NCBI RefSeq assembly: GCF_000299395.1 | Contig: NC_018656.1 | Coordinates: 372,001 to 436,000, forward strand | From: Candidatus Nitrosopumilus sediminis | Lineage (GTDB): Archaea; Thermoproteota; Nitrososphaeria; Nitrososphaerales; Nitrosopumilaceae | Reading direction: 5' to 3' | DNA length: 64,000 bases | Translations under genes and position numbers: made by a program | Shown here: positions 1 to 64,000 of the stretch, in pieces | How the letters are laid out: every line of letters begins with the position of its first letter | How positions within the stretch are numbered: position 1 is the stretch's first letter | The notes under the pieces: generated by a model | The model's input: the letters and a program-made list of their open reading frames with translations, nothing else | The model's database searches: none | What the model was told of the DNA's origin: nothing

Positions 1-1
1 A

Positions 2-376
2 TTAGATCCTGATTTTCATTCTAAAGTAAAAGAGGGCGATTTTATTTTATCTGGGAAAAATTTTGGCTGTGGCTCATCACGTGAACATGCTCCTATTGCG
101 TTGTCTCATTCTGGAATAAAGGCAGTACTTGCATTATCTTTTGCAAGAATTTTTTACCGAAACGCAGTTGATGGTGCGTTTTTGTTACCTATTGAAATTG
201 AACAGGATGCATATGATGGAATTTCAGATGGTGATGAAATCACAATTGACGTATCTGTAAATGAAATTAAAAATATAACAAAAAATCAAACATACAAAAT
301 GAAACCTTTTTCAGAAATTATCGGAAAGATAATTGCTGCAGGTGGGCTCTTCAAGTACAAGCCAGACCAGGATTAA
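2..376 (+). CDS. Isopropylmalate/homoaconitate dehydratase small subunit, archaeal type (5' end outside window)
   Basis: This is the C-terminal part (about 124 residues) of a small swivel-domain subunit of the aconitase family, which pairs with a large Fe-S subunit to isomerise 2-isopropylmalate or a related hydroxyacid. The frame is open from base 2. It shows the family core [12 protein letters not shown] and then [16 protein letters not shown], and ends in [12 protein letters not shown], as in the short archaeal-type subunits. The specificity loop that separates isopropylmalate from homoaconitate enzymes lies upstream of the window. The stop codon is one base before the start of leuC. It differs in type from the second small subunit at 1795, so the two may serve different large subunits. 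Confidence 0.85.
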
Positions 377-377
377 A

Positions 378-1793
378 ATGGGAAAAACTCTTTTTGAAAA
401 AATTTGGGAATCACACATTGTTGTTGAAAAAGAAAATAATCCATCCCTGATTTACATTGACCGACATCTTGTTCATGAAGTAACTTCTCCACAAGCCTTT
501 GATGGGTTGCGCATGAATAATAGAAAAGTCAGACGACCTGATCTTACTATTGCTACGATGGATCATAATGTTCCGACAACAGACCGCTCACTCCCAATTT
601 TAGATCAAACATCATCTATACAAATCAAAACCTTGGAAAAAAACTGTAAAGATTTTGGAATTAAACTATTTGATATTAACAGTCCTAATCAAGGAATAGT
701 TCATGTGATAGGTCCTCAATTGGGAATCACTTTACCTGGTACTACTATTGTATGTGGTGACAGCCACACATCAACACATGGAGCATTTGGAGCTCTTGCA
801 TTGGGTATTGGTACTAGTGATGTTGAGCATGTACTTGCATCTCAAACAATGTGGCTAGAAAAACCAAAACCTTTTGAAATCCGAGTTGAAGGAAAAAGAA
901 AAAACCCTCATGCCGTGACTGCCAAAGATATAGTTCTCTCAATTATCAAAAATATAGGAACAGGAGGTGGTACAGGCACAGTAATTGAATATCGTGGTGA
1001 AGGAATTAGTGATCTTTCGATGGAGCAAAGAATGACTATTTGCAATATGTCCATTGAAGCAGGTGCTCGTGCAGGTTTGATAGCTCCTGATGAAAAAACT
1101 TTTGATTATTTGAGGGGTAGAGAATACACTCCAAAAAACTATGAATCCCTAGTTGATTCTTGGAGAGACAATCTCAAGACAGACAGTGATGCGACATTTG
1201 AAAAACAATTTACTTTACACATTGATGATATTGCACCTCAAGTAAGCTGGGGAACAAATCCTGGCATGACATCTGATGTGACTGAATCTATTCCATCACC
1301 TGATGAATTCTCCAAGGGTGATCCAAATCAAAAGAAGGGAGCTGAAAAAGCACTTGATTACATGGATTTAGAACCTGGCACTCCAATCGAAGATATCAAA
1401 ATCGATAGAGTGTTTATTGGTTCATGCACTAACGCAAGATTAGAAGATCTTATTGAGGCATCAAAAGTAATCAAGGGACAGAAAATCTCGCCTTCTGTAA
1501 AAGCTATGGTTGTACCTGGTTCTCAAATGGTGAAAAAACAAGCTGAAGAAATGGGATTGGATAAAATTTTCATTGATGCTAATTTTGAATGGCGTGAAGC
1601 TGGATGTAGTATGTGTCTTGGAATGAACCCTGATATCTTATCTCCAGGTGAGCGTTGTGCAAGTACATCTAATAGAAACTTTGAAGGAAGACAAGGAACT
1701 GGTGGCAGAACTCATTTGGTTAGTCCTGTAATGGCTGCAGCAGCTGCAATCAAAGGACATTTTGTAGATGTTAGGAAAATGGATTTGAATTAA
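378..1793 (+). CDS. leuC: 3-isopropylmalate dehydratase large subunit LeuC
   Basis: Large subunit of isopropylmalate isomerase in leucine synthesis, carrying the catalytic 4Fe-4S cluster. At 471 residues it has the length of the bacterial LeuC class. Visible motifs are [19 protein letters not shown] near residue 130, the first cluster cysteine in [12 protein letters not shown] and the last two in [12 protein letters not shown], followed by [14 protein letters not shown] chose the ATG at 378 because translation then begins [13 protein letters not shown], the normal LeuC start; the frame is open further upstream but overlaps the preceding gene. It is one base behind the upstream small subunit and one base ahead of leuD, so the three form one operon. 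Confidence 0.95.
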
Positions 1794-1794
1794 C

Positions 1795-2379
1795 ATGGAA
1801 TCCTTCAAACAAGTTTCTAGCATTGTTACTCCTCTTGATAAGGTCAATGTAGATACTGACCAAATTGTTCCAAAACAATTCTTGAAACTAGTTCAAAAAT
1901 CAGGATTTGGGAAATTCTTGTTTTTTAACTGGCGATATGATGAGAACGAGAATAAGAAATCTGATTTTATCCTAAATGATCCAAAATATGAAAATTCCAA
2001 AATTCTAGTGACTGGAGACAATTTCGGTTGTGGTTCTAGTCGTGAACATGCAGTTTGGGCCCTGCTTGACTATGGTTTTTCTGTAATTATAGCACCTTCA
2101 TTTGCAGATATTTTCCTCAGTAATTGTTTCAAAAATGGTATACTGCCAATTTCACTTGATCAAAAAATTGTAGAAAAACTACTCCGGGAAAATGAAGTGG
2201 TAACTGTGGATTTAGAAAACCAACTCATCAAAACCTCATCTGATGAGATATCTTTTGATATTGATTCTTACAAGAAAAAAATTCTCCTAGAAGGACTAGA
2301 TGATATCGCACAAACTTTTCAATATGAGGACAAAATTGTAGAATTTGAAAAAAATTCTACAGTTCCATCTGTTTTATAA
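1795..2379 (+). CDS. leuD: 3-isopropylmalate dehydratase small subunit LeuD
   Basis: Small subunit of isopropylmalate isomerase, 194 residues, the usual length of the bacterial-type LeuD. The N-terminus has VDTDQIVPKQFLK, the middle [19 protein letters not shown], and the C-terminus SFDIDSYKKKILLEGLDDIAQT, all characteristic of the subunit that pairs with LeuC. It starts one base after the leuC stop, so the two are co-transcribed. Its 3' end overlaps the convergent nucleotidyltransferase gene by 23 bases. It is clearly a different branch from the archaeal-type small subunit at the start of the window. Confidence 0.93.
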   Translation: MESFKQVSSIVTPLDKVNVDTDQIVPKQFLKLVQKSGFGKFLFFNWRYDENENKKSDFILNDPKYENSKILVTGDNFGCGSSREHAVWALLDYGFSVIIAPSFADIFLSNCFKNGILPISLDQKIVEKLLRENEVVTVDLENQLIKTSSDEISFDIDSYKKKILLEGLDDIAQTFQYEDKIVEFEKNSTVPSVL

Positions 2380-3076
2380 TCTTCTTCACTGTTTTTTCAT
2401 TTCTTTCTAACACCATCGGTGATTCTGCATCAATCCATTCAATCTCACCTATGTCAAAGGCACTGATTTTTCCCTCTTTTGATAACTGTTGCAAAACATC
2501 ATATGACAAATTGATCTCTTTTTGCTTTTGTTTTGCTTTAATTCTTTTAATGATATCTTTTCCAAGCATGTAGATTCCTAAGCATTCTGATAATTGCAAT
2601 TTCATCATCGGTTTTTCTTTGAATTCTTTTATGATTCCATCTTCTACTCTTGCAAATCCAGTTTCTTCTTTTCTTTTCGTTCTAGTTGCAATGCATGCTG
2701 AGCTGTTTTTTTCTTTGAAAACATCTCTCATTTTTTTCAGATTAATTGCACACAAATTATCTACAAACCATAACACAAACTCTGATTCATCTTTGAGTTT
2801 GTTTGCAATGTGTAACAAATCCCCCCCTGTCCCGCTTTGTGAGTCTTGAACAAATGTTATGCCTTTTTGTTTTTGATAATAATTTTTGATTTGTCCTCCC
2901 AACCCATTAAAATCTGAAATGACGATGACCTCACTTACAAAACTAAATGATTTTAGATATTTTATGATATAATCAATCATTGGCTTGCCGTTGATTGGGG
3001 TCATCGCTTTTGGAAAATATTCAGTATATGGTTTGCCTCTGGTTCCCTTGCCGCCTGCAAGAATTACAGCCTTCAC
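2357..3076 (-). CDS. NDP-sugar pyrophosphorylase family nucleotidyltransferase
   Basis: A 239-residue sugar-phosphate nucleotidyltransferase of the glucose-1-phosphate thymidylyltransferase / mannose-1-phosphate guanylyltransferase family, expected to activate a sugar phosphate with an NTP. The start MKAVILAGGKGTRGKPYTEY is the nucleotide-binding signature, and PKAMTPINGKPMIDYII follows as in the family. The metal-site aspartate is probably in FVLWFVDNL. There is no C-terminal left-handed beta-helix, so it is the short form. The sugar and base cannot be told from sequence. It lies three bases downstream of rps9 and may be the last gene of that operon. Confidence 0.85.
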   Translation of the reverse strand: MKAVILAGGKGTRGKPYTEYFPKAMTPINGKPMIDYIIKYLKSFSFVSEVIVISDFNGLGGQIKNYYQKQKGITFVQDSQSGTGGDLLHIANKLKDESEFVLWFVDNLCAINLKKMRDVFKEKNSSACIATRTKRKEETGFARVEDGIIKEFKEKPMMKLQLSECLGIYMLGKDIIKRIKAKQKQKEINLSYDVLQQLSKEGKISAFDIGEIEWIDAESPMVLERNEKTVKKIIKQMEL

Positions 3077-3079
3077 AGC

Positions 3080-3529
3080 CTAACGGTATGATTTTTGCTT
3101 TCTTCTTCTTGCACCAGGTCCGCCAAATTTCTTTGGCTCTTTTCTTCTGGCATCCCCACTGACTAGGTATTTATCAAAATCAGTAATTCGTTTTCTGAGG
3201 TCTTCTCTAGTTGATTTTGGGAAAGGATGATCTTTTGGTTCTTTTTTAGATTTTGTCCATCCAGTTAGGGCTCTTGAAATTCCAGTTGCTATTGCACTGG
3301 CTTGACCCATAAAACCTCCGCCTCTAACTCTTACAGAAATATCAATTTTGTCTCTCAAATCACCTGTAATCTCTAATGGTGCTAAAATTACTTCGCGTGC
3401 TGTTTCCTGTGGAATCATTTCTACTGGAACGTTGTTAATTCTAACTTTGCCTTTTCCTTTTGTAATGTAAACATGAGCGCTAGCTGTTTTCCTTGTTGCA
3501 AAATAGATTTCAGTTTTTGGTGTTGTCAT
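3080..3529 (-). CDS. rps9: 30S ribosomal protein S9 (uS9)
   Basis: Small-subunit protein whose C-terminal tail reaches the P-site tRNA. The 149-residue product has IYFATRKTASAHVYITKGKG at the start, RVRGGGFMGQASAIATGISRAL in the middle, and the basic tail ending RRRKQKSYR, the archaeal/eukaryotic S16 (uS9) pattern. The ATG overlaps the last four bases of rpl13, indicating translational coupling in the rpo3-rpl18e-rpl13-rps9 operon that is conserved across Archaea. Confidence 0.96.
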   Translation of the reverse strand: MTTPKTEIYFATRKTASAHVYITKGKGKVRINNVPVEMIPQETAREVILAPLEITGDLRDKIDISVRVRGGGFMGQASAIATGISRALTGWTKSKKEPKDHPFPKSTREDLRKRITDFDKYLVSGDARRKEPKKFGGPGARRRKQKSYR

Positions 3530-4023
3530 TCAGTCCACCCTATTACTCTACATAATTCCCCTAGTGCTGTATAGTTTGATGGGGTTTTTCTGATCATTGC
3601 TTTATCAAATTGAATTTTCTCAAGAGATTTAATTTCTTTAGGTGAACCAATGTAGGTTCTTAATCTTTGATGAGCTTCTTTTCCAGATGGCTTTCTATCA
3701 AATGGTAACATTTGACGAATCATTTTTGCCATTAGTGTGTCTGGTCTTCTATAGTGGACAGGTCCGTGTTTGTAATTGATGATACTGTTAATTTCTAAAA
3801 ATTCTCTGTATTCTTTAATCTGATTACTTCTTGTTCCACTCATCATGATTTTCTCACAATTTACAACTGATACTCTATTTCCTTTCATTAGTAATTTTGC
3901 AACATTTGATGCTAGTCTGCCAGCAATGTGGTTTGTTGCATCTACTACAATTGGTCTGTCAGTTCTTACTACTGTTTCTTGCTTAGTCATTCCAGTAGGT
4001 TTGTTAATTCTTCCATTAGCCAA
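3526..4023 (-). CDS. rpl13: 50S ribosomal protein L13 (uL13)
   Basis: Large-subunit protein uL13. The core starts at VVDATNHIAGRLASNVAKLL, followed by VSVVNCEKIMMSGTR and HGPVHYRRPDTLMAKMIRQML, typical of archaeal L13. The 165-residue reading has about 20 extra N-terminal residues (MANGRINKPTGMTKQETVV) before the core. Of its candidate starts I kept the one giving eight bases of overlap with rpl18e, which fits coupled translation; an internal ATG 11 codons later is possible. It sits between rpl18e and rps9 in the standard archaeal order. Confidence 0.95.
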   Translation of the reverse strand: MANGRINKPTGMTKQETVVRTDRPIVVDATNHIAGRLASNVAKLLMKGNRVSVVNCEKIMMSGTRSNQIKEYREFLEINSIINYKHGPVHYRRPDTLMAKMIRQMLPFDRKPSGKEAHQRLRTYIGSPKEIKSLEKIQFDKAMIRKTPSNYTALGELCRVIGWTE

Positions 4024-4363
4024 GTAGAACTACTCCTTTACCAGTTGGGTTTTGTTCAATCAAATCTGAATGTGTAATTATCTTTCCACCTTTTTCAATG
4101 ATTTTGGCTGCTGCAGAATTTGAAATTGAAAATGAGAATAATGTAATTTTGTGAGAAATACTTCCTGTTCCAAGTACTTTACCTGGAAATACTACAACGT
4201 CGTTTTCCTTTGTTAGTTGGCCGATTCTATTCAAATTAAGATCTCTTCTTGCAATAGATGGTTTTAATGCATATTCTGCCAATTTAGCCCATATTGGTGC
4301 ATCATTCTTAGCAGATGCCTTCTTTAGATCTTTGGCCATATGTATAACGACTTGATTAGTCAT
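4016..4363 (-). CDS. rpl18e: 50S ribosomal protein L18e (eL18)
   Basis: Archaeal/eukaryotic large-subunit protein eL18, in the fold of bacterial L15. The 115-residue product has SIARRDLNLNRIGQLTKEND, VVFPGKVLGTGSISHKITL and ends SDLIEQNPTGKGVVLLG. The first ATG is supported by a TATA-like stretch (TTATATTT on the minus strand) about 28 bases upstream, which would give a nearly leaderless message; an alternative ATG lies eight codons further in. It is the second gene after rpo3. Confidence 0.95.
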   Translation of the reverse strand: MTNQVVIHMAKDLKKASAKNDAPIWAKLAEYALKPSIARRDLNLNRIGQLTKENDVVVFPGKVLGTGSISHKITLFSFSISNSAAAKIIEKGGKIITHSDLIEQNPTGKGVVLLG

Positions 4364-4408
4364 GTGAATAATGCGGTTTGAAACCCAAATATAATGTCTA
4401 TGCTTAGA

Positions 4409-5047
4409 TTATTCTTCAACTTGGTCAATCATCTCTTTAAATTGACCTATTCTATTGCTGACCTCGTCTACTCCTGAAATGATAATTTGTTCAGGTTTGA
4501 GTGCTCCTGTTGATTCCACTGTTAGTACTTTGACATCTTCTTTTTCGGTATCTGTAAGTGTTGATATTGTTGCAGAATTCCATTTGGCATGTTCTGTTCC
4601 ACGTCCTAATCTTGCATAGCATTCTATTTTGATTCTTTGGCCTGGTGCTAGTTGGACTATGGGAATCTTATCTGAAGTTGGTTTAATCGAATCATCTTCT
4701 GATGACAATTCGTTTGATAGTACCGTTCTTGTGACATCTGAATCTCCTGAATCTAAAACTAACATTACTCTACAGTTAGAACAGCCTGTTTCACTTTGGC
4801 ATTCACATTTTGATGGTTCATTAAATCTACTCAAATCTGTTGTTAATGGAATAAGTCCTAATCTGTGAGCCAAACCTTCATCTGGCAATACTGAGGAATT
4901 TTCAATAATGTCTACTGTGTCAATTGCAAATACTGGAACTCCATTAAGGCATACTCGTCTAAGTGCATTTGCGTATTGTAATGGGATGCCACTAAGTTTT
5001 ACTGCAATCTTTTGATTATCTTTACTAATTACCTCTAAGGATGACAA
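4409..5047 (-). CDS. rpo3: DNA-directed RNA polymerase subunit Rpo3 (subunit D)
   Basis: Archaeal counterpart of bacterial alpha and eukaryotic Rpb3, which forms the RNA polymerase assembly platform with Rpo11. The N-terminal dimerisation region has LQYANALRRVCLNGVPVFAID and the following part EGLAHRLGLIPL. A cysteine loop reading CECQSETGCSNC (CxCx5CxxC) matches the Rpb3 zinc loop. At 212 residues it is shorter than the Sulfolobus protein (about 265), and the Cys-rich Fe-S ferredoxin-like domain known there is absent. It opens the operon with rpl18e, rpl13 and rps9. Confidence 0.95.
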   Translation of the reverse strand: MSSLEVISKDNQKIAVKLSGIPLQYANALRRVCLNGVPVFAIDTVDIIENSSVLPDEGLAHRLGLIPLTTDLSRFNEPSKCECQSETGCSNCRVMLVLDSGDSDVTRTVLSNELSSEDDSIKPTSDKIPIVQLAPGQRIKIECYARLGRGTEHAKWNSATISTLTDTEKEDVKVLTVESTGALKPEQIIISGVDEVSNRIGQFKEMIDQVEE

Positions 5048-5175
5048 TAACGAAAATCTTCAAAATCCACATAAAAATCTAGCTGGGTTTAGGCATCATA
5101 GAAATGACATCGTGTAGTTTTATTTTGCTCCTTACCTCTAGATATGCTTAAGTTCACATTATGTGTGTTTGATTT

Positions 5176-5538
5176 ATGGATTTTGACAAGTTGTTTTCTG
5201 ATGTTCTAAATCTTGATCCTAGTATTCGTTATGCTGCAATTCAAAATAATGCTGGCAAAATAATTACTGGAGGTTTTCGAGAAAATGTTGTCCCAATTCT
5301 AAATGATGAAGATATCCAAATGATGCATTATTATGCATCTCAGAGATGGCAAACCCGAAAGAACATTGAACACAAAATCGGTCCTGCAAAATATGCACTA
5401 GCTGAATATGATAAAATCAAAAGAATTTCATTTCCAATTGATGAAAAACACTTGCTAATGGTTACCACTGAGATTAACTCAGATCATACAAATATCATTG
5501 CCCGAGTTCTTGAATTAATTAATAATTCAAAATCATAA
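5176..5538 (+). CDS. Small conserved protein, roadblock/profilin-like by appearance
   Basis: A 120-residue protein I do not recognise by function. It begins MDFDKLFSDVLNLDPSIRYAAIQNNAGKII and continues with an alternating pattern (RISFPIDEKHLLMVTTEIN), which resembles the roadblock/LC7 or DUF6659-like proteins common in these archaea: a sensing beta-sheet flanked by helices. There is no signal peptide or membrane segment. It stands alone between the divergent rpo3 operon and the SBDS-exosome operon. The fold is an inference; only the ORF and its composition are directly visible. Confidence 0.7.
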   Translation: MDFDKLFSDVLNLDPSIRYAAIQNNAGKIITGGFRENVVPILNDEDIQMMHYYASQRWQTRKNIEHKIGPAKYALAEYDKIKRISFPIDEKHLLMVTTEINSDHTNIIARVLELINNSKS

Positions 5539-5614
5539 TTAAAATTCCCAAAATACCTTTTGATGTCTATACATTAGTACAGATAAATAGCAAATCCTCA
5601 TAATAATTTTAGAA

Positions 5615-6301
5615 ATGGCCGATTACACACTAGTGCGATATTCATTTGAAGGGGAAAAATTTGAGATTATGGTAAAGCCTGATCCTGCACTTGATTATCG
5701 TTTGGGTAAGAAAAAGGATATTTCATCAATCTTAGTATCTGATGAAATTTACACCGATGCAAGTAAAGGAACAAGACCTACAGCTGAAAAATTACAACAT
5801 GCTTTCAAAACTGAAGACCCTGCAGAAATTGCAGAGATCATTCTAAAGAAAGGTGATCTAAATTTAACAACTGATCAAAGGCGAAAAATGATTGAAGAGA
5901 AGAAAAAACAGATTATCACATTTATTGCAAAAACATACGTGGATCCTAAAACCCATCTTCCACATCCGCCACTTAGAATTGAGCAGGCTATGAAAGATGG
6001 TAGAGTTTCAATCGATCCTCACAAAGCAGTAGATGAGCAAGTAAAGGACATTGTTGAAAAATTGCGTTCTATCATTGCTTTGAAATCTGAGACTCTGAAA
6101 TTAGAAATTACAATTCCTGCACAGTTTGCATCTCAATCATATGCTGTTCTAAAATCTGTGGGATCACTAAACAGAGAAGAATGGCAAAATAATGGTTCAC
6201 TAAAAGCAATACTTGAAATACCCGCTGCAGCAAGGCCAAATGTGATAGATAGATTAGGTTCTATAACAAAGGGCTCTGCCACAGTTGAGGTAGTTCAATA
6301 A
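5615..6301 (+). CDS. sdo1: Ribosome maturation protein SBDS/Sdo1
   Basis: Archaeal homologue of SBDS, which releases the anti-association factor from the 60S-type subunit. The 228-residue product shows the N-terminal FYSH-domain pattern (VRYSFEGEKFEIMVKPD, then ILVSDEIYTDASKGTRPTAEKL), the three-helix middle (LTTDQRRKMIEEKKKQIITFIA) and a C-terminal ferredoxin-like domain after YVDPKTHLPHPPLRIEQAM. It is the first gene of the exosome superoperon; its stop codon overlaps the rrp4 start by one base (TAATG). Confidence 0.96.
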   Translation: MADYTLVRYSFEGEKFEIMVKPDPALDYRLGKKKDISSILVSDEIYTDASKGTRPTAEKLQHAFKTEDPAEIAEIILKKGDLNLTTDQRRKMIEEKKKQIITFIAKTYVDPKTHLPHPPLRIEQAMKDGRVSIDPHKAVDEQVKDIVEKLRSIIALKSETLKLEITIPAQFASQSYAVLKSVGSLNREEWQNNGSLKAILEIPAAARPNVIDRLGSITKGSATVEVVQ

Positions 6302-6984
6302 TGGATAATAAGAGAAAATACGTTATTCCAGGCGATGTGGTGACTACCGGACCATTTAGACCTGAACAAAATGTAATCTTAGAAGGGGATAAAATAATCT
6401 CTACAACTATTGGCATTTCCGAAATTTATGATGATTCTGTTAAAGTTATCCCATTAACTGGAAAATACATTCCAAAAATTAATGATCTTGTGATTGGAAA
6501 AGTAATTTCTCATTCTTCATTATCTTGGGAATTGGATATCAATTCATGTTATGTTGGATTCTTGCCTGCTCAGGATGTATTTGGACGAGACTTTTCAGCT
6601 CATGCAGATGAACTGACCTCCAAACTAAAATCTGGCGATTTGGTAGCTGCAAGAATAGCTAATTTTGATAGAACAAGAGATCCACTAGTAACGATTTCTG
6701 ATAGGGATTTGGGTAAAATTGATTCTGGCGACTTGGTGAAAATCTCTCCTAGTAAAGTTCCAAGACTTATTGGAAAGAGAGGTAGCATGATTCAGATGAT
6801 CGAAATGGCAACTAATGCTGCTGTGACCATCGGTCAGAATGGATGGGTAGTAGTTTCATGTGAGACGCCCGAGGGATTATTAAAGGCTAAAAAGGCAATT
6901 GAAATGATTAATGAAAAAGCACATGTTGCTAATTTGACTGATCAAGTGAAAGAAATGTTAGAAATAAAGGATGATGAATCATAA
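6301..6984 (+). CDS. rrp4: Exosome complex RNA-binding protein Rrp4
   Basis: Cap subunit of the archaeal exosome that binds RNA at the pore entrance. The 227 residues hold an N-terminal domain (RKYVIPGDVVTTGPFRPEQN), an S1 domain (VIGKVISHSSLSWELDINSCYVG, starting near residue 60) and a C-terminal KH domain with VPRLIGKRGSMIQMIE. Its start overlaps the SBDS stop by one base and its own stop overlaps the rrp41 start by one base, so the three cistrons are tightly coupled. Confidence 0.96.
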   Translation: MDNKRKYVIPGDVVTTGPFRPEQNVILEGDKIISTTIGISEIYDDSVKVIPLTGKYIPKINDLVIGKVISHSSLSWELDINSCYVGFLPAQDVFGRDFSAHADELTSKLKSGDLVAARIANFDRTRDPLVTISDRDLGKIDSGDLVKISPSKVPRLIGKRGSMIQMIEMATNAAVTIGQNGWVVVSCETPEGLLKAKKAIEMINEKAHVANLTDQVKEMLEIKDDES

Positions 6985-7718
6985 TGGGCGGAAGAGACGC
7001 AACAATGGTCCTATTGGACGAGAATGGTATTCGTTGTGATGGTCGTAAAGTAGATGAACCACGACGAATTATGATTAAAGCTGGCGGACTAAAAAATGCT
7101 GATGGTTCTGCTTACATTGAATTTGGTGATAACAAAATCTTAGTTGGTGTCTTTGGACCAAGAGATGTACATCCAAAACACATGTCAAATACTGATACTG
7201 GAATTTTACGAGTTAGATATCACATGGAACCCTTCTCTGTTGGTGAGCGAAAAAATCCCGCCCCATCCAGAAGAGAAATTGAAATATCTAAAGTAATCAA
7301 AGAAGCACTTGAACCTGCAGTTATGTTAGAAAAATTCCCAAGAACTGCAGTTGATGTGTTTATTGAAGTATTACAAGCTGATGGTGGAACTAGATGTGCT
7401 GCACTTACAGCAGCATCTGTCGCATTAGCAGATGCAGGTATTCCAATGAGAGATATGGTTGCAGCAATTGCAGCCGGTAAAGTCGCAGATACGGTAATCC
7501 TTGATGTTAACAATGAAGAAGACCAAGCAGGCCAAGCAGATATGCCAATTGGTTACATGCCAAGTCTTAAGAAAATTACATTATTACAATTAGATGGCGT
7601 TCTTACTCCTGAGGAATACAAGAAATGTGTTGATGTTGGAGTTAAAGGCTGTGAACTTGTTTACGAATTACAAAAGAAAGCACTACATGACAAATACTTT
7701 GGAAAGGGAGACGAATAA
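6984..7718 (+). CDS. rrp41: Exosome complex exonuclease subunit Rrp41
   Basis: Catalytic RNase PH-fold subunit of the archaeal exosome, which degrades RNA from the 3' end using phosphate and can add A-rich tails. It has the opening IRCDGRKVDEPRRIMIKAGGL, the RNase PH core RREIEISKVIKEALEPAV, and the active-site region QADGGTRCAALTAASVALADAGIP; the catalytic acidic residues fit EEDQAGQADMPIGYM. Length is 244 residues, standard for the family. It lies between rrp4 (one-base overlap) and rrp42 (two-base gap). Confidence 0.97.
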   Translation: MGGRDATMVLLDENGIRCDGRKVDEPRRIMIKAGGLKNADGSAYIEFGDNKILVGVFGPRDVHPKHMSNTDTGILRVRYHMEPFSVGERKNPAPSRREIEISKVIKEALEPAVMLEKFPRTAVDVFIEVLQADGGTRCAALTAASVALADAGIPMRDMVAAIAAGKVADTVILDVNNEEDQAGQADMPIGYMPSLKKITLLQLDGVLTPEEYKKCVDVGVKGCELVYELQKKALHDKYFGKGDE

Positions 7719-7720
7719 AA

Positions 7721-8539
7721 TTGACATCTACTTCTGTTATTGATGAATTAAAGAGAACCCAAATTCTTGAGCTACTAGAACAAGGAAAAAGAGTTGATGG
7801 GCGTGCACTTGATGAAGCACGTGAAATTAAAATTGAGACTAATGCAATTCCTAAAGCAAACGGCTCAGCAAGAGTTTTCCTTGGTGATACCGAAGTAATA
7901 TGTGGAGTCAAAATTCAACCTGATAGACCTTTCCCAGATACTGGTGACAAAGGACTTTTCATTTGTACTGCTGAACTTTTACCGTTATCACATCCTACCG
8001 TTGAAACTGGCCCTCCACAACCACCTGTAATTGAATTAGCAAGAGTTGTTGACAGGGGAATCAGAGAAAGTCATATGGTAGATGTTTCTCAATTAGTAAT
8101 TGAAAAAGACAAATCTGTAATTGGTGTATTTGCAGATAATGTTGTAGTTGATTATGATGGAAATCTATTTGATGCATGCTCTTATGCCGCTACCGCTGCT
8201 CTACTTACAACTAAAACTCCTAAATGGAATTGGACTGATGATTCTCCAGTATTAGCTGAAGGTGAAGATAGACCTTTACCAATTACTACAATCCCTGTGT
8301 CTGTGACTATGGGTAAAATTGGAAACTATATTGTCGTTGATCCAAATGGTGATGAATGGGAAAGCATGGATGCACGTGTTACAATTACCACTGATTCTGA
8401 TGGAAATATTTGCGCTTTACAAAAAGGTGGAAGTGATGGCTTTACTCAGGATGAAATTAACCAATGCGGTGAAATCTCTGTTAGAATAGGCGCAAAAATA
8501 AGAGAAAAATTAAAAGCAGCTCAAAAGGACAGTCAATAA
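7721..8539 (+). CDS. rrp42: Exosome complex subunit Rrp42
   Basis: Non-catalytic RNase PH-fold subunit that alternates with Rrp41 in the hexameric exosome ring. The 272-residue product contains ELLEQGKRVDGRALDEAREI, NGSARVFLGDTEVICGVKI and VVDYDGNLFDACSYAATAALL. The RNase PH catalytic acids are replaced, as usual for Rrp42. It starts with TTG two bases after rrp41; no ATG lies nearby in frame and the following residues match the family start. Confidence 0.96.
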   Translation: MTSTSVIDELKRTQILELLEQGKRVDGRALDEAREIKIETNAIPKANGSARVFLGDTEVICGVKIQPDRPFPDTGDKGLFICTAELLPLSHPTVETGPPQPPVIELARVVDRGIRESHMVDVSQLVIEKDKSVIGVFADNVVVDYDGNLFDACSYAATAALLTTKTPKWNWTDDSPVLAEGEDRPLPITTIPVSVTMGKIGNYIVVDPNGDEWESMDARVTITTDSDGNICALQKGGSDGFTQDEINQCGEISVRIGAKIREKLKAAQKDSQ

Positions 8540-8540
8540 A

Positions 8541-8753
8541 ATGGCAAAAGCAAAAAAATCTCTTAAAGGACTTGGTGCTCGTTACGGAATTAAGCTTAGG
8601 AAACAATATACAAAAATTCACTTACAACTAAAGGAAAAAAGAACTTGTCCTGAATGTGGTTCGCAAACATTTGGACGTGATGCTGTAGGAATTTGGTCTT
8701 GCAAAAAGTGCAGCTATAAAGTAGCTGGAACCGCATATGACATCAAACTTTAG
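8541..8753 (+). CDS. rpl37ae: 50S ribosomal protein L37Ae (eL43)
   Basis: Small zinc-ribbon ribosomal protein of 70 residues. It begins MAKAKKSLKGLGARYGIKLRK and carries the zinc site CPEC...CKKC (residues about 34 to 56) with the conserved GIWSCKKCSYKVAG. It follows rrp42 by one base and overlaps pcc1 by 17 bases. Its place between rrp42 and pcc1 is the classical archaeal exosome gene order. Confidence 0.96.
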   Translation: MAKAKKSLKGLGARYGIKLRKQYTKIHLQLKEKRTCPECGSQTFGRDAVGIWSCKKCSYKVAGTAYDIKL

Positions 8754-8982
8754 TGCAAAAATTATCATAGATGCAAAAGACAAATCAAAAGCAATTTTTG
8801 ATTCTGTAAACACTGATAACGAATTTTATCCTGAAAATCCTGTAAAAACCAAGATCACATTTGACAAAAAAATTACCATTTCCGTAGAAACTGATCAACT
8901 AGCTCACCTTAGAGCAAATTTGAATTCTACTCTTAGGTTGATTCAGGCCAGCTATGACTCAATTGAATCGGTAAAGATATAA
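8737..8982 (+). CDS. pcc1: KEOPS complex subunit Pcc1
   Basis: Small dimerising subunit of KEOPS, which makes the universal t6A37 modification in tRNAs. The 81-residue product has the Pcc1 pattern: short strands, EFYPENPVKTKITFDKKITISVETDQL and a C-terminal helix LRANLNSTLRLIQASYDSI. The ATG lies inside the end of rpl37ae (17-base overlap), so it is probably translated by coupling. Position after L37Ae and before prefoldin beta supports the call. Confidence 0.88.
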   Translation: MTSNFSAKIIIDAKDKSKAIFDSVNTDNEFYPENPVKTKITFDKKITISVETDQLAHLRANLNSTLRLIQASYDSIESVKI

Positions 8983-9005
8983 TGAAACAAACTTTTTGAT
9001 CAAAC

Positions 9006-9407
9006 ATGTCATCAGGACAAATGCCTCCTTGGCTTCAAGAACAACTAATGAAATTACAACAATCTCAACAAAGCTTGCAATCAATTATGACCCAAAAACA
9101 ACATCTGGAAATTGAAAAAGCAGAAACTGAAAAAGCTCTTGAAGAATTAAAAAAAGTCGCTGATGGTGATGCTGTCTTCAAACAAGCTGGTACTGTTTTG
9201 ATTAAATCTAAAAAACAAGAATTAATTGATGAATTGGAAGAACGAATTGAGATGACAAAAACACGTTCTACTGTTCTTGAAAAACAAGAAACTCGTCTAA
9301 AAGAAACTCTCAAAGAACAAGAAACAAAAATTACTGAAATGATGAAAGGGGGTTCTGCAAACGCACCACCAAAATCTCCACCTGCTGAAGATAATCCAAG
9401 AAAATAA
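9006..9407 (+). CDS. pfdB: Prefoldin subunit beta
   Basis: Beta subunit of the hexameric chaperone prefoldin, which passes nascent chains to the thermosome. Two long coiled-coil helices (QLMKLQQSQQSLQSIMTQK to EELKKV, and KKQELIDELEERIEMTKTR onward) flank a short beta-hairpin region (VFKQAGTVLIKSK), the diagnostic prefoldin layout. Length is 133 residues with a Pro/Asn-rich tail. It ends the exosome superoperon. Confidence 0.92.
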   Translation: MSSGQMPPWLQEQLMKLQQSQQSLQSIMTQKQHLEIEKAETEKALEELKKVADGDAVFKQAGTVLIKSKKQELIDELEERIEMTKTRSTVLEKQETRLKETLKEQETKITEMMKGGSANAPPKSPPAEDNPRK

Positions 9408-9444
9408 TCTATTTTCCTGATTTCATATAAGATATTAACAATCT

Positions 9445-10146
9445 ATGCCAATACTATTTGTGAAATTAGAAGATCTGAGAATTATTGTAGATGAAAGAGA
9501 ACGAAAAAGTGGGATTCCTGATCTTTTAAAATCAGTTGGATTAAACCTTGAGATGAAAACACTACCAATTGGAGATTACATTGTTGCACCTGAAACTATT
9601 GTAGAAAGAAAAAGCATACGTGATCTTATGGCTTCTGTTTTTGATGGAAGACTCTTTGATCAATGTGCAAGGCTAAAAGAACATTTTGAACATCCAGTTG
9701 TACTCATGGAAGGTAATGTTGATGAAATTGACGAAATTACTGAAAACCCTCTGATTTTTTATGGTGCAATCTCTACTGTAGTTTTAGATTTTAAAATCCC
9801 TGTAATTCCTACCCCTAGTGCTGCTCATACTGCCAAGCTTTTGGTTTCAATGTGTTCAAGAAAAGACGCTCCTAAAGGACCATATCTAAAAAAGATCAAA
9901 AAATCATCTGACCTTGAGCGACAACAACTTTCATCTCTTTGTAGTTTTCCTGGAGTTGGAGAAAAGTTTGCTGTAAGAATGCTTGAAAAGTTTGGAACTC
10001 CTCTCAAAGTTTTTACTGCAACTACTGCTGAACTTGCAAAAATTGAAGGACTGGGTGAATTAAGGGCCAAGAAAATCAAAAAAGTTCTAGACACTAAAAG
10101 TAAGCATCTAAAAAAATCTGATCAAAAAACATTACATGATTCTTAA
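9445..10146 (+). CDS. ERCC4/XPF-type structure-specific endonuclease (short form)
   Basis: A 233-residue nuclease of the XPF/Mus81 family, which cuts branched DNA such as flaps or stalled forks. The nuclease domain has IIVDERERKSG near residue 12, IGDYIV, and the catalytic ERKSIRD motif. The C-terminus holds two helix-hairpin-helix motifs (SFPGVGEKFAVRMLEKFG and IEGLGELRAKKIKKVL). The long N-terminal helicase domain of euryarchaeal Hef is absent, so this is the short form, which in Crenarchaeota works with PCNA; I see no clear PCNA-binding tail. Confidence 0.9.
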   Translation: MPILFVKLEDLRIIVDERERKSGIPDLLKSVGLNLEMKTLPIGDYIVAPETIVERKSIRDLMASVFDGRLFDQCARLKEHFEHPVVLMEGNVDEIDEITENPLIFYGAISTVVLDFKIPVIPTPSAAHTAKLLVSMCSRKDAPKGPYLKKIKKSSDLERQQLSSLCSFPGVGEKFAVRMLEKFGTPLKVFTATTAELAKIEGLGELRAKKIKKVLDTKSKHLKKSDQKTLHDS

Positions 10147-10273
10147 TTTTTTCACATTCGAGTAATCATCATAATCATGGCAAAACCTCGCTTTCTTTTT
10201 ATTTTCATACTAATCTGTCTCTTGAATCCCAAAAAGGTGCCTGAATACCTGTATGAATTTTAGTTTGAAACTT

Positions 10274-10753
10274 TTAGTCTTTGAGTAACTTTCTCTTTAA
10301 CAGAGTCCCACAAGCAGGACACTCTGTTCCGCTCGAATGATTGGTTCTGCATCCAGGACAATAGTGAACCCACTTGCCCACATCTTTGATTCCTTTAGTC
10401 ATGATTGGAAGAATTTTCAAACCCAGATTTTTGGCAACATTTGAAATTGCAAAATCGTCGCTGATTATATGACCATTCGTTTCGATACATAATGCAATTA
10501 TTGAGATATCTTGTTTTGATAGTTGTGGAAAATCTCCTGTTTCTTTGGATGCATGAATTGCTTTTTTTGTTGATTCTGAATCTGGCTCTCTGATTTTTAA
10601 TCTGTTTGTTTCAAGTAAAGTTCCTAACGCATCATGATTTTTTTTTATGTGTTTAATTTCATCATATACTAATGATGTTGTAAAACAATCATCTGATGAT
10701 CTAAATGGTACTCCTGCATAAAATGCACTAGCGTCTAAAATTCTAAAATCCAA
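10274..10753 (-). CDS. nob1: rRNA maturation endonuclease NOB1 (PIN plus zinc ribbon)
   Basis: PIN-domain ribonuclease that matures the 3' end of 16S-type rRNA. The 159-residue product opens FRILDASAFYAG with the first PIN aspartate, has LVYDEIKHI for the second acidic site and LSKQDISIIALCIE and ISDDFAISNVAKNLG for the others. The C-terminus is a zinc ribbon with CPGC and CPACGTLLKRK. It overlaps the end of the NAD kinase gene by 11 bases and is co-transcribed with it. Confidence 0.92.
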   Translation of the reverse strand: MDFRILDASAFYAGVPFRSSDDCFTTSLVYDEIKHIKKNHDALGTLLETNRLKIREPDSESTKKAIHASKETGDFPQLSKQDISIIALCIETNGHIISDDFAISNVAKNLGLKILPIMTKGIKDVGKWVHYCPGCRTNHSSGTECPACGTLLKRKLLKD

Positions 10754-11558
10754 GCTTGCTCATCTGTCTCAGCCCTCTTTTCTTTAATCTTAAAAAGACT
10801 GCTGGTTTTTTGTATTTTTTAATGGTGATTGTTTCCTCATATCCTGCTGCTTTTACAACTTGTGCATCCATTGCAATGTTGCAATCATGTGAACAGGTAA
10901 TTTCAATTTTTTCATCTGGAACAATCAATGATGCTAATCTATACACTGGTGCAACTGGTGTAATGATTAAGACGTCCAAACTTTCATGTAAAATTGGACC
11001 ACCTAATGAAAACGAATGTCCTGTAGAGCCACTTGGTGTTGCAATAATCACTCCATCCATTTTTTGCATTACAGTATCATCTTGAAATTTTATCGTAATC
11101 TCTGCAGTTTTAGTCAAATTTGTTCTTGTAATGTATATTTCATTTAATGCTGGTGGGAATTCTTTTCCTCCACAAGACGCAACAACTCTGGTTCTTTTGT
11201 CCAAAAAGAAATTATCTTTTATAATTTGCTCAATTGCATCATCGATTTCTTCAATTGTAATTTCTGCTAAAATTCCTCTGTTTCCACCCACATTAATTGT
11301 CAAAATTGGTGTTTCATTTTCTAAATTCCTGAAAACTCGAAGCGTGGTACCATCTCCTCCAAGAGTGATCACCAAATCTAGTTTTTCTTTTTTTAATTCC
11401 TCCAAAGTCTCAAATTGTATTGCACCTTCAACTTCTATTGGAGAAATTGTAAATACCTTGGATTTTTTCGCTAAAAACTTTTTTGTGACCTCTTTGGCAG
11501 CTTTCTCTGATTCTTTAGATCCTACCTTGCTGACTACGGCCACTTTTTGTAATTTCAA
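10743..11558 (-). CDS. nadK: NAD kinase
   Basis: ATP- or polyphosphate-dependent NAD kinase that makes NADP. The 271-residue product has the signature LVITLGGDGTTLRVFR near residue 65, the second motif GVIIATPSGSTGHSFSLGGPI, and IITPVAPVYRLASLIVPD, all typical. The N-terminus resembles a short flavodoxin-like domain (KVAVVSKVGSKESEKAA). It is transcribed divergently from the rhodanese gene and leads into nob1 with an 11-base overlap. Confidence 0.95.
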   Translation of the reverse strand: MKLQKVAVVSKVGSKESEKAAKEVTKKFLAKKSKVFTISPIEVEGAIQFETLEELKKEKLDLVITLGGDGTTLRVFRNLENETPILTINVGGNRGILAEITIEEIDDAIEQIIKDNFFLDKRTRVVASCGGKEFPPALNEIYITRTNLTKTAEITIKFQDDTVMQKMDGVIIATPSGSTGHSFSLGGPILHESLDVLIITPVAPVYRLASLIVPDEKIEITCSHDCNIAMDAQVVKAAGYEETITIKKYKKPAVFLRLKKRGLRQMSKLGF

Positions 11559-11648
11559 CCAGTTCTTCTGAATCTTATTTACTTAAAAATGATATTTTTA
11601 CCACTTCTTGGAAAAACAAATAAGTATGAAAACAGATTCGTACAAATT

Positions 11649-12494
11649 ATGAGTTACGCACATCCTGAAGTTTTGGTTGACACAGAATGGGTATCACAAA
11701 ATCCTCCTAATGAAAATAGGAAATTAGTTGAAGTTGATTATGATCCTGTAAATGGTTATCAAAAAGGTCACATTAAAGGCTCCACTTTAATCTGGTGGAA
11801 ACGAGACATTAATGATCCTGTTACAAGAGATATCATTGGCAAAAAAGAATTTGAAGCATTAATGTCAAAAAATGGAATTACTGCAGATACTGAAGTAATT
11901 CTTTATGGTGATTTTAATAATTGGTTTGCAGCTTTTGTTTTTTGGGTTTTCAAAATCTATGGTCATGAAAATTTGAAAATTATGAATGGTGGCAGAAAAA
12001 AATGGGAATTAGAAAATAAAGATTATACTACTGATGAACCTCAAATATCTCCAACAAAATATGTTGCACAGCCTCCTGATGAGGGATTACGTGCATATCT
12101 ATTTGATGTTAGCAGAGCATTAGGAAAAGAAGATACTGTTATGGTAGATGTAAGATCTCCTGCAGAATTCACTGGTCAAATAACTGCACCGCCAGAATAT
12201 CCGATGGAACATGCACAAAGAGGCGGACACATTCCAAATGCAAATAATATTCCATGGGCGACTGCCGTAAATGATGCTGATGGGACATTCAAAGCAGTTG
12301 AAGAATTAAGACAAAATTATGAACCAAAAGGTGTTACTCCTGACAAAGACGTAATTTGTTATTGTAGAATTGGAGAGCGCTCTTCACACAGCTGGTTTGT
12401 GTTGAAATATCTATTGGGTTACCCCAAAGTTCGAAACTATGATGGTTCCTGGACTGAATGGGGTAACATGATAGGAAACCCTGTGGAAAAATAA
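11649..12494 (+). CDS. Tandem-rhodanese thiosulfate/3-mercaptopyruvate sulfurtransferase
   Basis: Two rhodanese domains in one chain of 281 residues; the family moves sulfane sulfur from thiosulfate or mercaptopyruvate to thiol or cyanide acceptors. The first domain (VDTEWVSQNP to about residue 135) lacks the cysteine; the second has VDVRSPAEFTG and the active-site loop CYCRIGERSSHSW. The frame is open 20 codons upstream, but I chose the ATG at 11649 because an AAATAAG box lies about 26 bases before it and the N-terminus then matches the family. The next gene follows after one base. Confidence 0.9.
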   Translation: MSYAHPEVLVDTEWVSQNPPNENRKLVEVDYDPVNGYQKGHIKGSTLIWWKRDINDPVTRDIIGKKEFEALMSKNGITADTEVILYGDFNNWFAAFVFWVFKIYGHENLKIMNGGRKKWELENKDYTTDEPQISPTKYVAQPPDEGLRAYLFDVSRALGKEDTVMVDVRSPAEFTGQITAPPEYPMEHAQRGGHIPNANNIPWATAVNDADGTFKAVEELRQNYEPKGVTPDKDVICYCRIGERSSHSWFVLKYLLGYPKVRNYDGSWTEWGNMIGNPVEK

Positions 12495-12495
12495 A

Positions 12496-12807
12496 TTGCT
12501 TTTAGACCTTCCCGTTCTAAAGAAAGGCACTTTTTATTTTATCAAAGATGGTGAGTCTGACATTATCATGGAAGACAAAACAAAGCGAGGTCTTGAAATT
12601 AAAGAAACATCAATTGATGAAAAAATCAACGTAAAAGCTGATAAAGGCATGATCCATGATATGGATGGAATTGGACATTGGGTACCTATCAGATGGTATT
12701 TTCCAAAAGACTCCTATGATCTCTCACAAGTAGAGGTATATGCAGAATCTATGGAAAAAAAATACACTGAACTACGAGAACTCACATGTCCTGATGATGA
12801 CGACTGA
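12496..12807 (+). CDS. Uncharacterised protein downstream of rhodanese
   Basis: A 103-residue protein I do not recognise. It starts with TTG one base after the rhodanese stop, which makes co-transcription likely; an in-frame ATG lies further in. Its sequence is mixed strand and helix with HDMDGIGHWVPIRWYF in the middle and an acidic end CPDDDD. No membrane segment or known motif is visible. Its partnership with a sulfurtransferase and, 36 bases downstream, an Fe-S protein suggests a shared redox or sulfur role, but that is inference only. Confidence 0.6.
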   Translation: MLLDLPVLKKGTFYFIKDGESDIIMEDKTKRGLEIKETSIDEKINVKADKGMIHDMDGIGHWVPIRWYFPKDSYDLSQVEVYAESMEKKYTELRELTCPDDDD

Positions 12808-12843
12808 TAACCTTTTTAAATAAAATAACTTCATTACAGACAG

Positions 12844-13791
12844 ATGTCTTTACTTCTAAAAGATCGAGTATATTCAATGGAAGCACCTACTGCAAAACGT
12901 GGAGTATATCCATTACATGGATTCAAACTTGGACTTTACAGATTACCAATTAAACTCGAAGAAGTTGCTGAGATAAAATCTGTTCATGATGGTCTCAAAA
13001 AAGCATTTGAAATGGATATGTATGCTGATAGAATTTTTGCAACATATCGTTGGAAAGAACAAAACATGAATGATCCTGATGCTAAGGGATATGAAGAAGT
13101 TGACTTGTCAGTTACAGTTGAAATTGTAACAGGAGAAGTTGTAGATATAATTTATCAAATTTTCCCAATTGAAAAGTTTGGTGATACAAACTGGGTTAAA
13201 GATTATAGAAAAAAAGCAGACCATTTTGCAAAAATGGTAATTGATACAATTTTGCGAAATACTATTTTGGCTGATAAACTGATTTCTTATTTTGCTAAAA
13301 CTGAAAAAATATCTGAAGTTGCTGCTATTCAAAAACTAGAAGAATTAACTCCTCTTGCAAAAATTGTTCTTGGTGCAAAGCCAAAACCAGTTGAGGCAAC
13401 AGAAGATGAAGAAGAAGAGGATGACAGTGCAATTGAAATTCCAGATGGTGCAAAACCTGGACCAATTGATGTTGATTTCAAGTCAAAAATGAAACCAACT
13501 GCACCATATGAAGCTCCTGAACACACAATCAAGACTTGGGGTAGACGAGGAACAAGTAATGGAATCATGGGAGTTTGGGGAGAATTTGTTTCAGTAGATT
13601 ATGATATTTGTATTGCAGATGGTGGATGTATAGAAGCATGTCCAGTAGGGGTTTACGAATGGTTTGATACTCCTGGAAACCCTGGATCTGACAAGAAACC
13701 CTTGATGTCAAAAGAACCTGATTGTATATTCTGTCTTGCATGTGAAGGTGTTTGTCCTCCACAAGCAATCAAGATCTTTGAACAAAAATAG
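12844..13791 (+). CDS. Dicluster ferredoxin fused to a long unknown N-terminal domain
   Basis: A 315-residue protein with two parts. Residues 1 to about 185 form a domain I do not recognise (KRGVYPLHGFKLGLYRLPIK at its start), followed by an acidic linker (ATEDEEEEDDSA). Residues about 235 to 315 are a dicluster ferredoxin like the Sulfolobus zinc-ferredoxin: CIADGGCIEACPVGVYEW then CIFCLACEGVCPPQAIKI. In that family the first cluster is 3Fe-4S and the second 4Fe-4S. The zinc-binding histidine-rich N-terminal extension is not evident. It follows the rhodanese pair, and an electron-transfer role is expected. Confidence 0.85.
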   Translation: MSLLLKDRVYSMEAPTAKRGVYPLHGFKLGLYRLPIKLEEVAEIKSVHDGLKKAFEMDMYADRIFATYRWKEQNMNDPDAKGYEEVDLSVTVEIVTGEVVDIIYQIFPIEKFGDTNWVKDYRKKADHFAKMVIDTILRNTILADKLISYFAKTEKISEVAAIQKLEELTPLAKIVLGAKPKPVEATEDEEEEDDSAIEIPDGAKPGPIDVDFKSKMKPTAPYEAPEHTIKTWGRRGTSNGIMGVWGEFVSVDYDICIADGGCIEACPVGVYEWFDTPGNPGSDKKPLMSKEPDCIFCLACEGVCPPQAIKIFEQK

Positions 13792-13845
13792 TCTAAATCC
13801 TTTACAAGTATAAATAGCGATTCGTAATTATCTCAAATTAGGGAT

Positions 13846-15930
13846 ATGGCGTTAAACCCTTTTACTACATTTGTATTTGATCTGTTTATTATTTCAGCGA
13901 TAATAATTACTGCATATACTGTAAATTTCTATTATCTTGCATTCCTTTCACGAAAAAGAAAAGACGTTCCTACAACTATTGATTGGGGAACTCCTTCAGT
14001 AACAATTCAATTGCCAATTTATAATGAAAAGTATGTTGCAAAGAGACTAGTAGATTCAGTTTGCAATTTGGATTACCCTAAAGATAAAATGAGAATAATG
14101 GTATGTGATGACTCTGATGATGATACTGTTGAATTACTTCAAGATGTCGTTGATGATTATAAAAAACAAGGATTTCAAATTGAACATGTAAGACGTGGAA
14201 CAAGAAAAGGGTACAAAGCAGGTGCATTAAAACATGCGATGAAAACAACTGATACTGATCTTGTTGCAATTTTTGATGCTGATTTTATTCCTCCTACTTG
14301 GTTTCTTAAACGAGCAATCCCCCATTTTTCTAAACCAAACATAGGATTAGTTCAGTGTAGATGGGGGCATGTAAACGAAAATTATTCTACCATTACTCAA
14401 GTACAGGCCCTGAGTCTTGATTTTCATTTTCTTGTAGAACAAAAAGCAAAAAGTAATTCACATTTATTTATGAATTTCAATGGTACTGCTGGAATTTGGA
14501 GACGCAGTTGCATTGAAAATGCTGGAGGTTGGCATACCTCTACTCTTGTTGAAGATCTTGATTTGAGTTATAGAGCACAAATGAAAGGATGGAAGTGTGT
14601 GTTTTTACCTGATATTGTAGTTGATGCAGAACTACCTGCTCAAATGAATGCTGCTAAAAGACAACAGTTTCGTTGGGCAAAAGGTTCAATACAATGTGCC
14701 GTAAAACTACTCACCGACGTTGCTCTGAAACGTAAAGTTGCAGTTGAAGCAAAAATTCAAGCCTTTATTCAATTGACAAGACATATTGTTTTTCCTCTAA
14801 TGCTGATACAATTTTTAGCATTACCTATTTTGTTAGCTGGCCAAATCAATCTTTATGTGGTAAGCTTTCTTCCTGCACTAACAATTGCTACATATCTTGC
14901 AATGGGTCCTGGTGCATACGTTGTAATTATACAAGGCATGTATAACAAATCCTGGAAATCAAAAGCAAAATTGCTTCCGGCATTACTAGTATATAATGCT
15001 GGAATGTCTGTTAACAACACTGTTGCAGTTTTCGATGCAGTACTAGGAAAGAAAAATGAGTTTCTTAGAACTCCAAAATACGGAATCATTACAAAAGATG
15101 ATGACTGGAGAAACAAGGCATACAATTTACCTTTCACACAAACTACTCTATTGGAAATATTTTTTGGTGTATATGGAATAATGGGAATTTTCATCTCAAT
15201 ATTTTCAAACAATCCTGTGTTTGTCCCAATTATACTTCTACAAACTCTTGGCTTTTTTTACATTGCTTACATGAGTCTGTCTCATACTAGATTCAAGAAA
15301 AACAAATTTTCTCTTGATAAACCTCTTACAAATAAGGAAAAAAGAGCTAAGACAATTTACCGATTTGCAATGATTGGGATTCTTGGGATAATTGTTTTTG
15401 GCGGATCACTGGCAATTTCTGGTTATAACACTGACATTTACCCCCTAGATAGAATTCGAGGAAATCTTGATGGAGTTATGGCTTCTTCTGATCCTGATGT
15501 AATTCGTGATCATTTGGTTGCAATTCAATCTGATTTAGATTTGTTGATGGTAAATCTACCTGAAACAACTGATGAAAGTGGTAAAATCATTGCCAAAAAC
15601 CCTGTTTGGATATTTGGCACCGAATCCACCAACTTTATTCGAATTCAAAACAATATAGATACAATGTTTGCCGGCCTTGATGAAGTATCTTTAATTTCTA
15701 AAGATAACCCTGCATATCATACAGGAATGATGGATGTTCATGACAGGGCGTCATTGCTTCAAATCAACATAATGGATGCCACTCCATACATGTATGTCAG
15801 TCCTGCAAACATGATGTTTAGTGCTATTTGGATTGCATCAATTGTTGGAATATTTGCTATGCTAAAAAGAAAGAAGGATCAACTCAAAAAAGTTGATTTA
15901 ACAAATGAGATCCTTTCAAAGACAAACTAG
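13846..15930 (+). CDS. Membrane glycosyltransferase family 2 (cellulose-synthase-like) with duplicated extracytoplasmic domain
   Basis: A processive-type GT2 enzyme of 694 residues. One helix (about 8 to 30) precedes the cytoplasmic catalytic domain: TIQLPIYNEKYVAKRLVDSV, CDDSDDDT, the metal motif FDADFIPP near 141, VEDLDLSYR near 235 and QQFRWAKG near 275. Several membrane helices follow. The last 190 residues are a separate module: a helix, an extracytoplasmic stretch with NTDIYPLDRIRGN, and a final helix ending KRKK. That module recurs almost unchanged in the next gene. The product is probably a surface polysaccharide or glycolipid. A TATA-like TATAAATA lies about 30 bases upstream of the ATG. 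Confidence 0.88.
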   Translation: MALNPFTTFVFDLFIISAIIITAYTVNFYYLAFLSRKRKDVPTTIDWGTPSVTIQLPIYNEKYVAKRLVDSVCNLDYPKDKMRIMVCDDSDDDTVELLQDVVDDYKKQGFQIEHVRRGTRKGYKAGALKHAMKTTDTDLVAIFDADFIPPTWFLKRAIPHFSKPNIGLVQCRWGHVNENYSTITQVQALSLDFHFLVEQKAKSNSHLFMNFNGTAGIWRRSCIENAGGWHTSTLVEDLDLSYRAQMKGWKCVFLPDIVVDAELPAQMNAAKRQQFRWAKGSIQCAVKLLTDVALKRKVAVEAKIQAFIQLTRHIVFPLMLIQFLALPILLAGQINLYVVSFLPALTIATYLAMGPGAYVVIIQGMYNKSWKSKAKLLPALLVYNAGMSVNNTVAVFDAVLGKKNEFLRTPKYGIITKDDDWRNKAYNLPFTQTTLLEIFFGVYGIMGIFISIFSNNPVFVPIILLQTLGFFYIAYMSLSHTRFKKNKFSLDKPLTNKEKRAKTIYRFAMIGILGIIVFGGSLAISGYNTDIYPLDRIRGNLDGVMASSDPDVIRDHLVAIQSDLDLLMVNLPETTDESGKIIAKNPVWIFGTESTNFIRIQNNIDTMFAGLDEVSLISKDNPAYHTGMMDVHDRASLLQINIMDATPYMYVSPANMMFSAIWIASIVGIFAMLKRKKDQLKKVDLTNEILSKTN
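15367..15875 (+). repeat. First copy of a 509-bp direct duplication (3' end of the GT2 gene)
   Basis: This stretch aligns without a gap to 16131-16639 (constant offset 764). Long runs are identical, for example across NTDIYPLDRIRGN, SDPDVIRDHLVAIQSDLDL and ESGKIIAKNPVWIFGTES, while other short patches differ at many bases. This mosaic of identity and divergence suggests an older duplication homogenised by gene conversion, rather than a uniform recent copy. Confidence 0.9.
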
Positions 15931-15980
15931 TTCTCAGAAATTCCACTGAATTTTTATGTGTCTGAGCAGTAACTTATCTA

Positions 15981-16694
15981 ATGCCTGAATTTGGTACAAT
16001 TGCAATGGTGGTGTTTGCAATTGCAATCGTGGGAATCATAGCAGTAACTGCAAAATCACGACTAACTTCAAATAATACAACTTTGGATATTGGTGGTAAA
16101 ACAACAATGTCTGACACTCTTTACAAACTAGCAATGATTGGGATTCTTGGGATAATTGTTTTTGGCGCATACATGGCAATTTCTGGTTATAACACTGACA
16201 TTTACCCCTTAGATAGAATTCGAGGAAATCTTGATGGGATTGTGTCATCTTCTGATCCTGATGTAATTCGTGATCATTTGGTTGCAATTCAATCTGATTT
16301 AGATTTAGTGATGATGAATATTCCTGAAACAACTGATGAAAGTGGTAAAATCATTGCCAAAAACCCTGTTTGGATATTTGGCACCGAATCAACCAACTTT
16401 ATTCGAATTCAAAACAATATAGATACAATGTTTGCCGGCCTTGATGAAATATCTTCTCTCTCAAAAGACAATTCTGCATATCATACAGGAATGTTAGACA
16501 TTAACGATAGAGCACTATTATTAAAAACCAACATAATGGATGCCACTCCATACATGTATGTCAGTCCTGCAAACATGATGTTTAGTGCTATTTGGATTGC
16601 AGCAATAATTGGAATTATTGCTATCTTAAAAAGAAAGAAAGTTTTAACATGTCTCTTCCAATTGCATTTGTCAAAATTGAATATACGTCACTAA
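15981..16694 (+). CDS. Membrane protein with N-terminal PEFG motif and duplicated GT2 C-terminal domain
   Basis: A 237-residue protein of unknown function. It begins MPEFGTIAMVVFAIAIVGII followed by a basic stretch (AVTAKSR), which is the PEFG-CTERM sorting signature normally found at the C-terminus of secreted archaeal proteins. About 20 polar residues later comes a near copy of the last 170 residues of the upstream glycosyltransferase: a helix, the soluble part with NTDIYPLDRIRGN, and a helix ending KRKK. An in-frame stop lies 18 bases before the ATG, so there is no upstream extension. Three membrane segments would place the conserved part outside the cell. Its last 17 residues lie antisense to the convergent coiled-coil gene. 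Confidence 0.75.
   Translation: MPEFGTIAMVVFAIAIVGIIAVTAKSRLTSNNTTLDIGGKTTMSDTLYKLAMIGILGIIVFGAYMAISGYNTDIYPLDRIRGNLDGIVSSSDPDVIRDHLVAIQSDLDLVMMNIPETTDESGKIIAKNPVWIFGTESTNFIRIQNNIDTMFAGLDEISSLSKDNSAYHTGMLDINDRALLLKTNIMDATPYMYVSPANMMFSAIWIAAIIGIIAILKRKKVLTCLFQLHLSKLNIRH
16131..16639 (+). repeat. Second copy of the 509-bp direct duplication
   Basis: Second copy of 15367-15875. The similarity begins at the helix ahead of the soluble domain and stops just after the KRKK codons. The stop codon and final codons of the minus-strand coiled-coil gene lie inside this copy, so the arrival of the copy probably redefined that gene's 3' end. Confidence 0.9.
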
Positions 16695-18072
16695 ATCTTA
16701 CTTCCCATTTATCTGCACAATCTAAAATTTTACTTACTGCCCACTGTCTGACTTCGTGTGGTAATGGAATTTTTTCTCCAGATTCGATTGAAACTCTATC
16801 AAACAAGTTTACAATGTCTGCAGTTTGTGATGCCATATTTTCTATATCCTTTGCAACCCCATATTTTGATTCAGCATTCATTCTGATGTTTGATTGATAC
16901 TCTGATAGTTTCAACAATGCCATCATCTCTTTTGATGAATCGCTAGATGCCTTACTTGTGACCTCTTTGACTGATTGTAGTTCTTCAAAGAGTTTCTCGG
17001 ATTTCTTGTGAAATTCAATTGTAGATTCGTCTTGTCTTTTTAGAGTATCTGAAACTGATGAGATTTTTTGTTCAATGCTATTTGTCTTATCAAATACATT
17101 CTGTTTGAAATTGGAAAATTCTTCCTGGACTGATTTTAGTCCTTCTCCAACAAATGCTGTTGAATCTGCTCTTTGTGATAATGAACTGATTTCAGTCTCG
17201 ATTTTATCAATTTTACCTCCTAAATCTTTGATGGACTCTAGGCTCAAATTGTCCAAAGAATTTGCTTTTGATGCTACGGTATCAAATTGTTGTTTAAGAC
17301 CGTCAATTACCCCTCCAAGAGAATCAATCTTTGATGCTTTAGCTGATATGGCATCAATTGTAACTTTGATTGCATCTAATTCAGCATTAAGATTTGCACT
17401 AGATGATATTCCTTCAGAAATTCTTCCGAATTCTTGTTTGAGGCTATCAATAATTTGTGAACCTGTATCTAATTTTGCAGTCTTTCCTGATATTTCCTCT
17501 ATAGTATTTTTCAAACTATCCATTTCCGAACCAATTTCTAAAAATGAATCTGTCTTTCCAGAAACTTTTCTTAAATCTTCCCTTACTTCGTCAATTCTTT
17601 GAGCAATTTTAATAATCATTTGAGAATTGTTTTTAATCGAATTCATACTTTCCTCTACTTGTTGTGATAGCTCTTGAGATTTTGATGATTTTTGTAATTC
17701 TGAAATTCTACTGATCTCTTGTTCAAGTTTTGCTGTTTGATCATTGATCTTGCTTACAAGATTTGATTGTGTTCTTACTTGATTTAATCCCGCGTATAGT
17801 TTTTGAGTATCATCTTCTATAATGTTGATTTGTTTTGATTGCTTTTGAATATGTTCTAGTGTTGAGGTTAATGTGTCGATCATCCCCTTCATTGAAACTA
17901 ACACTTTCTGATTTTCCCCAAAGATTTTTGTCATGACTTTGATCTCTTTCTGTAATGCTTTGTTAGAATCTGAAACTGATGCTACTTTTTTTAGTAAGAC
18001 TGATGGACTGGGCTCTTTTTTAGTAGTTTTTTTTGTCTTAGATGTACTTACCTTCGTACTTTTAGCAACCAT
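16621..18072 (-). CDS. Long coiled-coil protein
   Basis: A 483-residue protein with a basic Ser/Thr/Lys-rich N-terminus (MVAKSTKVSTSKTKKTTKKE) and then continuous heptad-rich helix from about residue 40 to 400, with loose internal repeats (IDSLKQEFGRISEGI and IDGLKQQFDTVASKA). It resembles the coiled-coil part of methyl-accepting chemotaxis or SMC-like proteins, but has no membrane segment, ATPase motif or signalling hairpin I can name. The C-terminal 80 residues (ENMASQTADIVNLFDRVS onward) look globular. Its 3' end overlaps the PEFG gene by 74 bases. A structural or chromosome-associated role is possible; function unknown. Confidence 0.75.
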   Translation of the reverse strand: MVAKSTKVSTSKTKKTTKKEPSPSVLLKKVASVSDSNKALQKEIKVMTKIFGENQKVLVSMKGMIDTLTSTLEHIQKQSKQINIIEDDTQKLYAGLNQVRTQSNLVSKINDQTAKLEQEISRISELQKSSKSQELSQQVEESMNSIKNNSQMIIKIAQRIDEVREDLRKVSGKTDSFLEIGSEMDSLKNTIEEISGKTAKLDTGSQIIDSLKQEFGRISEGISSSANLNAELDAIKVTIDAISAKASKIDSLGGVIDGLKQQFDTVASKANSLDNLSLESIKDLGGKIDKIETEISSLSQRADSTAFVGEGLKSVQEEFSNFKQNVFDKTNSIEQKISSVSDTLKRQDESTIEFHKKSEKLFEELQSVKEVTSKASSDSSKEMMALLKLSEYQSNIRMNAESKYGVAKDIENMASQTADIVNLFDRVSIESGEKIPLPHEVRQWAVSKILDCADKWEVRFSDVYSILTNAIGRDMLKLSFFLR

Positions 18073-18133
18073 GTAAATTCCATTAAAAATTTAGAAATAA
18101 AAAAGTTGGGTGTAAAATAAAAAATGTAAAGAG

Positions 18134-18241
18134 TTACTTGTTTACAACTTCTGGTTCATGAAGTAATTCATGAAATGTCTTTTCAGCCAAACCATTTGCT
18201 GTTTCAATAAACCCTCGTGGGCAATATTCACATTGAATCAT
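18134..18241 (-). CDS. 35-residue C2H2 zinc-finger-like micro-protein
   Basis: A short ORF starting MIQCEYCPRGF and ending PEVVNK. It has two cysteines (C4, C7) and two histidines (H24, H28) spaced C-x2-C-x16-H-x3-H, close to a C2H2 zinc finger with a slightly long middle loop. The start codon lies directly beside a perfect palindrome covering the promoter, and a TATTAATA box sits about 25 bases upstream, which supports a leaderless gene. It is not part of an operon. Function unknown; a small DNA-binding or metal-sensing protein that regulates its own promoter is conceivable. Confidence 0.6.
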   Translation of the reverse strand: MIQCEYCPRGFIETANGLAEKTFHELLHEPEVVNK

Positions 18242-18266
18242 ATAGTACGGTATGGTACCGTACTAT
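18242..18266. promoter_or_regulatory. Perfect 11-bp inverted repeat (operator candidate)
   Basis: ATAGTACGGTA and TACCGTACTAT are exact reverse complements separated by TGG. The palindrome begins one base upstream of the micro-protein start codon (minus strand) and runs to the edge of its TATA-like box, so it would cover the -1 to -25 region of a leaderless promoter. A dimeric repressor binding here would block transcription. Confidence 0.65.
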
Positions 18267-18462
18267 TAATAGTGAGGTGATTACAAAGTAACCAATTATG
18301 CAGTCAGATACCCCAGGTCATATCTCTTCATTTAATTCAGATGACCTACTCATCACTCTGCATATCGTTTATCATATTTGGGCATAAAGAGGTTATAGAT
18401 TTTGAATAGTTGTGAGCCTAAGATTTCTCAAGAAATATTTTCAAATTTACAATCCGCAATCA

Positions 18463-18470
18463 TTTTTAAA
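18463..18470 (+). promoter_or_regulatory. TATA-like box of the antiporter gene
   Basis: TTTTTAAA is centred about 25 bases before the ATG at 18491. This is the normal archaeal spacing from box A to the transcription start, so the message would be leaderless and begin at that ATG rather than at the TTG codons upstream. Confidence 0.5.
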
Positions 18471-18490
18471 CAAATTTGTTGACAAATAAC

Positions 18491-19816
18491 ATGCAAAACA
18501 TTCCACTTCAAATTGATTCAAGTGGAATTCAACATTCTCTAAACAACACAGTGTCTAGTTTAATTGAGCAAATTACTCCTGAACTACCTCATACAACTTT
18601 TGTCACTGATTTAGCATTCATTATGATTATTGGTGCTGTTGTAACTCTTGCTTTCTTTAAAATTAAACAACCTCTAATCATAGGATATCTTTTTGCTGGA
18701 ATGCTACTTGGACCTCTTTCTCCATTTTGGTCTTGGGTTTTACCTGCAGGTGGACCTTCAACAGATGTTATAGGAGGCGTTGGAATTCTGTCCGATATTT
18801 CAGCATTGAATTTGTTTGCAGAAATTGGCGTAATCTTGCTTCTTTTTGTAATTGGCATTGAATTTCCTTATGCAAAAATCAAGAGTATTGGCAGAGTAGC
18901 TATTGGAGTTGGGACTATAGGATTATTTTCAACGCTTGGTGTTTTGTTTTATGCTGCTAGTGCACTTGGATTGGAATTCATGGATGCATTGTTTATTGCA
19001 GCAGCATTGTCTATATCCAGTACTGCAATTATTGTAAAACTTTTAGAAGAGATGGGAAAAATCAAAAAAGAATCATCAATTTTGGTTCTTGGTATTTTGA
19101 TTGTAGAGGACGTCATAGCAGTTATTCTAATTTCCTCATTGCAGTCAATTGCTCTAGTTGGCTCTGTCTCCATTGAGTCTGTAGTAGTAGTTGTGATGGT
19201 TGCAACTGGCCTAATTGTAGGTACTTTTACTATTGGAACACGTATAATTCCACCTTTGATTGATAGGGTTGCAGCAGCAGAGCATCGTGAAATCTTACTT
19301 CTTAGCGTTCTAGGTGTCTGCTTTGGTTATGCATTATTAGCAAATATTGTGGGGTTATCTGTAGCAATTGGAGCATTTTTGGCAGGTGTTTTGGTTGCAG
19401 AATCTAAATCTGCTGAAGTTGCAAAATTACTATCAAGCCCAATCAAAGACATGTTTGTTGCAATATTCTTTATTTCCGTAGGTGCTTTGATGGATGTTTC
19501 ACAACTTGAAAATTATATTTTTGTAGCTATTGCTTTGATTGCAGTTGCTACTGGAATGAAGTTTGGAGGCAACATGCTTGGAAATCTAATTTTCAGACAA
19601 AAACGTGGTAAGGCACTACGTTCAGCATTTACACTGGCTGCTCCTAGAGGAGAATTCTCCATTGTCATCGTCAAAGTTGGAGTAGATATTGGTGCCGTTA
19701 GTGCTTTCTTATTCCCGCTAGTTGGTATCATTTCTATAATTACTGCATTCATTTCTCCATTTTTGGTAAAGGCAGGTGATAAAATTATTCCTGCAATAGA
19801 GAAGAAAGATGTCTGA
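18491..19816 (+). CDS. CPA2-family K+/Na+:H+ antiporter (Kef type)
   Basis: A monovalent cation:proton antiporter of about 441 residues with 11 to 13 membrane helices. Family features include LIIGYLFAGMLLGPLSPFW near residue 65, LFAEIGVILLLFVIGIEF, SSTAIIVKLLEEMG, EDVIAVILISS and AIGAFLAGVLVAES, then LAAPRGEFSIVI late in the chain. There is no C-terminal nucleotide-binding (RCK/TrkA-N) domain. I preferred the ATG at 18491 to the TTG codons at 18476 and 18479 because of the TATA-box spacing. The following gene overlaps by eight bases. Confidence 0.9.
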   Translation: MQNIPLQIDSSGIQHSLNNTVSSLIEQITPELPHTTFVTDLAFIMIIGAVVTLAFFKIKQPLIIGYLFAGMLLGPLSPFWSWVLPAGGPSTDVIGGVGILSDISALNLFAEIGVILLLFVIGIEFPYAKIKSIGRVAIGVGTIGLFSTLGVLFYAASALGLEFMDALFIAAALSISSTAIIVKLLEEMGKIKKESSILVLGILIVEDVIAVILISSLQSIALVGSVSIESVVVVVMVATGLIVGTFTIGTRIIPPLIDRVAAAEHREILLLSVLGVCFGYALLANIVGLSVAIGAFLAGVLVAESKSAEVAKLLSSPIKDMFVAIFFISVGALMDVSQLENYIFVAIALIAVATGMKFGGNMLGNLIFRQKRGKALRSAFTLAAPRGEFSIVIVKVGVDIGAVSAFLFPLVGIISIITAFISPFLVKAGDKIIPAIEKKDV

Positions 19817-20237
19817 TGAACTAAAGAGATTTTTGGATCAAATACATCCAGGAATAAGCACTTTTGATTTTGATGGTAAGGAAACCCCTTGCATCTTGAT
19901 TGAAGAAAAAAAATATGAACTAATACGGGCTAAAATTGAAGGACAACCATTTTCTGTTAACACAGATCTAAATATTTTTCAAGATGGATTAGGAAGTGTT
20001 TTTGTTGAAATTGTTTTAACTTTTTCAATAGGTAATATTTCTGAAAAGTTTCTTGTAAATGCAAAGACTGATCTTAAATTTTTTGAAATTCTTGCAGACA
20101 TATCCATGCTGGTATTATCTTCTCCAAAATCTCGTTATGGGAAAGACAATGTTGTGGCAATTCAATTACCTCGTCCAGAAAAAGCTCAAGATGCTCTTGA
20201 AATAATTAAAGATGCATTAGTTCCAAAGAATCAATGA
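19809..20237 (+). CDS. Uncharacterised protein coupled to the antiporter
   Basis: A soluble 142-residue protein of unknown family. The ATG lies eight bases inside the antiporter gene, so the two are translationally coupled. The sequence is mainly short strands followed by helices (FSVNTDLNIFQDGLGSVFVEIVLTFSIG, then KFFEILADISMLVLSS) and a basic, Pro-containing end. No cysteines, signal peptide or membrane segment are evident beyond a single buried strand. A role as cytosolic partner or regulator of the antiporter is inferred only from the overlap. Confidence 0.65.
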   Translation: MSDELKRFLDQIHPGISTFDFDGKETPCILIEEKKYELIRAKIEGQPFSVNTDLNIFQDGLGSVFVEIVLTFSIGNISEKFLVNAKTDLKFFEILADISMLVLSSPKSRYGKDNVVAIQLPRPEKAQDALEIIKDALVPKNQ

Positions 20238-20241
20238 AAAG

Positions 20242-20318
20242 TGGTGCAGTTACCGGGATTTGAACCCGGGTCACGTACTTGGCAAGCACGAGTACTAACC
20301 AGACTGTACTATAACTGC
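20242..20318 (-). tRNA. tRNA-Gly (anticodon GCC)
   Basis: On the minus strand the acceptor stem GCAGTTA pairs with TAACTGC, the anticodon loop is TTGCCAA within stem CGTGC/GTACG, and the T arm is CCGGGTTCAAATCCCGG. Discriminator A at 20245. The next three bases read CCA on the minus strand, so the 3' CCA appears to be encoded. No intron. Confidence 0.95.
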
Positions 20319-20381
20319 AACAACCCACAAGGCTGAATTTGGATATTAAACTGTTTTTAACTATTTCAACCAAGATGTATT

Positions 20382-20645
20382 GTGGATGAAACTCTTCTAA
20401 AGAAAATAGAGCAAAAAATTCAGGATTCTATTTCAAACAAGGATGAAATTAAACAACTGATCAAATCATTATCTTCCATTGATGGTTCCGAATCATTTGC
20501 TATGGGTATTATTGTGGGTCGACTCTATAACACATTTTATTATCAGTCCAAAAGAATCCTTAATAGAGATCCTTCGCCAAAAGAATTTGAAGAATTTTTA
20601 GAATTTGTAAAAAACAAGAAATCTGATTTTAAAAATTTATGGTGA
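20382..20645 (+). CDS. Small helical protein of unknown function
   Basis: An 87-residue, highly charged helical protein beginning MDETLLKKIEQKIQDS and ending SDFKNLW. Start is GTG; a TTTTTAAC box lies about 25 bases upstream. The middle part, GSESFAMGIIVGRLYNTFYYQSKRIL, is moderately hydrophobic but too broken for a membrane helix. No metal ligands or known motif. It stands between tRNA-Gly and the convergent rpl10e gene, overlapping the latter by nine bases. I do not recognise the family. Confidence 0.6.
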   Translation: MDETLLKKIEQKIQDSISNKDEIKQLIKSLSSIDGSESFAMGIIVGRLYNTFYYQSKRILNRDPSPKEFEEFLEFVKNKKSDFKNLW

Positions 20646-21146
20646 TAATTTATTCCATTCAACTACTTTGATTAGTGGTGTTCCTGGAAGTTTTACACAT
20701 GAGCCGTGAAGTGCTTTTTTTGCTGCTTCTAAATGTGCTTCACCGTTAACATATAGTTCCATGATGCATTGACCTTGTTTTACTCTTGCACCTAAACTGA
20801 CTGCTTTACCCCACGATCTTCTCATTCCTTCTGAAACCCTATCTGCACCTGCAGTTGCAATCTGTTTGTTCTCTCTAAGAAGATTATGTGGATAAATTCT
20901 GAGTCTTGAATAATAACCGGATTCACCAGTTGTTTTTTCTAGAGTTTTGTTTGCTGCTAATCTTGTGGATTCGATAGCCATATGTCTAATTTGGATTTTC
21001 TCATTTAGTAATAGTTGAACACAATATTGGTATGTGCCTCTTTTACCACCTTGAAATTTTGCAATTTTTATTTGTGGCTTACCTTTGATGTACTCTTTTC
21101 TTGTAAAGACTTGTCCCGCCCCATCTCTGTAATTAGCACCATGCAT
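20637..21146 (-). CDS. rpl10e: 50S ribosomal protein L10e (uL16)
   Basis: Archaeal/eukaryotic L10e, equivalent to bacterial L16, which sits near the peptidyl-transferase centre and P-site tRNA. The 169-residue chain has the internal IRHMAIESTRLAANKTLEK, RIYPHNLLRENKQIATAGADRVSEGMR and SLGARVKQGQCIMELYV motifs. The frame is open about 21 codons upstream, but I chose the ATG giving MHGANYRDGAGQVFTRKEY, where similarity to the family begins. It is transcribed away from the EndA-like gene. Confidence 0.95.
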   Translation of the reverse strand: MHGANYRDGAGQVFTRKEYIKGKPQIKIAKFQGGKRGTYQYCVQLLLNEKIQIRHMAIESTRLAANKTLEKTTGESGYYSRLRIYPHNLLRENKQIATAGADRVSEGMRRSWGKAVSLGARVKQGQCIMELYVNGEAHLEAAKKALHGSCVKLPGTPLIKVVEWNKLSP

Positions 21147-21244
21147 GATACACTCAAGCCAAAATGCCCATATTTTAACGGTTAGCAGGATGCTGCTCAT
21201 ATTCTCCAATGCTTATATGGAAATCCATTGATTTTCACTTCATA

Positions 21245-21808
21245 ATGGAAGATGCCCCATTAGTAAAAGGAGAATTAATTTCAGATCAAACATGCATCTC
21301 TGATAAGAACATGATCCATGAATTAGGCTTGAAGGGATTTGGAGAAATTGAAAATGAAAAATTATTCCTCAAATCATTTGAAACTCTTTATCTGTTATAT
21401 ACAAAAAGACTGATTTTAAAGAAAAACAAAAAGCAAATTGATTTTGATTTTTTTATGAACCTATGCCAAATTGATGATTCTGAAATTCTCACCAAGTTTT
21501 TGATATATCGAGATTTACGAAATCGCGGGTATGTTGTAAAGGACGGATTTGGGTTTGGTTCTGATTTTAGAGTTTATGAGCGAGGTCACTATGGTGAAAA
21601 AGGAGCAAAATTTCTCATCTTTGGTCTCAATGAAGGTCAACAAGAAAAAATGGGTACTTTACAAAAAAAAGTTGAAGAGATTTCTCAAATGGGAAAAGAA
21701 CCAATCATTGCAGTAATAGAGCGAAGAGGCGAAGTGATTTATTATAAAATTAATAAAATGAATTTTTACGAAAATAAATCTAGATTAGAAGAATCGTTTC
21801 AACTTTAA
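21245..21808 (+). CDS. tRNA-intron endonuclease EndA-like subunit (catalytic His not found)
   Basis: A 187-residue protein with the two-domain layout of archaeal tRNA-splicing endonuclease. The C-terminal catalytic fold is recognisable: FLIYRDLRNRGYVVKDGFGF, then DFRVYERG with the catalytic-type Tyr111, and a Lys (K151) at the expected 40-residue distance. The catalytic His, normally about 10 residues after the Tyr in an HSxxLV context, is replaced by GAKFLIF; the only nearby His (H115) is four residues from the Tyr. It could be the structural subunit of a heterotetramer or an active variant. The ATG at 21245 fits family length better than the upstream in-frame ATG at 21209. Confidence 0.8.
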   Translation: MEDAPLVKGELISDQTCISDKNMIHELGLKGFGEIENEKLFLKSFETLYLLYTKRLILKKNKKQIDFDFFMNLCQIDDSEILTKFLIYRDLRNRGYVVKDGFGFGSDFRVYERGHYGEKGAKFLIFGLNEGQQEKMGTLQKKVEEISQMGKEPIIAVIERRGEVIYYKINKMNFYENKSRLEESFQL

Positions 21809-22461
21809 TCTTGTAAAATCCAATTTGATGAATATTTTAAAAGACTATTTTCTTCTGCGTCCATGAAATCATACACTTCCACATATTTTGTTTTGTTTTC
21901 CCAAAGATCTTCAAAATCTTTCATCTTTCTTTCAACTCTTGATTTATCATTCCATGATGTAAAAACATCAACTGATTCAAAATCTCTGGTTTGAGTAGAA
22001 AATGATTCTCTGGACGTTCCAGTAAATGCAACTATTTGATCATATTCGTCTCTGAATATGCCGATTCTTTCTGAGAAAGAATTTGCAACTTGCTCTGAAT
22101 TTGGAATGGCAATCTTCAGCTCTATCTGACCATTATCTACAATGTCTTGGAGTTTTTGAATTTTTGTATCTCTGATGAGTTTTCCTTCAAATGACTTTGT
22201 AAATTTTTCAGAAAAGAGTTTTGTAAATAGGGTTAGGTCTCTGGTTCTAAATCTGTGACCTGTGATCATTCTCAACTTTGCTTTACCTCCAGAAAAATTC
22301 TCAAATGCCATGGAAATTGTGGCTAAACTCTCAATGGATAACAAATCCACACATCTGTCATATTCTATACAATTGCTAAGACAAGGAAAGAAAAATTCTG
22401 TAACAATGTCATCTCTGTCTGAACGATATTCTTCTTTTAATTCAATTTCTCTAAGACTCAA
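21805..22461 (-). CDS. Orphan degenerate phospholipase-D-like domain protein
   Basis: A 218-residue protein resembling the N-terminal PLD-like domain found in front of DEAD/DEAH helicases in restriction-type proteins. The similar part is FSERIGIFRDEYDQIVAFTG followed by FESVDVFTSWNDKSRVERKM, DFEDLWENKT and EVYDF. In the related helicase proteins the first motif reads H-x-K and is followed by a GS...N motif; here they read SER and GTSRES, so the HKD active site looks lost. No helicase follows or precedes it. Convergent four-base overlap with the EndA-like gene. Confidence 0.55.
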   Translation of the reverse strand: MSLREIELKEEYRSDRDDIVTEFFFPCLSNCIEYDRCVDLLSIESLATISMAFENFSGGKAKLRMITGHRFRTRDLTLFTKLFSEKFTKSFEGKLIRDTKIQKLQDIVDNGQIELKIAIPNSEQVANSFSERIGIFRDEYDQIVAFTGTSRESFSTQTRDFESVDVFTSWNDKSRVERKMKDFEDLWENKTKYVEVYDFMDAEENSLLKYSSNWILQD

Positions 22462-22688
22462 TGGTAACCCGCTGTGATTTTGATATTTAAAGAAATAATT
22501 TATCTCTTCAAAGATTCTGATTTGGTATGGAGTTTTGTTCGCTCTTGATTCTTGAATGCTTTAAGATCCAAATCCAATTCATCCAAAAATCTTTTCCTAA
22601 TTGGTTAAAATCTATACTCGCATCGAATACCTTCATCTTTTCATTTCACAAATGATCCATGGCCTGAAATCATAATTCCTTTTGAAGA

Positions 22689-23156
22689 TCACATTTCATT
22701 GATTTCTATCTTGTTTCCTAACAAATTCTTGCTAAATGACAGTCCTGATTGCTCAAAACCAAGACCTTTGTAGAACTTGTGAGATTCTTTTCTCTGATTA
22801 CCTGATTCTAGACGTATTCTGTAGCAATTTTCTTCCTTGCCTATGCTAATGCACTTTGCGATTAATTTTTTACCTACTCCTGTAAACCGATGCTTCTTTT
22901 TTACAATTAGTTCTGGAACATACATCTCAAATTTTGCATGATTTAATCTTCTAAGAAATATAATGCTTACAAGTCCTACGATCTCTGAATCTATCTCTGC
23001 AACCAGAATTAGTTTTGTTGGGTCTGAAAAATAATCTTTGATTTTGTTTTTGAATACTATGATCTCCTTTTTATCAATTGGCTCTGGTCTGCCAAGCTCA
23101 TAGAGAAGTTCTAAAATTGACGGAATATCTTTCTCTGTTGCGTTTCTAATAATCAA
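22689..23156 (-). CDS. GNAT-family N-acetyltransferase
   Basis: A 155-residue acetyl-CoA-dependent acetyltransferase. The GNAT fold is visible as IRNATEKDIPSILELLYELG, LVAEIDSEIVGLVSIIFL, the acetyl-CoA pyrophosphate loop region KKKHRFTGVGKKLIAKCI, and the C-terminal RLESGNQRKESHKFYKGLGF, which is the usual motif B. The substrate cannot be inferred. It is a single gene; 228 bases of non-coding or degenerate sequence separate it from the PLD-like gene. Confidence 0.88.
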   Translation of the reverse strand: MIIRNATEKDIPSILELLYELGRPEPIDKKEIIVFKNKIKDYFSDPTKLILVAEIDSEIVGLVSIIFLRRLNHAKFEMYVPELIVKKKHRFTGVGKKLIAKCISIGKEENCYRIRLESGNQRKESHKFYKGLGFEQSGLSFSKNLLGNKIEINEM

Positions 23157-23260
23157 TATCTTATATTATTATCTTTGAAATTTTTAAATTACTCGCTTTC
23201 TTGAAATCTTAGGTTTTGACATTTCATATATGCTGGCGTGGTATTGAACTAGAGATATAA

Positions 23261-23335
23261 TGCTCCCATCGGGATTTGAACCCGAGTCTTTGGCTTGAGA
23301 AGCCAAAATGCTTAACCGGACTACACTATAGGAGC
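23261..23335 (-). tRNA. tRNA-Glu (anticodon CTC)
   Basis: Minus-strand cloverleaf: acceptor GCTCCTA/TGGGAGC, anticodon arm TTGGC-TTCTCAA-GCCAA giving anticodon CTC, T arm CTCGGGTTCAAATCCCGAT, discriminator A. No intron, and no CCA encoded after the discriminator. Confidence 0.95.
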
Positions 23336-23446
23336 TTGATAAAAAACAAATCCAATCTTAATTTAAAGGAAATGTTTTGACTTTGCATGAATTTGTAAAA
23401 CTTTGTGAGTTGATTCCTTTATAGAAAAATCATCGCTATCTTTCTC

Positions 23447-24331
23447 ATGGACATCCCAAAATTCATTGATGAACATGGATTATCTGAATATCCTGTAGGA
23501 CTTGGGGGATGCAGAATCTCTGATCTGTCTTTTGATTCTTGTGATTATGATATCTTTGTTTTTGATGAGAAATCAGAATCAGATCAAATTATCAAATATT
23601 CTGGAGACTTTGTGACTTTACACCATGCATCTCTGTCTGAAACTCAGTCCGATAAACTACTCCAATATGATCAAATGAAAATCATTCATGATGAATCTTG
23701 GGAACTGAGAATGATGCTTGCTAAAATTCGTAAAAAACATGTCTCTTTATTTTCTGATTTTGCAAAAAACTGTCTCATAGAATCCCAATTCTGCTGTCAA
23801 AAAACTAAAGAATCCATCGAATCATCTGATGTGTTTGCAGCATGCTGGCAAAAGTGTGCATCTTACTATCTGGCTAATGCAATTTCTGCAATCAATTGCC
23901 AACGTTCAAGCCCGTCTCATATGTTAGACTCGCTTCGAAAATTAGGAAAAAATGCTGTCAATGAACATATCTCTGTTGTAACTCAGACAGTTGGGATTGA
24001 GCGAGCCACTCCTACATTGCTTGAGCGTATGCTCAAATCGACAATAGGGTTTTCTGATTTTATTGAAAAAAATAATCGCTTTGAGATCATTCGACAAAAA
24101 CATGATTTTTTTGTGAAAAATTCCATGCTTTCAGATTGTTATTTTTATCTGGGATATGTGAACAAAGAAAACTATGTTAAAATCAAGGATTCCCTAAATC
24201 GAGAACAAGACCTTATTCATATTCTCAAAGTCGCATTTGATGTTGAGGTTGATTCTCTTCTCCTTAAACAACAATCAGAACTAGTGCAAAAGTCTTGCAA
24301 TGAAATCCTTGAGATTCTCACAAGTGCGTAA
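23447..24331 (+). CDS. Nucleotidyltransferase-like protein with helical C-terminus
   Basis: A 294-residue protein I cannot place firmly. The N-terminus reads PVGLGGCRISDLSFDSCDYD followed by IFVFDEK, which resembles a minimal nucleotidyltransferase core (GG/GS then D-x-D). The remainder is helical and contains several cysteines (FCCQKT, AACWQKCASYYLANAISA), in the manner of HEPN or substrate-binding helical domains that often accompany such cores. A nucleotidyltransferase assignment is inference from these motifs. The gene stands alone after tRNA-Glu. Confidence 0.55.
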   Translation: MDIPKFIDEHGLSEYPVGLGGCRISDLSFDSCDYDIFVFDEKSESDQIIKYSGDFVTLHHASLSETQSDKLLQYDQMKIIHDESWELRMMLAKIRKKHVSLFSDFAKNCLIESQFCCQKTKESIESSDVFAACWQKCASYYLANAISAINCQRSSPSHMLDSLRKLGKNAVNEHISVVTQTVGIERATPTLLERMLKSTIGFSDFIEKNNRFEIIRQKHDFFVKNSMLSDCYFYLGYVNKENYVKIKDSLNREQDLIHILKVAFDVEVDSLLLKQQSELVQKSCNEILEILTSA

Positions 24332-24384
24332 AATTCTATCTGGATGTACTAACCTTTTAAAATAAGTAAATTTACTAGTTTACC

Positions 24385-24528
24385 ATGGTAGATCAAGCAT
24401 GTGGATGCGAAGCTGACAGCGGCGATCCAGATTACTCATGTGATTGTGCAATGCAAGGTCATTGCATATGCAGTTCTGATTGCAAATGTAATACAGACGT
24501 TTGTAAAGAAGCAACTAAAGATATGTAA
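24385..24528 (+). CDS. 47-residue metallothionein-like Cys-rich protein
   Basis: A small ORF beginning MVDQACGCEADSGDPDY with nine cysteines in 47 residues, eight of them in four C-x-C pairs (CGC, CDC, CIC, CKC) plus one more near the end (DVCKEATKDM). No aromatic core and many Asp/Ser residues, as in metallothioneins, which bind Cu, Zn or Cd through thiolate clusters. A TATA-like AGTAAATT is about 20 bases upstream. The family assignment is by pattern only; the high cysteine count in a clean frame with a good start makes it unlikely to be chance. Confidence 0.6.
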   Translation: MVDQACGCEADSGDPDYSCDCAMQGHCICSSDCKCNTDVCKEATKDM

Positions 24529-24564
24529 TTGGATTAGTTCCAATACTAACTTTTTATTTTTTGA

Positions 24565-24732
24565 TTATTCTTCTTCATCCTCAAAGCCCCAAGATTTTAC
24601 TAATTCTTTTTGGAACTTGTCGGCTTGTTTTTCATCTAGTGCAAATCCACAGTTCTTATGAGTAGGAACTACTGTCATTCCATCTAGTTTGAATTCTACT
24701 TCAAACAAGTGTACTTTGGAACATTCGCACAT
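24565..24732 (-). CDS. 55-residue CxC/His small protein
   Basis: A minus-strand ORF starting MCECSKVHLFEVEFKLDGMT and ending in an acidic tail (SWGFEDEEE). Ligand-like residues C2, C4, H8 and later THKNCGFAL make a possible small zinc site. Codon composition is protein-like, and the ORF fills the gap between the Cys-rich gene and the secreted-protein gene. The frame is open 17 codons further upstream but has no ATG, GTG or TTG there. I do not recognise the family. Confidence 0.5.
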   Translation of the reverse strand: MCECSKVHLFEVEFKLDGMTVVPTHKNCGFALDEKQADKFQKELVKSWGFEDEEE

Positions 24733-24855
24733 TTCTGGAATTCTTGTATTTGTGCCTCTATATTTGCTTATTTGAATAGATTTTTTCTACTCCTCCCACA
24801 TTATTCACATATTTGAAAAACGTTTAACTATCCGTTTTGCCAATTTTGTTCAGAT

Positions 24856-26334
24856 TTGAAAGGATCATTATTACTATTTACTGCAATTTCTGCACTGCTT
24901 TTCGGTTCATTAGCAGCTCCATCTGCTTTTGCACAGTTTCAATCTGGAGGAGTCTCATCTGATTCAATTCCTGATGGCAGTTCTTGGTATGCTGGTGAAG
25001 GTCTCAAACAAGGTGATTTCTTTTCCTATTCAATGTGTCATGTAGATTACAAAGAGTGTACTAATTTTGAAATGGATTTGTGGATCAAAGGTGACAAGCA
25101 AGTTGGAAGCGAGACTAAATGGCTAGCTGAAGTTGCAGTTTTTGATGGAAAAAAGACAATTGTTGGTGAGATGGAACTTGGAAAAATTGCACCAGAACCA
25201 ACTGGCGGTAGTCCTGAATTGGGTCTTTATCGTGGAGCATTCAAATCCTCTATTGTATGGCTATCTGCATTTGCAACGTCTGATGACAGCTCCGGTGGAA
25301 AAGGACCAAAAAAATTCTCTGCAACATCTTGGGGAAAAATTGGAAACATTGGTGGTGAACAAGTAGTTCCAATGAAAATTGAAACAATTACTGTTCCTGC
25401 TGGAACTTGGGAAACTGTTCAAGTTGGATGGAAAACTGGTGGTGTCACAAGCAAAGTTTGGATTGTAGATGATTTCCCATTTCCGATAAAAGCTAAAACA
25501 TTCACACACGTCTCAGAAGGAATTCCTCCAACCGAATACGAATTTGCATTATTAGATTACAAAGAAAATGTACAAACATCTCCAATTGCACAATACACAT
25601 CTTCTGCAGACCAATTTCTAGCTGCTGGATGTGATACTGATTTTGAAAAGGAAGTTAGCGTCAAAAAACCAACCAACAACTTTGATTACCAAATTCATAT
25701 TTTCTATGGTCCTGAGGATCCCGTCAAGGGATGTGAAATGCAATGGCTAATCAAATTTATCAGTAAATACGATGACACTGAATTTTTGAATCAAGTTCAA
25801 TTCGATTTCCTAGTAGTTGACAATAATTTGAAACCTCTTAGATCAATTGCACAAGAAGAGGGTAGAAACTATCTCTATTCTCCATCAGGACAATATATCC
25901 TTGATATGATTGTTAACGAGGAACCTGGTACTGCAAATTATGTGGTTTGGGTTTATGGATTAGCCCGTGAAGGTATTGTCCCAAATATTGCATCTGATTA
26001 TCTAAAAATCCCTGTCAAGATTTATGCTCCTGATGGTTCTATTCCTGAACCTGTTAAAACACAAGAAATCCCATCATGGATTAAGAACAATGCTGGATGG
26101 TGGGCTGATGGCTCAATAGATGACAATTCCTTTGTCCAAGGTATTCAATTCCTAATTAAAGAGGGAATCATGAAGATCCCTCCAACCACTCAAGGCTCTG
26201 GTGGAAGTAATGAAATCCCATCATGGATTAAGAACAATGCTGGATGGTGGGCTGATGGCTCAATAGATGACAATTCCTTTGTCCAAGGTATTCAATTCCT
26301 AATTAAAGAGGGAATCATAAAAATATCTTCTTAG
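24856..26334 (+). CDS. Secreted protein with two C-terminal WIKNNAGWWADG repeats
   Basis: A 492-residue exported protein. The signal peptide (MKGSLLLFTAISALLFGSLA then PSAFAQ) suggests cleavage after AFA. The large middle part (residues about 30 to 400) is unrecognised and beta-rich. The C-terminus has two copies of a 36-residue module, EIPSWIKNNAGWWADGSIDD then NSFVQGIQFLIKEGI, separated by a short linker; this module is widespread in secreted proteins of marine ammonia-oxidising archaea and may bind the cell surface. The TTG start is supported by a CGTTTAAC box about 28 bases upstream. Function unknown. Confidence 0.8.
   Translation: MKGSLLLFTAISALLFGSLAAPSAFAQFQSGGVSSDSIPDGSSWYAGEGLKQGDFFSYSMCHVDYKECTNFEMDLWIKGDKQVGSETKWLAEVAVFDGKKTIVGEMELGKIAPEPTGGSPELGLYRGAFKSSIVWLSAFATSDDSSGGKGPKKFSATSWGKIGNIGGEQVVPMKIETITVPAGTWETVQVGWKTGGVTSKVWIVDDFPFPIKAKTFTHVSEGIPPTEYEFALLDYKENVQTSPIAQYTSSADQFLAAGCDTDFEKEVSVKKPTNNFDYQIHIFYGPEDPVKGCEMQWLIKFISKYDDTEFLNQVQFDFLVVDNNLKPLRSIAQEEGRNYLYSPSGQYILDMIVNEEPGTANYVVWVYGLAREGIVPNIASDYLKIPVKIYAPDGSIPEPVKTQEIPSWIKNNAGWWADGSIDDNSFVQGIQFLIKEGIMKIPPTTQGSGGSNEIPSWIKNNAGWWADGSIDDNSFVQGIQFLIKEGIIKISS
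26065..26318 (+). repeat. Two identical 107-bp direct repeats
   Basis: Bases 26065-26171 and 26212-26318 are identical over 107 bases with a period of 147. They encode the two WIKNNAGWWADG modules. Zero synonymous difference means recent duplication or ongoing gene conversion, and predicts copy-number variation between strains. Confidence 0.92.
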
Positions 26335-26383
26335 ATTCATCTACATTCAAATTGTGATTATCTGTTAAAAACTCTGAAACATT

Positions 26384-26743
26384 ATGGTTGGTCTTTTCAA
26401 ACATCCTAAACGACATCTCAAAAAACTACTACGAGATGGAGAGTACGATGAGGCCGTAGCATTTGGAACTAATCTAGAATCTGATTATTCTGATGATCAT
26501 GATTTTATGTTTATCATGGGCAGTGTATTCTTGATTGTTGATGACTTTAAAAGAGCATTACCTTACTTTCAAAAAGCCTTTGAATTAGATAATGACGACG
26601 TAGAAAATTTAACTCTGAAAACTAATGTTCATTTGGCTTTAGAACAAAAGGAAGAAGCAATTGATTGCTGTAGACGTATAATAAAACTTGAACCAAAAAA
26701 CACAGAGGCCCAATCATTACTTGAAGAACTAGAAAGTCTTTAA
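26384..26743 (+). CDS. TPR-repeat protein
   Basis: A 119-residue helical protein with at least two tetratricopeptide repeats: FMFIMGSVFLIVDDFKRALP with YFQKAFELDNDD, and NVHLALEQKEEAIDCCRRII with KLEPKN. A basic N-terminus (KHPKRHLKKLLRDG) precedes them. TPRs mediate protein contacts, so a scaffold or partner role is likely. It follows the secreted-protein gene by 49 bases, with its own ATG. Partner unknown. Confidence 0.8.
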   Translation: MVGLFKHPKRHLKKLLRDGEYDEAVAFGTNLESDYSDDHDFMFIMGSVFLIVDDFKRALPYFQKAFELDNDDVENLTLKTNVHLALEQKEEAIDCCRRIIKLEPKNTEAQSLLEELESL

Positions 26744-26754
26744 TTTTTTTAAAA

Positions 26755-27267
26755 TTATTCTTTCTTTTTCATCTCATATGCATTTTCCATTAACCAATTA
26801 CAAAATGCTGTTACTTTCTCATTGAATTCAGTCCATATGTGAACTGAATGCGGTAAGATATCAATTTTCCAATCATCTGTGAATACTCTTACTCCTTCTT
26901 TATTCTCATACATGTAGGCATCTTCTGTTTTAACATCTCCTAACATTTCTAATGCTTTTTGTTTGATAATTTCTCTTTTTATGGGAAATCTCTTTCTGTC
27001 ATAGTCTATAATTAAACTCAAATCCCTTTTCCCATACATCTCAAATTCTTCTATCTTGCCTTGTTTTGGAAAATTTACAATTAATTTGATATTGTATGTT
27101 TTTCCAACTTCTTTTCCGATCTCTACAATCCTTGCATATGCCAATGCTGGATTTTTCTTTAAAAGGAATCTAATTTGTGCTAGATCTTTTTTTAACTCCA
27201 TTTGCAAGTCTGCAACTAATTCTGAAAATATCATAATTACCCTTTGAAAAATTCCTATTATAATCAT
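26755..27267 (-). CDS. Uncharacterised conserved-looking cytosolic protein
   Basis: A protein of up to 170 residues. If translation begins at the later ATG (27234), it starts MIFSELVADLQMELKKDLAQ and has 159 residues; the first 11 residues of the longer form look untypical. The body alternates helix and strand (YNIKLIVNFPKQGKIEEFEM, then RDLSLIIDYDRKRFP) and ends WTEFNEKVTAFCNWLMENAY. No known motif, signal or membrane segment. It lies convergent to the TPR gene and I do not recognise it. Confidence 0.6.
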   Translation of the reverse strand: MIIIGIFQRVIMIFSELVADLQMELKKDLAQIRFLLKKNPALAYARIVEIGKEVGKTYNIKLIVNFPKQGKIEEFEMYGKRDLSLIIDYDRKRFPIKREIIKQKALEMLGDVKTEDAYMYENKEGVRVFTDDWKIDILPHSVHIWTEFNEKVTAFCNWLMENAYEMKKKE

Positions 27268-27315
27268 TAATTCTAGTCAGGATTGGTTTTTTTAGAACTT
27301 CATCTAGTTTAGAAT

Positions 27316-27960
27316 ATGGCAATGCCTATGGATTTTGATGGTCTGAGAACCGATGATGCTTCACTGAGAACTGATAATGTTGATGACTACAAGCGAACAT
27401 GCATTGATTTTATCGAAGATATCTCTCATGATTATGAAGCCTGGGTTGATTATTACAAATTACCCGAAGATGAAGATAAACGAAGACGTGCTGGTATTCG
27501 TGCTACCATTGCTAGAACAAATGAATGGATTGCAAAAGTTGCTCAATCAATCAAAGCAGTAGATGTTGTGATGAATGATGGAATCCAAAAGATGGCAGAA
27601 TCCACAGCTGGTAAGCCATTTAATATTGGGGTATTCATAAATCACAAATCAAGCTATACTGAAACAAAACCTGGAATTATTAATGTTAACGTAAAGGCAA
27701 CTGGAAGAGATGGAAGAAAAACAAAGCTTGGGTTCCACTTTAAAGATGACAGATTTAGAATTGAATCTACTTGTAACGCATATTTAGATGAGTCTAATTT
27801 ACCTACTTCAGAATTTGACATGCTTGATCTTAACTTGAAACTTTATGCAGAAAATGCTAAACCTCGTGATGTGATTTCATTTACTGTAACAATCAGTGAA
27901 GTTGAAAATGATGTTGAAATTGATAGAAGAGGACACACGACAATAGTTCACTTGGTATAG
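27316..27960 (+). CDS. Uncharacterised 214-residue protein
   Basis: The N-terminal half is helical and charged (DYKRTCIDFIEDISHDYEAW then KRRRAGIRATIARTNEWIAK), the C-terminal half beta-rich (NIGVFINHKSSYTETKPGII, then KLGFHFKDDRFRIES). No signal peptide, membrane segment or metal site is visible. It starts MAMPMDFDG with a short spacer from the upstream divergent gene and is followed, after one base, by the convergent beta-propeller gene. Function unknown. Confidence 0.65.
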   Translation: MAMPMDFDGLRTDDASLRTDNVDDYKRTCIDFIEDISHDYEAWVDYYKLPEDEDKRRRAGIRATIARTNEWIAKVAQSIKAVDVVMNDGIQKMAESTAGKPFNIGVFINHKSSYTETKPGIINVNVKATGRDGRKTKLGFHFKDDRFRIESTCNAYLDESNLPTSEFDMLDLNLKLYAENAKPRDVISFTVTISEVENDVEIDRRGHTTIVHLV

Positions 27961-27961
27961 T

Positions 27962-30178
27962 TTAACGTATTATTTCCTCATCTAGGTATTCTATGAATTT
28001 TCCAGTATTTTCAAACTTGATTGAGTTTATCTCTTTTAATTCATCAAATGAATTCATTTTTAGATAGTCATTTGATGCAGTATACAACACATCATCGATG
28101 TAAAATGTCCTAGCATAATTCATTCCATAATATCGTGAACTGTCATCTGAATGAGTTACAGTCCCTTTGAGTTCAAATCCATTTGATTTATCCAAATCAA
28201 ATACATAGAACCCACTCCAGCGATTATATTCTGGTGCAAACATCTTATCTGAACTCTCTTTCAGACTTTTGATATCTCCGCTAACTGGAATTGATAACAC
28301 TCCTCTTGATTTGTCAAAGAAAAATGCCTTATGGTTGTATAGCGCTTCAGACTGAGTTGAACTATCACCAATTATGATATCGTCTGCAACTTTTGGATTA
28401 TCCACATCTGCTACATTGAACAATGCTATTTTGATTCCTAATTGCTGAACCCTTCCGTTATCAATTTCTTTGGTATCCCTACCTACGCCAATAACATGCT
28501 CCTCATCATATGGATGCAAATAGTTAGAAAATCCTGGAATCTTCAACTCTCCTAGAATTTTTGGAGTGTCTGATGACAAATCAATCACAAAGAATGGGTC
28601 AATTTGCTGGAAAGTCACCAAATACAGTCTGTCTCCCATGAATCTTGCAGAAAAGATACTTTCATCAGGTGCAATCTCTTCTAATTCACCTACGATCTCC
28701 AAGTTCTCATTTAACACGTAGACTGCATTTGATCTAACTGTTCCTTCGTATTGAGTGTAAATTTCACTAGTAGTTGCAACTCTGAATCTATCCCCATTCT
28801 CATCCATGGAGAACTGGTTCAGTAATCTGCCTGGAACTGTGCCCTTTGCAACATATTCTATTTTATCTTCATCAATTGATATTTTGTGAATTATTGTTTT
28901 TCTAGTCTCTTCTTGAATTTTTCTATCATATTCGTTCAAGGCATTCCTAATTTTTTCAAATAACACTTCCTTGTCTTTTTTGTCCATTTCATTGTATGAT
29001 TTTTGCATTAATTCTGATATTGCATTCCATTGTGCAGATGAATTCTCCCATTCTGAATTTTTAATATTTTTAATTTCATCTTGGATTTCTTTTGGTAACA
29101 ATGGTACAACTACATCAAAGAATCTATCTCTTGATGAATTTTCATAAAATCCATATGGCATGTTTTGCTGATAAGTCAAGTAAAAGTTGTCTTTTGAAAC
29201 ATAAAATGCTCCCGTATATCCCATAAGGAAAGTTTCTGAATTTATTGTGTCATCAAAAATGTTAATTGCAGTTAATGTGTTAAAGTTTGAAAATTGCTCT
29301 ACGTTATCAAAGTAGAATGCTTCTGGAGTCATGATTCTTACTGAATCCTCCATGATTATTGGCAATCTTGGATATTGGTAGTCTACATTGCTGTTTGTTA
29401 CAAAGTATGCATAGTCTCCAATCATTCTTGCATCTCTAAAGTGACCATCAATCGAATAGTCTTTGAGAATAGTTGGTTTCTCTTTATCTGATACATCTAC
29501 AATTAGCGCATGAGTAACAGAACTGTAAGAACGTCTTGGAATAAAGTCAAACTGTGGTATGATCTCCTCATCGCTTTGTCCATTGTAAAATATGACTAGT
29601 CTGTCCTCGTTGAGGAACATGTTTTCGATATGTTGCGATTCAATGTCAAGGGCAATTTTGAGAACTAATTTTGCAGATTCTGCAGGATATGCATCAATTA
29701 TTGAAAGTTTGTTTTGTGATACAATGTATACATACTTTGAATCGTTTTTGAGATAATCTGGCTCATCTACATTTGCAACTTGTACATTAGTTGTTGAATA
29801 GTCAGTTCCTCCTGAAACTTTGTTAGATGCTCCATCCGCAGGCATTGGTTCTACTGAAGGAACTGGCATTCCTGTGGTTTCAGAAGATTCCATCATGACT
29901 GCATCATCTGCAAAATTTCTGAGTATTCTGGGATCAAAGCCTCCGTCAAATGATGAGGATGCTTCCAGAATGTTTTGTAGTTCTTGCTGTGATGATATCT
30001 TCTTTATTTCATTTGTTCCTTTGAGATACCCTGACACTGATTTATCGACATAGATGATTTCTGGTTCTGAAGTTTGCACAATTTGTGGTTGCTGCTCAAA
30101 ACCTACCGTATACATTATTCCTGCCGTAACTATTACTGAAATGATTACTGTGATTGGAATTATTGTTTTTGGGTTCAT
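27962..30178 (-). CDS. Membrane-anchored beta-propeller domain protein
   Basis: A 738-residue exported protein. Residues 8 to 28 (IPITVIISVIVTAGIMYTVG) form an N-terminal signal anchor; the rest is extracytoplasmic. The body resembles the archaeal/bacterial beta-propeller family PF09826: DYSTTNVQVANVDEPDYLKN, KYVYIVSQNKLSIIDAY, LIVDVSDKEKP, MGDRLYLVTFQQIDPFFVID and SVPVSGD-like blade motifs follow at regular spacing. A helical insert (KEIQDEIKNIKNSEWENS) interrupts the middle. The binding partner is unknown. It is divergent from a membrane-tethered HTH regulator, which is a plausible regulator of it. Confidence 0.85.
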   Translation of the reverse strand: MNPKTIIPITVIISVIVTAGIMYTVGFEQQPQIVQTSEPEIIYVDKSVSGYLKGTNEIKKISSQQELQNILEASSSFDGGFDPRILRNFADDAVMMESSETTGMPVPSVEPMPADGASNKVSGGTDYSTTNVQVANVDEPDYLKNDSKYVYIVSQNKLSIIDAYPAESAKLVLKIALDIESQHIENMFLNEDRLVIFYNGQSDEEIIPQFDFIPRRSYSSVTHALIVDVSDKEKPTILKDYSIDGHFRDARMIGDYAYFVTNSNVDYQYPRLPIIMEDSVRIMTPEAFYFDNVEQFSNFNTLTAINIFDDTINSETFLMGYTGAFYVSKDNFYLTYQQNMPYGFYENSSRDRFFDVVVPLLPKEIQDEIKNIKNSEWENSSAQWNAISELMQKSYNEMDKKDKEVLFEKIRNALNEYDRKIQEETRKTIIHKISIDEDKIEYVAKGTVPGRLLNQFSMDENGDRFRVATTSEIYTQYEGTVRSNAVYVLNENLEIVGELEEIAPDESIFSARFMGDRLYLVTFQQIDPFFVIDLSSDTPKILGELKIPGFSNYLHPYDEEHVIGVGRDTKEIDNGRVQQLGIKIALFNVADVDNPKVADDIIIGDSSTQSEALYNHKAFFFDKSRGVLSIPVSGDIKSLKESSDKMFAPEYNRWSGFYVFDLDKSNGFELKGTVTHSDDSSRYYGMNYARTFYIDDVLYTASNDYLKMNSFDELKEINSIKFENTGKFIEYLDEEIIR

Positions 30179-30305
30179 TTTCTCTTTCTTCTTTAATCAT
30201 CGAATTTAGCGATTACTATTACTTGATAGTTTGAGATAAAAGGATTAGTGAAATTTCAATTTTACCAAACAACTTACATAAACTGGGTTTCCACTATCAT
30301 TTCTA

Positions 30306-31034
30306 ATGATTGATGAAAATGATGAATTTACTGAAAAAATTAAGATTCTTGCAACTGATGATGAAAAAATAAAGTTATTTGGTGAGTTATTTACAAACGA
30401 TTCTAGTCGTGAAATCTTACAATTGCTGTTTAATGAAGAATTAACTGCAACACAAATTGCTCAAAAAACCGGAATTTCTCTACAGCTAGTAAAATATCAT
30501 TTGATCAAACTTCAGGATTTAGGAATTGTTAAAATATCCAAAATTGAGAAAAACTCAAAATCCCAAGACATGAAAATTTACACTGCTACAAAATTTAGCA
30601 TTGTGATTGTTCCCCCAAAACTCTCAGAAAAAACTAAGGAAAGTAAATTACTTGTTCGTTCATTTCGTCATATTTACAAAGTTGCAGGATTAGGTATTGC
30701 AACTGGTCTTTCAGGATTATTCTCATTGTCTCAATTCCAAAACAAAACAATATTTGATGATTCTTCAGACGGAGAATTCCCTATTGAAGAATATGTCGAT
30801 AATATGCAGTCTGCACCCATTGATGAATCTGTACGTTCACTACCTGCATCTGCACCAATGGTTGCAGAATCTGAATCTCAAGAATTATCTCAACGTGGTC
30901 TAGATGTTGCAGAAACTATAGTTGATTCAGAAATATCTGTAAGTTCTGAACTGTTTTTACCTTTTCTGATAATTACTATAATTTTGGGCGGACTAACAGT
31001 TTATTATTTCTGGAAATTTAGAAAATCTAGTTAG
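30306..31034 (+). CDS. Winged-helix regulator with C-terminal membrane anchor
   Basis: A 242-residue protein. Residues 15 to 95 are an ArsR/TrmB-like winged helix: SREILQLLFNEELTATQIAQ, KTGISLQLVKYHLIKLQDLG then VKISKI. A moderately hydrophobic stretch near 125 (VAGLGIATGLSGLFSLSQF) is followed by a low-complexity acidic region, then one clear transmembrane helix (LFLPFLIITIILGGLTVYYF) and a basic KFRKSS end. So the DNA-binding part is cytoplasmic and the protein is membrane-tethered. It shares a 127-bp divergent promoter with the exported beta-propeller gene. Confidence 0.8.
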   Translation: MIDENDEFTEKIKILATDDEKIKLFGELFTNDSSREILQLLFNEELTATQIAQKTGISLQLVKYHLIKLQDLGIVKISKIEKNSKSQDMKIYTATKFSIVIVPPKLSEKTKESKLLVRSFRHIYKVAGLGIATGLSGLFSLSQFQNKTIFDDSSDGEFPIEEYVDNMQSAPIDESVRSLPASAPMVAESESQELSQRGLDVAETIVDSEISVSSELFLPFLIITIILGGLTVYYFWKFRKSS

Positions 31035-31350
31035 CTTGTAATGTGATTTCTATTGCAACTCTTTTTTCTTTAGATCTCTCTTCTCCGGGATACTTTAGAT
31101 TAGAAATTTCCTCGTTTAGTTTTTCATCTGTAACTAGTTTTGCATTTCCTATGAGCATACTGTTATTGTATTGGATTTTCACTAGTGGATTTACCAATGC
31201 ATTTTGAAACCAGTCTCCATCTGGCCTGTGTCTTGAAAAGTAAATTTTTCCGTTATGATTGACTGCTCGAAGCATAACTCTGTGCTCTCTGCTTGTTTTT
31301 CGCCCCTTTGTGATAAGGATTGGACGAAACAATTTTTCTTTAATTTCCAT
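31027..31350 (-). CDS. FMN/F420-binding split-barrel (nitroreductase-like) protein
   Basis: A 107-residue protein resembling the deazaflavin-dependent nitroreductase/pyridoxamine-oxidase-like split barrels: PILITKGRKTSREHRVMLRA, then KIYFSRHRPDGDWFQNALVN and PLVKIQYNNS. The frame is open about 66 codons upstream, but that part reads like antisense of the next gene, so I used the ATG giving MEIKEKLFRPILIT. Convergent overlap of eight bases with the regulator gene. Substrate and cofactor are not determinable from sequence. Confidence 0.72.
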   Translation of the reverse strand: MEIKEKLFRPILITKGRKTSREHRVMLRAVNHNGKIYFSRHRPDGDWFQNALVNPLVKIQYNNSMLIGNAKLVTDEKLNEEISNLKYPGEERSKEKRVAIEITLQAN

Positions 31351-31438
31351 GCGTGATTTTTTGCAGTCAAGTAATTTAACCCCATTGATAGAAATTTCTG
31401 ATATTCGGTGTGATAAGCAAATCCTAGGATTCACACAC

Positions 31439-31891
31439 ATGTCAGTAAAATTAGAAGGAATGCCTACGAATATAGCCACAGCAGATACCTTTACTGGAAA
31501 AAAAGTAATCGATAGAGAGGGAATTGAATACGGTAAAGTCAAACACATTCACATTAACCAAGACACACTTGCCGTATCTGGCGTAACCATCCACCAAGGA
31601 TTTAACAAAGACTTTTTTCTGTCTGAAGATTACATTGACAAGTTTTCTGAGGAAACATTGCTTCTTAGCAGGCCTCCTGTGAGAACTGGGATCCCAGTAA
31701 CTGATATTGATCGACATAAAATTGGTAAGGTAAAACGACTACATAGAAATCCTGATACCAATGAATTAGAATCAATTGAAGTATCTGATGGTTTGATGCA
31801 TTCTAAAATCCTATCCAAATCTGAAATTTGGGGAGTTGGAGAAAAAGTCATTCTGAGAATGACTAAAGAAGAATTCAAATCTCTTGAATGA
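31439..31891 (+). CDS. PRC-barrel domain protein
   Basis: A 150-residue protein with two PRC-barrel-like halves: ADTFTGKKVIDREGIEYGKV and later GIPVTDIDRHKIGKVKRLHR, each followed by beta-strand pairs (LAVSGVTIHQGFNKDFFLS; LESIEVSDGLMHSKILSKSE). PRC barrels occur in RNA-processing factors and membrane-associated archaeal proteins such as CdpB. I chose the ATG at 31439, since the upstream frame is antisense to the split-barrel gene. It is divergent from that gene by 88 bases. Confidence 0.78.
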   Translation: MSVKLEGMPTNIATADTFTGKKVIDREGIEYGKVKHIHINQDTLAVSGVTIHQGFNKDFFLSEDYIDKFSEETLLLSRPPVRTGIPVTDIDRHKIGKVKRLHRNPDTNELESIEVSDGLMHSKILSKSEIWGVGEKVILRMTKEEFKSLE

Positions 31892-31928
31892 TTCTTTAAA
31901 CTTCTTTTTTCAAAATAGTCTTTTTTGA

Positions 31929-32027
31929 TTACTCTGCTTTCTTAGTACATACTTCGCAGACTGGAATTCCTTCTCGAATCATTACATCTACATTTGATGA
32001 GTGACATTTTTGACATAATCCTTTCAT
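31929..32027 (-). CDS. 32-residue zinc-ribbon micro-protein
   Basis: A minus-strand ORF starting MKGLCQKCHSSNVDVMIREG and ending VCTKKAE. Two CxxC knuckles (CQKC and CEVC, 22 residues apart) form a minimal zinc ribbon. A TTTAAAG box lies about 28 bases upstream, so the gene would be leaderless. It fills the gap between the PRC-barrel and ABC genes. Function unknown. Confidence 0.6.
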   Translation of the reverse strand: MKGLCQKCHSSNVDVMIREGIPVCEVCTKKAE

Positions 32028-32090
32028 GTCCTGATGTATTAATTTGGTCTTTAAATTTTTTATGAGGATCGATTAAATCAATACTTAGCA

Positions 32091-32098
32091 ATTTATAA
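32091..32098 (+). promoter_or_regulatory. TATA-like box of the ABC exporter operon
   Basis: TTTATAAT is centred about 26 bases before the TTG codon at 32120. This spacing points to a leaderless transcript and decides the start of the ATPase gene in favour of 32120 over the earlier TTG at 32099, which lies too close to the box. Confidence 0.55.
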
Positions 32099-32119
32099 TT
32101 GAGGTCCGCGATCAATTTA

Positions 32120-33118
32120 TTGTACTCCATAGAGACAAAATCGCTCACAAAATCATTTGGAGATGTAGTTGCAGTAAACGATATTTCATTTTCAGTTGAA
32201 AAAGGAGAAATCTTTGGTTTCTTGGGGCCTAATGGTGCTGGTAAAAGTACTACAATGATGATTTTAACGACTCTGCTAAAACCAACATCTGGTGAAGCTA
32301 TAATTTCTGGATTTGACGTAACAAAAAATCCCAAAAAAGTTAGAGAAAATATCGGATACGTTCAACAAGAATCGACAGTTGATGAGTATCTAACAGGTAG
32401 AGAAAATTTACTATTGCAAGCAAAGCTAAATCATATCCCAAAAAATGAAATCAACAAAAGAATTGATGATGTTTTAGAATTAATTGAACTCGTTGACAAA
32501 CAAGATCAAGCTGTAGTGACTTATTCTGGAGGTATGAGAAAAAGACTAGATATTGCAGGAGGGTTACTACATCGACCCAAAGTCTTGTTTCTTGATGAGC
32601 CTACAGTTGGATTAGACATTCAAACTCGTAGGAAAATTTGGGAATATATCAAGAAAATTCATACTGAATTTGATATGACTATTTTTGTCTCAACTCACTA
32701 TATGGAGGAAGCAGACCAACTGTGTGATCGAGTTGGAATTATTGACGGTGGTAAAATTCAGGTAATAGACTCTCCTGAAAATATGAAAAACGCAATGGGT
32801 AATGAGGTTATTTCAATTGTAATTGATGAGGGCAAAAATCATGATTCTTTTTTGTCTGAGATTAGAAAAATTGAATTTGTAAAGAAAATAAATGATGATG
32901 GAACTAAACTTACTCTTTTTGCATCCCATGGAACTGAGGTAATACCAAAAATTTTTCAAATCTCCTCTGAGCTTCAAATCAAAATTAAATCAATCTCCTT
33001 AACACAACCCACTCTTGATGATGTTTTCATTTCATACACTGGGCATGAGATCAAAGATGATGATTCTGGATTTAATAGAAAACGTGAACATGCAAAAATG
33101 AAGAGGTTACGTGCATGA
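32120..33118 (+). CDS. ABC transporter ATP-binding protein (DrrA-like)
   Basis: ATPase of an ABC-2 type exporter, 332 residues. Walker A GPNGAGKST, Q-loop region NIGYVQQESTVDEYLTG, signature YSGGMRKRLDIAGG, Walker B VLFLDEPTVGLD and switch VSTHYMEEADQLCDRV are all present. The C-terminal 100 residues form the extra domain usual in DrrA/NodI-like ATPases. The first residues after the TTG at 32120 are MYSIETKSLTKSFG, the normal start of such ATPases. The ATG of the permease gene overlaps its stop by four bases (ATGA). Confidence 0.93.
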   Translation: MYSIETKSLTKSFGDVVAVNDISFSVEKGEIFGFLGPNGAGKSTTMMILTTLLKPTSGEAIISGFDVTKNPKKVRENIGYVQQESTVDEYLTGRENLLLQAKLNHIPKNEINKRIDDVLELIELVDKQDQAVVTYSGGMRKRLDIAGGLLHRPKVLFLDEPTVGLDIQTRRKIWEYIKKIHTEFDMTIFVSTHYMEEADQLCDRVGIIDGGKIQVIDSPENMKNAMGNEVISIVIDEGKNHDSFLSEIRKIEFVKKINDDGTKLTLFASHGTEVIPKIFQISSELQIKIKSISLTQPTLDDVFISYTGHEIKDDDSGFNRKREHAKMKRLRA

Positions 33119-33900
33119 ACACTTTGCTATATGATACATATACAATTTTTTGGAGAGAGCTAAAAAGATACAAAAAATCTCGTAGCGGGGTTCTAATTAG
33201 ATTAATTCAACCTGCAATTTGGATTATAGTTATTGGAAATACTTTCTCTGGAACTCAACCTCTAATTCAATCAGTTGGATTTGAGGGTGAATACATTGAA
33301 TTTATGGCCCCTGGGGTCATTATTCTTACTGCAATTTTTACAAGTATCTTTGGCGGTGTGAATACTTTGTGGGATAGGAGATATGGTTTTATGAATAAGG
33401 CATTGTCTTCACCAATCTCTCGTTCTGCAATTGCCTTAGGGAAAATGGCAGCTATCTCTTTGATTGCTGCATTGCAAGCTAGTTTGATATTGGGAATTGC
33501 TTTAGCAATCGGTGTCAGTTTTCCTAATCCAATCATGATTGCACCAATTATGGCAATCGTAATTTTATTTTCACTAGGGTTCTCTGGGATCTCTGTAATG
33601 ATTGCAGCTACTGCAAAGTCTCAAGAGACTTTTTGGGGGATGATCAACTTTCTTGGAATGCCTCTATTCATGCTAAGCCCTGCTTTGTTCCCATTGGAGT
33701 TACTCCCTGATTGGCTTGCAGTAATTGCCAAACTAAATCCAGTTACTTACACTGTTTTACTTGTTAGAGAATTGATGACCGGAGTCTCTGAAGGCGGCAT
33801 CCCGATAATTTTGAGCCTCGGAATATTGATAGCCTTTGTGCTTGTCATGGTAGCATTGGCAAGCTATGTGTTCACACGTGAAGTGAACAAGCCGTTTTGA
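33115..33900 (+). CDS. ABC-2 type permease
   Basis: Membrane partner of the preceding ATPase, 261 residues with six predicted helices. The N-terminal TIFWRELKRYKKSR is the amphipathic entry typical of ABC-2 permeases; later come GVNTLWDRRYGFMNKALSSP, GMPLFMLSPALFPLELLPDW and NPVTYTVLLVRELMTG, all family signatures. It overlaps the ATPase gene by four bases. Substrate unknown; DrrAB-type exporters move drugs or lipids or glycolipids. Confidence 0.92.
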   Translation: MNTLLYDTYTIFWRELKRYKKSRSGVLIRLIQPAIWIIVIGNTFSGTQPLIQSVGFEGEYIEFMAPGVIILTAIFTSIFGGVNTLWDRRYGFMNKALSSPISRSAIALGKMAAISLIAALQASLILGIALAIGVSFPNPIMIAPIMAIVILFSLGFSGISVMIAATAKSQETFWGMINFLGMPLFMLSPALFPLELLPDWLAVIAKLNPVTYTVLLVRELMTGVSEGGIPIILSLGILIAFVLVMVALASYVFTREVNKPF

Positions 33901-33970
33901 TAAAAATTGACAATAATTGTAACATTAGCTAACTTTGGTTATGTTTCTCAAATTTTGCCATGATTAACTA

Positions 33971-35536
33971 TTGAAACTATCTTTTTCAATTATCACAATT
34001 TCTGCAATTTTGTTATCTAGTTCATTTGCCCAAACATCATTTGGATCTGGGGATTATGATTTGTTGCACAAATGGGGTGAGCATGGTCCTACAGAGCCTA
34101 GCCATTTTGCACATCCTCAATTTGTTGCAGTAGGTGATGATGGAAGTATTTATGTCACTGATTTTGGTAACAAGAGAATTCAGAAATTTTCAAGCACTGG
34201 TGAATATTTGACCCATTGGGGAAATAGCGGAAAACAATTAGGTGATTTTTACAATCCTTCTGGAATTGCAGTAAATTCTGATTCTATTTTTGTTGCAGAC
34301 CGTGATCTTAACCGTGTACAAAAATTTTCCTTGGACGGGGAGTTCATTCACACTTGGGGTAATAAAGGAACTGCTGAGGGACAATTTTTCTATCCTAATG
34401 GAATTACTGTAAACAATGATCTTGTATATGTGGTAGATACAGGCAATCAAAGAATTCAAATATTTTCTACTGATGGCGAATTTGTTTCATCATTTGGTTC
34501 TAGTGGTTTAGGCCCTGGACAATTTCTAAATGTCATTGGAATTGATTCTGATGAAAACGGAAATCTCTATGTCACTGATAAAGGAAATAATAAAATCGAA
34601 AAATTCAACTCTGATGGCAAGTTTATACAATCATTTCCTTTCTATTCTTCAAACTATGTCTTTTCCCCTGAGGCAATAACTGTTGATCCTTTAGGTGATC
34701 TATTCGTTGTAAACTCTGCCAATGATAGGATTTTGCACTTGTCTCAAAACTCTAGTTTGAAATTAAGTCTAGCTGATCAAAATGGACCTTACCCTGATTC
34801 GTTTGAGAATATTTCTGATATTGCAATCGGAATTAATGGCGAACTACTAGTAATTGATTCTCCAACGCATTCGATTCAATTATTTGAAACAGAATTTTTT
34901 GAACAACCTGCAGAATCATACTATGTCGTCCCTGCCGAAGTAAGACCTTTACCTGAAGATCAAACAAAACCTGTGGTTATTGCTCCTGACTCGATTGTTG
35001 TAGAGGCCGAAGATTTCCTAACTTCTGTATTTACTGGAGCTGCCACGGCTACTGATGAAAGTGGAATCAAAATCATAATTAACAATGCTCCTGATGCATT
35101 CAAACCTGGGATAACAAATCTGGTTTGGATAGCTTTTGATAATGCTGGACATAGTTCAAGTGCATATCAGCGAATTACTGTAAATACATGCGGAAACAAT
35201 CACTCTGATTATAATCTCATAGAGGGAACTTCTGGGGATGATGTTATTTCAGGCACTGATGGTGATGACTTGATTTTTGGATTGGAAGGAAATGATCTTA
35301 TTTATGGTGGATTAGGAGATGACTGTATTTTTGGCGGTCATGGTGATGATATTATCTCTGGTGGTGAAGGCAATGACACTATAAAGGGCAATTCCGGTAA
35401 TGACATTATCAGAGGCCAAGTAGGAATGGATGTGTTATATGCCAATTCTGGTTCTGATGTACTTGATGGTGGTGAAAATTCTGATAGATGTTATGCTGAT
35501 TCAGAAAAAGATTTGCTAATCTCATGTGAAGAGTAA
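33971..35536 (+). CDS. Secreted NHL beta-propeller with HYR domain and RTX calcium repeats
   Basis: A 521-residue exported protein. The signal peptide runs MKLSFSIITISAILLSSSFA. Six NHL-type blades follow (GSIYVTDFGNKRIQKFS, SIFVADRDLNRVQKFS, LVYVVDTGNQRIQIFS and three more). Residues about 335 to 410 are HYR-like (DQTKPVVIAPDSIVVEAEDF). The C-terminus carries RTX nonapeptides (DGDDLIFGLEGNDLIYGG, GEGNDTIKG) that fold as a parallel beta-roll with Ca2+. Four cysteines lie in the last 120 residues. NHL propellers bind peptides or carbohydrate. Start is TTG. Confidence 0.85.
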   Translation: MKLSFSIITISAILLSSSFAQTSFGSGDYDLLHKWGEHGPTEPSHFAHPQFVAVGDDGSIYVTDFGNKRIQKFSSTGEYLTHWGNSGKQLGDFYNPSGIAVNSDSIFVADRDLNRVQKFSLDGEFIHTWGNKGTAEGQFFYPNGITVNNDLVYVVDTGNQRIQIFSTDGEFVSSFGSSGLGPGQFLNVIGIDSDENGNLYVTDKGNNKIEKFNSDGKFIQSFPFYSSNYVFSPEAITVDPLGDLFVVNSANDRILHLSQNSSLKLSLADQNGPYPDSFENISDIAIGINGELLVIDSPTHSIQLFETEFFEQPAESYYVVPAEVRPLPEDQTKPVVIAPDSIVVEAEDFLTSVFTGAATATDESGIKIIINNAPDAFKPGITNLVWIAFDNAGHSSSAYQRITVNTCGNNHSDYNLIEGTSGDDVISGTDGDDLIFGLEGNDLIYGGLGDDCIFGGHGDDIISGGEGNDTIKGNSGNDIIRGQVGMDVLYANSGSDVLDGGENSDRCYADSEKDLLISCEE

Positions 35537-35634
35537 CTCTTCTATATAGAATTACTAGGGTTACTCTAGAATCCTGTTTCATAAATAGAAAACCATGTCA
35601 TAGCTTATAGTACAAAAATTCATTTTAAATTTTA

Positions 35635-37245
35635 ATGACTTACATGAACGCAAAAAACATTGCAACATTTAGTATTGTTGCATTATTCACACTAGTATCT
35701 TTTGGAACATCAAATGTATCTGCTGAAGAAAATGGGGGTTATAATATGGTTGAAGATATAACTCCTGTTCTAACATTTACATTTAGAGATGGAGTTGAAA
35801 CATACGAGTTTCCTGTATTTGAAATGGGTGAAAACTTTGCAGATAACTCTGGTACATCGTTTTCCGTAGAAGGAACTGTTGCTAATTCTCCATTATTGCA
35901 TAAAGCAATGGATGAGGCATACAAGTATAGATCTTCTAATGATGCTTATGACTATCAACTAAAACTTTTTGATGTGGATGTAGATTTTGTAAAAAACGGT
36001 GAATCAATACTGTTTCTGGATTACAACACTTGCAGAGTTGACAACTATCAAGTTGAGACGCTTGATTCAAATGATTATGAGAGCTATTTCAAAGAAGTTG
36101 GATTTGCTATTGTAGATAAGATAGACTTTGTATGCAGTGGATTAAACTTTGACAGTGATCTTGAAATAACTAAAAATAGTTCTTTTACTGATTTTGGTGA
36201 ATCTGGATTTACATTTGCCAATAATATGAAAACTGCAGTAACCTTGATGTTTGAAAATGGTGCAGAAAAAATTGAATTTCCTGTATTCAATCTGCTTTCA
36301 GGCTATGCGGAATCAAATGATAACGTTGTAGCTGAATTTCAAGTAGAGGGTGTTTTGGAGTATTATCCGTTATTGTATCAGGCAATTGATAAATCAAGAC
36401 AAGTATCTGGACTTTCAACTGCTTCAAACATTGACTTTGATGCACTAGTAGAATTTACAAATGGAACATCTACACCAAGAGGATTGGATTTTACGAGTTG
36501 TCGCATATCTGATGCTCAAATCACAACTCAAGCAGACAAGGAAGAAGGATTTACTGGAAAAAGTGGTTTTGTTCTAGTTCAACAATTGACTTTTACATGT
36601 TCTGGAATGAGCGGTATCAATCAAAACTTTGACGCACTAAGAGGTGATCTTCCTGTATGGAAAGCACCTTCAATCTCAAATGAATATGTAGAACCAATTC
36701 AAAATACAGACAAAGGCTTGAATGCAATTGCAACATTTACCACAGATAAGGGTGTAGAAAAAATTGAATTTTCTATGTTCAAACAAAGTCCTGTCCTAAC
36801 TACAACTGAAGATACAGGAGATGAAACAATTACTCGTAAGGCTACTTATCCTACACTGGAGTTGCGTGGAATTGTTGGAGATTATCCAATGCTATACAAT
36901 TTTGTAGATGAAAATCGTAAAATTCAAGGTGTTGCTGGAACTTCAAACAAAAACCTGGCTGATATTGACATCAGTATAACTTCTGGTGATGAAGTAATTC
37001 GTGGCTTTAACTTTGTAAATTGCAGAGCAACTGATTATGTCGTTGCCACAGATGCAAATACTGAGGAGGGTTATGTCAAAAACAAATTCGCACTAGAAAA
37101 TATTTTTGACTTTGAATGCCAAGGATATCATCCAAACAATCCTGCATATGATGCAATGTTTAATGTAGAAAAATCAAATACTCAAAGTAGTTCTGATCTT
37201 AGAAACACTGACCAATGGAGATCAGGTTTCACAGTTCAGAAATAA
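35635..37245 (+). CDS. Secreted three-repeat protein with conserved Cys pairs
   Basis: A 536-residue exported protein: signal peptide to about residue 30 (VSFGTSNVSA), then three repeats of about 150 residues starting near 45, 199 and 362. Each repeat has an EFPVF-type strand (VETYEFPVF, AEKIEFPVF, VEKIEFSMF), a PLLY/PLLH helix (SPLLHKAMDEAYK, YPLLYQAIDKSRQ, YPMLYNFVDENRK) and two cysteines (NTCRVDNY with FVCSG; TSCRISDA with FTCSG; VNCRATDY with FECQG). The pairs suggest one disulfide per repeat. No membrane anchor or PEFG motif is present. Probably a surface or extracellular protein; function unknown. Confidence 0.8.
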   Translation: MTYMNAKNIATFSIVALFTLVSFGTSNVSAEENGGYNMVEDITPVLTFTFRDGVETYEFPVFEMGENFADNSGTSFSVEGTVANSPLLHKAMDEAYKYRSSNDAYDYQLKLFDVDVDFVKNGESILFLDYNTCRVDNYQVETLDSNDYESYFKEVGFAIVDKIDFVCSGLNFDSDLEITKNSSFTDFGESGFTFANNMKTAVTLMFENGAEKIEFPVFNLLSGYAESNDNVVAEFQVEGVLEYYPLLYQAIDKSRQVSGLSTASNIDFDALVEFTNGTSTPRGLDFTSCRISDAQITTQADKEEGFTGKSGFVLVQQLTFTCSGMSGINQNFDALRGDLPVWKAPSISNEYVEPIQNTDKGLNAIATFTTDKGVEKIEFSMFKQSPVLTTTEDTGDETITRKATYPTLELRGIVGDYPMLYNFVDENRKIQGVAGTSNKNLADIDISITSGDEVIRGFNFVNCRATDYVVATDANTEEGYVKNKFALENIFDFECQGYHPNNPAYDAMFNVEKSNTQSSSDLRNTDQWRSGFTVQK

Positions 37246-37368
37246 CTTTTTTATTCCATCATTTCTGTAATGCGATCAAATTGTGATCTGTTTGATGATC
37301 TTCTAACTATATAGAACAATAGGTTTTATGTTCACTGACCTTATCTTCAAACTTTCATTCAATGAATT

Positions 37369-37998
37369 ATGGGACAATGGTTATCTTGGATAAAATCCAA
37401 TGAAAAAGAACTCTTAAAAATTTTAGATGATTTAGCAAAAAAAGCAGTTGAAACCTCTGAGGCCGTAGTGGTTTTATTCGAAGATCTTAGTAATGTTGAA
37501 CAAGCAAAAAAGATTCATGAACTTGAAACTGAAGCTGATGTTTTAACTCGTGATATCTTCTCTGAACTCAACAAGACCTTCATCACGCCTCTGGATCGTG
37601 AGGACATGCAAAGAATTGCATCCAAAATTGACGATGTCATTGATTTTATGGATGGAATTGCAGCGAGGGTTTACAGCTACAAAATAACCACTCCTCCACC
37701 ATACACTATGGAGATGGCCCACGAACTAGTAAAGGCTACAAAAGAAGTAGAGTATATGATTTCAAAATTACAGAGAATCAAAAATCCAAAAGATATGATT
37801 GAGCATTGCAGAAATACCAGTGACATTGAGCACGCTGTAGATGATTTGTACAGAGAAGCTATACGAGAACTCTTTGAGACCAATGATGCAATCAAAATCA
37901 TCAAACTAAAAGATATCTATGAAACAATGGAGACTGCATCTGACAGATGTGTTGATGTTGCAGATGTCATTGAAGATATTGTTTTGAAATACACATGA
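37369..37998 (+). CDS. DUF47/PhoU-like regulator of phosphate transport
   Basis: A 209-residue all-helical protein of the DUF47 family, which usually lies beside PiT phosphate permeases. Typical sequence: AVVVLFEDLSNVEQAKKIHE, LETEADVLTRDIFSELNKTF then ITPLDREDMQRIASKIDDVI and MDGIAARVYSYKI, with the final helix METASDRCVDVADVIEDIV. The E...D-rich helices could bind metal, as in PhoU. It is followed after nine bases by the PiT gene, so the two form an operon that probably adjusts Pi uptake. Confidence 0.92.
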   Translation: MGQWLSWIKSNEKELLKILDDLAKKAVETSEAVVVLFEDLSNVEQAKKIHELETEADVLTRDIFSELNKTFITPLDREDMQRIASKIDDVIDFMDGIAARVYSYKITTPPPYTMEMAHELVKATKEVEYMISKLQRIKNPKDMIEHCRNTSDIEHAVDDLYREAIRELFETNDAIKIIKLKDIYETMETASDRCVDVADVIEDIVLKYT

Positions 37999-38007
37999 GA
38001 TGATTAA

Positions 38008-38994
38008 ATGATAGAAATAGCAATAGGCGCAATTATAGTTGCATTAATCTTTGATTTTGTAAATGGATTTAATGATTCTGCAAATTCTGTTGCTACAGTT
38101 ATTGGAACACGTGTACTAAAACCATTACATGCAGTTGGTCTATCTGCTGCAATGAATTTCATTGGACCTTTTGTTTTTGGCGTTGCTGTTGCAACTACTA
38201 TTGCAAAAGGAATTGTCAGCCCTGATGACATTACTGTATACATGATTGTTGGTGGATTGGCAGGAGCAATTGGATGGAGTACTCTCTGTACATATTTTGG
38301 ATTGCCCATTTCAAACAGCCACTCTTTAGTTGGCGGAATTATGGGTGCAGGTATAGCCGGATTAGGATTTGAAAAATTAGTTTATGGCGGTCTAACCAAA
38401 GTCTTTGCAGGAATTGTTATCGCCCCCGTTGGTGGAATAATCTTTGGCCTTTTACTAACTACATTGATAATTACAGTTTTTGCAAGTAAAAAACCTGGAC
38501 CAGTAAACAAAACTTTTGGAAAATTACAAATTATCTCTTCAGCATGGTTTGCTCTGACACATGGTGCAAACGATGGACAAAAAACAATGGGTATTATTGT
38601 CTTGATTCTGTTTTCAGCAGGACTTATTCCTGAACTTGATATGCCTCTATGGGTAATCTTGGCTGCAGCAAGTGCTATGGGGCTTGGTACTTTCTTTGGT
38701 GGATACAAAGTCATCAAAACATTGGGTGTCAAAATTACCAAGCTAAGGCCATACCAAGGATTTGCAGCAGAAACCGGTGGTGGATTGATGCTTGCAATAT
38801 TTGCAATATTTGGAATTCCTGCTAGTACAACACACGCAATTACTGGAACTATAATGGGTTCAGGTGCTGCCAGAAGAAAACGTGCAGTTCGATGGAAAGT
38901 TAGCAGACAAATTGTATTTTCATGGGTAATTACTATTCCTGGGGCTGCTGCAATGGGAATCGGATTTACTTTTCTGATTCACTTGTTTGTTTGA
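38008..38994 (+). CDS. pit: Inorganic phosphate transporter, PiT family
   Basis: A 328-residue cation-coupled phosphate permease with about 10 helices. The two inverted PiT motifs are visible: DFVNGFNDSANSVATVIGTR at the start and GANDGQKTMGIIVLIL in the second half, with ISNSHSLVGGIMGAGIAG and PASTTHAITGTIMGSGAARR. The DUF47 partner lies nine bases upstream. A bicarbonate transporter pair follows at 53 bases, so this region is an anion uptake cluster. Confidence 0.94.
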   Translation: MIEIAIGAIIVALIFDFVNGFNDSANSVATVIGTRVLKPLHAVGLSAAMNFIGPFVFGVAVATTIAKGIVSPDDITVYMIVGGLAGAIGWSTLCTYFGLPISNSHSLVGGIMGAGIAGLGFEKLVYGGLTKVFAGIVIAPVGGIIFGLLLTTLIITVFASKKPGPVNKTFGKLQIISSAWFALTHGANDGQKTMGIIVLILFSAGLIPELDMPLWVILAAASAMGLGTFFGGYKVIKTLGVKITKLRPYQGFAAETGGGLMLAIFAIFGIPASTTHAITGTIMGSGAARRKRAVRWKVSRQIVFSWVITIPGAAAMGIGFTFLIHLFV

Positions 38995-39047
38995 TTTTCA
39001 ATAATGTCTTCATTTTTATTTCCGCAAAAATTTTTTGAAATATTCAA

Positions 39048-40127
39048 ATGGATATTTTACAATTAATCTCATCAAATCTGCTTACTCCGATAATCCTTTT
39101 CTTTCTCTTTGGAATTATTGCTGCCCGAATAAAATCTGATTTGAAAATTCCTGAAGCAATTTCTGAATTTTTGCCAATCTATCTTCTTGCTGCAATTGGA
39201 CTTCATGGTGGAATAGAGATGAGAAATACTGGATTTGAAAACATGTTGATCCCGATGTTAGTTGCCATTGGTTTGTCATTGATATTCACATTGAATCACT
39301 ATCAGATTTTACGACGATTAGGAAAATTCAATATTTTTGACTCGTATGCATTAGCATCTACATATGGTGCAGTGGGTGCAGTTACCTTTTCAGTTGGTTT
39401 GTCGTTTCTTAAAAATCAAGGCGTTACATCTGAAGGATATCTTGCAGCCATTTTAGCTGTTCTGGAACCTGTTGCTTTCATTCTTGCAATCTTTTTGACA
39501 AACATGGCTGTATCAAAACAAATTCGTCAGAAAAAACAATCTTTCTCTAAAGACAATTCAGAAATTGACATTGGTCTACAAGAAACAAAAACGAAACTGT
39601 CTCGAGTATTGCATGAATCAATAACTGGCAAGGCAATTGTTATTCTTTTGGGAAGTATAGTTATTGGTTATATCATAGGAGAAGAAGGATTCAGTTCAAT
39701 TAGAATTGTATTTGATGAAATGTTTACTGGAGCCATTGTAATTTTTATGATTGAGATGGGAATTATTGCAGGTCAAAGATTAGATGACATTAAAAAAGTT
39801 GGACTTTTCCTTACTGCTTTTGCCATAATAATGCCAACATTCAATGGTGTGATTGGGGTTCTAGTTGCAACAGCCATGGGACTAAGTCTAGGTGGAGCAG
39901 TCATGTTTGGTTTACTTTTGGCTAGTGCATCCTTTATTGCAGCACCTGCAGTACTGCGTCATGCAATTCCTCAAGCAAAACCTAGCTTATACATTACATC
40001 TGCATTGGGAATCACATTCCCATACAACATCATAGTTTTGCTTCCAATCATGTTTTCTATCTCAACTCTTGTTCATGGAGAAGGATCGATAGACTTATTC
40101 AATTACATCATAAAGGATTGGATATGA
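39048..40127 (+). CDS. SbtA-family sodium-dependent bicarbonate transporter
   Basis: A 359-residue membrane protein of the SbtA family (PF05982), high-affinity Na+/HCO3- symporters known from cyanobacteria. It shows the family start KIPEAISEFLPIYLLAAIGL then HGGIEMRNTG, the repeated-half motifs TYGAVGAVTFSVGLSFL and LLASASFIAAPAVLRHAIPQ, and a central cytosolic loop (residues about 160 to 190). About 10 helices. The downstream PII-like gene overlaps it by four bases. Imported bicarbonate could feed the 3-hydroxypropionate/4-hydroxybutyrate cycle of these archaea; that role is inferred. Confidence 0.85.
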   Translation: MDILQLISSNLLTPIILFFLFGIIAARIKSDLKIPEAISEFLPIYLLAAIGLHGGIEMRNTGFENMLIPMLVAIGLSLIFTLNHYQILRRLGKFNIFDSYALASTYGAVGAVTFSVGLSFLKNQGVTSEGYLAAILAVLEPVAFILAIFLTNMAVSKQIRQKKQSFSKDNSEIDIGLQETKTKLSRVLHESITGKAIVILLGSIVIGYIIGEEGFSSIRIVFDEMFTGAIVIFMIEMGIIAGQRLDDIKKVGLFLTAFAIIMPTFNGVIGVLVATAMGLSLGGAVMFGLLLASASFIAAPAVLRHAIPQAKPSLYITSALGITFPYNIIVLLPIMFSISTLVHGEGSIDLFNYIIKDWI

Positions 40128-40426
40128 AATTATACGGCGTAAAATTACTTACAATTACATGTGAGATTCTAGCCCAGAAAAATATTATTGAAATTTTAAA
40201 CAAGCACGAAATTACCGGATATACCACATATGAGGTAGAAGGTAATGGTGCACGCGGTATTCGTGGACAAGGATTCAAAAATGAAAAAAATGTCAAAGTT
40301 GAAGTGATTATGCATGAAGAAAAACTACAAGATGTTGTAGAGGAAATATCTAGAACACTGTTTGCTAATTTTGCTATTGTCTTGTATGTTAGTGATGTTG
40401 GCGTATTAAGAGCTGAAAAATTTTAA
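40124..40426 (+). CDS. SbtB-like PII-family regulator
   Basis: A 100-residue PII-like protein that in cyanobacteria binds adenine nucleotides or cAMP and gates SbtA. Recognisable parts are MKLYGVKLLTITCEILAQKN, the T-loop region ITGYTTYEVEGNGARGIRGQ and the strand VKVEVIMHEEKLQDVVEEIS. The start ATG lies within the stop of sbtA (ATGA overlap), so translation is coupled; an upstream in-frame TTG is less likely. It lacks the Cys-containing tail seen in some cyanobacterial SbtB. The overlap supports a transporter-plus-regulator unit. Confidence 0.85.
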   Translation: MKLYGVKLLTITCEILAQKNIIEILNKHEITGYTTYEVEGNGARGIRGQGFKNEKNVKVEVIMHEEKLQDVVEEISRTLFANFAIVLYVSDVGVLRAEKF

Positions 40427-40722
40427 CAGCAGTTATCTTCTGAACATAACCCTGGAATCTTTTTACTTGTTTTGGTAACTACTGAAATTAATTCAGATAA
40501 TTGATTATTAGTTATTGTATACATTGCCTTTTTGCCCTCATCACGCGATTTGACAATTCCACATTTTTTTAATGTCTTTAGATGATGTGAGACTAGTGGT
40601 TGATCTTTTTCTAATTTTTCTACAAGATCATTCACACAAAGCTCTTTGTTTTTCTGCAATAATTCTAAAATCTCAAAACGTGTCTCATCACATATGCATT
40701 TTAAAAGACTGACTCCATTCAT
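40423..40722 (-). CDS. arsR: ArsR-family metalloregulator
   Basis: A 99-residue winged-helix repressor: ICDETRFEILELLQKNKELC, VNDLVEKLEKDQPLVSHHLK and then TLKKCGIVKSRDEGKKAMYT. The classic alpha3 ELCVCDL site is reduced to ELCVNDL, but the C-terminus ends CSEDNCC, similar in position to the Cys triad of the Acidithiobacillus ferrooxidans ArsR arsenite site. It is divergent from arsC and the aquaporin, with 46 bases between the starts, and convergent with the SbtB gene (four-base overlap). It probably represses arsC-aquaporin and itself until As(III) binds. Confidence 0.9.
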   Translation of the reverse strand: MNGVSLLKCICDETRFEILELLQKNKELCVNDLVEKLEKDQPLVSHHLKTLKKCGIVKSRDEGKKAMYTITNNQLSELISVVTKTSKKIPGLCSEDNCC

Positions 40723-40768
40723 ATCAATTTAAATTTATATAAACTAATATTTATGTGGTGGTATAGAA
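40723..40768. promoter_or_regulatory. Divergent arsR/arsC promoter region
   Basis: This 46-base AT-rich region contains the perfect palindrome AATTTAAATT (40726-40735) and a TATA-like TTTATATA (40734-40741) about 30 bases before the arsC start. It can serve both genes and is the only place for an ArsR operator; the exact operator is not determined. Confidence 0.5.
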
Positions 40769-41176
40769 ATGCCTGAAAATATTCTATTTGTATGCGTAGA
40801 AAATGCGGGTCGAAGCCAAATGGCTGAGGCTTTCTTTAGAAAATTTGCTCCTGATAGATTTCTTGTTTCAAGTGCTGGAACTTCACCTTCTTCACAACTC
40901 AACCCTATTGTAATCCAAGTAATGAAAGAAATTGGAATTGACATGGTAGACCAAAAACCAAAGATTTTGTCTGACTCTATGATAAAAAATTCTTCAAAGA
41001 CTGTTAACATGGGATGTATGGACAAAGAATCATGCCCTTCTTTGTTTGTAAAAGATGTACTTGACTGGAACATTTCTGATCCAAAAGAAAAGTCTATTGA
41101 TGAAGTCAGAGAAATTCGTGACAAAATAAAATCTGAAGTATTGAATCTCATTAAATCTCTTGAGGAAAAAGTCTGA
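40769..41176 (+). CDS. arsC: Arsenate reductase (low-molecular-weight phosphatase type)
   Basis: A 135-residue enzyme of the thioredoxin-coupled ArsC / low-molecular-weight protein tyrosine phosphatase fold, which reduces arsenate to arsenite. The P-loop reads FVCVENAGRSQMAEAFFRK, fitting C-x5-R-S. The redox cysteines of this class fit MGCMDKESCPSL in the middle, and the final general-acid part DWNISDPKEKSIDEVREIRD matches the family. It sits between arsR (divergent) and the aquaporin gene, whose ATG shares one base with its stop (TGATG). Confidence 0.92.
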   Translation: MPENILFVCVENAGRSQMAEAFFRKFAPDRFLVSSAGTSPSSQLNPIVIQVMKEIGIDMVDQKPKILSDSMIKNSSKTVNMGCMDKESCPSLFVKDVLDWNISDPKEKSIDEVREIRDKIKSEVLNLIKSLEEKV

Positions 41177-41859
41177 TGGCATATTCCAATTTGCAGATTT
41201 TTACAGTTGAATTAATTGGAACTTTCATTCTTGTAATGTTTGCAACTGGGTCTATAGTTTATGATGCTGAATTCTTTGACGGTGCCTTGGGAATTCCTTT
41301 TGCATCTGTAGCGCCATTTATTGCATTGTTAATAGGTGTGTATTCTTTTGGAAAAATATCTTTAGCTCATTTTAATCCTGCCGTGACTGTAGGTTACTAC
41401 ATTACAGGACACATATCAAAAATTCAAGTTGTATATTATTTTGCAGCAGAAATTATTGGTGCACTATTAGGATCTCTTTTTGTTTTATCATTTATCGGGG
41501 ACAAAGCAAATCTTGGGGCAAATGCGCCTAACTATGATTTTTCAATCTTTGTAATTTTTCCCGTTGAAGTTTTAGCTTCTGCAATGCTTATGGGAGTTAT
41601 TTTCTATGTTGTATATACAAAAGGACTAAGAGGATTCAGTGGTGTTGCAATTGGAGGTATAGTGGGATTAGACATTCTATTTTTGGCTTTTATTTCTGGG
41701 GCTTCAATGAATCCTGCTCGAGCATTAGCACCGGCATTACTATCTGGAACCTTTGAAAATCTATGGCTCTATTGGACTGCCCCCTATGTGGGAACTATGA
41801 TTGTTGCAGTTTTGTTCAGAAAGAAATTTCAAGCACAAAGGGCCGCAAATTACGAATAA
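41176..41859 (+). CDS. Aquaporin/MIP-family channel of the arsenic cluster
   Basis: A 227-residue major intrinsic protein with six helices and both NPA motifs (HFNPAVTVGYYI near residue 65 and SMNPARALAPALL near 180). Overlap with the arsC stop (one base) makes an arsC-aquaporin operon, as in Sinorhizobium meliloti, where AqpS lets As(III) leave the cell down its gradient after reduction by ArsC. No ArsB or Acr3 pump is seen nearby. The substrate here is inferred from context; water or glycerol transport is also possible. Confidence 0.88.
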   Translation: MAYSNLQIFTVELIGTFILVMFATGSIVYDAEFFDGALGIPFASVAPFIALLIGVYSFGKISLAHFNPAVTVGYYITGHISKIQVVYYFAAEIIGALLGSLFVLSFIGDKANLGANAPNYDFSIFVIFPVEVLASAMLMGVIFYVVYTKGLRGFSGVAIGGIVGLDILFLAFISGASMNPARALAPALLSGTFENLWLYWTAPYVGTMIVAVLFRKKFQAQRAANYE

Positions 41860-41882
41860 TAATGAGCAAAAATACCCCTTGA

Positions 41883-43162
41883 ATGGTGTCTGAATCTAAA
41901 AAATTATTCAATATTGCTAAAAAAGTGATTCCATCAGGAGTCAATAGCCCTGTTAGATATTTTGAGCCATATCCATTTTTTACAAAAAAAGCAAATGGAG
42001 CATACATTTGGGATGCTGACAATAAACGCTACATTGATTTTTGCAATGGTTACGGTGCTTTACTATTAGGGCATAAACGCAAAGAAATAATCAAATCTGT
42101 CTCTGATCAATTAACAAAAGGGACTCTCTATTGTACACCAACAGAATCTGAAATTGAACTATCCAAATTGATCATTGGTAACTTTCCGTCAGTTGACAAA
42201 GTGAGATTGATGAATACTGGCGGCGAAGCTACAATGACTGCAATACGACTAGCCCGTGGATTTACAAAAAAGAAAAAATAATCAAATTTGAAGGATGTTA
42301 TCATGGTGCACATGATTCTGTTTTGGTAAAAGCTGGTTCTGGTTCTGCACATAATGGAATTTCTGTTTCTGATGGTGGGTTGGAAGAAGTATCAAAAAAC
42401 ACTCTAGTTGTAGAGTATAACAATATTGAAGATTTACAAAAGACCATTCAAAAAAATAAAGATATTGCAGGAGTCATTGTTGAACCTATACTTGCAAACA
42501 TGGGGTTGATTTTACCTGAAAAAAATTTCCTTTCGGATTTACGAAAAATTACTAAAGAAAACAACATACCTCTGATCTTTGATGAAGTAGTAACTGGTTT
42601 TCGAGTTGCACCTGGTGGAGCCCAAGAGCATTTTGGAATAAAACCTGACTTGACTACGATAGCAAAAGCATTGAGTAATGGATTTACAATCTCTGCAGTT
42701 GGTGGGAAAAAAGAAATCATGGATCTGCTTTCCCCTGGAGGCAAAGTTTACCAGGCAAGTACGTTTGCAGGAAATCCAATATCTGTTAGTGCAGCAATTA
42801 GTTCAATTAAGACTATTAACAAAATCAAAAACAAACTATACTCCAAACTTGAAAGATTCAATCTGTTATTTTCTACTGCACTAGATGATATGGCAACTGA
42901 TATGAAAATCCCACACCAGATCAATTTTACCGCCTCAATGCTCCAAATTTTCTTTACAAACAAGCCTGTTGTTGACTATAAAACATCAAAGAACGCAGAT
43001 GCAAAGAAGTTTAAAAAAATGTTCCAAGTTTTATTGAAAAATGGTGTTTTCATTGCACCATCTCAATTTGAAGTAGTTTTTCTTTCTGATGCTCATACTG
43101 AAACTGATCTAAACAAAACACTTGATGCATATCATTTGGCATTAAAATCGGTGAAAAATTGA
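41883..43162 (+). CDS. hemL: Glutamate-1-semialdehyde 2,1-aminomutase, interrupted by a frameshift
   Basis: PLP enzyme that makes 5-aminolevulinate from glutamate-1-semialdehyde, the second step after HemA. The first part (MVSESKKLFNIAKKVIPSGV to RLARGFTKKKK, stop at 42279-42281) and the second part (IIKFEGCYHGAHDSVLVKAG onward) lie in different frames but join as one normal HemL of about 426 residues. The PLP lysine is in TTIAKALSNGF. The break is at A AAA AAG followed by an A6 run. A -1 shift there gives TKKEKIIKFEG, which matches the family TGRDKIIKFEG. Sequencing error, true mutation or programmed frameshift all remain open. Downstream hemC, SUMT and hemD follow with overlaps. Confidence 0.85.
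42266..42272 (+). other. Slippery heptamer A AAA AAG at the hemL frame break
   Basis: In the zero frame the codons are ACA AAA AAG AAA AAA TAA. The heptamer A AAA AAG is the classical -1 frameshift site, as in bacterial dnaX. Slipping back one base continues into GAA AAA ATA ATC, the frame of the rest of hemL. A 6-bp inverted repeat (ATCATG/CATGAT, about 25 bases downstream) and the palindrome TCAAATTTGA lie after it. Function unproven. Confidence 0.5.
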
Positions 43163-44094
43163 AGTACATAGTAGGAGCTAGAGGAAGTCAGTTATCAGTT
43201 GCACAAACAAATTGGGTAATTTCTGAATTAAAAAAAGTAAATCCTGACTGTGAGTATGAAATTAAAACAATCACTACAAAAGGCGATACTGATGCTAGAC
43301 CGCTATTCACAATAGATCAAAAAGGAATTTTTGAAAAAGAGATTGACAGAGCAGTTACAAACAAGGAGATAGATTTTGCTGTTCATAGTTTGAAGGATGT
43401 TCCATCTGAACTTGATGAAAATTTAGTGCTTGCTTCTATTCCAAAACGTGAAGCAGTAAATGACGTATTCATTTCTTCAGATGGTTCTACATTAGATACT
43501 ATCAAAGAGGGAGCAGTAATTGGGACTAGCTCACTGCGAAGAGCAGTTCAGATATCCAGAAAAAGATCTGATCTAGTTGTAAAACCAATTCGTGGAAACA
43601 TTGAAACTAGAATTAAAAAAGCGTCTGGCGAAAACTATGATGGAATTGTTCTGGCACAAGCTGGAATATCTAGGTTGGAAGTTGATGTAAAATATACTCC
43701 TCTATCCATTGATGATTTTTCCCCCTCTCCAGGTCAAGGTGCTATTGCAATTGTTGCAAGAGCAGATGATTCTAAAACAATTTCAATGTTAAAAAAAATT
43801 GAAGATTCCAATTCACGTTTAGAAATAGAGGCTGAACGCGCACTTTCTGATTATGTTGATTCCGGATGCCGATTTCCATTAGGGGCATATGCAAGATCAA
43901 ATGGCTCTGAGATGACTTTGACTGTATCTGCATTCTCTGTCGATGGAAAACAATCTTTGCATGTAAACAAAATTGGAAAGAAAGATGATCCTAAATCTCT
44001 GGGAAAAAGTGTAGGGGAAGAACTACGTGCAAAAGGAGTTAATGATCTTGCATTAAATTGGAGAGAAAAAGTGGAGGAATGGAATAAATCATGA
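43159..44094 (+). CDS. hemC: Hydroxymethylbilane synthase (porphobilinogen deaminase)
   Basis: Polymerises four porphobilinogens to hydroxymethylbilane. The 311 residues begin with the family start KYIVGARGSQLSVAQTNWV, then FEKEIDRAVTNKEIDFAVHS and LKDVPSE, and IGTSSLRRAVQ. The cofactor-binding cysteine is in DSGCRFPLGAYAR. TTG start overlaps the hemL stop (ATTGA), consistent with coupled translation. Gene order hemL-hemC-SUMT-hemD shows a dedicated uroporphyrinogen III operon. Confidence 0.96.
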   Translation: MKYIVGARGSQLSVAQTNWVISELKKVNPDCEYEIKTITTKGDTDARPLFTIDQKGIFEKEIDRAVTNKEIDFAVHSLKDVPSELDENLVLASIPKREAVNDVFISSDGSTLDTIKEGAVIGTSSLRRAVQISRKRSDLVVKPIRGNIETRIKKASGENYDGIVLAQAGISRLEVDVKYTPLSIDDFSPSPGQGAIAIVARADDSKTISMLKKIEDSNSRLEIEAERALSDYVDSGCRFPLGAYARSNGSEMTLTVSAFSVDGKQSLHVNKIGKKDDPKSLGKSVGEELRAKGVNDLALNWREKVEEWNKS

Positions 44095-44831
44095 CTGGAA
44101 AAGTGTATCTTGTTGGCGCAGGGCCTGGAGATAGTAAACTAATCACATTACGTGCAGTTGAATTGCTTGAAAAAGCAGATGTTGTTTTGTATGATAGACT
44201 GGTAAGCAAAAAAATCATTTCAATGATTCCAAAAAAGGCAGAAAAAGTCTATGTTGGACGTGCAGTAGGTGATGACACAACACATCAAAACACAACTAAT
44301 GATTTGATGGTACAGTATGCCAAATCAAAGAAAAATGTAGTTAGGCTAAAAGGTGGTGATCCTATTATCTTTGGGCGTGGTGGCGAAGAAGCAGAATTTC
44401 TCAAAGAAAACAAAGTAAAATATGAAATTGTTCCGGGAATTACTTCTGGAATTGGCTCTGCAACATATGCCGGTATTCCTCTAACTCATAGAAAACACGC
44501 ATCATCTGTAGTCTTTGTTACAGGACATGAAGATCCGGAAAAGAAAAAAGAGATTGTTAAATGGAAGAATCTTGCAAAATCAGTTGACACAATAGTGATA
44601 ATGATGGGGTTATCTAGAATTGATGTAATCTGTAAGCAATTAATCGCAGGTGGAATGGATAAAAAAACACCTGTCGCTGTTATTCAAAATGGAACTACCC
44701 CTAAACAAAAAATGATCAAAGGAACTGTTACTAATATTGCAAAAAAAGTTAAAGAAAACAAAATTACTCCTCCTACAAACATCATAATTGGCAAAGTTGT
44801 TGACTTGTCAGATACCATTGGGTGGAAATAA
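44091..44831 (+). CDS. Uroporphyrinogen-III C-methyltransferase (SUMT)
   Basis: SAM-dependent enzyme that methylates uroporphyrinogen III twice to precorrin-2, the branch to siroheme and cobalamin. The 246-residue product starts GKVYLVGAGPGDSKLITLRA, has LLEKADVVLYDRLVS, RLKGGDPIIFGRGGEEAEFL and ATYAGIPLTHRKHASSVVFV, all SUMT signatures. It is the single-domain form (CobA/SirA type) without a CysG fusion. It overlaps hemC by four bases and its stop shares one base with the hemD start. Confidence 0.95.
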   Translation: MTGKVYLVGAGPGDSKLITLRAVELLEKADVVLYDRLVSKKIISMIPKKAEKVYVGRAVGDDTTHQNTTNDLMVQYAKSKKNVVRLKGGDPIIFGRGGEEAEFLKENKVKYEIVPGITSGIGSATYAGIPLTHRKHASSVVFVTGHEDPEKKKEIVKWKNLAKSVDTIVIMMGLSRIDVICKQLIAGGMDKKTPVAVIQNGTTPKQKMIKGTVTNIAKKVKENKITPPTNIIIGKVVDLSDTIGWK

Positions 44832-45628
44832 TGCTTGATGGAAAGACCATAGCAATCACGCGTTCAAAAGATGATGCTGCAGAATTCATCTCTCTTGCTG
44901 AACAAAACAAAGCAACACCCGTTCCCTTACCTACCATAGAACTTGTTAGCAAGGGTGAGAAAATTGTTGATGAATTTTTAGAATCTGTTGAACAATACGA
45001 TCCTGACTATTCAGTTTTCATGAGTTCAAAAGCTGTTAAACTATTATTTGATACTGCAAAGAATGCTGGAAAATTAGAGAAATTACAACTATCTGTTGCT
45101 AACACTATGGTGATGTCTGTAGGGCCTAAAACCACCATTGCACTTGAATCTGAAGGAATCAAAGTGAACTATCAGCCAACGACTTTTTCTTCTGTTGGTG
45201 TAGGTGAAGAGTTTACAAAAATTAATGCAGTTGGCAAAAAAGTAATTGTTCCACGTAGTGGTGCATCTACTCCGTTTCTGAAAGAATTGCTAAACAAAAT
45301 CGGAATTGATGTGTTGGAGATTCATTTGTATGATGTGTGTGCATTCAGAGATACCACTCAATGGAATGCATTTCGTGAATTGTTTTCACAAAATAAAGTA
45401 GATGGCATTGTCTTTACTAGCGCCTCCTCTGTTAGAGGTTTCTTTGAGATCATGTCAAAAGATTATGATGTGAATACGTTACTTGACAATCTCGAAAAAC
45501 TATCTGTTGTGTCTATTGGCCCTTTTACCTCAGATGAATTAAAAAAATTAAACGTCAAAAATACTGTTGCTGAAGTACATACAGTTGCTGGTGCTTTTGA
45601 TGAGATGAAAAAGTCATTTTCAAATTAA
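44831..45628 (+). CDS. hemD: Uroporphyrinogen-III synthase
   Basis: Closes hydroxymethylbilane to uroporphyrinogen III with inversion of ring D. The 265 residues have the two-domain HemD pattern: GKTIAITRSKDDAAEFISLA, VFMSSKAVKLLFDTAKNA, GVGEEFTKINAVGKKVIVPR then LYDVCAFRDTTQWNAFRELF and GIVFTSASSVRGFFEIM. HemD proteins are poorly conserved, so gene order strengthens the call. ATG shares its first base with the SUMT stop (TAATG). Confidence 0.92.
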   Translation: MLDGKTIAITRSKDDAAEFISLAEQNKATPVPLPTIELVSKGEKIVDEFLESVEQYDPDYSVFMSSKAVKLLFDTAKNAGKLEKLQLSVANTMVMSVGPKTTIALESEGIKVNYQPTTFSSVGVGEEFTKINAVGKKVIVPRSGASTPFLKELLNKIGIDVLEIHLYDVCAFRDTTQWNAFRELFSQNKVDGIVFTSASSVRGFFEIMSKDYDVNTLLDNLEKLSVVSIGPFTSDELKKLNVKNTVAEVHTVAGAFDEMKKSFSN

Positions 45629-45715
45629 TTGATAAAACAATATGATTATCTGCATTATTTGCATTTTTTGTTATTATCAAATTTGACATTTATCTAATGT
45701 GTATTTAGTTGATTT

Positions 45716-46150
45716 TTGTATGTTCAATGTGTGGTATTTGAATTCGGAATTGTTGATTTTGAAATAGTTTTAAAATTATTAATTGCAGTTGGGTTAGGTG
45801 CCATGATTGGATTTGAAAGAGAATTAAAACATAGGCCTGCAGGATTACGAACACATATGCTTGTAAGTTTAGGTGCTACGATTTTTACTGTTAGTTCACT
45901 TTCATTTGATGTTGAACCTGCACGTATTGCTGCAGGAATTGTAGCTGGAATAGGCTTTCTTGGCGCAGGTAATATCATTGCACATAAAGGACATGTTCAA
46001 GGAATTACCAGTGCTGCAACATTATGGGTAGTTGCAGGAATTGGTCTAAGTGTTGGTATTGGAGAATACTTTATTGCTGTAGTTAGCTCTGTTCTCATTT
46101 TTGCAATTTTACAGTTAGGTCGATTTGAAAAAAAATCCCATATGGAATAA
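45716..46150 (+). CDS. MgtC/SapB-family membrane protein
   Basis: A small membrane protein of up to 144 residues and four helices. Family features: LIAVGLGAMIGFERELKHRP, AGLRTHMLVSLGATIFTV, IAAGIVAGIGFLGAGNIIAH and GITSAATLWVVAGIGLSVG. MgtC-like proteins are tied to Mg2+ or phosphate homeostasis in bacteria. The start is uncertain: TTG at 45716 or GTG at 45731; the conserved part begins 15 to 20 residues later. No operon partner. Confidence 0.88.
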   Translation: MYVQCVVFEFGIVDFEIVLKLLIAVGLGAMIGFERELKHRPAGLRTHMLVSLGATIFTVSSLSFDVEPARIAAGIVAGIGFLGAGNIIAHKGHVQGITSAATLWVVAGIGLSVGIGEYFIAVVSSVLIFAILQLGRFEKKSHME

Positions 46151-46247
46151 TCCTTTATTATGTTTGATTAATTTTTTTTACTAAGGTTTAGCTGAAGCTA
46201 TTTAGCTGTGCCTATTTTTCCTCATGTATTTATAATATAACGGGGTT

Positions 46248-47657
46248 ATGATGAACATGACTGCTGAAAATCTAGATATGGATTATTCAAAATACGATTT
46301 TAAAGACTCTACAGAATTGTATGTTCACCTTAGCAAGAAAGGCCTGTCTAAGGAAACTGTAATTAGTATTAGTAAAATGAAAAATGAGCCACAATGGATG
46401 CTTGATTTTAGATTACGTTCTTATGAAATTTTTATGAAAAAACCAATGCCAACTTGGGGTGGGGATCTCAGTGTAATTGATTTTCAAAATATTTACTATT
46501 ATGCAAAAGCCTCTGACAAAGTAGAAAAGAGCTGGGATGACGTTCCAGAAAATGTCAAAAACACATTTGACAAACTTGGAATTCCAGAAGCTGAGAAGAA
46601 ATTCTTAGCAGGTGTTGGTGCACAATATGAGTCTGAAGTTGTATACCATAGTTTAAGAGAAGACTTGGCAAAACAAGGCGTTCTCTTTTTAGATACTGAC
46701 GCAGCCCTTCATGAACATCCAGAGTTGTTTAAAAAATACTTTGGAAAAATTATTCCTCCCGAGGATAACAAATTTGCCGCATTAAACAGTGCAGTTTGGA
46801 GTGGTGGTTCCTTCATCTACGTTCCACCTGGTGTCAAAGTAGACATGCCGCTGCAAGCATACTTTAGAATTAACGCAGAAAATATTGGTCAATTTGAAAG
46901 AACATTGATCATTGTAGATGAAGGTGCAGAAGTACATTACATTGAAGGATGTACTGCTCCTGTATATTCTTCAGAATCATTACATTCTGCAGTTGTCGAA
47001 TTAGTTGCACTCAAAGATGCAAAACTAAGATACACTACAATCCAGAACTGGAGTGCTGACGTTTACAATCTTGTAACAAAACGTGCTTATGCATATGAAG
47101 GTGCAACAGTAGAATGGATTGATGGAAACATTGGCAGTAAACTAACTATGAAGTACCCTGGAGTCTATCTCATGGGTGAGAGAGCCTATGGTGAAACACT
47201 ATCTATTGCCTTTGCTGGTAAAGGACAACACCAAGATACCGGAGCAAAAATGGTTCATCTTGCACCAAATACTACTTCTAAAGTCACATCAAAGTCAGTA
47301 AGTAGACTAGATGGACGTTCCACTTACAGAGGAATGCTAAACGTAGCAAAAGGTGCTACTGGTGTAAAATCCACTGTGAGATGTGATGCATTACTCTTAG
47401 ACGATACATCAAAAACTGATACCTATCCTTACATGGAAATTAATCAAGAAGATGCAACAATTACTCACGAAGCAACTGTTGGAAAAATTGGCGATGAACA
47501 AATCTTCTACCTGATGACTAGAGGATTTAGTGAAGAAGAAGCATTGTCTCTAATTGTCAACGGTTTCATGGAGCCATTTACAAAAGAATTGCCAATGGAA
47601 TATGCTGTTGAACTAAACAGGCTCATCAAACTAGAGATGGATGACTCTGTGGGATAA
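46248..47657 (+). CDS. sufB: Fe-S cluster assembly protein SufB
   Basis: Scaffold subunit of the SUF machinery, 469 residues or slightly fewer. Typical stretches: [83 protein letters not shown] and [16 protein letters not shown]-like [19 protein letters not shown]. Three ATGs (46248, 46251, 46257) open the frame; the TTTATAAT box at 46229-46236 favours 46257 as leaderless start. The gene opens the suf cluster. No sufC ATPase is present here, so it must lie elsewhere. Confidence 0.95.
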
Positions 47658-47684
47658 AATCCCAAAACCTAATTTTGATTAACC

Positions 47685-49082
47685 ATGTCTCAAGAACTAT
47701 CCAAACTCAACACGACCACCATCGATGAGATCTCCTCATCAAGAAATGAACCTGATTGGCTAAAAGATTACAGAAAGAATTCACTATCCATCTATGATCG
47801 ATTGCCAATTGAAACGTCTCCCCTTTACAACAAATACACTGATGCAAAAAAGATGAACCCTGAAAAAGTAACTCTTTCAACTACTACTACAGAAACAATT
47901 CCTAGCTTCTTAACAAAAAGATTAGGCGAGTTAGAAAATGAAATCTGTATTATTCAAGTTGGAACAAATATTCACAAAATCAATCTTCCTGAAGATTTAA
48001 AATCCAAAGGATTGGTGATTTCTTCTATTTCTGATGCAATAGAAAACAATCCTGAATTGGTAAAAAAAGCACTAGAGGCCTCAAAATCTGGAGAAGATAA
48101 ATTTACAGCATTAAACAATGCCGCCTTTAATTCAGGTGTATTTATTCACATTCCACGTAATCTTGTAATGGACAAACCAATTCATTTTATGATTTGTCTT
48201 TCTGAGGATGGGCATTCTACAATTTCTAGAAATGTCATCTTTGCAGATGAAAGCAGCAAAGCAACAATTGTACAAGAGATATACTCTCCAAATATCCAAA
48301 CTCAACAAGCATATCTTGAATTAATGAATACCCATCTCGGTGCAAACGCACAACTTGATGTTACAACACTACAAATGATTGATCAACACGCTGTAGTCTT
48401 TTCTACGCGAAGAACAGACTTGGCTCAAGATGCTAAAGTAAATTGGTATTCTGGATTATTTGGTTCAATGTTGTCCCGATACAAAATAGAATATTTCCTA
48501 AATGGAACTGGTGCATCATGTAATGATTCTGAAGTAATTTTTGGAAACAATGAACAGTCATTTGATATTCAAACTAACGTTAATCATGAAAGTCCTGCAA
48601 CTGAAGGTAGAGTTGTTGAAAAATCAATTCTCAGAAATAAATCAAAATCTCTTTTCAAAGGGATGATTAGAATCAAGGAAAATGCTGCAAAATCAAACTC
48701 GTTTTTGTCTGGCCGTTCTATTTTATTAGATAAAGATGCAAAATCAGATGCAATTCCTGGATTGGAGATTTTCACTAATGATGTAAAGGCCACTCACTCT
48801 GCATCTGTTGCACAAATTGATGAAGAACAAATCTTCTATTTGAAAACTAGATGCCTTAGTCAAGAGGAGGCTGAAAGAACAATCGTTGAAGGTTTCTTAG
48901 AACCCCTCTCAAGAAAAATGTCTTTCCAAGTTAGAGCATGGATTGCATATCTAATAGAATCCAAATGGGACAACAAAGAACTTACAATTAACACTGATGA
49001 AGAATTAGCTAAATTTGTTGAAATTGAAGAGACTCGTTATAACGAAGACTCTGAAATGGAGCAACACTACAAGTATCGGTGA
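47685..49082 (+). CDS. sufD: Fe-S cluster assembly protein SufD
   Basis: SufB paralogue and partner, 465 residues. It has the SufBD core FTALNNAAFNSGVFIHIPRN, LVMDKPIHFMICLSEDG, GANAQLDVTTLQMIDQHAV and later KSLFKGMIRIKENAAKSNSF and DEEQIFYLKTRCLSQEEAE. The N-terminal 150 residues are divergent, as normal for SufD. It follows sufB by 27 bases and is followed after four bases by the Rieske-type gene. Confidence 0.94.
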   Translation: MSQELSKLNTTTIDEISSSRNEPDWLKDYRKNSLSIYDRLPIETSPLYNKYTDAKKMNPEKVTLSTTTTETIPSFLTKRLGELENEICIIQVGTNIHKINLPEDLKSKGLVISSISDAIENNPELVKKALEASKSGEDKFTALNNAAFNSGVFIHIPRNLVMDKPIHFMICLSEDGHSTISRNVIFADESSKATIVQEIYSPNIQTQQAYLELMNTHLGANAQLDVTTLQMIDQHAVVFSTRRTDLAQDAKVNWYSGLFGSMLSRYKIEYFLNGTGASCNDSEVIFGNNEQSFDIQTNVNHESPATEGRVVEKSILRNKSKSLFKGMIRIKENAAKSNSFLSGRSILLDKDAKSDAIPGLEIFTNDVKATHSASVAQIDEEQIFYLKTRCLSQEEAERTIVEGFLEPLSRKMSFQVRAWIAYLIESKWDNKELTINTDEELAKFVEIEETRYNEDSEMEQHYKYR

Positions 49083-49086
49083 TATT

Positions 49087-49395
49087 TTGTCTGAATGGAT
49101 TAAGGCTTGTAATGTGGAGCAGGTAAAAGAAGGTCAACTTTTCGGATTTGTTCATGAAGACAAAAAACTTCTCATAGCAAATCTCAAGGGAAAAATTCAT
49201 GCAACTGATTTGATATGTACTCATGCTGATGCTGATCTGTCCACTGGATTTCTAAGTGATGAAGGAGTTAGGTGTCCATTACATCTTTCTGTTTTTAATT
49301 TAGCAACTGGTGAACCCCAAAATTTACCTGCTGAAACTCCTCTCAAAGTATACAATGTTAAAATAGACGCCAATGAAATTTACGTGGAGCTTTAA
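49087..49395 (+). CDS. Rieske-type ferredoxin in the suf operon
   Basis: A 102-residue soluble Rieske protein. The 2Fe-2S ligands fit CTHADADLSTGFLSDEGVRC followed by PLHLSVF (C-x-H and C-x2-H). Like bacterial dioxygenase ferredoxins it begins with a short beta domain (CNVEQVKEGQLFGFVHEDKK). I chose the TTG at 49087, four bases after sufD, because the upstream open frame overlaps the sufD end and does not look like Rieske sequence. It lies between sufD and sufS, suggesting an electron-donor role in cluster assembly. Confidence 0.88.
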   Translation: MSEWIKACNVEQVKEGQLFGFVHEDKKLLIANLKGKIHATDLICTHADADLSTGFLSDEGVRCPLHLSVFNLATGEPQNLPAETPLKVYNVKIDANEIYVEL

Positions 49396-49398
49396 AAC

Positions 49399-50643
49399 AT
49401 GCAAAGTACAGAATCTCTTTTTGAAAATTTAAGAAATGATTTCCCAATTTTAAAAAGAACTGTTAGAGATAACAAACCACTAGTTTATCTTGATAATGCA
49501 TCTACTACACAAAAACCAAATCAAGTAATTGACGCTATCACCGATTACTATCAAAATCACAATGCAAATATCCATAGAGCAGTTTATGCATTAGCAGAAG
49601 AAGCTACAGAATCTTATGAGGCAACAAGAGATAAAATTGCAAATTTTGTTAACATAAAAAATCGACAAGAAATTATTTTTGTTCGTGGAACTACTGAAGC
49701 AATTAATTTAGTTGCATATGCATGGGGAAGACCTCACATCAAAGAAGGTGACATTATTGTTACCACTGAATATGAGCATCATAGTAACATTGTACCATGG
49801 CAACTTCTAACTCAAGAAAAGCATGCCAAACTAGAGTACATTGGAATGGATGATAATGGTGAACTAATTCTAGATGATCTTGACAAAATTTTGGCAACCG
49901 GAAAAGTCAAGCTTGTGACTTTTAGTTTGATGTCGAACGTTCTTGGAACCATTACTGATGCTGAAAAAATTATTGAAAAGTGTAAAGCCGCAGGCGTTCT
50001 AACACTAATTGATGGTGCACAGGCAGTACCTCACATGAAAGTTGATCTTGAAAAATTGGGGTGTGACTTTTTTGCATTTTCTGGCCATAAAATGTTAGGA
50101 CCTACTGGAATTGGAGTTTTGTGGGTTAGAAAATCAGTACTTGAAACAATGAGTCCATTTCATGGTGGTGGTGATATGATTAGAGAAGTTCACAAATATG
50201 AAACTACCTGGAATGATTTGCCTTACAAATTTGAAGCAGGTACTCCTAACATTGCAGATGTTGTTGGCTTGGGTGCTGCAATTGACTATCTCAATAAAAT
50301 TGGAATGGATAATGTCAGAGAACATGAAGTTGAATTAACAAAATATGCTATTGAAAAATTATCTGAAGTTAAAGGACTTCATATCTATGGAACAAAAGAT
50401 ATTTCAAAACGTGGTGGTGTTATTTCATTTAATTTTGCAGATGTTCACCCTCATGATGTTGCTCAAATTATTGATGAAGAAGGAATTGCAGTTAGATCAG
50501 GTCATCACTGTGCACAAGTGTTGATGGAACGACTAAATGTTGCTGCAACATCTAGGGCCAGCTTTTACATTTACAATACTAAACACGACATTGATATTCT
50601 GGTAAATTCATTAAATATTGTGGCAAAGGTGTTCAAATTATGA
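49399..50643 (+). CDS. sufS: Cysteine desulfurase SufS
   Basis: PLP enzyme that takes sulfur from cysteine as persulfide for Fe-S assembly. The 414-residue product has VYLDNASTTQKP, FVRGTTEAINLVAYAWG, TEYEHHSNIVPWQLL, DFFAFSGHKMLGPTGIGVLW (PLP lysine in SGHK) and the persulfide cysteine in RSGHHCAQVLMERL. It starts three bases after the Rieske gene and overlaps sufU by four bases (ATGA). Confidence 0.96.
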   Translation: MQSTESLFENLRNDFPILKRTVRDNKPLVYLDNASTTQKPNQVIDAITDYYQNHNANIHRAVYALAEEATESYEATRDKIANFVNIKNRQEIIFVRGTTEAINLVAYAWGRPHIKEGDIIVTTEYEHHSNIVPWQLLTQEKHAKLEYIGMDDNGELILDDLDKILATGKVKLVTFSLMSNVLGTITDAEKIIEKCKAAGVLTLIDGAQAVPHMKVDLEKLGCDFFAFSGHKMLGPTGIGVLWVRKSVLETMSPFHGGGDMIREVHKYETTWNDLPYKFEAGTPNIADVVGLGAAIDYLNKIGMDNVREHEVELTKYAIEKLSEVKGLHIYGTKDISKRGGVISFNFADVHPHDVAQIIDEEGIAVRSGHHCAQVLMERLNVAATSRASFYIYNTKHDIDILVNSLNIVAKVFKL

Positions 50644-51083
50644 GTAGCAATGCAGACATTTACCATGAAATGATCGTAGATTATTCAAGAAATCCAATTA
50701 ACTATGGAGAAATTGAAGATCATGATGTAACATTTCATGACTCAAATCCATTATGTGGTGATAGTATTGACATTGACATGAAAATTGATGAGAACAAAGT
50801 TACTGATATTAAATTTCATGGAAAAGGATGTGCAATTTGCATGGCCTGCTCTTCTGTGTTAACTGAAATTACAAAAGGCAAAAGTATTGACGAAGCAAGG
50901 GCAATTGAAAAAAACGATGTTCTAAGTGAATTAGGTCTTGAACATTTACAAGCTGTTAGAATAAAATGTGCATTGCTTTCTTTGAAAGTACTCAAATCTG
51001 CGCTTTATACCTACATTGGTAAGAATCTAAAAGATAATGAAGATGTGGACAAACTAAAAGAAGAGGCAGCAAATCTGTACTAG
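50640..51083 (+). CDS. sufU: Iron-sulfur cluster scaffold/sulfur acceptor SufU
   Basis: IscU/SufU-family protein, 147 residues. Cysteines fit the three conserved sites: NPLCGDSIDIDMKI, HGKGCAICMACSSVLTE and RIKCALLSLKVL. The insertion in the middle marks the SufU type, which takes persulfide from SufS. ATG overlaps the sufS stop by four bases, so SufS and SufU are produced together. It is followed by a small zinc-ribbon gene after one base. Confidence 0.94.
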   Translation: MSSNADIYHEMIVDYSRNPINYGEIEDHDVTFHDSNPLCGDSIDIDMKIDENKVTDIKFHGKGCAICMACSSVLTEITKGKSIDEARAIEKNDVLSELGLEHLQAVRIKCALLSLKVLKSALYTYIGKNLKDNEDVDKLKEEAANLY

Positions 51084-51084
51084 C

Positions 51085-51432
51085 ATGAGTGGTTTTACGC
51101 CTACTGTTCCAATTGCACTTCAAATCAGAAAAATTATCTTTGAAAAATTCAATAATGTTGATACAAATTTTACAAATGATGAAATTTTTGAGATGCTAAA
51201 AGCAAATGGTGACTTGGATCCTTCTTGGATAATTGATGACACTGAATCTCTTTTCAACGATTTGTGTGATTCTGGACTAGCAAGAAATATTGCACAAAAT
51301 TTTACTACGATATATTTGAAATTATTTGATCCTATGGAAAAATTACGCTGTAATGCATGTGGCAATGACATCTATTTGGGAACTTCTGAAGAAAGAATTT
51401 GTCCTAACACTGATTGCAAATCGTCTATTTAG
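51085..51432 (+). CDS. Winged-helix-like plus zinc-ribbon protein at the end of suf
   Basis: A 115-residue protein. The N-terminal 75 residues look like a helical winged-helix domain (FTNDEIFEMLKANGDLDPSW, IIDDTESLFNDLCDSGLARN), and the C-terminus is a four-Cys zinc ribbon (CNACGNDIYLG then CPNTDC). It begins one base after sufU, so it is probably part of the suf transcript, and could be a regulator of it; that is inference. Eight-base convergent overlap with pgk. Confidence 0.7.
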   Translation: MSGFTPTVPIALQIRKIIFEKFNNVDTNFTNDEIFEMLKANGDLDPSWIIDDTESLFNDLCDSGLARNIAQNFTTIYLKLFDPMEKLRCNACGNDIYLGTSEERICPNTDCKSSI

Positions 51433-52651
51433 ATTTGTATTTTATTGCAGCATCTTCTAGAGCTTTAATCATAGGTAGTTTTTCTCCTGTAAGATAAAGT
51501 ACCAATGCTCCTCCAGCTGTACTGATATGATTAATTTTATCTGCCAAACCTTGCTGTTTTAATGCAGTAGTGAGATGTCCGCCACTAACAATTGTTGTTG
51601 CCATAGAGTTTGCAACTGCATTAAGTAATGCTTTTGTTCCGTAACTGAAATTTTCTTTTTCAAAAAATCCTGCAGGTCCACTGATAAACACAGTTCCTGC
51701 ACCTGCAATTAATTTTGAATAATATTCTACAGTCTTTGGCCCTAAATCAAATATTTTATCTCCCTTACCCATTTCTCTCACATCCATCTCGACTCTTGAA
51801 CCATCTTTATCAATTGCAATATCTACTGGTGTTGCAAAGACATCTGGGTATTCCCCAATTAATGAGTGAGCTTTTGCAACAACCTCGTCTTCTCGTTTAA
51901 TTCCTAAAGGCGATTTGATTCTAGCTTGCGCACGCATGAATACATTTCCAATTAATCCTGTTAATAGAACATGGTCTGCCCTGCCATTCTGAATCAGTAA
52001 TTTTATTGCCTCTAGTCTGTCTGGAATTTTTGAGCCTCCTAAAACGATAACGTGAGGTGCTTTTGCAACTGTCATTATTTCATCAAGATTTCTCACCTCT
52101 CTTTCAACAATTCTCCCCGCACATGCTGGAAGAACTTGTGGGAATCCTACTATTGACGGATGTGATCTGTGTGCACTAGGAAATGAATCCAAAACGCAAA
52201 GATCAAATAATTTTGATAAACGAGAAACCATGATTGTTTTGGCTGCATTCTCTGGGGTGAACTCATAGTTTTCTTCGGCACACAATCTTAGATTGTCTAG
52301 AAGCAAAATTTCACCATTTTCTAAATTCTTAATTGCATTTTGTGCAGCTTCGCCGATAGTGTCTTCCACATATTTTATTTGCCTACCTGTTACTTTTTCA
52401 AGAACCTTGGCATGCTTGTCCATTCCTGTATATTCATAATTTCCAACTCTTCCCTGATGTGATCCTATGACCACTTTAGATTCTTTTAATGAGTCGAGAG
52501 TTTCTGCTGCCTCTTCAATTCTTCTAATGCCTGAAATCTCAAGTGTTTCGGGATCAATTGGACAATTCATGTCGACTCTCAAAAAAACGGTCTTACCTTT
52601 TAGGTCAAAATCATCTAGTGTGAGTACCTTCACGACTTGTCTATTGCCCAC
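51425..52651 (-). CDS. pgk: Phosphoglycerate kinase
   Basis: Interconverts 1,3-bisphosphoglycerate and 3-phosphoglycerate. Product of 408 residues: TVFLRVDMNCPIDPETLEI, VIGSHQGRVGNYEYTGMDKH, ILLDNLRLCAEEN, VLDSFPSAHRSHPSIVGFPQ, VIVLGGSKIPDRLEAI and the C-terminal GAGTVFISGPAGFFEKENFS, with STAGGALVLYLTG at the end. This is the archaeal variant: the usual DxFGxxHR reads DSFPSAHR. The start is uncertain between GTG at 52651 and GTG at 52633, both with TATA-like sequence upstream. Confidence 0.94.
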   Translation of the reverse strand: MGNRQVVKVLTLDDFDLKGKTVFLRVDMNCPIDPETLEISGIRRIEEAAETLDSLKESKVVIGSHQGRVGNYEYTGMDKHAKVLEKVTGRQIKYVEDTIGEAAQNAIKNLENGEILLLDNLRLCAEENYEFTPENAAKTIMVSRLSKLFDLCVLDSFPSAHRSHPSIVGFPQVLPACAGRIVEREVRNLDEIMTVAKAPHVIVLGGSKIPDRLEAIKLLIQNGRADHVLLTGLIGNVFMRAQARIKSPLGIKREDEVVAKAHSLIGEYPDVFATPVDIAIDKDGSRVEMDVREMGKGDKIFDLGPKTVEYYSKLIAGAGTVFISGPAGFFEKENFSYGTKALLNAVANSMATTIVSGGHLTTALKQQGLADKINHISTAGGALVLYLTGEKLPMIKALEDAAIKYKSK

Positions 52652-52753
52652 TTGGTTAAATTCTTTAAGCCGATCAGAAATCTTTTTCCTAATTCCATTT
52701 CAAAACTTATCTACTGACAAAAATTAAAAGACATGTGCTTGAGGTTTAATTAA

Positions 52754-53422
52754 TTGCAAAATTGGCTTTTTGACATCAGGTCTCGTTCATTTGTTTTACT
52801 CACTGTTTTATTTCTGATTCTTACTGCAATTGTGTATTTTGGAATTACAGAAAGTTTTGATCAAAATGTAATTTTGTTTTTCTCTGAACATGTTGGAAAT
52901 CCTACAATTGATCTCATCATGCAATCTATCACAGAAAGTGGTGAGGCTTTGTGGATGCTTGGTTTTGCAATTCTTGTATTAATAATTCCAAAAACCCGTC
53001 GGGTTGGAGTTACTTTGATGATTTTGATTGTGATTTCCACATTACTCACTGGATATGTCAAATGTGGTGTTGATAGGGACAGGCCTGACTTTGAATATAA
53101 TGCAGTCCAATTCCCTGTGCCTGTTAGCAAAGATACCTTTGCCTTGTTCTGTGAGGGTGGGTATGATGCATCATATCCTTCTGGCCATGCTGCAAGATCC
53201 ATGATATTTGCAATTATTTTGGGATATGCTCTATCTGAGAGATTCCCCCGTGGAGCATATCTGATGTTCTTGTATCCTGTTTTGATCTCATTGAGCAGAC
53301 TCTATGTTCTGGAACATTATCCGATGGATGTGATTGGTGGAAGTGTTATTGGGATTATGTTATCTGGAGTGATGGCAAAGAGAACAAAACTTTACAAAAT
53401 TTTTGATAAATCAAAATTCTAA
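52754..53422 (+). CDS. PAP2-family membrane phosphatase
   Basis: A 222-residue membrane protein with five to six helices and the three PAP2 motifs: KCGVDRDRP near residue 97, SYPSGHAARSM near 142 and SRLYVLEHYPMDVIGG near 180. Relatives dephosphorylate lipid or isoprenyl diphosphates; in archaea it may recycle polyprenyl carriers for surface glycans. Start is TTG. It stands between divergent pgk and a convergent small gene. Confidence 0.9.
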   Translation: MQNWLFDIRSRSFVLLTVLFLILTAIVYFGITESFDQNVILFFSEHVGNPTIDLIMQSITESGEALWMLGFAILVLIIPKTRRVGVTLMILIVISTLLTGYVKCGVDRDRPDFEYNAVQFPVPVSKDTFALFCEGGYDASYPSGHAARSMIFAIILGYALSERFPRGAYLMFLYPVLISLSRLYVLEHYPMDVIGGSVIGIMLSGVMAKRTKLYKIFDKSKF

Positions 53423-53722
53423 ATCTGGCACATTATCCCTGTGAATCAAAACTATTGCATAATGATCATTGTCATGATGATATGTCCAGTATTTGATATC
53501 TCTGTCTTCGTTTTTCTGTCTGAGTCCCGTGGTAATACCTGTTGTTACGGAATACCCGATTCTTTTTGCAATTTTTGATTCTTTAGGCATTAATACTCTA
53601 TAGCCTTCTTTTTTTCCTTTAAATCCAAGTTTGACCATGTCTTCAACTGCAATACTTGCATCTTTTTCATCTTTTAGATCATATGTCTTAGAAATCGGTA
53701 AATCTTTTGGGTGAAATTCCAT
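53411..53722 (-). CDS. Uncharacterised 103-residue protein
   Basis: A small charged protein beginning MEFHPKDLPISKTYDLKDEK, with GYRVLMPKESKIAKRIGYSV in the middle and KYWTYHHDNDHYAIVLIHRD near the end. Glycine-rich TTGITTGLRQK suggests a loop. No cysteines or membrane segments. It converges on the PAP2 gene with a 12-base overlap. I do not recognise the family; the clean frame, codon use and start support a real gene. Confidence 0.55.
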   Translation of the reverse strand: MEFHPKDLPISKTYDLKDEKDASIAVEDMVKLGFKGKKEGYRVLMPKESKIAKRIGYSVTTGITTGLRQKNEDRDIKYWTYHHDNDHYAIVLIHRDNVPDLEF

Positions 53723-53847
53723 GATAATGATAATTTCTTTTAACTAATATTTTTTAAAAAATCATTTTTGGCGATCAAATTAAGTCAATTTTCTTTACAT
53801 GAAAGTCAAATCATGATTATATCCACAACTTAACCGACCCATTTATC

Positions 53848-54534
53848 ATGATTCTATCATTGGCATCATTAGAAAAACTCGTAACTCAATTACGTCAAAA
53901 GAAACAAGAAGCAACAAAGCTTCGCAAAAAAGCTGAAAATCAACTTAAGGAATTTCGTTCTGCTGAAAAACGTTCATTATCTGGTTTACATTCTCTTGAC
54001 AAAAAAATAGAATCAGAAAAAGAAGAATCTTCCGATGTTTCAACAGTTCTACTTCAAAAAAATTCTCAATTGGAAAGTATTGGTAGATTAATAGCTGCTG
54101 CAGAAGAGAGGTTGACCAAAGAAAAAGAGGCAATTGAGCAGGCTGAGCAAGAAATTGAATTTGCTGAAAACCCTGTCGAAAAACAAAATGCTGAGGCTAG
54201 ATTACACTCATTAAAGGATCGTGTAAATGAACTAATCGAGGAAATTAAAAACAGACAAAAAACTGCAAAAAAGATTTCCGACGATGTATCTAATTTCTCT
54301 GATATTAAATCAAAAATTGCGTCAAAAATACAAAAACAAACCAAATCAAAACCATCTTTACGTGAAACAAAGATTGCAAGTCACAAAGCAGCACAAAAAT
54401 TTCTTAAAGAAATAGAAAAACAAACCAAAAAAGAAGAATCTATACAAAAATCATTAGATAAAGCATTTTCAAAATTAAAAGAATCTTTGACCAAGAAAAA
54501 GACTGCATCTAAAAAGAAACCTAGACGTCGATAG
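53848..54534 (+). CDS. Coiled-coil protein with basic C-terminal tail
   Basis: A 228-residue almost entirely helical protein. Residues 5 to 205 are heptad-like and rich in Lys and Glu (LVTQLRQKKQEATKLRKKAE, RLTKEKEAIEQAEQEIEFAE, VNELIEEIKNRQKTAKKIS). The C-terminus is a basic, lysine-rich tail (LTKKKTASKKKPRRR) that could contact nucleic acid, as histone-like tails do. No ATPase or membrane parts. It resembles structural or chromatin-related coiled-coil proteins, but the function is unknown. Confidence 0.6.
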   Translation: MILSLASLEKLVTQLRQKKQEATKLRKKAENQLKEFRSAEKRSLSGLHSLDKKIESEKEESSDVSTVLLQKNSQLESIGRLIAAAEERLTKEKEAIEQAEQEIEFAENPVEKQNAEARLHSLKDRVNELIEEIKNRQKTAKKISDDVSNFSDIKSKIASKIQKQTKSKPSLRETKIASHKAAQKFLKEIEKQTKKEESIQKSLDKAFSKLKESLTKKKTASKKKPRRR

Positions 54535-54587
54535 TCTGTAATTTATATTTCAAAAATTTTCTATAGCATTAAAATTGAGATTCCATT

Positions 54588-55205
54588 ATGATTTTTAAAA
54601 TGAAAAAACGTGGGTTAATTATCACAGTTGTCGGTTTAGTTTTGGTTGGAATTTCTCTCATTGTAGCTGTTTCTACTGTACCTTCAAACATTACTGGACC
54701 TAATGATCTTTCTATGGCTGCTATGTTTGAAGGAATGTTTGATGAGGTAACTAATGAAATTCAGATTATGCCTGGTGAATTAGCATATGTGTCATACAAT
54801 ACATCCTCATCTAATGCTCCTTTACTCTGGGGAATTCAAATCATTGATTACAATTCTGGGGATGCATTGTTGATTAAAATTTCAAATATTTTTGGAGATG
54901 ATTATGGTGAATTTGTGATGTTTGACCCTATTTTGTTTGAAGCATTGGAAATTACACAATCTGATACTTTAAATTTTGAAATTAAAAATACTGGTCCAAG
55001 ATCTGTAAATGTTATTTTGATGTTTTCTGAAGATCCAGAAAATTCCGATGCTTTGTCTAATCCTGATTCTCCTGCAATGATGATGATTGTACCTCTTCTT
55101 ATTTCTGGATTCTTACTTGTTTTAGGAATAATTATTGCAATCATTGGTGCAATTATAGTTTTAGTTGATATGAAAAATAATTTAGATGATAAAAGAAATT
55201 ATTGA
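54588..55205 (+). CDS. Two-helix membrane protein with extracytoplasmic beta domain
   Basis: A 205-residue protein. Helix 1 (IITVVGLVLVGISLIVAV, about residues 12 to 29) and helix 2 (MMIVPLLISGFLLVLGIIIA, about 163 to 190) bracket a beta-rich part that would be outside (GELAYVSYNTSSSNAPLLWG, VNVILMFSEDPEN). This architecture is common in archaeal proteins of unknown function (emp24/GOLD-like in appearance). The start may be the fifth codon (MKKRG) instead of the first. No operon partner; convergent seven-base overlap with the OB-fold gene. Confidence 0.65.
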   Translation: MIFKMKKRGLIITVVGLVLVGISLIVAVSTVPSNITGPNDLSMAAMFEGMFDEVTNEIQIMPGELAYVSYNTSSSNAPLLWGIQIIDYNSGDALLIKISNIFGDDYGEFVMFDPILFEALEITQSDTLNFEIKNTGPRSVNVILMFSEDPENSDALSNPDSPAMMMIVPLLISGFLLVLGIIIAIIGAIIVLVDMKNNLDDKRNY

Positions 55206-55513
55206 GGATTAATATCCATTTTACCAAATTTGCCTTTGGTTAAGGACACTTCACCCTTGAACTCGTTAGTATATCCATTAGTAATGACAACTTTATCTCC
55301 TACATTAACTGCTTTGATGTCGTCGCCCCACAATGTGAGTTTCATTTGGTCATCTTCAGTTTCGCCGTTAGAAATTATTGCATCACAAACATCTACTGTT
55401 CCACCACTTTTGAGATTAACAGTTCTAGCGTCTCCTTTGCTTTTAACAACAGCTTCAACATTCACTCCGCTTCGCATTTTTTTTGCTTCGGAAATTGGTA
55501 TGAATTCTGACAT
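55199..55513 (-). CDS. Single OB-fold nucleic-acid-binding protein (RPA/SSB-like)
   Basis: A 104-residue protein with one OB fold: VNVEAVVKSKGDARTVNLKS, GGTVDVCDAIISNGETEDDQ, MKLTLWGDDIKAVNVGDKVV then ITNGYTNEFKGEVSLTKGKF. The order matches the OB domains of archaeal RPA and SSB proteins, which bind single-stranded DNA. It has no acidic tail, so it is not a typical crenarchaeal SSB. It may serve in replication or repair, or in RNA binding. Confidence 0.82.
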   Translation of the reverse strand: MSEFIPISEAKKMRSGVNVEAVVKSKGDARTVNLKSGGTVDVCDAIISNGETEDDQMKLTLWGDDIKAVNVGDKVVITNGYTNEFKGEVSLTKGKFGKMDINPQ

Positions 55514-55633
55514 TATTTTTGAGTCCCTTTTGCACGATTATAAGCTTTGTTAAAAAATTACTAAAATGACAGATCAGATTATGGATTTACCAAAATAGCA
55601 ATCGAGAAATATCGGTCAATACTCAATCTCATT

Positions 55634-55734
55634 GCAGAGGTATCGAAGCCCGGTCAACCGAGAGGGACTCAAGATCCACGATATTGGAAATCCCTTCTCT
55701 CAGGAGTTCGTGGGTTCGAATCCCACCCTCTGCA
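55634..55734 (+). tRNA. tRNA-Leu (anticodon CAA) with a 16-nt intron
   Basis: Type II tRNA: acceptor GCAGAGG/CCTCTGC, variable arm with CTC-TCAG-GAG, T arm GTGGGTTCGAATCCCAC, discriminator A at 55734. The anticodon loop CTCAAG-A is split after position 37 by the intron at 55674-55689 (ATCCACGATATTGGAA). Its TCCA...TGGA can form a helix, consistent with a bulge-helix-bulge. Removal restores the AGGGA/TCCCT anticodon stem. CCA is not encoded. Confidence 0.93.
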
Positions 55735-55778
55735 CTAAATTTTAATTAAAATCTCAAATTTTGGTGAAATTTTTGAAA

Positions 55779-55901
55779 TTATGCAACAATTGCTTTTACT
55801 TTTGTAATAGAATGTTCTGAAATTTCCTTGTGCATCTCAGCAACTTGATCGTCCTTGAAAGATAGATTGCATCTAAAACATTTCCAAACCATCTCGGACA
55901 T
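55779..55901 (-). CDS. 40-residue C2H2 zinc-finger micro-protein
   Basis: A minus-strand ORF reading MSEMVWKCFRCNLSFKDDQV and then AEMHKEISEHSIT. It fits C-x2-C-x12-H-x5-H, the classical C2H2 finger, with an aromatic residue three positions after the second Cys. An in-frame ATG five codons upstream exists, but a palindromic CTTATAAG box (55923-55930) is centred about 26 bases from the ATG at 55901, which favours that as a leaderless start. Archaeal C2H2 fingers are uncommon and mostly short like this one. Function unknown; possibly a DNA- or RNA-binding regulator. Confidence 0.65.
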   Translation of the reverse strand: MSEMVWKCFRCNLSFKDDQVAEMHKEISEHSITKVKAIVA

Positions 55902-56084
55902 GTTTAGGTTAGGCATAAATTACTTATAAGGATATTGCATGATTGATCCAATTTGTTACAATACATAATCATTGTTTCAAAAAAGATGTAATTTTTATAA
56001 TTTTTTAGATCAGAATCACATTTTTTCATGACTGTTTGGAAATCCAAGGGTTTAGAAACAAAAAAGTAGTATGTTTTTTGAAAG

Positions 56085-56705
56085 ATGTTCGATATTTTTG
56101 AAATTTTTGGAAAATTTTCATATTTTGGAATTTTCCTTGTACTAATTGGAATAAATGCCTCTCCAATACTAATGCCTCCAAGCTGGATTATTCTAACTTC
56201 TTTTTACTTGCTTGATCCAACTTTGAATGTTGTAATTCTTGCTGTGGTAGGAGCTACAGCTGCTACGCTTGGACGATTTATTTTAAAACAAATCAGCGTT
56301 CTGTTTAGAAGATTTATCGCAGAAGAACAAAAAACCAATCTTGACGTAATTGGGGAATATCTGAACCAAAAAAAATATGGCTATGCTATTGCATCTTTTC
56401 TATTTGGCGCAACGCCCCTTCCAAGTAACATGTTGTTTGTTGCATATGGATTAATGCGTGCAAAAAATTTGGGCATTTATGTTGGGTTTTGGTTTGGTAG
56501 AACAATTTCATATATTGTTATGATTTACTTTGGCGATGCAGTTTTAACTCCATTCTTAGAGATATTTGAGGATCGATTGACTGGAATTCTATTGATTGAC
56601 GGTGCAGGTATAGGCTTGATTGTTCTTTTTGCATCCGTTAATTGGACTCTTTTAATTACTCAAAGAAAACTCAAATTTGTCAAACCAAAAATATGGAGAT
56701 TCTAA
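56085..56705 (+). CDS. VTT/DedA-like membrane protein
   Basis: A 206-residue membrane protein with about five helices. It has the VTT/SNARE-associated layout: N-terminal re-entrant part (NASPILMPPSWIILTSFYLL), a Gly-rich helix (VVGATAATLGRFILKQISVLF), then SFLFGATPLPSNMLFVAYGL and the GFWFGRTISYIVMIYFGDAV helix. Members move or scramble lipids or act in envelope stress. The glycine/proline positions fit, but overall similarity is weak to my eye. It is directly followed by the HD-domain gene with no gap. Confidence 0.72.
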   Translation: MFDIFEIFGKFSYFGIFLVLIGINASPILMPPSWIILTSFYLLDPTLNVVILAVVGATAATLGRFILKQISVLFRRFIAEEQKTNLDVIGEYLNQKKYGYAIASFLFGATPLPSNMLFVAYGLMRAKNLGIYVGFWFGRTISYIVMIYFGDAVLTPFLEIFEDRLTGILLIDGAGIGLIVLFASVNWTLLITQRKLKFVKPKIWRF

Positions 56706-57326
56706 ATGAAAGCAATTGATTCCATTAAAGATGAGGTAGAAAAAATCATGGACAATGACTCTGCTCATGATTTTGCACATGTCATGAGAGTATACAAAAA
56801 TGCTCAAAAAATATGTAAAAAAGAAAAAGCAAATGAAAAATTAATTCTTACTGCTGCACTATTACATGATATAGTGTCTTATCCAAAATCTGACAAGCGT
56901 TCCAAACTATCTTCAATTCATAGTGCAAAAAAGGCTAAACAAATTTTAAAAAAATATGATTTTACTAAAGAAGAAATTATGATAGTTTGCGATGCAATAC
57001 GTGATCATAGTTTTTCACAAAACAAAAAACCTGCAACACTTGAAGGAAAAATTCTTCAAGATGCTGATAGACTAGATGCTATTGGTGCAATAGGTGTTGC
57101 AAGAGTTTTTGCCACAGGCGGTTCTCTGAAAAGACCTTTTTACAATATCGATGATCCTTTTTGCAAAACAAGAATCCCCAATGATAAGATATGGACTGTG
57201 GACCATTTTTATCAAAAATTGCTAAAACTAGAATCTCTAATGAACACAAAATCGGGTAAAATTGAAGCAAAAAAGCGAACTAAAGTACTTAGGGAATTTC
57301 TAAAACAACTCAGCCAGGAAGTTTAG
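56706..57326 (+). CDS. HD-domain phosphohydrolase
   Basis: A 206-residue metal-dependent phosphohydrolase. HD residues: HDFAHVMRVYKNAQKI (first His), ALLHDIVSYP (HD pair), IHSAKKAKQILKKY, DAIRDHSFSQN and LQDADRLDAIGAIGVARVFA (final Asp). The pattern matches the YpgQ/YedJ-like group of HD hydrolases that cleave nucleotides. It abuts the VTT gene, whose stop codon it follows directly. Exact substrate not determinable. Confidence 0.9.
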   Translation: MKAIDSIKDEVEKIMDNDSAHDFAHVMRVYKNAQKICKKEKANEKLILTAALLHDIVSYPKSDKRSKLSSIHSAKKAKQILKKYDFTKEEIMIVCDAIRDHSFSQNKKPATLEGKILQDADRLDAIGAIGVARVFATGGSLKRPFYNIDDPFCKTRIPNDKIWTVDHFYQKLLKLESLMNTKSGKIEAKKRTKVLREFLKQLSQEV

Positions 57327-57634
57327 CCATAGTCGACATATCTGTCGTATCTAGTTTCAATCTCTTTATTTTCACCTGCTTTGATTTTCTCATATTCTTC
57401 GTTTTTTCTAAATTCAATGTACTTGTTAATTTCTGCAAATTCTCCCTCTTTTGGATAAGAGTCAAAGACAGGCTCAACCAGTCTCAAATATTCTATGGTT
57501 TTACCTCGAAATTCCTCTCTTGTTGGCTTTTTGATTCCTTTCATTCGAAACCAAACTGCAGTCCAGCTTGCACCAATTACATGTGGCATTAAATCAAATG
57601 CTCTTTGAATCTCAAAACGTTCGTCGTTTCTCAT
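57323..57634 (-). CDS. Uncharacterised protein coupled to hemB
   Basis: A 103-residue basic, aromatic-rich helical protein starting MRNDERFEIQRAFDLMPHVI and then GASWTAVWFRMKGI. Its ATG overlaps the hemB stop by four bases, so it is the last cistron of the hemB operon. It carries no cysteine and no clear metal or cofactor motif. A link to tetrapyrrole synthesis is suggested only by this overlap. Unknown family. Confidence 0.65.
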   Translation of the reverse strand: MRNDERFEIQRAFDLMPHVIGASWTAVWFRMKGIKKPTREEFRGKTIEYLRLVEPVFDSYPKEGEFAEINKYIEFRKNEEYEKIKAGENKEIETRYDRYVDYG

Positions 57635-58611
57635 GATTCTTGAAGGAATCTTGAAGCTGATTTTGCAAAATATGTCACAATCATATCTGCTCCTGCTCTT
57701 TTGATTGAATGTAGAATTTCTAATGTGATGTCTTTCTCATTAACATATCCTAATTGAGATGCAGCTTTTACTAGAGCATATTCTCCAGATACACTATAAG
57801 CTGAAACTGGAATATTGTATTTTCTTCTAGTCTCGGCAATTAAATCCAAATATGATAATGCAGGTTTTATCATTACAATGTCAACCCCTTCTTCAATATC
57901 TGTCTCAACTTCCATCATTGCTTCTCTTGCATTTGTAAATGGAACTTGGTATGTCTTTCTATCTCCAAACTTTGGAGCACATTCAGCAGCATCCCTAAAT
58001 GGTGAGTAAAAGTTTGAACGATGTTTTGCAGAATGTGACATTATTGAAACATCTGTAAATCCCTCATCATCAAGTGCTTTTCGTATGGCTGCAACTTGTC
58101 CGTCCATCATGGCTGATGGTGATACTGTGTCAACTCCTGCCTTTGCTTGACTGACTGCAATTTTTGCAAGTGTTTCCAAACTAATGTCGTTATCAATTTT
58201 ATTCCCTTGAATTATTCCACAGTGTCCTGTGGATGTGAATTGGCATAGACAAACGTCTGCCATGATTACTATTTTGTCTCCGAATTTTTCTCTTATCTGT
58301 GAAATTGCTTTTTGAACAATTCCATTATTGTCAAAAGCTGAACTTCCTGCTTCATCTTTTTGAGTTGGAATTCCAAAAAGCATGATTGCAGGAATTCCTA
58401 AATCAATAATTGTACTTACTTCATCGTTTACATCCTTTAATGACAATCTCTCAATTTCTGACATTGATTCTACCTTGACTCTTTCATCCAAATCCTCTTG
58501 AACAAATACTGGGCAAATGAAATCCTTCGGAGACAGAGTTGTTTCCTGAACCAATTCTCTCATTTTTTCAGATGTTCTCAGTCGACGAAGACGTCTGGTA
58601 GGAAATGACAT
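57631..58611 (-). CDS. hemB: Porphobilinogen synthase (delta-aminolevulinate dehydratase)
   Basis: Condenses two 5-aminolevulinates to porphobilinogen. The 326-residue chain has the Zn-type cysteine motif DVCLCQFTSTGHCG, the first catalytic lysine in SHSAKHRSNFYSPFRDA and the Schiff-base lysine in DIVMIKPALSYLDLI. The N-terminus RRLRRLRTSEKMRELVQE is typical. It lies 30 bases downstream of hemA and overlaps the following small gene by four bases. Confidence 0.96.
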   Translation of the reverse strand: MSFPTRRLRRLRTSEKMRELVQETTLSPKDFICPVFVQEDLDERVKVESMSEIERLSLKDVNDEVSTIIDLGIPAIMLFGIPTQKDEAGSSAFDNNGIVQKAISQIREKFGDKIVIMADVCLCQFTSTGHCGIIQGNKIDNDISLETLAKIAVSQAKAGVDTVSPSAMMDGQVAAIRKALDDEGFTDVSIMSHSAKHRSNFYSPFRDAAECAPKFGDRKTYQVPFTNAREAMMEVETDIEEGVDIVMIKPALSYLDLIAETRRKYNIPVSAYSVSGEYALVKAASQLGYVNEKDITLEILHSIKRAGADMIVTYFAKSASRFLQES

Positions 58612-58641
58612 GATGAAATTCTCTTTAGGTAAAATATAATC

Positions 58642-59913
58642 CTAGTCTACTTGATTTTGTTTTTTATAGTCAAAGAGTTTACTGGCCAACTCTACAACAT
58701 CTGGATTCCCTTGCTCTGATGCTTTTCTAATGTTATTCATTGGAGTTGATACGATACTCTCCACAACTGCTTTTGTTAATTCTTCAATAATCTTAATTTT
58801 CTTCTCATCTTTTTCATCGAGCATTTGAAGTGCTTTTTGCAATTCTTTTTCTCTGAGATTCTCTATGTTCTTGAATACGTCAGTAACAAGTGGTTCTGCT
58901 TCTAATCTTTTCATTGAGGCTTCTAATACAGATACTTCTTCATTAATTATATTTTCAACGGTTTTGACCTTATTTAATCGTGCATTCATGTTTTTTTCTA
59001 CCATTTCTGCAATTTGATCTAAATTCATCAATTTGATTCCTCCAATCGTTGCAACTTTTTCATCTACTGTCCTGGGGTTTGATAAATCCAAAATCATCAT
59101 TCCTCCACTTTTATTTTTCATGGCTTCTGTGATTCTGTCATTTGTTACAAGAAAATATGGGGCAGTTGTTGCAACAAATATTACATCATAGTTATTAAAT
59201 CCTGAAAGAACCTCCTCGAATTTTATTGGATTTCCGCCCATTGTTTCACAAAATGTTTCTGATCTTCCAATTGTTCTACTAGTTACATCAAAAGCATAAC
59301 CTCGCCTTTGCAATGATTTTGCAACTAACGTAGATACTTCTCCAGTTCCAATTAACAAGACTTTTTTTGTTTTTAACTCATCAATGTTTTCTTCTGCAAG
59401 CTTTACTGCCATGGAACCTACTGAAATTCCACCTGCGCCAATTCCACTTGAATTTCTAATTCTAGTTCCCATTCTGATTGCTTTATCAAATAATGTGTTA
59501 AGATGCTGCCCTGATGCTTTTACCTCTCTTGCAGAAGTGATAGATTTTTTGATTTGACCTAGAATCTGCTCTTCACCTAACACCATCGAGTCTAATCCTG
59601 AGGTTAGTTTTAACAAATGATGCAGAGCCTCTTGATTTTCAACAAATTCTATGTTTTCATTAAATGCTTCTTCTTCTAGCCCAGTAATTGCTGCCCATGT
59701 TTTTTTAATTCTATCTGAATCATGGGTCTTGGATTTTCCAAATAATTCTATTCTGTTACACGTTTGAATAATCACACACTCATCTAATCCTGATTGCTTT
59801 TTGAATTGCTCATATGCTTTTTCTATGTCTTTTATCGTAAATTGTTCAAGAATGTGAATTGGTGAGTTACGAAAAGTTACACGTGCATTGATAATATTTT
59901 GATTCATTTCCAA
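58642..59913 (-). CDS. hemA: Glutamyl-tRNA reductase
   Basis: First step of the C5 pathway: reduces glutamyl-tRNA to glutamate-1-semialdehyde. The 423 residues carry the catalytic cysteine in IIQTCNRIELFG, the signature GLDSMVLGEEQILGQIKKS, the NADPH-binding VLLIGTGEVSTLVAKSL and the C-terminal dimerisation helix. It overlaps the Met8-like gene by ten bases and is followed by hemB, so the minus-strand order is dehydrogenase-hemA-hemB. Confidence 0.96.
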   Translation of the reverse strand: MEMNQNIINARVTFRNSPIHILEQFTIKDIEKAYEQFKKQSGLDECVIIQTCNRIELFGKSKTHDSDRIKKTWAAITGLEEEAFNENIEFVENQEALHHLLKLTSGLDSMVLGEEQILGQIKKSITSAREVKASGQHLNTLFDKAIRMGTRIRNSSGIGAGGISVGSMAVKLAEENIDELKTKKVLLIGTGEVSTLVAKSLQRRGYAFDVTSRTIGRSETFCETMGGNPIKFEEVLSGFNNYDVIFVATTAPYFLVTNDRITEAMKNKSGGMMILDLSNPRTVDEKVATIGGIKLMNLDQIAEMVEKNMNARLNKVKTVENIINEEVSVLEASMKRLEAEPLVTDVFKNIENLREKELQKALQMLDEKDEKKIKIIEELTKAVVESIVSTPMNNIRKASEQGNPDVVELASKLFDYKKQNQVD

Positions 59914-60557
59914 TTCCTCAATATTGTGATAGCTCGCTTTTCAGCTTTTTTGAACTGCTTGTCTTTTATTAACTGATCAATCTCATTATCACTTATGATA
60001 CTACGTAGACATTCTCTCCTTTGTTCTTGAGTAGATATTGTCTCTTTGGCCATATCTCTTATCTTATTTTGGATCTTAATTTGAGCAATATCTTCTTTGG
60101 TGATGATTTTTTTGAATAATTTCTCTGATCTATCTTTGATTTTCTTTGACATTGCAGGACTCCTTCCCCCAGTAAAAATTGCAATCTGAATCATATTTTC
60201 AAAATCAATTATGGCCGGATTTGAAAAGTCGCTGTCATCAGGATTGTCTGAACTGTATGCCATGATCTTTTCCTTTTTTGCATCATTGATGATTTTTTGA
60301 TTAATCTTTCTGTCATTTGTTGTTGTGATGACTAAATTTGGTTTAAGTTCTGAAAGAAATTTTGTATCTGAAATTTTTTGTTTTTTTAATGTAATTTTTT
60401 TGGCTTTGGATAATTTGCTAATTTGTGAATTTACTGAATCGCTGATTACTGTAATGTTGCATCCTTGATTAATAATAGAATTGACTCTCTTCTGGGCTTC
60501 ATTTCCTCCCCCTATGACAATTATTTTTTTATCTTGGAGATTCAGGTCAACTATCAT
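59904..60557 (-). CDS. Precorrin-2 dehydrogenase/ferrochelatase (Met8-like)
   Basis: A 217-residue bifunctional siroheme-pathway enzyme. The NAD fold is seen at IIVIGGGNEAQKRVNSIINQ, followed by LVITTTNDRKINQKIINDAK, SSDNPDDSDFSNPAIIDFEN and FTGGRSPAMSKKIKDRSEK. It makes sirohydrochlorin from precorrin-2; a ferrochelatase activity is known for yeast Met8 but only the dehydrogenase is certain in the short archaeal forms. First gene of the minus-strand hemA-hemB operon and divergent from the AhbA/B-like gene. Confidence 0.9.
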   Translation of the reverse strand: MIVDLNLQDKKIIVIGGGNEAQKRVNSIINQGCNITVISDSVNSQISKLSKAKKITLKKQKISDTKFLSELKPNLVITTTNDRKINQKIINDAKKEKIMAYSSDNPDDSDFSNPAIIDFENMIQIAIFTGGRSPAMSKKIKDRSEKLFKKIITKEDIAQIKIQNKIRDMAKETISTQEQRRECLRSIISDNEIDQLIKDKQFKKAEKRAITILRNWK

Positions 60558-60626
60558 CGATCAAAAGGACTTCGGTTTCTATTTATGTATTAAAATCAAC
60601 GCATGAAATCCCAGCTACATTTTTAA

Positions 60627-61676
60627 TTGAATGGGCAGATTCTTGAATTATTGACTTCTATGGATGACTCTGATAAAGAACTTCTAAATGAGATTCAATG
60701 GACTTTTCCACTTGTAACAAGACCATTTGATGCCATTGCTAAAAAATTTGATACCACTCCTGAAGACATTAAAAATAGATTAAACCAACTTAAAGAAATT
60801 GGAGTTTTAAGACAACTAAGTGCAATTTTCGACACAAGAAAACTTGGCTATACTAGTTCACTTGTGGCTATGGAAATTGAAGATGATAAATTAGAATATG
60901 TTGCTAATCAAATCAATCGTCATCCTGGTGTTAGTCATAATTATGAAAGAGATCACCAGTTCAATCTCTGGTTTACTTTGGCTGTTCCTCCTGGTGCTGA
61001 TTTGAAAGAGGAGCTTGAAAAATTCAATATTTTAAAGGGCATTAAAAAAGTAAGAATGCTTCCCACTTTGCAATTATTCAAAATTGGTGTTAAACTTGAC
61101 ATGGTAGATGACAAGAAGCATGATGTTGCACCAAGTGAAGAGAAAAAAGAAATTAAAAATGTTAAATTTGTTCCAACTGAAGTAGACAAAGACTTTATCC
61201 GGGAACTACAAAAAGATATGGAAATTATTGATGAGCCTTTTGTAAAGGCTGCAAATAATCTTGGAATTACTGAAAGTGAATTGTTTGAAAAAATGAAATA
61301 TTACGAAGATATTGGCGTTATGAGAAGATTTGCAGCTATCTTGAGACATAGACAAGTTGGCTTTACAGCTAATGGAATGATTGTGTGGAAAGTACCTGAA
61401 GATAGAATTGCAAAAGTTGGTGAAACTCTTGGCTCATTTCCTCAAGTAAGCCATTGCTATGAACGACCAACATATTCTGATTGGCCTTACAATGTGTTTT
61501 CAATGATTCACTGCAAAACACACGATGAGGCACATGAAATGGCAAAAACCATTCAAGAACAAATCCACGTTGATGAATACCAAATTCTATTCAGTTCTCG
61601 TGAATTCAAAAAAACTAGAGTAGAATATTTTGTAGAAAATTCTTTTAGCTTAGAAGAAGCAATTTCTGCCTCTTAG
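60627..61676 (+). CDS. Fused AhbA-AhbB-like siroheme decarboxylase (Lrp-fold)
   Basis: A protein of up to 349 residues with two homologous Lrp/AsnC-like halves. Half one (about 12 to 165): NEIQWTFPLVTRPFDAIAKK, QLKEIGVLRQLSAIFDTRKL, HPGVSHNYERDHQFNLWFTL. Half two (about 185 to 340): RELQKDMEIIDEPFVKAANN, YYEDIGVMRRFAAILRHRQV, FPQVSHCYERPTYSDWPYNV. In sulfate reducers AhbA and AhbB are separate and convert siroheme to didecarboxysiroheme on the way to heme. The start is uncertain: TTG 60627, TTG 60651 or ATG 60660. It is divergent from the siroheme-dehydrogenase gene. Confidence 0.88.
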   Translation: MNGQILELLTSMDDSDKELLNEIQWTFPLVTRPFDAIAKKFDTTPEDIKNRLNQLKEIGVLRQLSAIFDTRKLGYTSSLVAMEIEDDKLEYVANQINRHPGVSHNYERDHQFNLWFTLAVPPGADLKEELEKFNILKGIKKVRMLPTLQLFKIGVKLDMVDDKKHDVAPSEEKKEIKNVKFVPTEVDKDFIRELQKDMEIIDEPFVKAANNLGITESELFEKMKYYEDIGVMRRFAAILRHRQVGFTANGMIVWKVPEDRIAKVGETLGSFPQVSHCYERPTYSDWPYNVFSMIHCKTHDEAHEMAKTIQEQIHVDEYQILFSSREFKKTRVEYFVENSFSLEEAISAS

Positions 61677-62011
61677 AATTCATTCTCATCATGTCCTACG
61701 ACATGAATTGTACAAAAATACTGGTCATTCATGTTGCAATAATACTGGGACTTTTCTCCACACTCTTTACATGGTGGCTTTTCATCTAATTCTGAGAGTT
61801 TCATGTGGTATATCTTACTTCTAGTAGTAACGTTTGACTCCTTGTATATTCTCGTTAAATTTGAATAATATTTCAATTCTTCAGGATTTAATTTCTGATA
61901 ATTTTTGATTTTTTTAGTGATTGTTTCCCATTTTTTGTATTTGCCTATTTTGGCAAGCTTCATTCTTTCAATAATTTCTAATGTCTTTTCAAAATCTATT
62001 GGATCATCCAT
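61673..62011 (-). CDS. Uncharacterised protein with C-terminal Cys/His metal-site motif
   Basis: A 112-residue protein. The first 75 residues are a charged helical part (KTLEIIERMKLAKIGKYKKW, YYSNLTRIYKES); the last 40 contain CKECGEKSQYYCNMNDQYFC followed by TIHVVGHDENEF, so four Cys and two His could bind zinc, as in B-box-like or short treble-clef sites. It overlaps the AhbA/B gene by four bases convergently and lies eight bases from the aldo/keto reductase. Family unknown. Confidence 0.65.
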   Translation of the reverse strand: MDDPIDFEKTLEIIERMKLAKIGKYKKWETITKKIKNYQKLNPEELKYYSNLTRIYKESNVTTRSKIYHMKLSELDEKPPCKECGEKSQYYCNMNDQYFCTIHVVGHDENEF

Positions 62012-62018
62012 TTACAAA

Positions 62019-63017
62019 TTAATTTGTTTGTGGTGTTGCTTTTAATTCATAAGAAGGCCAAGTATTGTACAATTCTTCAACTTCTTTCATATCTGAATCT
62101 GAAATATATTTTCCATCTGACATTTCTGCATAATTTACTACCTCTTCTTCACTGATCATAGTTGGAAGCACTGTTGCAAATCCTTTCTTGGTCATCATAA
62201 ACTTCATTGCAAATTCTGTAATGTTTAATCCGTTTCTTTCTGCAATGGGTCTGAATTGCTCAACTTTTTCTAATGACTCCTTAAGCCATTCTCTTTTTCT
62301 CACTGATCTATGATCATTGTCGTCAAATTTTGTATCTGCATTAACTTTGCCTGTTAAAATTCCTGATGCTTCTGGAACTCTGACTAGAATGCCCACATCT
62401 TTTTCTACCGCTTTTTTCATCAATTCGTTTCCTGGAGTTTGTTCTAGTATGTTGTAAACTGTTTGAACTGCACTAAGATTTGGTTTATCCATTGCTTCCA
62501 AACCTTCCTGTGTCCATCCAATTGCCGGGCCTAGAGCAACTTGGTATGTTTTAATAGATCCCTCTTCGATAAAACTATCTAATAGATTGAATATGGAATC
62601 ATTTCTCACATCTTTTAGTTTTGGATTGTGCACACCATACATGTCAAGATGATCTGTTTGTAATCTTTCTAAACTATTTCTTAATGCCATTCTAGTATAA
62701 TCTTCATCAAATCTTTGTGGAAGTTCTTTATGTCCTATTTGTTCAACACCGCTAAAATCATAACCGTATTTTGTTGAAATAACAATCTCGTCCCTCATAT
62801 CTTTGAAGACTTCACCAATCAGTTTCTCGCTTAATCCTTTACCGTACAAGTCTCCTGTTTCAAAAAAATTGATTCCTACATCGTATGCTTTTTTGAGCAT
62901 TCTTTTAGCTTCATCCTCTTCAATCTTTTTGCCCCACCAATCAAGAGCTATGGCCCATGCTCCGAATCCTATTTCTGAAATTTCTATGTCTGTTTTTCCC
63001 AGTTTATTGTACTTCAA
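62019..63017 (-). CDS. Aldo/keto reductase
   Basis: NAD(P)H-dependent oxidoreductase of the AKR superfamily, 332 residues, TIM barrel. Catalytic residues fit: Asp in FFETGDLYGKGLSEKLIGEV (with Tyr in the same stretch), Lys in VISTKYGYDF, His in DMYGVHNPKLKDV. It begins MKYNKLGKTDIEISEIGFGA as usual. The C-terminal nucleotide site (PTMISEEEVVNYAEM) is typical. Substrate unknown. It is followed on the same strand by the small Cys/His gene after seven bases. Confidence 0.93.
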   Translation of the reverse strand: MKYNKLGKTDIEISEIGFGAWAIALDWWGKKIEEDEAKRMLKKAYDVGINFFETGDLYGKGLSEKLIGEVFKDMRDEIVISTKYGYDFSGVEQIGHKELPQRFDEDYTRMALRNSLERLQTDHLDMYGVHNPKLKDVRNDSIFNLLDSFIEEGSIKTYQVALGPAIGWTQEGLEAMDKPNLSAVQTVYNILEQTPGNELMKKAVEKDVGILVRVPEASGILTGKVNADTKFDDNDHRSVRKREWLKESLEKVEQFRPIAERNGLNITEFAMKFMMTKKGFATVLPTMISEEEVVNYAEMSDGKYISDSDMKEVEELYNTWPSYELKATPQTN

Positions 63018-63136
63018 AACTATTTTTTGTTTTAGGATTTCATCATTTATGTTTATCCAAGATTTGCATCGCTGATATTTTGGTTTTCAAGTGTATGAGA
63101 GAATATTTCATCCAAAAATGTTTTTTGTTTTAAATT

Positions 63137-63811
63137 CTATCCTAAACTGGAAATCATTGAAACGATATCTTTTTTCACGCACACGATCATCGGGATATCA
63201 TTTTTAACATATGATGAGACCTGAGTTTCTCTTAAATCCATTATTAGATCCTGAAAATCTCTGATATTGTCTACTTCAAATGCTAGCATAAAGTCTTCGT
63301 CGTGAATTCCAAAGGAGTAGGTTGTATTGAGAACAACTTGTGGGTATTTTTTACTCACCTCTATGTGTTCGTCCATAATTTCTTGGCGTTTTTCTTTTGG
63401 TAATAGATACCATTCTCTTGTTTTTGTGAACGGATAAACTATAACATGTTTCTTTGGCTCAGTACCTGTAACAAAACCATGAGCTTTTTGTTCTTGCACG
63501 TAAAGTGATGGCCTTGTGCATGACAAATATGTCCTTGATGGGATGATGTATTTTCCAAAAACTGTCTTGTATATTTTCTCAATTACCTTCTGAATCTCTT
63601 CTACTGATTTTGCTGCAAACCAAATCAAAAAATCTGCATCATCTCTTAATCCTAAATTTGAATATGTTCTATACATGATGCCTGAATTATTAATCACGTT
63701 TTCAACTTCCTTTGCAGATTCCTCTTTTGCAAGATCTGCCATCCATCTCCATTTAGGATCAACTTTGAAAAATGAGAAATTGAAATAATACTGATTGTTT
63801 TCTTCTGACAT
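63137..63811 (-). CDS. Chlorite dismutase/HemQ-family heme protein
   Basis: A 224-residue protein of the Cld superfamily. The C-terminal half is diagnostic: VIVYPFTKTREWYLLPKEKR, QEIMDEHIEVSKKYPQVVLN and YSFGIHDEDFMLAFEVDNIR. Members include chlorite-degrading enzymes and coproheme decarboxylase; the His and neighbouring Tyr/Arg that hold heme can only be proposed here (H in MDEH). It is close to the hem genes, which fits a tetrapyrrole role, but the siroheme route in this window does not need HemQ. TATA-like ATTTAAAC lies about 25 bases upstream of the ATG. Confidence 0.82.
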   Translation of the reverse strand: MSEENNQYYFNFSFFKVDPKWRWMADLAKEESAKEVENVINNSGIMYRTYSNLGLRDDADFLIWFAAKSVEEIQKVIEKIYKTVFGKYIIPSRTYLSCTRPSLYVQEQKAHGFVTGTEPKKHVIVYPFTKTREWYLLPKEKRQEIMDEHIEVSKKYPQVVLNTTYSFGIHDEDFMLAFEVDNIRDFQDLIMDLRETQVSSYVKNDIPMIVCVKKDIVSMISSLG

Positions 63812-63856
63812 ATGATTTTTAATTTTAAAACCCTATTTAAACAAAAACTAGATTCT

Positions 63857-64000
63857 CTATTTTAGAATCTCGATAATTTTCTCTGATGATTTATGCCCCG
63901 ATTTTATTTGAACCAAACTTGTTGATATTTTGAAATGTTTTGCAATTTTTTTTACTATCTCTTTATTTGCCTCTCCTTTGATGGGCTTTGATTTTATTCC
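63857..64000 (-). CDS. DUF167 (YggU/UPF0235) family protein, 5' end outside window
   Basis: The C-terminal 47 residues of a small DUF167 protein: KPIKGEANKEIVKKIAKHFK then STSLVQIKSGHKSSEKIIEI. The pattern GEANK...VQI.SGH.S..K is the family hallmark. The frame is open to the window edge, so the N-terminal half is missing. Function of the family is unknown. Transcribed towards the Cld-family gene. Confidence 0.82.
   Translation of the reverse strand, partial: GIKSKPIKGEANKEIVKKIAKHFKISTSLVQIKSGHKSSEKIIEILK

Follow-up and report, generated by a model that had tools for sequence, protein, structure and literature searches.

The gene for a protein of only 35 residues in Candidatus Nitrosopumilus sediminis is preceded by a perfect palindrome, which raises the question of whether this sequence is an operator and, if so, which protein reads it and what else it controls. 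We examined the locus within a stretch of 64,000 nt (hereafter, the window), in the 1.69-Mb genome and in relatives. The elements around the gene are:

18134..18241, minus strand: micro-ORF for a 35-aa Cys2His2 microprotein, 35 codons plus TAA, MIQCEYCPRGFIETANGLAEKTFHELLHEPEVVNK
18242..18266, no strand assigned: perfect inverted repeat with 11-bp arms and a 3-nt spacer, ATAGTACGGTA-TGG-TACCGTACTAT
18246..18262, minus strand: core operator TACGGTACCATACCGTA, consensus TACNGTA-YNR-TACNGTA with 10 bp from centre to centre, one of the five copies in the genome
18264..18271, minus strand: TATA box of the micro-ORF, TATTAATA, kept in relatives
18276..18293, minus strand: second inverted repeat, GGTTACTTTGTAATCACC (GGTNA-N8-TNACC), next to the TATA box on its upstream side
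18299..18362, minus strand: unannotated C/D-box sRNA gene, directly upstream of the micro-ORF promoter

Judging from its sequence, the micro-ORF is a real, strongly conserved protein gene. It encodes the C-x2-C-x16-H-x3-H pattern that the initial annotation had read in it (C4-x2-C7-x16-H24-x3-H28), with the four Cys and His residues invariant in the 30 genomes compared; it is present in 31 of the 37 genomes of the genus, counting that of the window, as well as in 59/61 genomes of the family Nitrosopumilaceae, and it evolves under purifying selection (median pairwise dN/dS of 0.055). The product, of less than 70 aa and with four invariant, putative Cys/His ligands, falls within a broad definition of zinc microproteins; it is not a classical C2H2 finger, because its x16 loop departs from the required C-x2-4-C-x12-H-x3-5-H and Pfam zf-C2H2 is not matched. 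Searches with the microprotein retrieved nothing from Pfam beyond a sub-threshold match to Fer2_2, no usable match from PDB and no homolog in the viral contigs searched, and the AlphaFold model of the protein alone was poor (pLDDT 56). The start codon is situated around 25 nt downstream of the TATA box, so the transcript is probably leaderless. Just downstream of the micro-ORF there is a gene for a 483-aa coiled-coil protein (16621-18072, minus strand), with only weak coiled-coil matches in Pfam.

The arms and the spacer of the palindrome are as initially annotated, but the repeat abuts the ATG of the micro-ORF, with zero bases in between, and is not separated from it by one base. Likewise, it is indeed located at the promoter and spans the core promoter only in part, because most of it lies between the TATA-like box and the start and it overlaps the box just at its outer edge. 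No other palindrome in the window has arms of at least 11 bp and a loop of up to 8 nt; nevertheless, six first-order Markov controls of the window contained 0–2 such palindromes each, and we therefore discarded its rarity as evidence. What makes the palindrome meaningful is its conservation among relatives: the motif TACNGTA-N3-TACNGTA occurs within the last 30 nt before the ATG in 52/52 micro-ORF loci examined, in agreement with the proposal of an operator-like dyad at this promoter, and it still directly precedes the start codon in genera g22, g25, and g28, where the neighborhood of the gene differs. We are practically certain that the palindrome is one instance of a conserved, functional operator with this consensus.

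The search for the palindrome elsewhere, as had been suggested, revealed its conserved core in relatives and at five exact sites in the genome, and allowing one mismatch added none:

Site 1: before the micro-ORF
Site 2 (locus L056): before the gene for a 117-aa winged-helix protein (wHTH117)
Site 3 (locus L057): before a gene that diverges from trpE and encodes a Cys/His protein of 62 aa
Site 4 (locus L058): before radA, encoding the archaeal Rad51/RecA (Rad51 family by Pfam)
Site 5 (locus L059): before a gene that starts with TTG and encodes a Cys-containing protein of 128 aa

From one to five exact sites were found in 57 of the 61 genomes of the family, with the reversed control pattern appearing at most once in any genome; at the level of the order, the operator occurs in 33/151 genomes, and no site was found in any of 117 genomes outside the Nitrosopumilaceae. 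Forty sites from other genera were inspected, and 37 of them precede the same genes, namely those for wHTH117 (14 sites), the microprotein (10), RadA (9), or the small Cys protein beside trpE (4). Of the other three, one precedes an Orc1/Cdc6-like gene and one a gene for an uncharacterised 157-aa protein, while the last, near a contig end, could be assigned to no gene. The first of these genes, identified in genome G193, is:

L133:1783-3096, plus strand: Orc1/Cdc6-like AAA+ gene with the operator in front, named from its sequence

In front of radA, the wHTH117 gene and the micro-ORF, the site runs from shortly past the TATA box to the start codon or to a position just short of it, and most sites in other genera likewise have the TATA box on one side and a leaderless start codon on the other, an arrangement that is classic for steric repression in archaeal promoters. 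In front of the trpE-side gene, the operator is directly upstream of the TATA box and is therefore not transcribed; additionally, some copies are direct instead of inverted repeats, and the motif is often not self-complementary (TACGGTATGGTACGGTA). For these reasons, it is as DNA that the operator works, rather than as a hairpin in RNA. Certainly, a stem of 11 bp with a loop of 3 nt could form, and a C/D sRNA gene lies upstream on the same strand, from which a transcript might run on into a hairpin or terminator; yet the motif also precedes genes without any sRNA, and the sites upstream of a TATA box contradict such a role, which we rejected as scarcely credible.

The sRNA gene itself contains the boxes C (GTGATGA, 18350-18356), D′ (CTGA, 18337-18340), C′ (ATGAAGA, 18325-18331), and D (CTGA, 18304-18307), as well as a terminal stem (TGCAG/CTGCA), all conserved in the genus, and Rfam C/D-box models matched weakly, below gathering, at the same place and strand. 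A target search with the D guide found no match with fewer than three mismatches besides itself, and the two guide regions hold a 7-nt mutually complementary stretch (AGGTCAT/ATGACCT). In other genera, where the micro-ORF has moved, the sRNA gene is not upstream of it, indicating that it is a neighbor and does not belong to the regulon. The second inverted repeat, which is not enriched in the window and is absent from the other regulon promoters displayed, is kept in 50/52 micro-ORF loci, being 18 bp long in 49 of them, also where the gene has moved. This conservation suggests that it is the site of another regulator, which would act on the microprotein alone.

One of the operator targets is also the candidate repressor:

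G000:C1:507318-507659, minus strand: wHTH117, a 117-aa winged-helix protein

Its predicted structure is confident (pLDDT 90), and a Foldseek comparison matched the C-terminal part to winged-helix DNA binders, including Sso10a-2, AspA from pNOB8, F-93 from SSV1 and ArsR/HxlR repressors, with the redox repressors SqrR, YodB, and QsrR also among the fold neighbors. The gathering score of Pfam HTH_45 is not reached (15.5 bits for the copy from the window genome, versus a cut-off of 25.5; the best member has an E-value of 0.00065), the S24 domain is absent according to Pfam, and there is no recognisable sensor domain, while Cys79 is conserved without exception in alignment A2 and to at least 90% in A3. 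In an independent collection, 66/69 wHTH117 loci carry an exact operator in their own promoter, 62 of them at the same offset from the ATG, and in the other three the spacer is 1 bp longer. A relative with 36% identity is encoded in the tailed-virus-like contig IMGVR_UViG_3300009376_001036 (L250:2486-2869, plus strand); it keeps the predicted recognition-helix region (IRMKKSFLNYLHL) intact, no operator was found on this contig, and this relative may be the viral counterpart of the host regulator.

The genomes with the wHTH117 gene are the same as those with the operator, both in the family (57/61) and in the order (33/151), although this co-occurrence amounts to few independent events, namely one gain plus divergence in two of the genera (Fisher p = 0.007 at the genus level). 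Conversely, G181 and G189 (genus g49), which we take to be Cenarchaeum-like genomes, keep the microprotein and lack both exact sites and wHTH117. Since the operator tracks wHTH117 and these two genomes retain the microprotein without either of them, the binder is most likely wHTH117 and not the microprotein. The initial annotation offered autoregulation by the microprotein or control by a dimeric repressor; the latter fits the dyad, while the former is probably wrong. In its favor, the microprotein gene adjoins the palindrome, is conserved and has a potential zinc site; nonetheless, besides the evidence from G181 and G189 and the lack of a classical C2H2 match, a 17-bp dyad is unlikely to be recognized by so short a protein (35 residues) with just one zinc site, and we give this possibility very little credit. 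The small number of independent events also leaves some room for another DNA-binding protein reading the operator, with wHTH117 merely being a target whose presence tracks it, but this appears improbable given that wHTH117 is a DNA binder by its predicted fold, carries the operator at its own promoter and matches its presence genome by genome. All four genomes of the family without exact sites keep RadA, and degraded half-sites persist at their radA promoters and, where present, at the microprotein promoters (loci L237, L238, and L243-L247). These remnants hint at a diverged or replaced regulator, and a diverged, undetected one may remain in these four genomes.

Altogether, the operator, its conservation, the target genes, the co-occurrence with wHTH117 and the predicted winged-helix fold lead us to consider it probable that a small, autoregulated radA regulon exists in Nitrosopumilaceae and that the palindrome is its operator, with wHTH117 as dimeric autorepressor and an SOS-like trigger. 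A dimer of wHTH117 would bind TACNGTA-N3-TACNGTA and, because of the position of the site between the TATA box and the start codon, would block RNA polymerase at the radA, wHTH117 and microprotein genes; by shutting its own promoter, it would create negative feedback, similar to that of LexA, centered on the RadA recombinase. The presumed trigger, DNA damage or replication stress, would release wHTH117, and RadA and the Cys/His microproteins would then rise together. That wHTH117 represses its targets is likely; taken by itself, the identification of the signal as DNA damage or replication stress, for which radA is the best clue in the gene content, deserves somewhat less than even confidence. 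Doubtful, in our opinion, is a more far-reaching version in which Nitrosopumilaceae have their own LexA-independent SOS, with a tiny winged-helix autorepressor that uses one operator to keep radA and two Cys/His microproteins low, and the microproteins being effectors or anti-repressors that act on RadA filaments or report on them.

Alternatively, this repressor and its operator could respond to S phase or replication licensing, as part of a cell-cycle regulon; radA is among the targets, an Orc1/Cdc6-like AAA+ gene lies behind a site in G193 and the expression of radA in Sulfolobus is periodic (PMC2246294), but the recurrent targets include no division or core replication gene, and we deem this unlikely. 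It is quite unlikely, too, that wHTH117 is an ArsR-like metal or redox sensor of small Cys/His protein genes to which radA is secondary. The Cys/His microproteins among the targets, the ArsR and redox repressors among the fold neighbors and the conserved Cys79 would agree with such a switch; against it, radA is no metal gene and yet one of the targets that vary least from genus to genus, no metal transporter is among the targets and the conserved Cys is a single one.

Compared with the LexA/RecA SOS system, the radA regulon shares a dyad operator in the promoters of a recombinase gene and of a winged-helix binder gene (here, radA and wHTH117) and, presumably, negative autoregulation. Conversely, wHTH117 has 117 aa and no S24 self-cleaving peptidase domain as that of LexA, the operators are unrelated, the regulon comprises only 3–5 genes and, unlike in the classical SOS response, repair genes other than radA are outside of it. 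Archaea are reported to lack LexA (PMC2246294, PMC1224876). In Sulfolobales, DNA-damage regulation involves Orc1-2 and the hexanucleotide ANTTTC (DDRE) (PMC9738581), and there is also the FHA repressor ArnA (PMC10470591). The Orc1-2/DDRE system resembles the one proposed here in that transcription responds to damage in an archaeon and a winged-helix regulator acts on its own promoter, with the parallel of an Orc1/Cdc6-like gene being an operator target in one genome, but the regulator is an AAA+ Orc1 instead of wHTH117 and its motif is ANTTTC instead of TACNGTA-N3-TACNGTA. Expression of an archaeal radA is likewise regulated in Halobacterium, from a different phylum, where radA1 showed a 7-fold induction after UV; the passages covered of that work report no operator or dedicated regulator (PMC1224876). 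Proteins Sso10a/HTH_45 and AspA from pNOB8 share the winged-helix fold with wHTH117 (Foldseek, around 15–18% identity), although the latter is below Pfam gathering scores, has an extra N-terminal beta module and would act at a promoter operator, whereas the former have chromatin or centromere roles. The haloarchaeal zinc-finger microproteins are similarly very small and have a putative zinc site, but with two C(P)XCG motifs instead of C-x2-C-x16-H-x3-H (PMC6562870, PMC11241148). A literature search, with few subscription papers within reach, retrieved no mention of this operator and none of a radA regulon in Thaumarchaeota.

It has long been asked how recombination genes are controlled in archaea without LexA, and few cells in the ocean are as abundant as those of ammonia-oxidizing archaea. 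The circuit proposed here for these archaea, whose SOS-like character we infer from gene content, would be previously undescribed. Now that the operator is defined, a candidate repressor is named and four targets are seen to recur, the question of control without LexA becomes experimentally testable, and the regulon gives a first functional context to unannotated microproteins.
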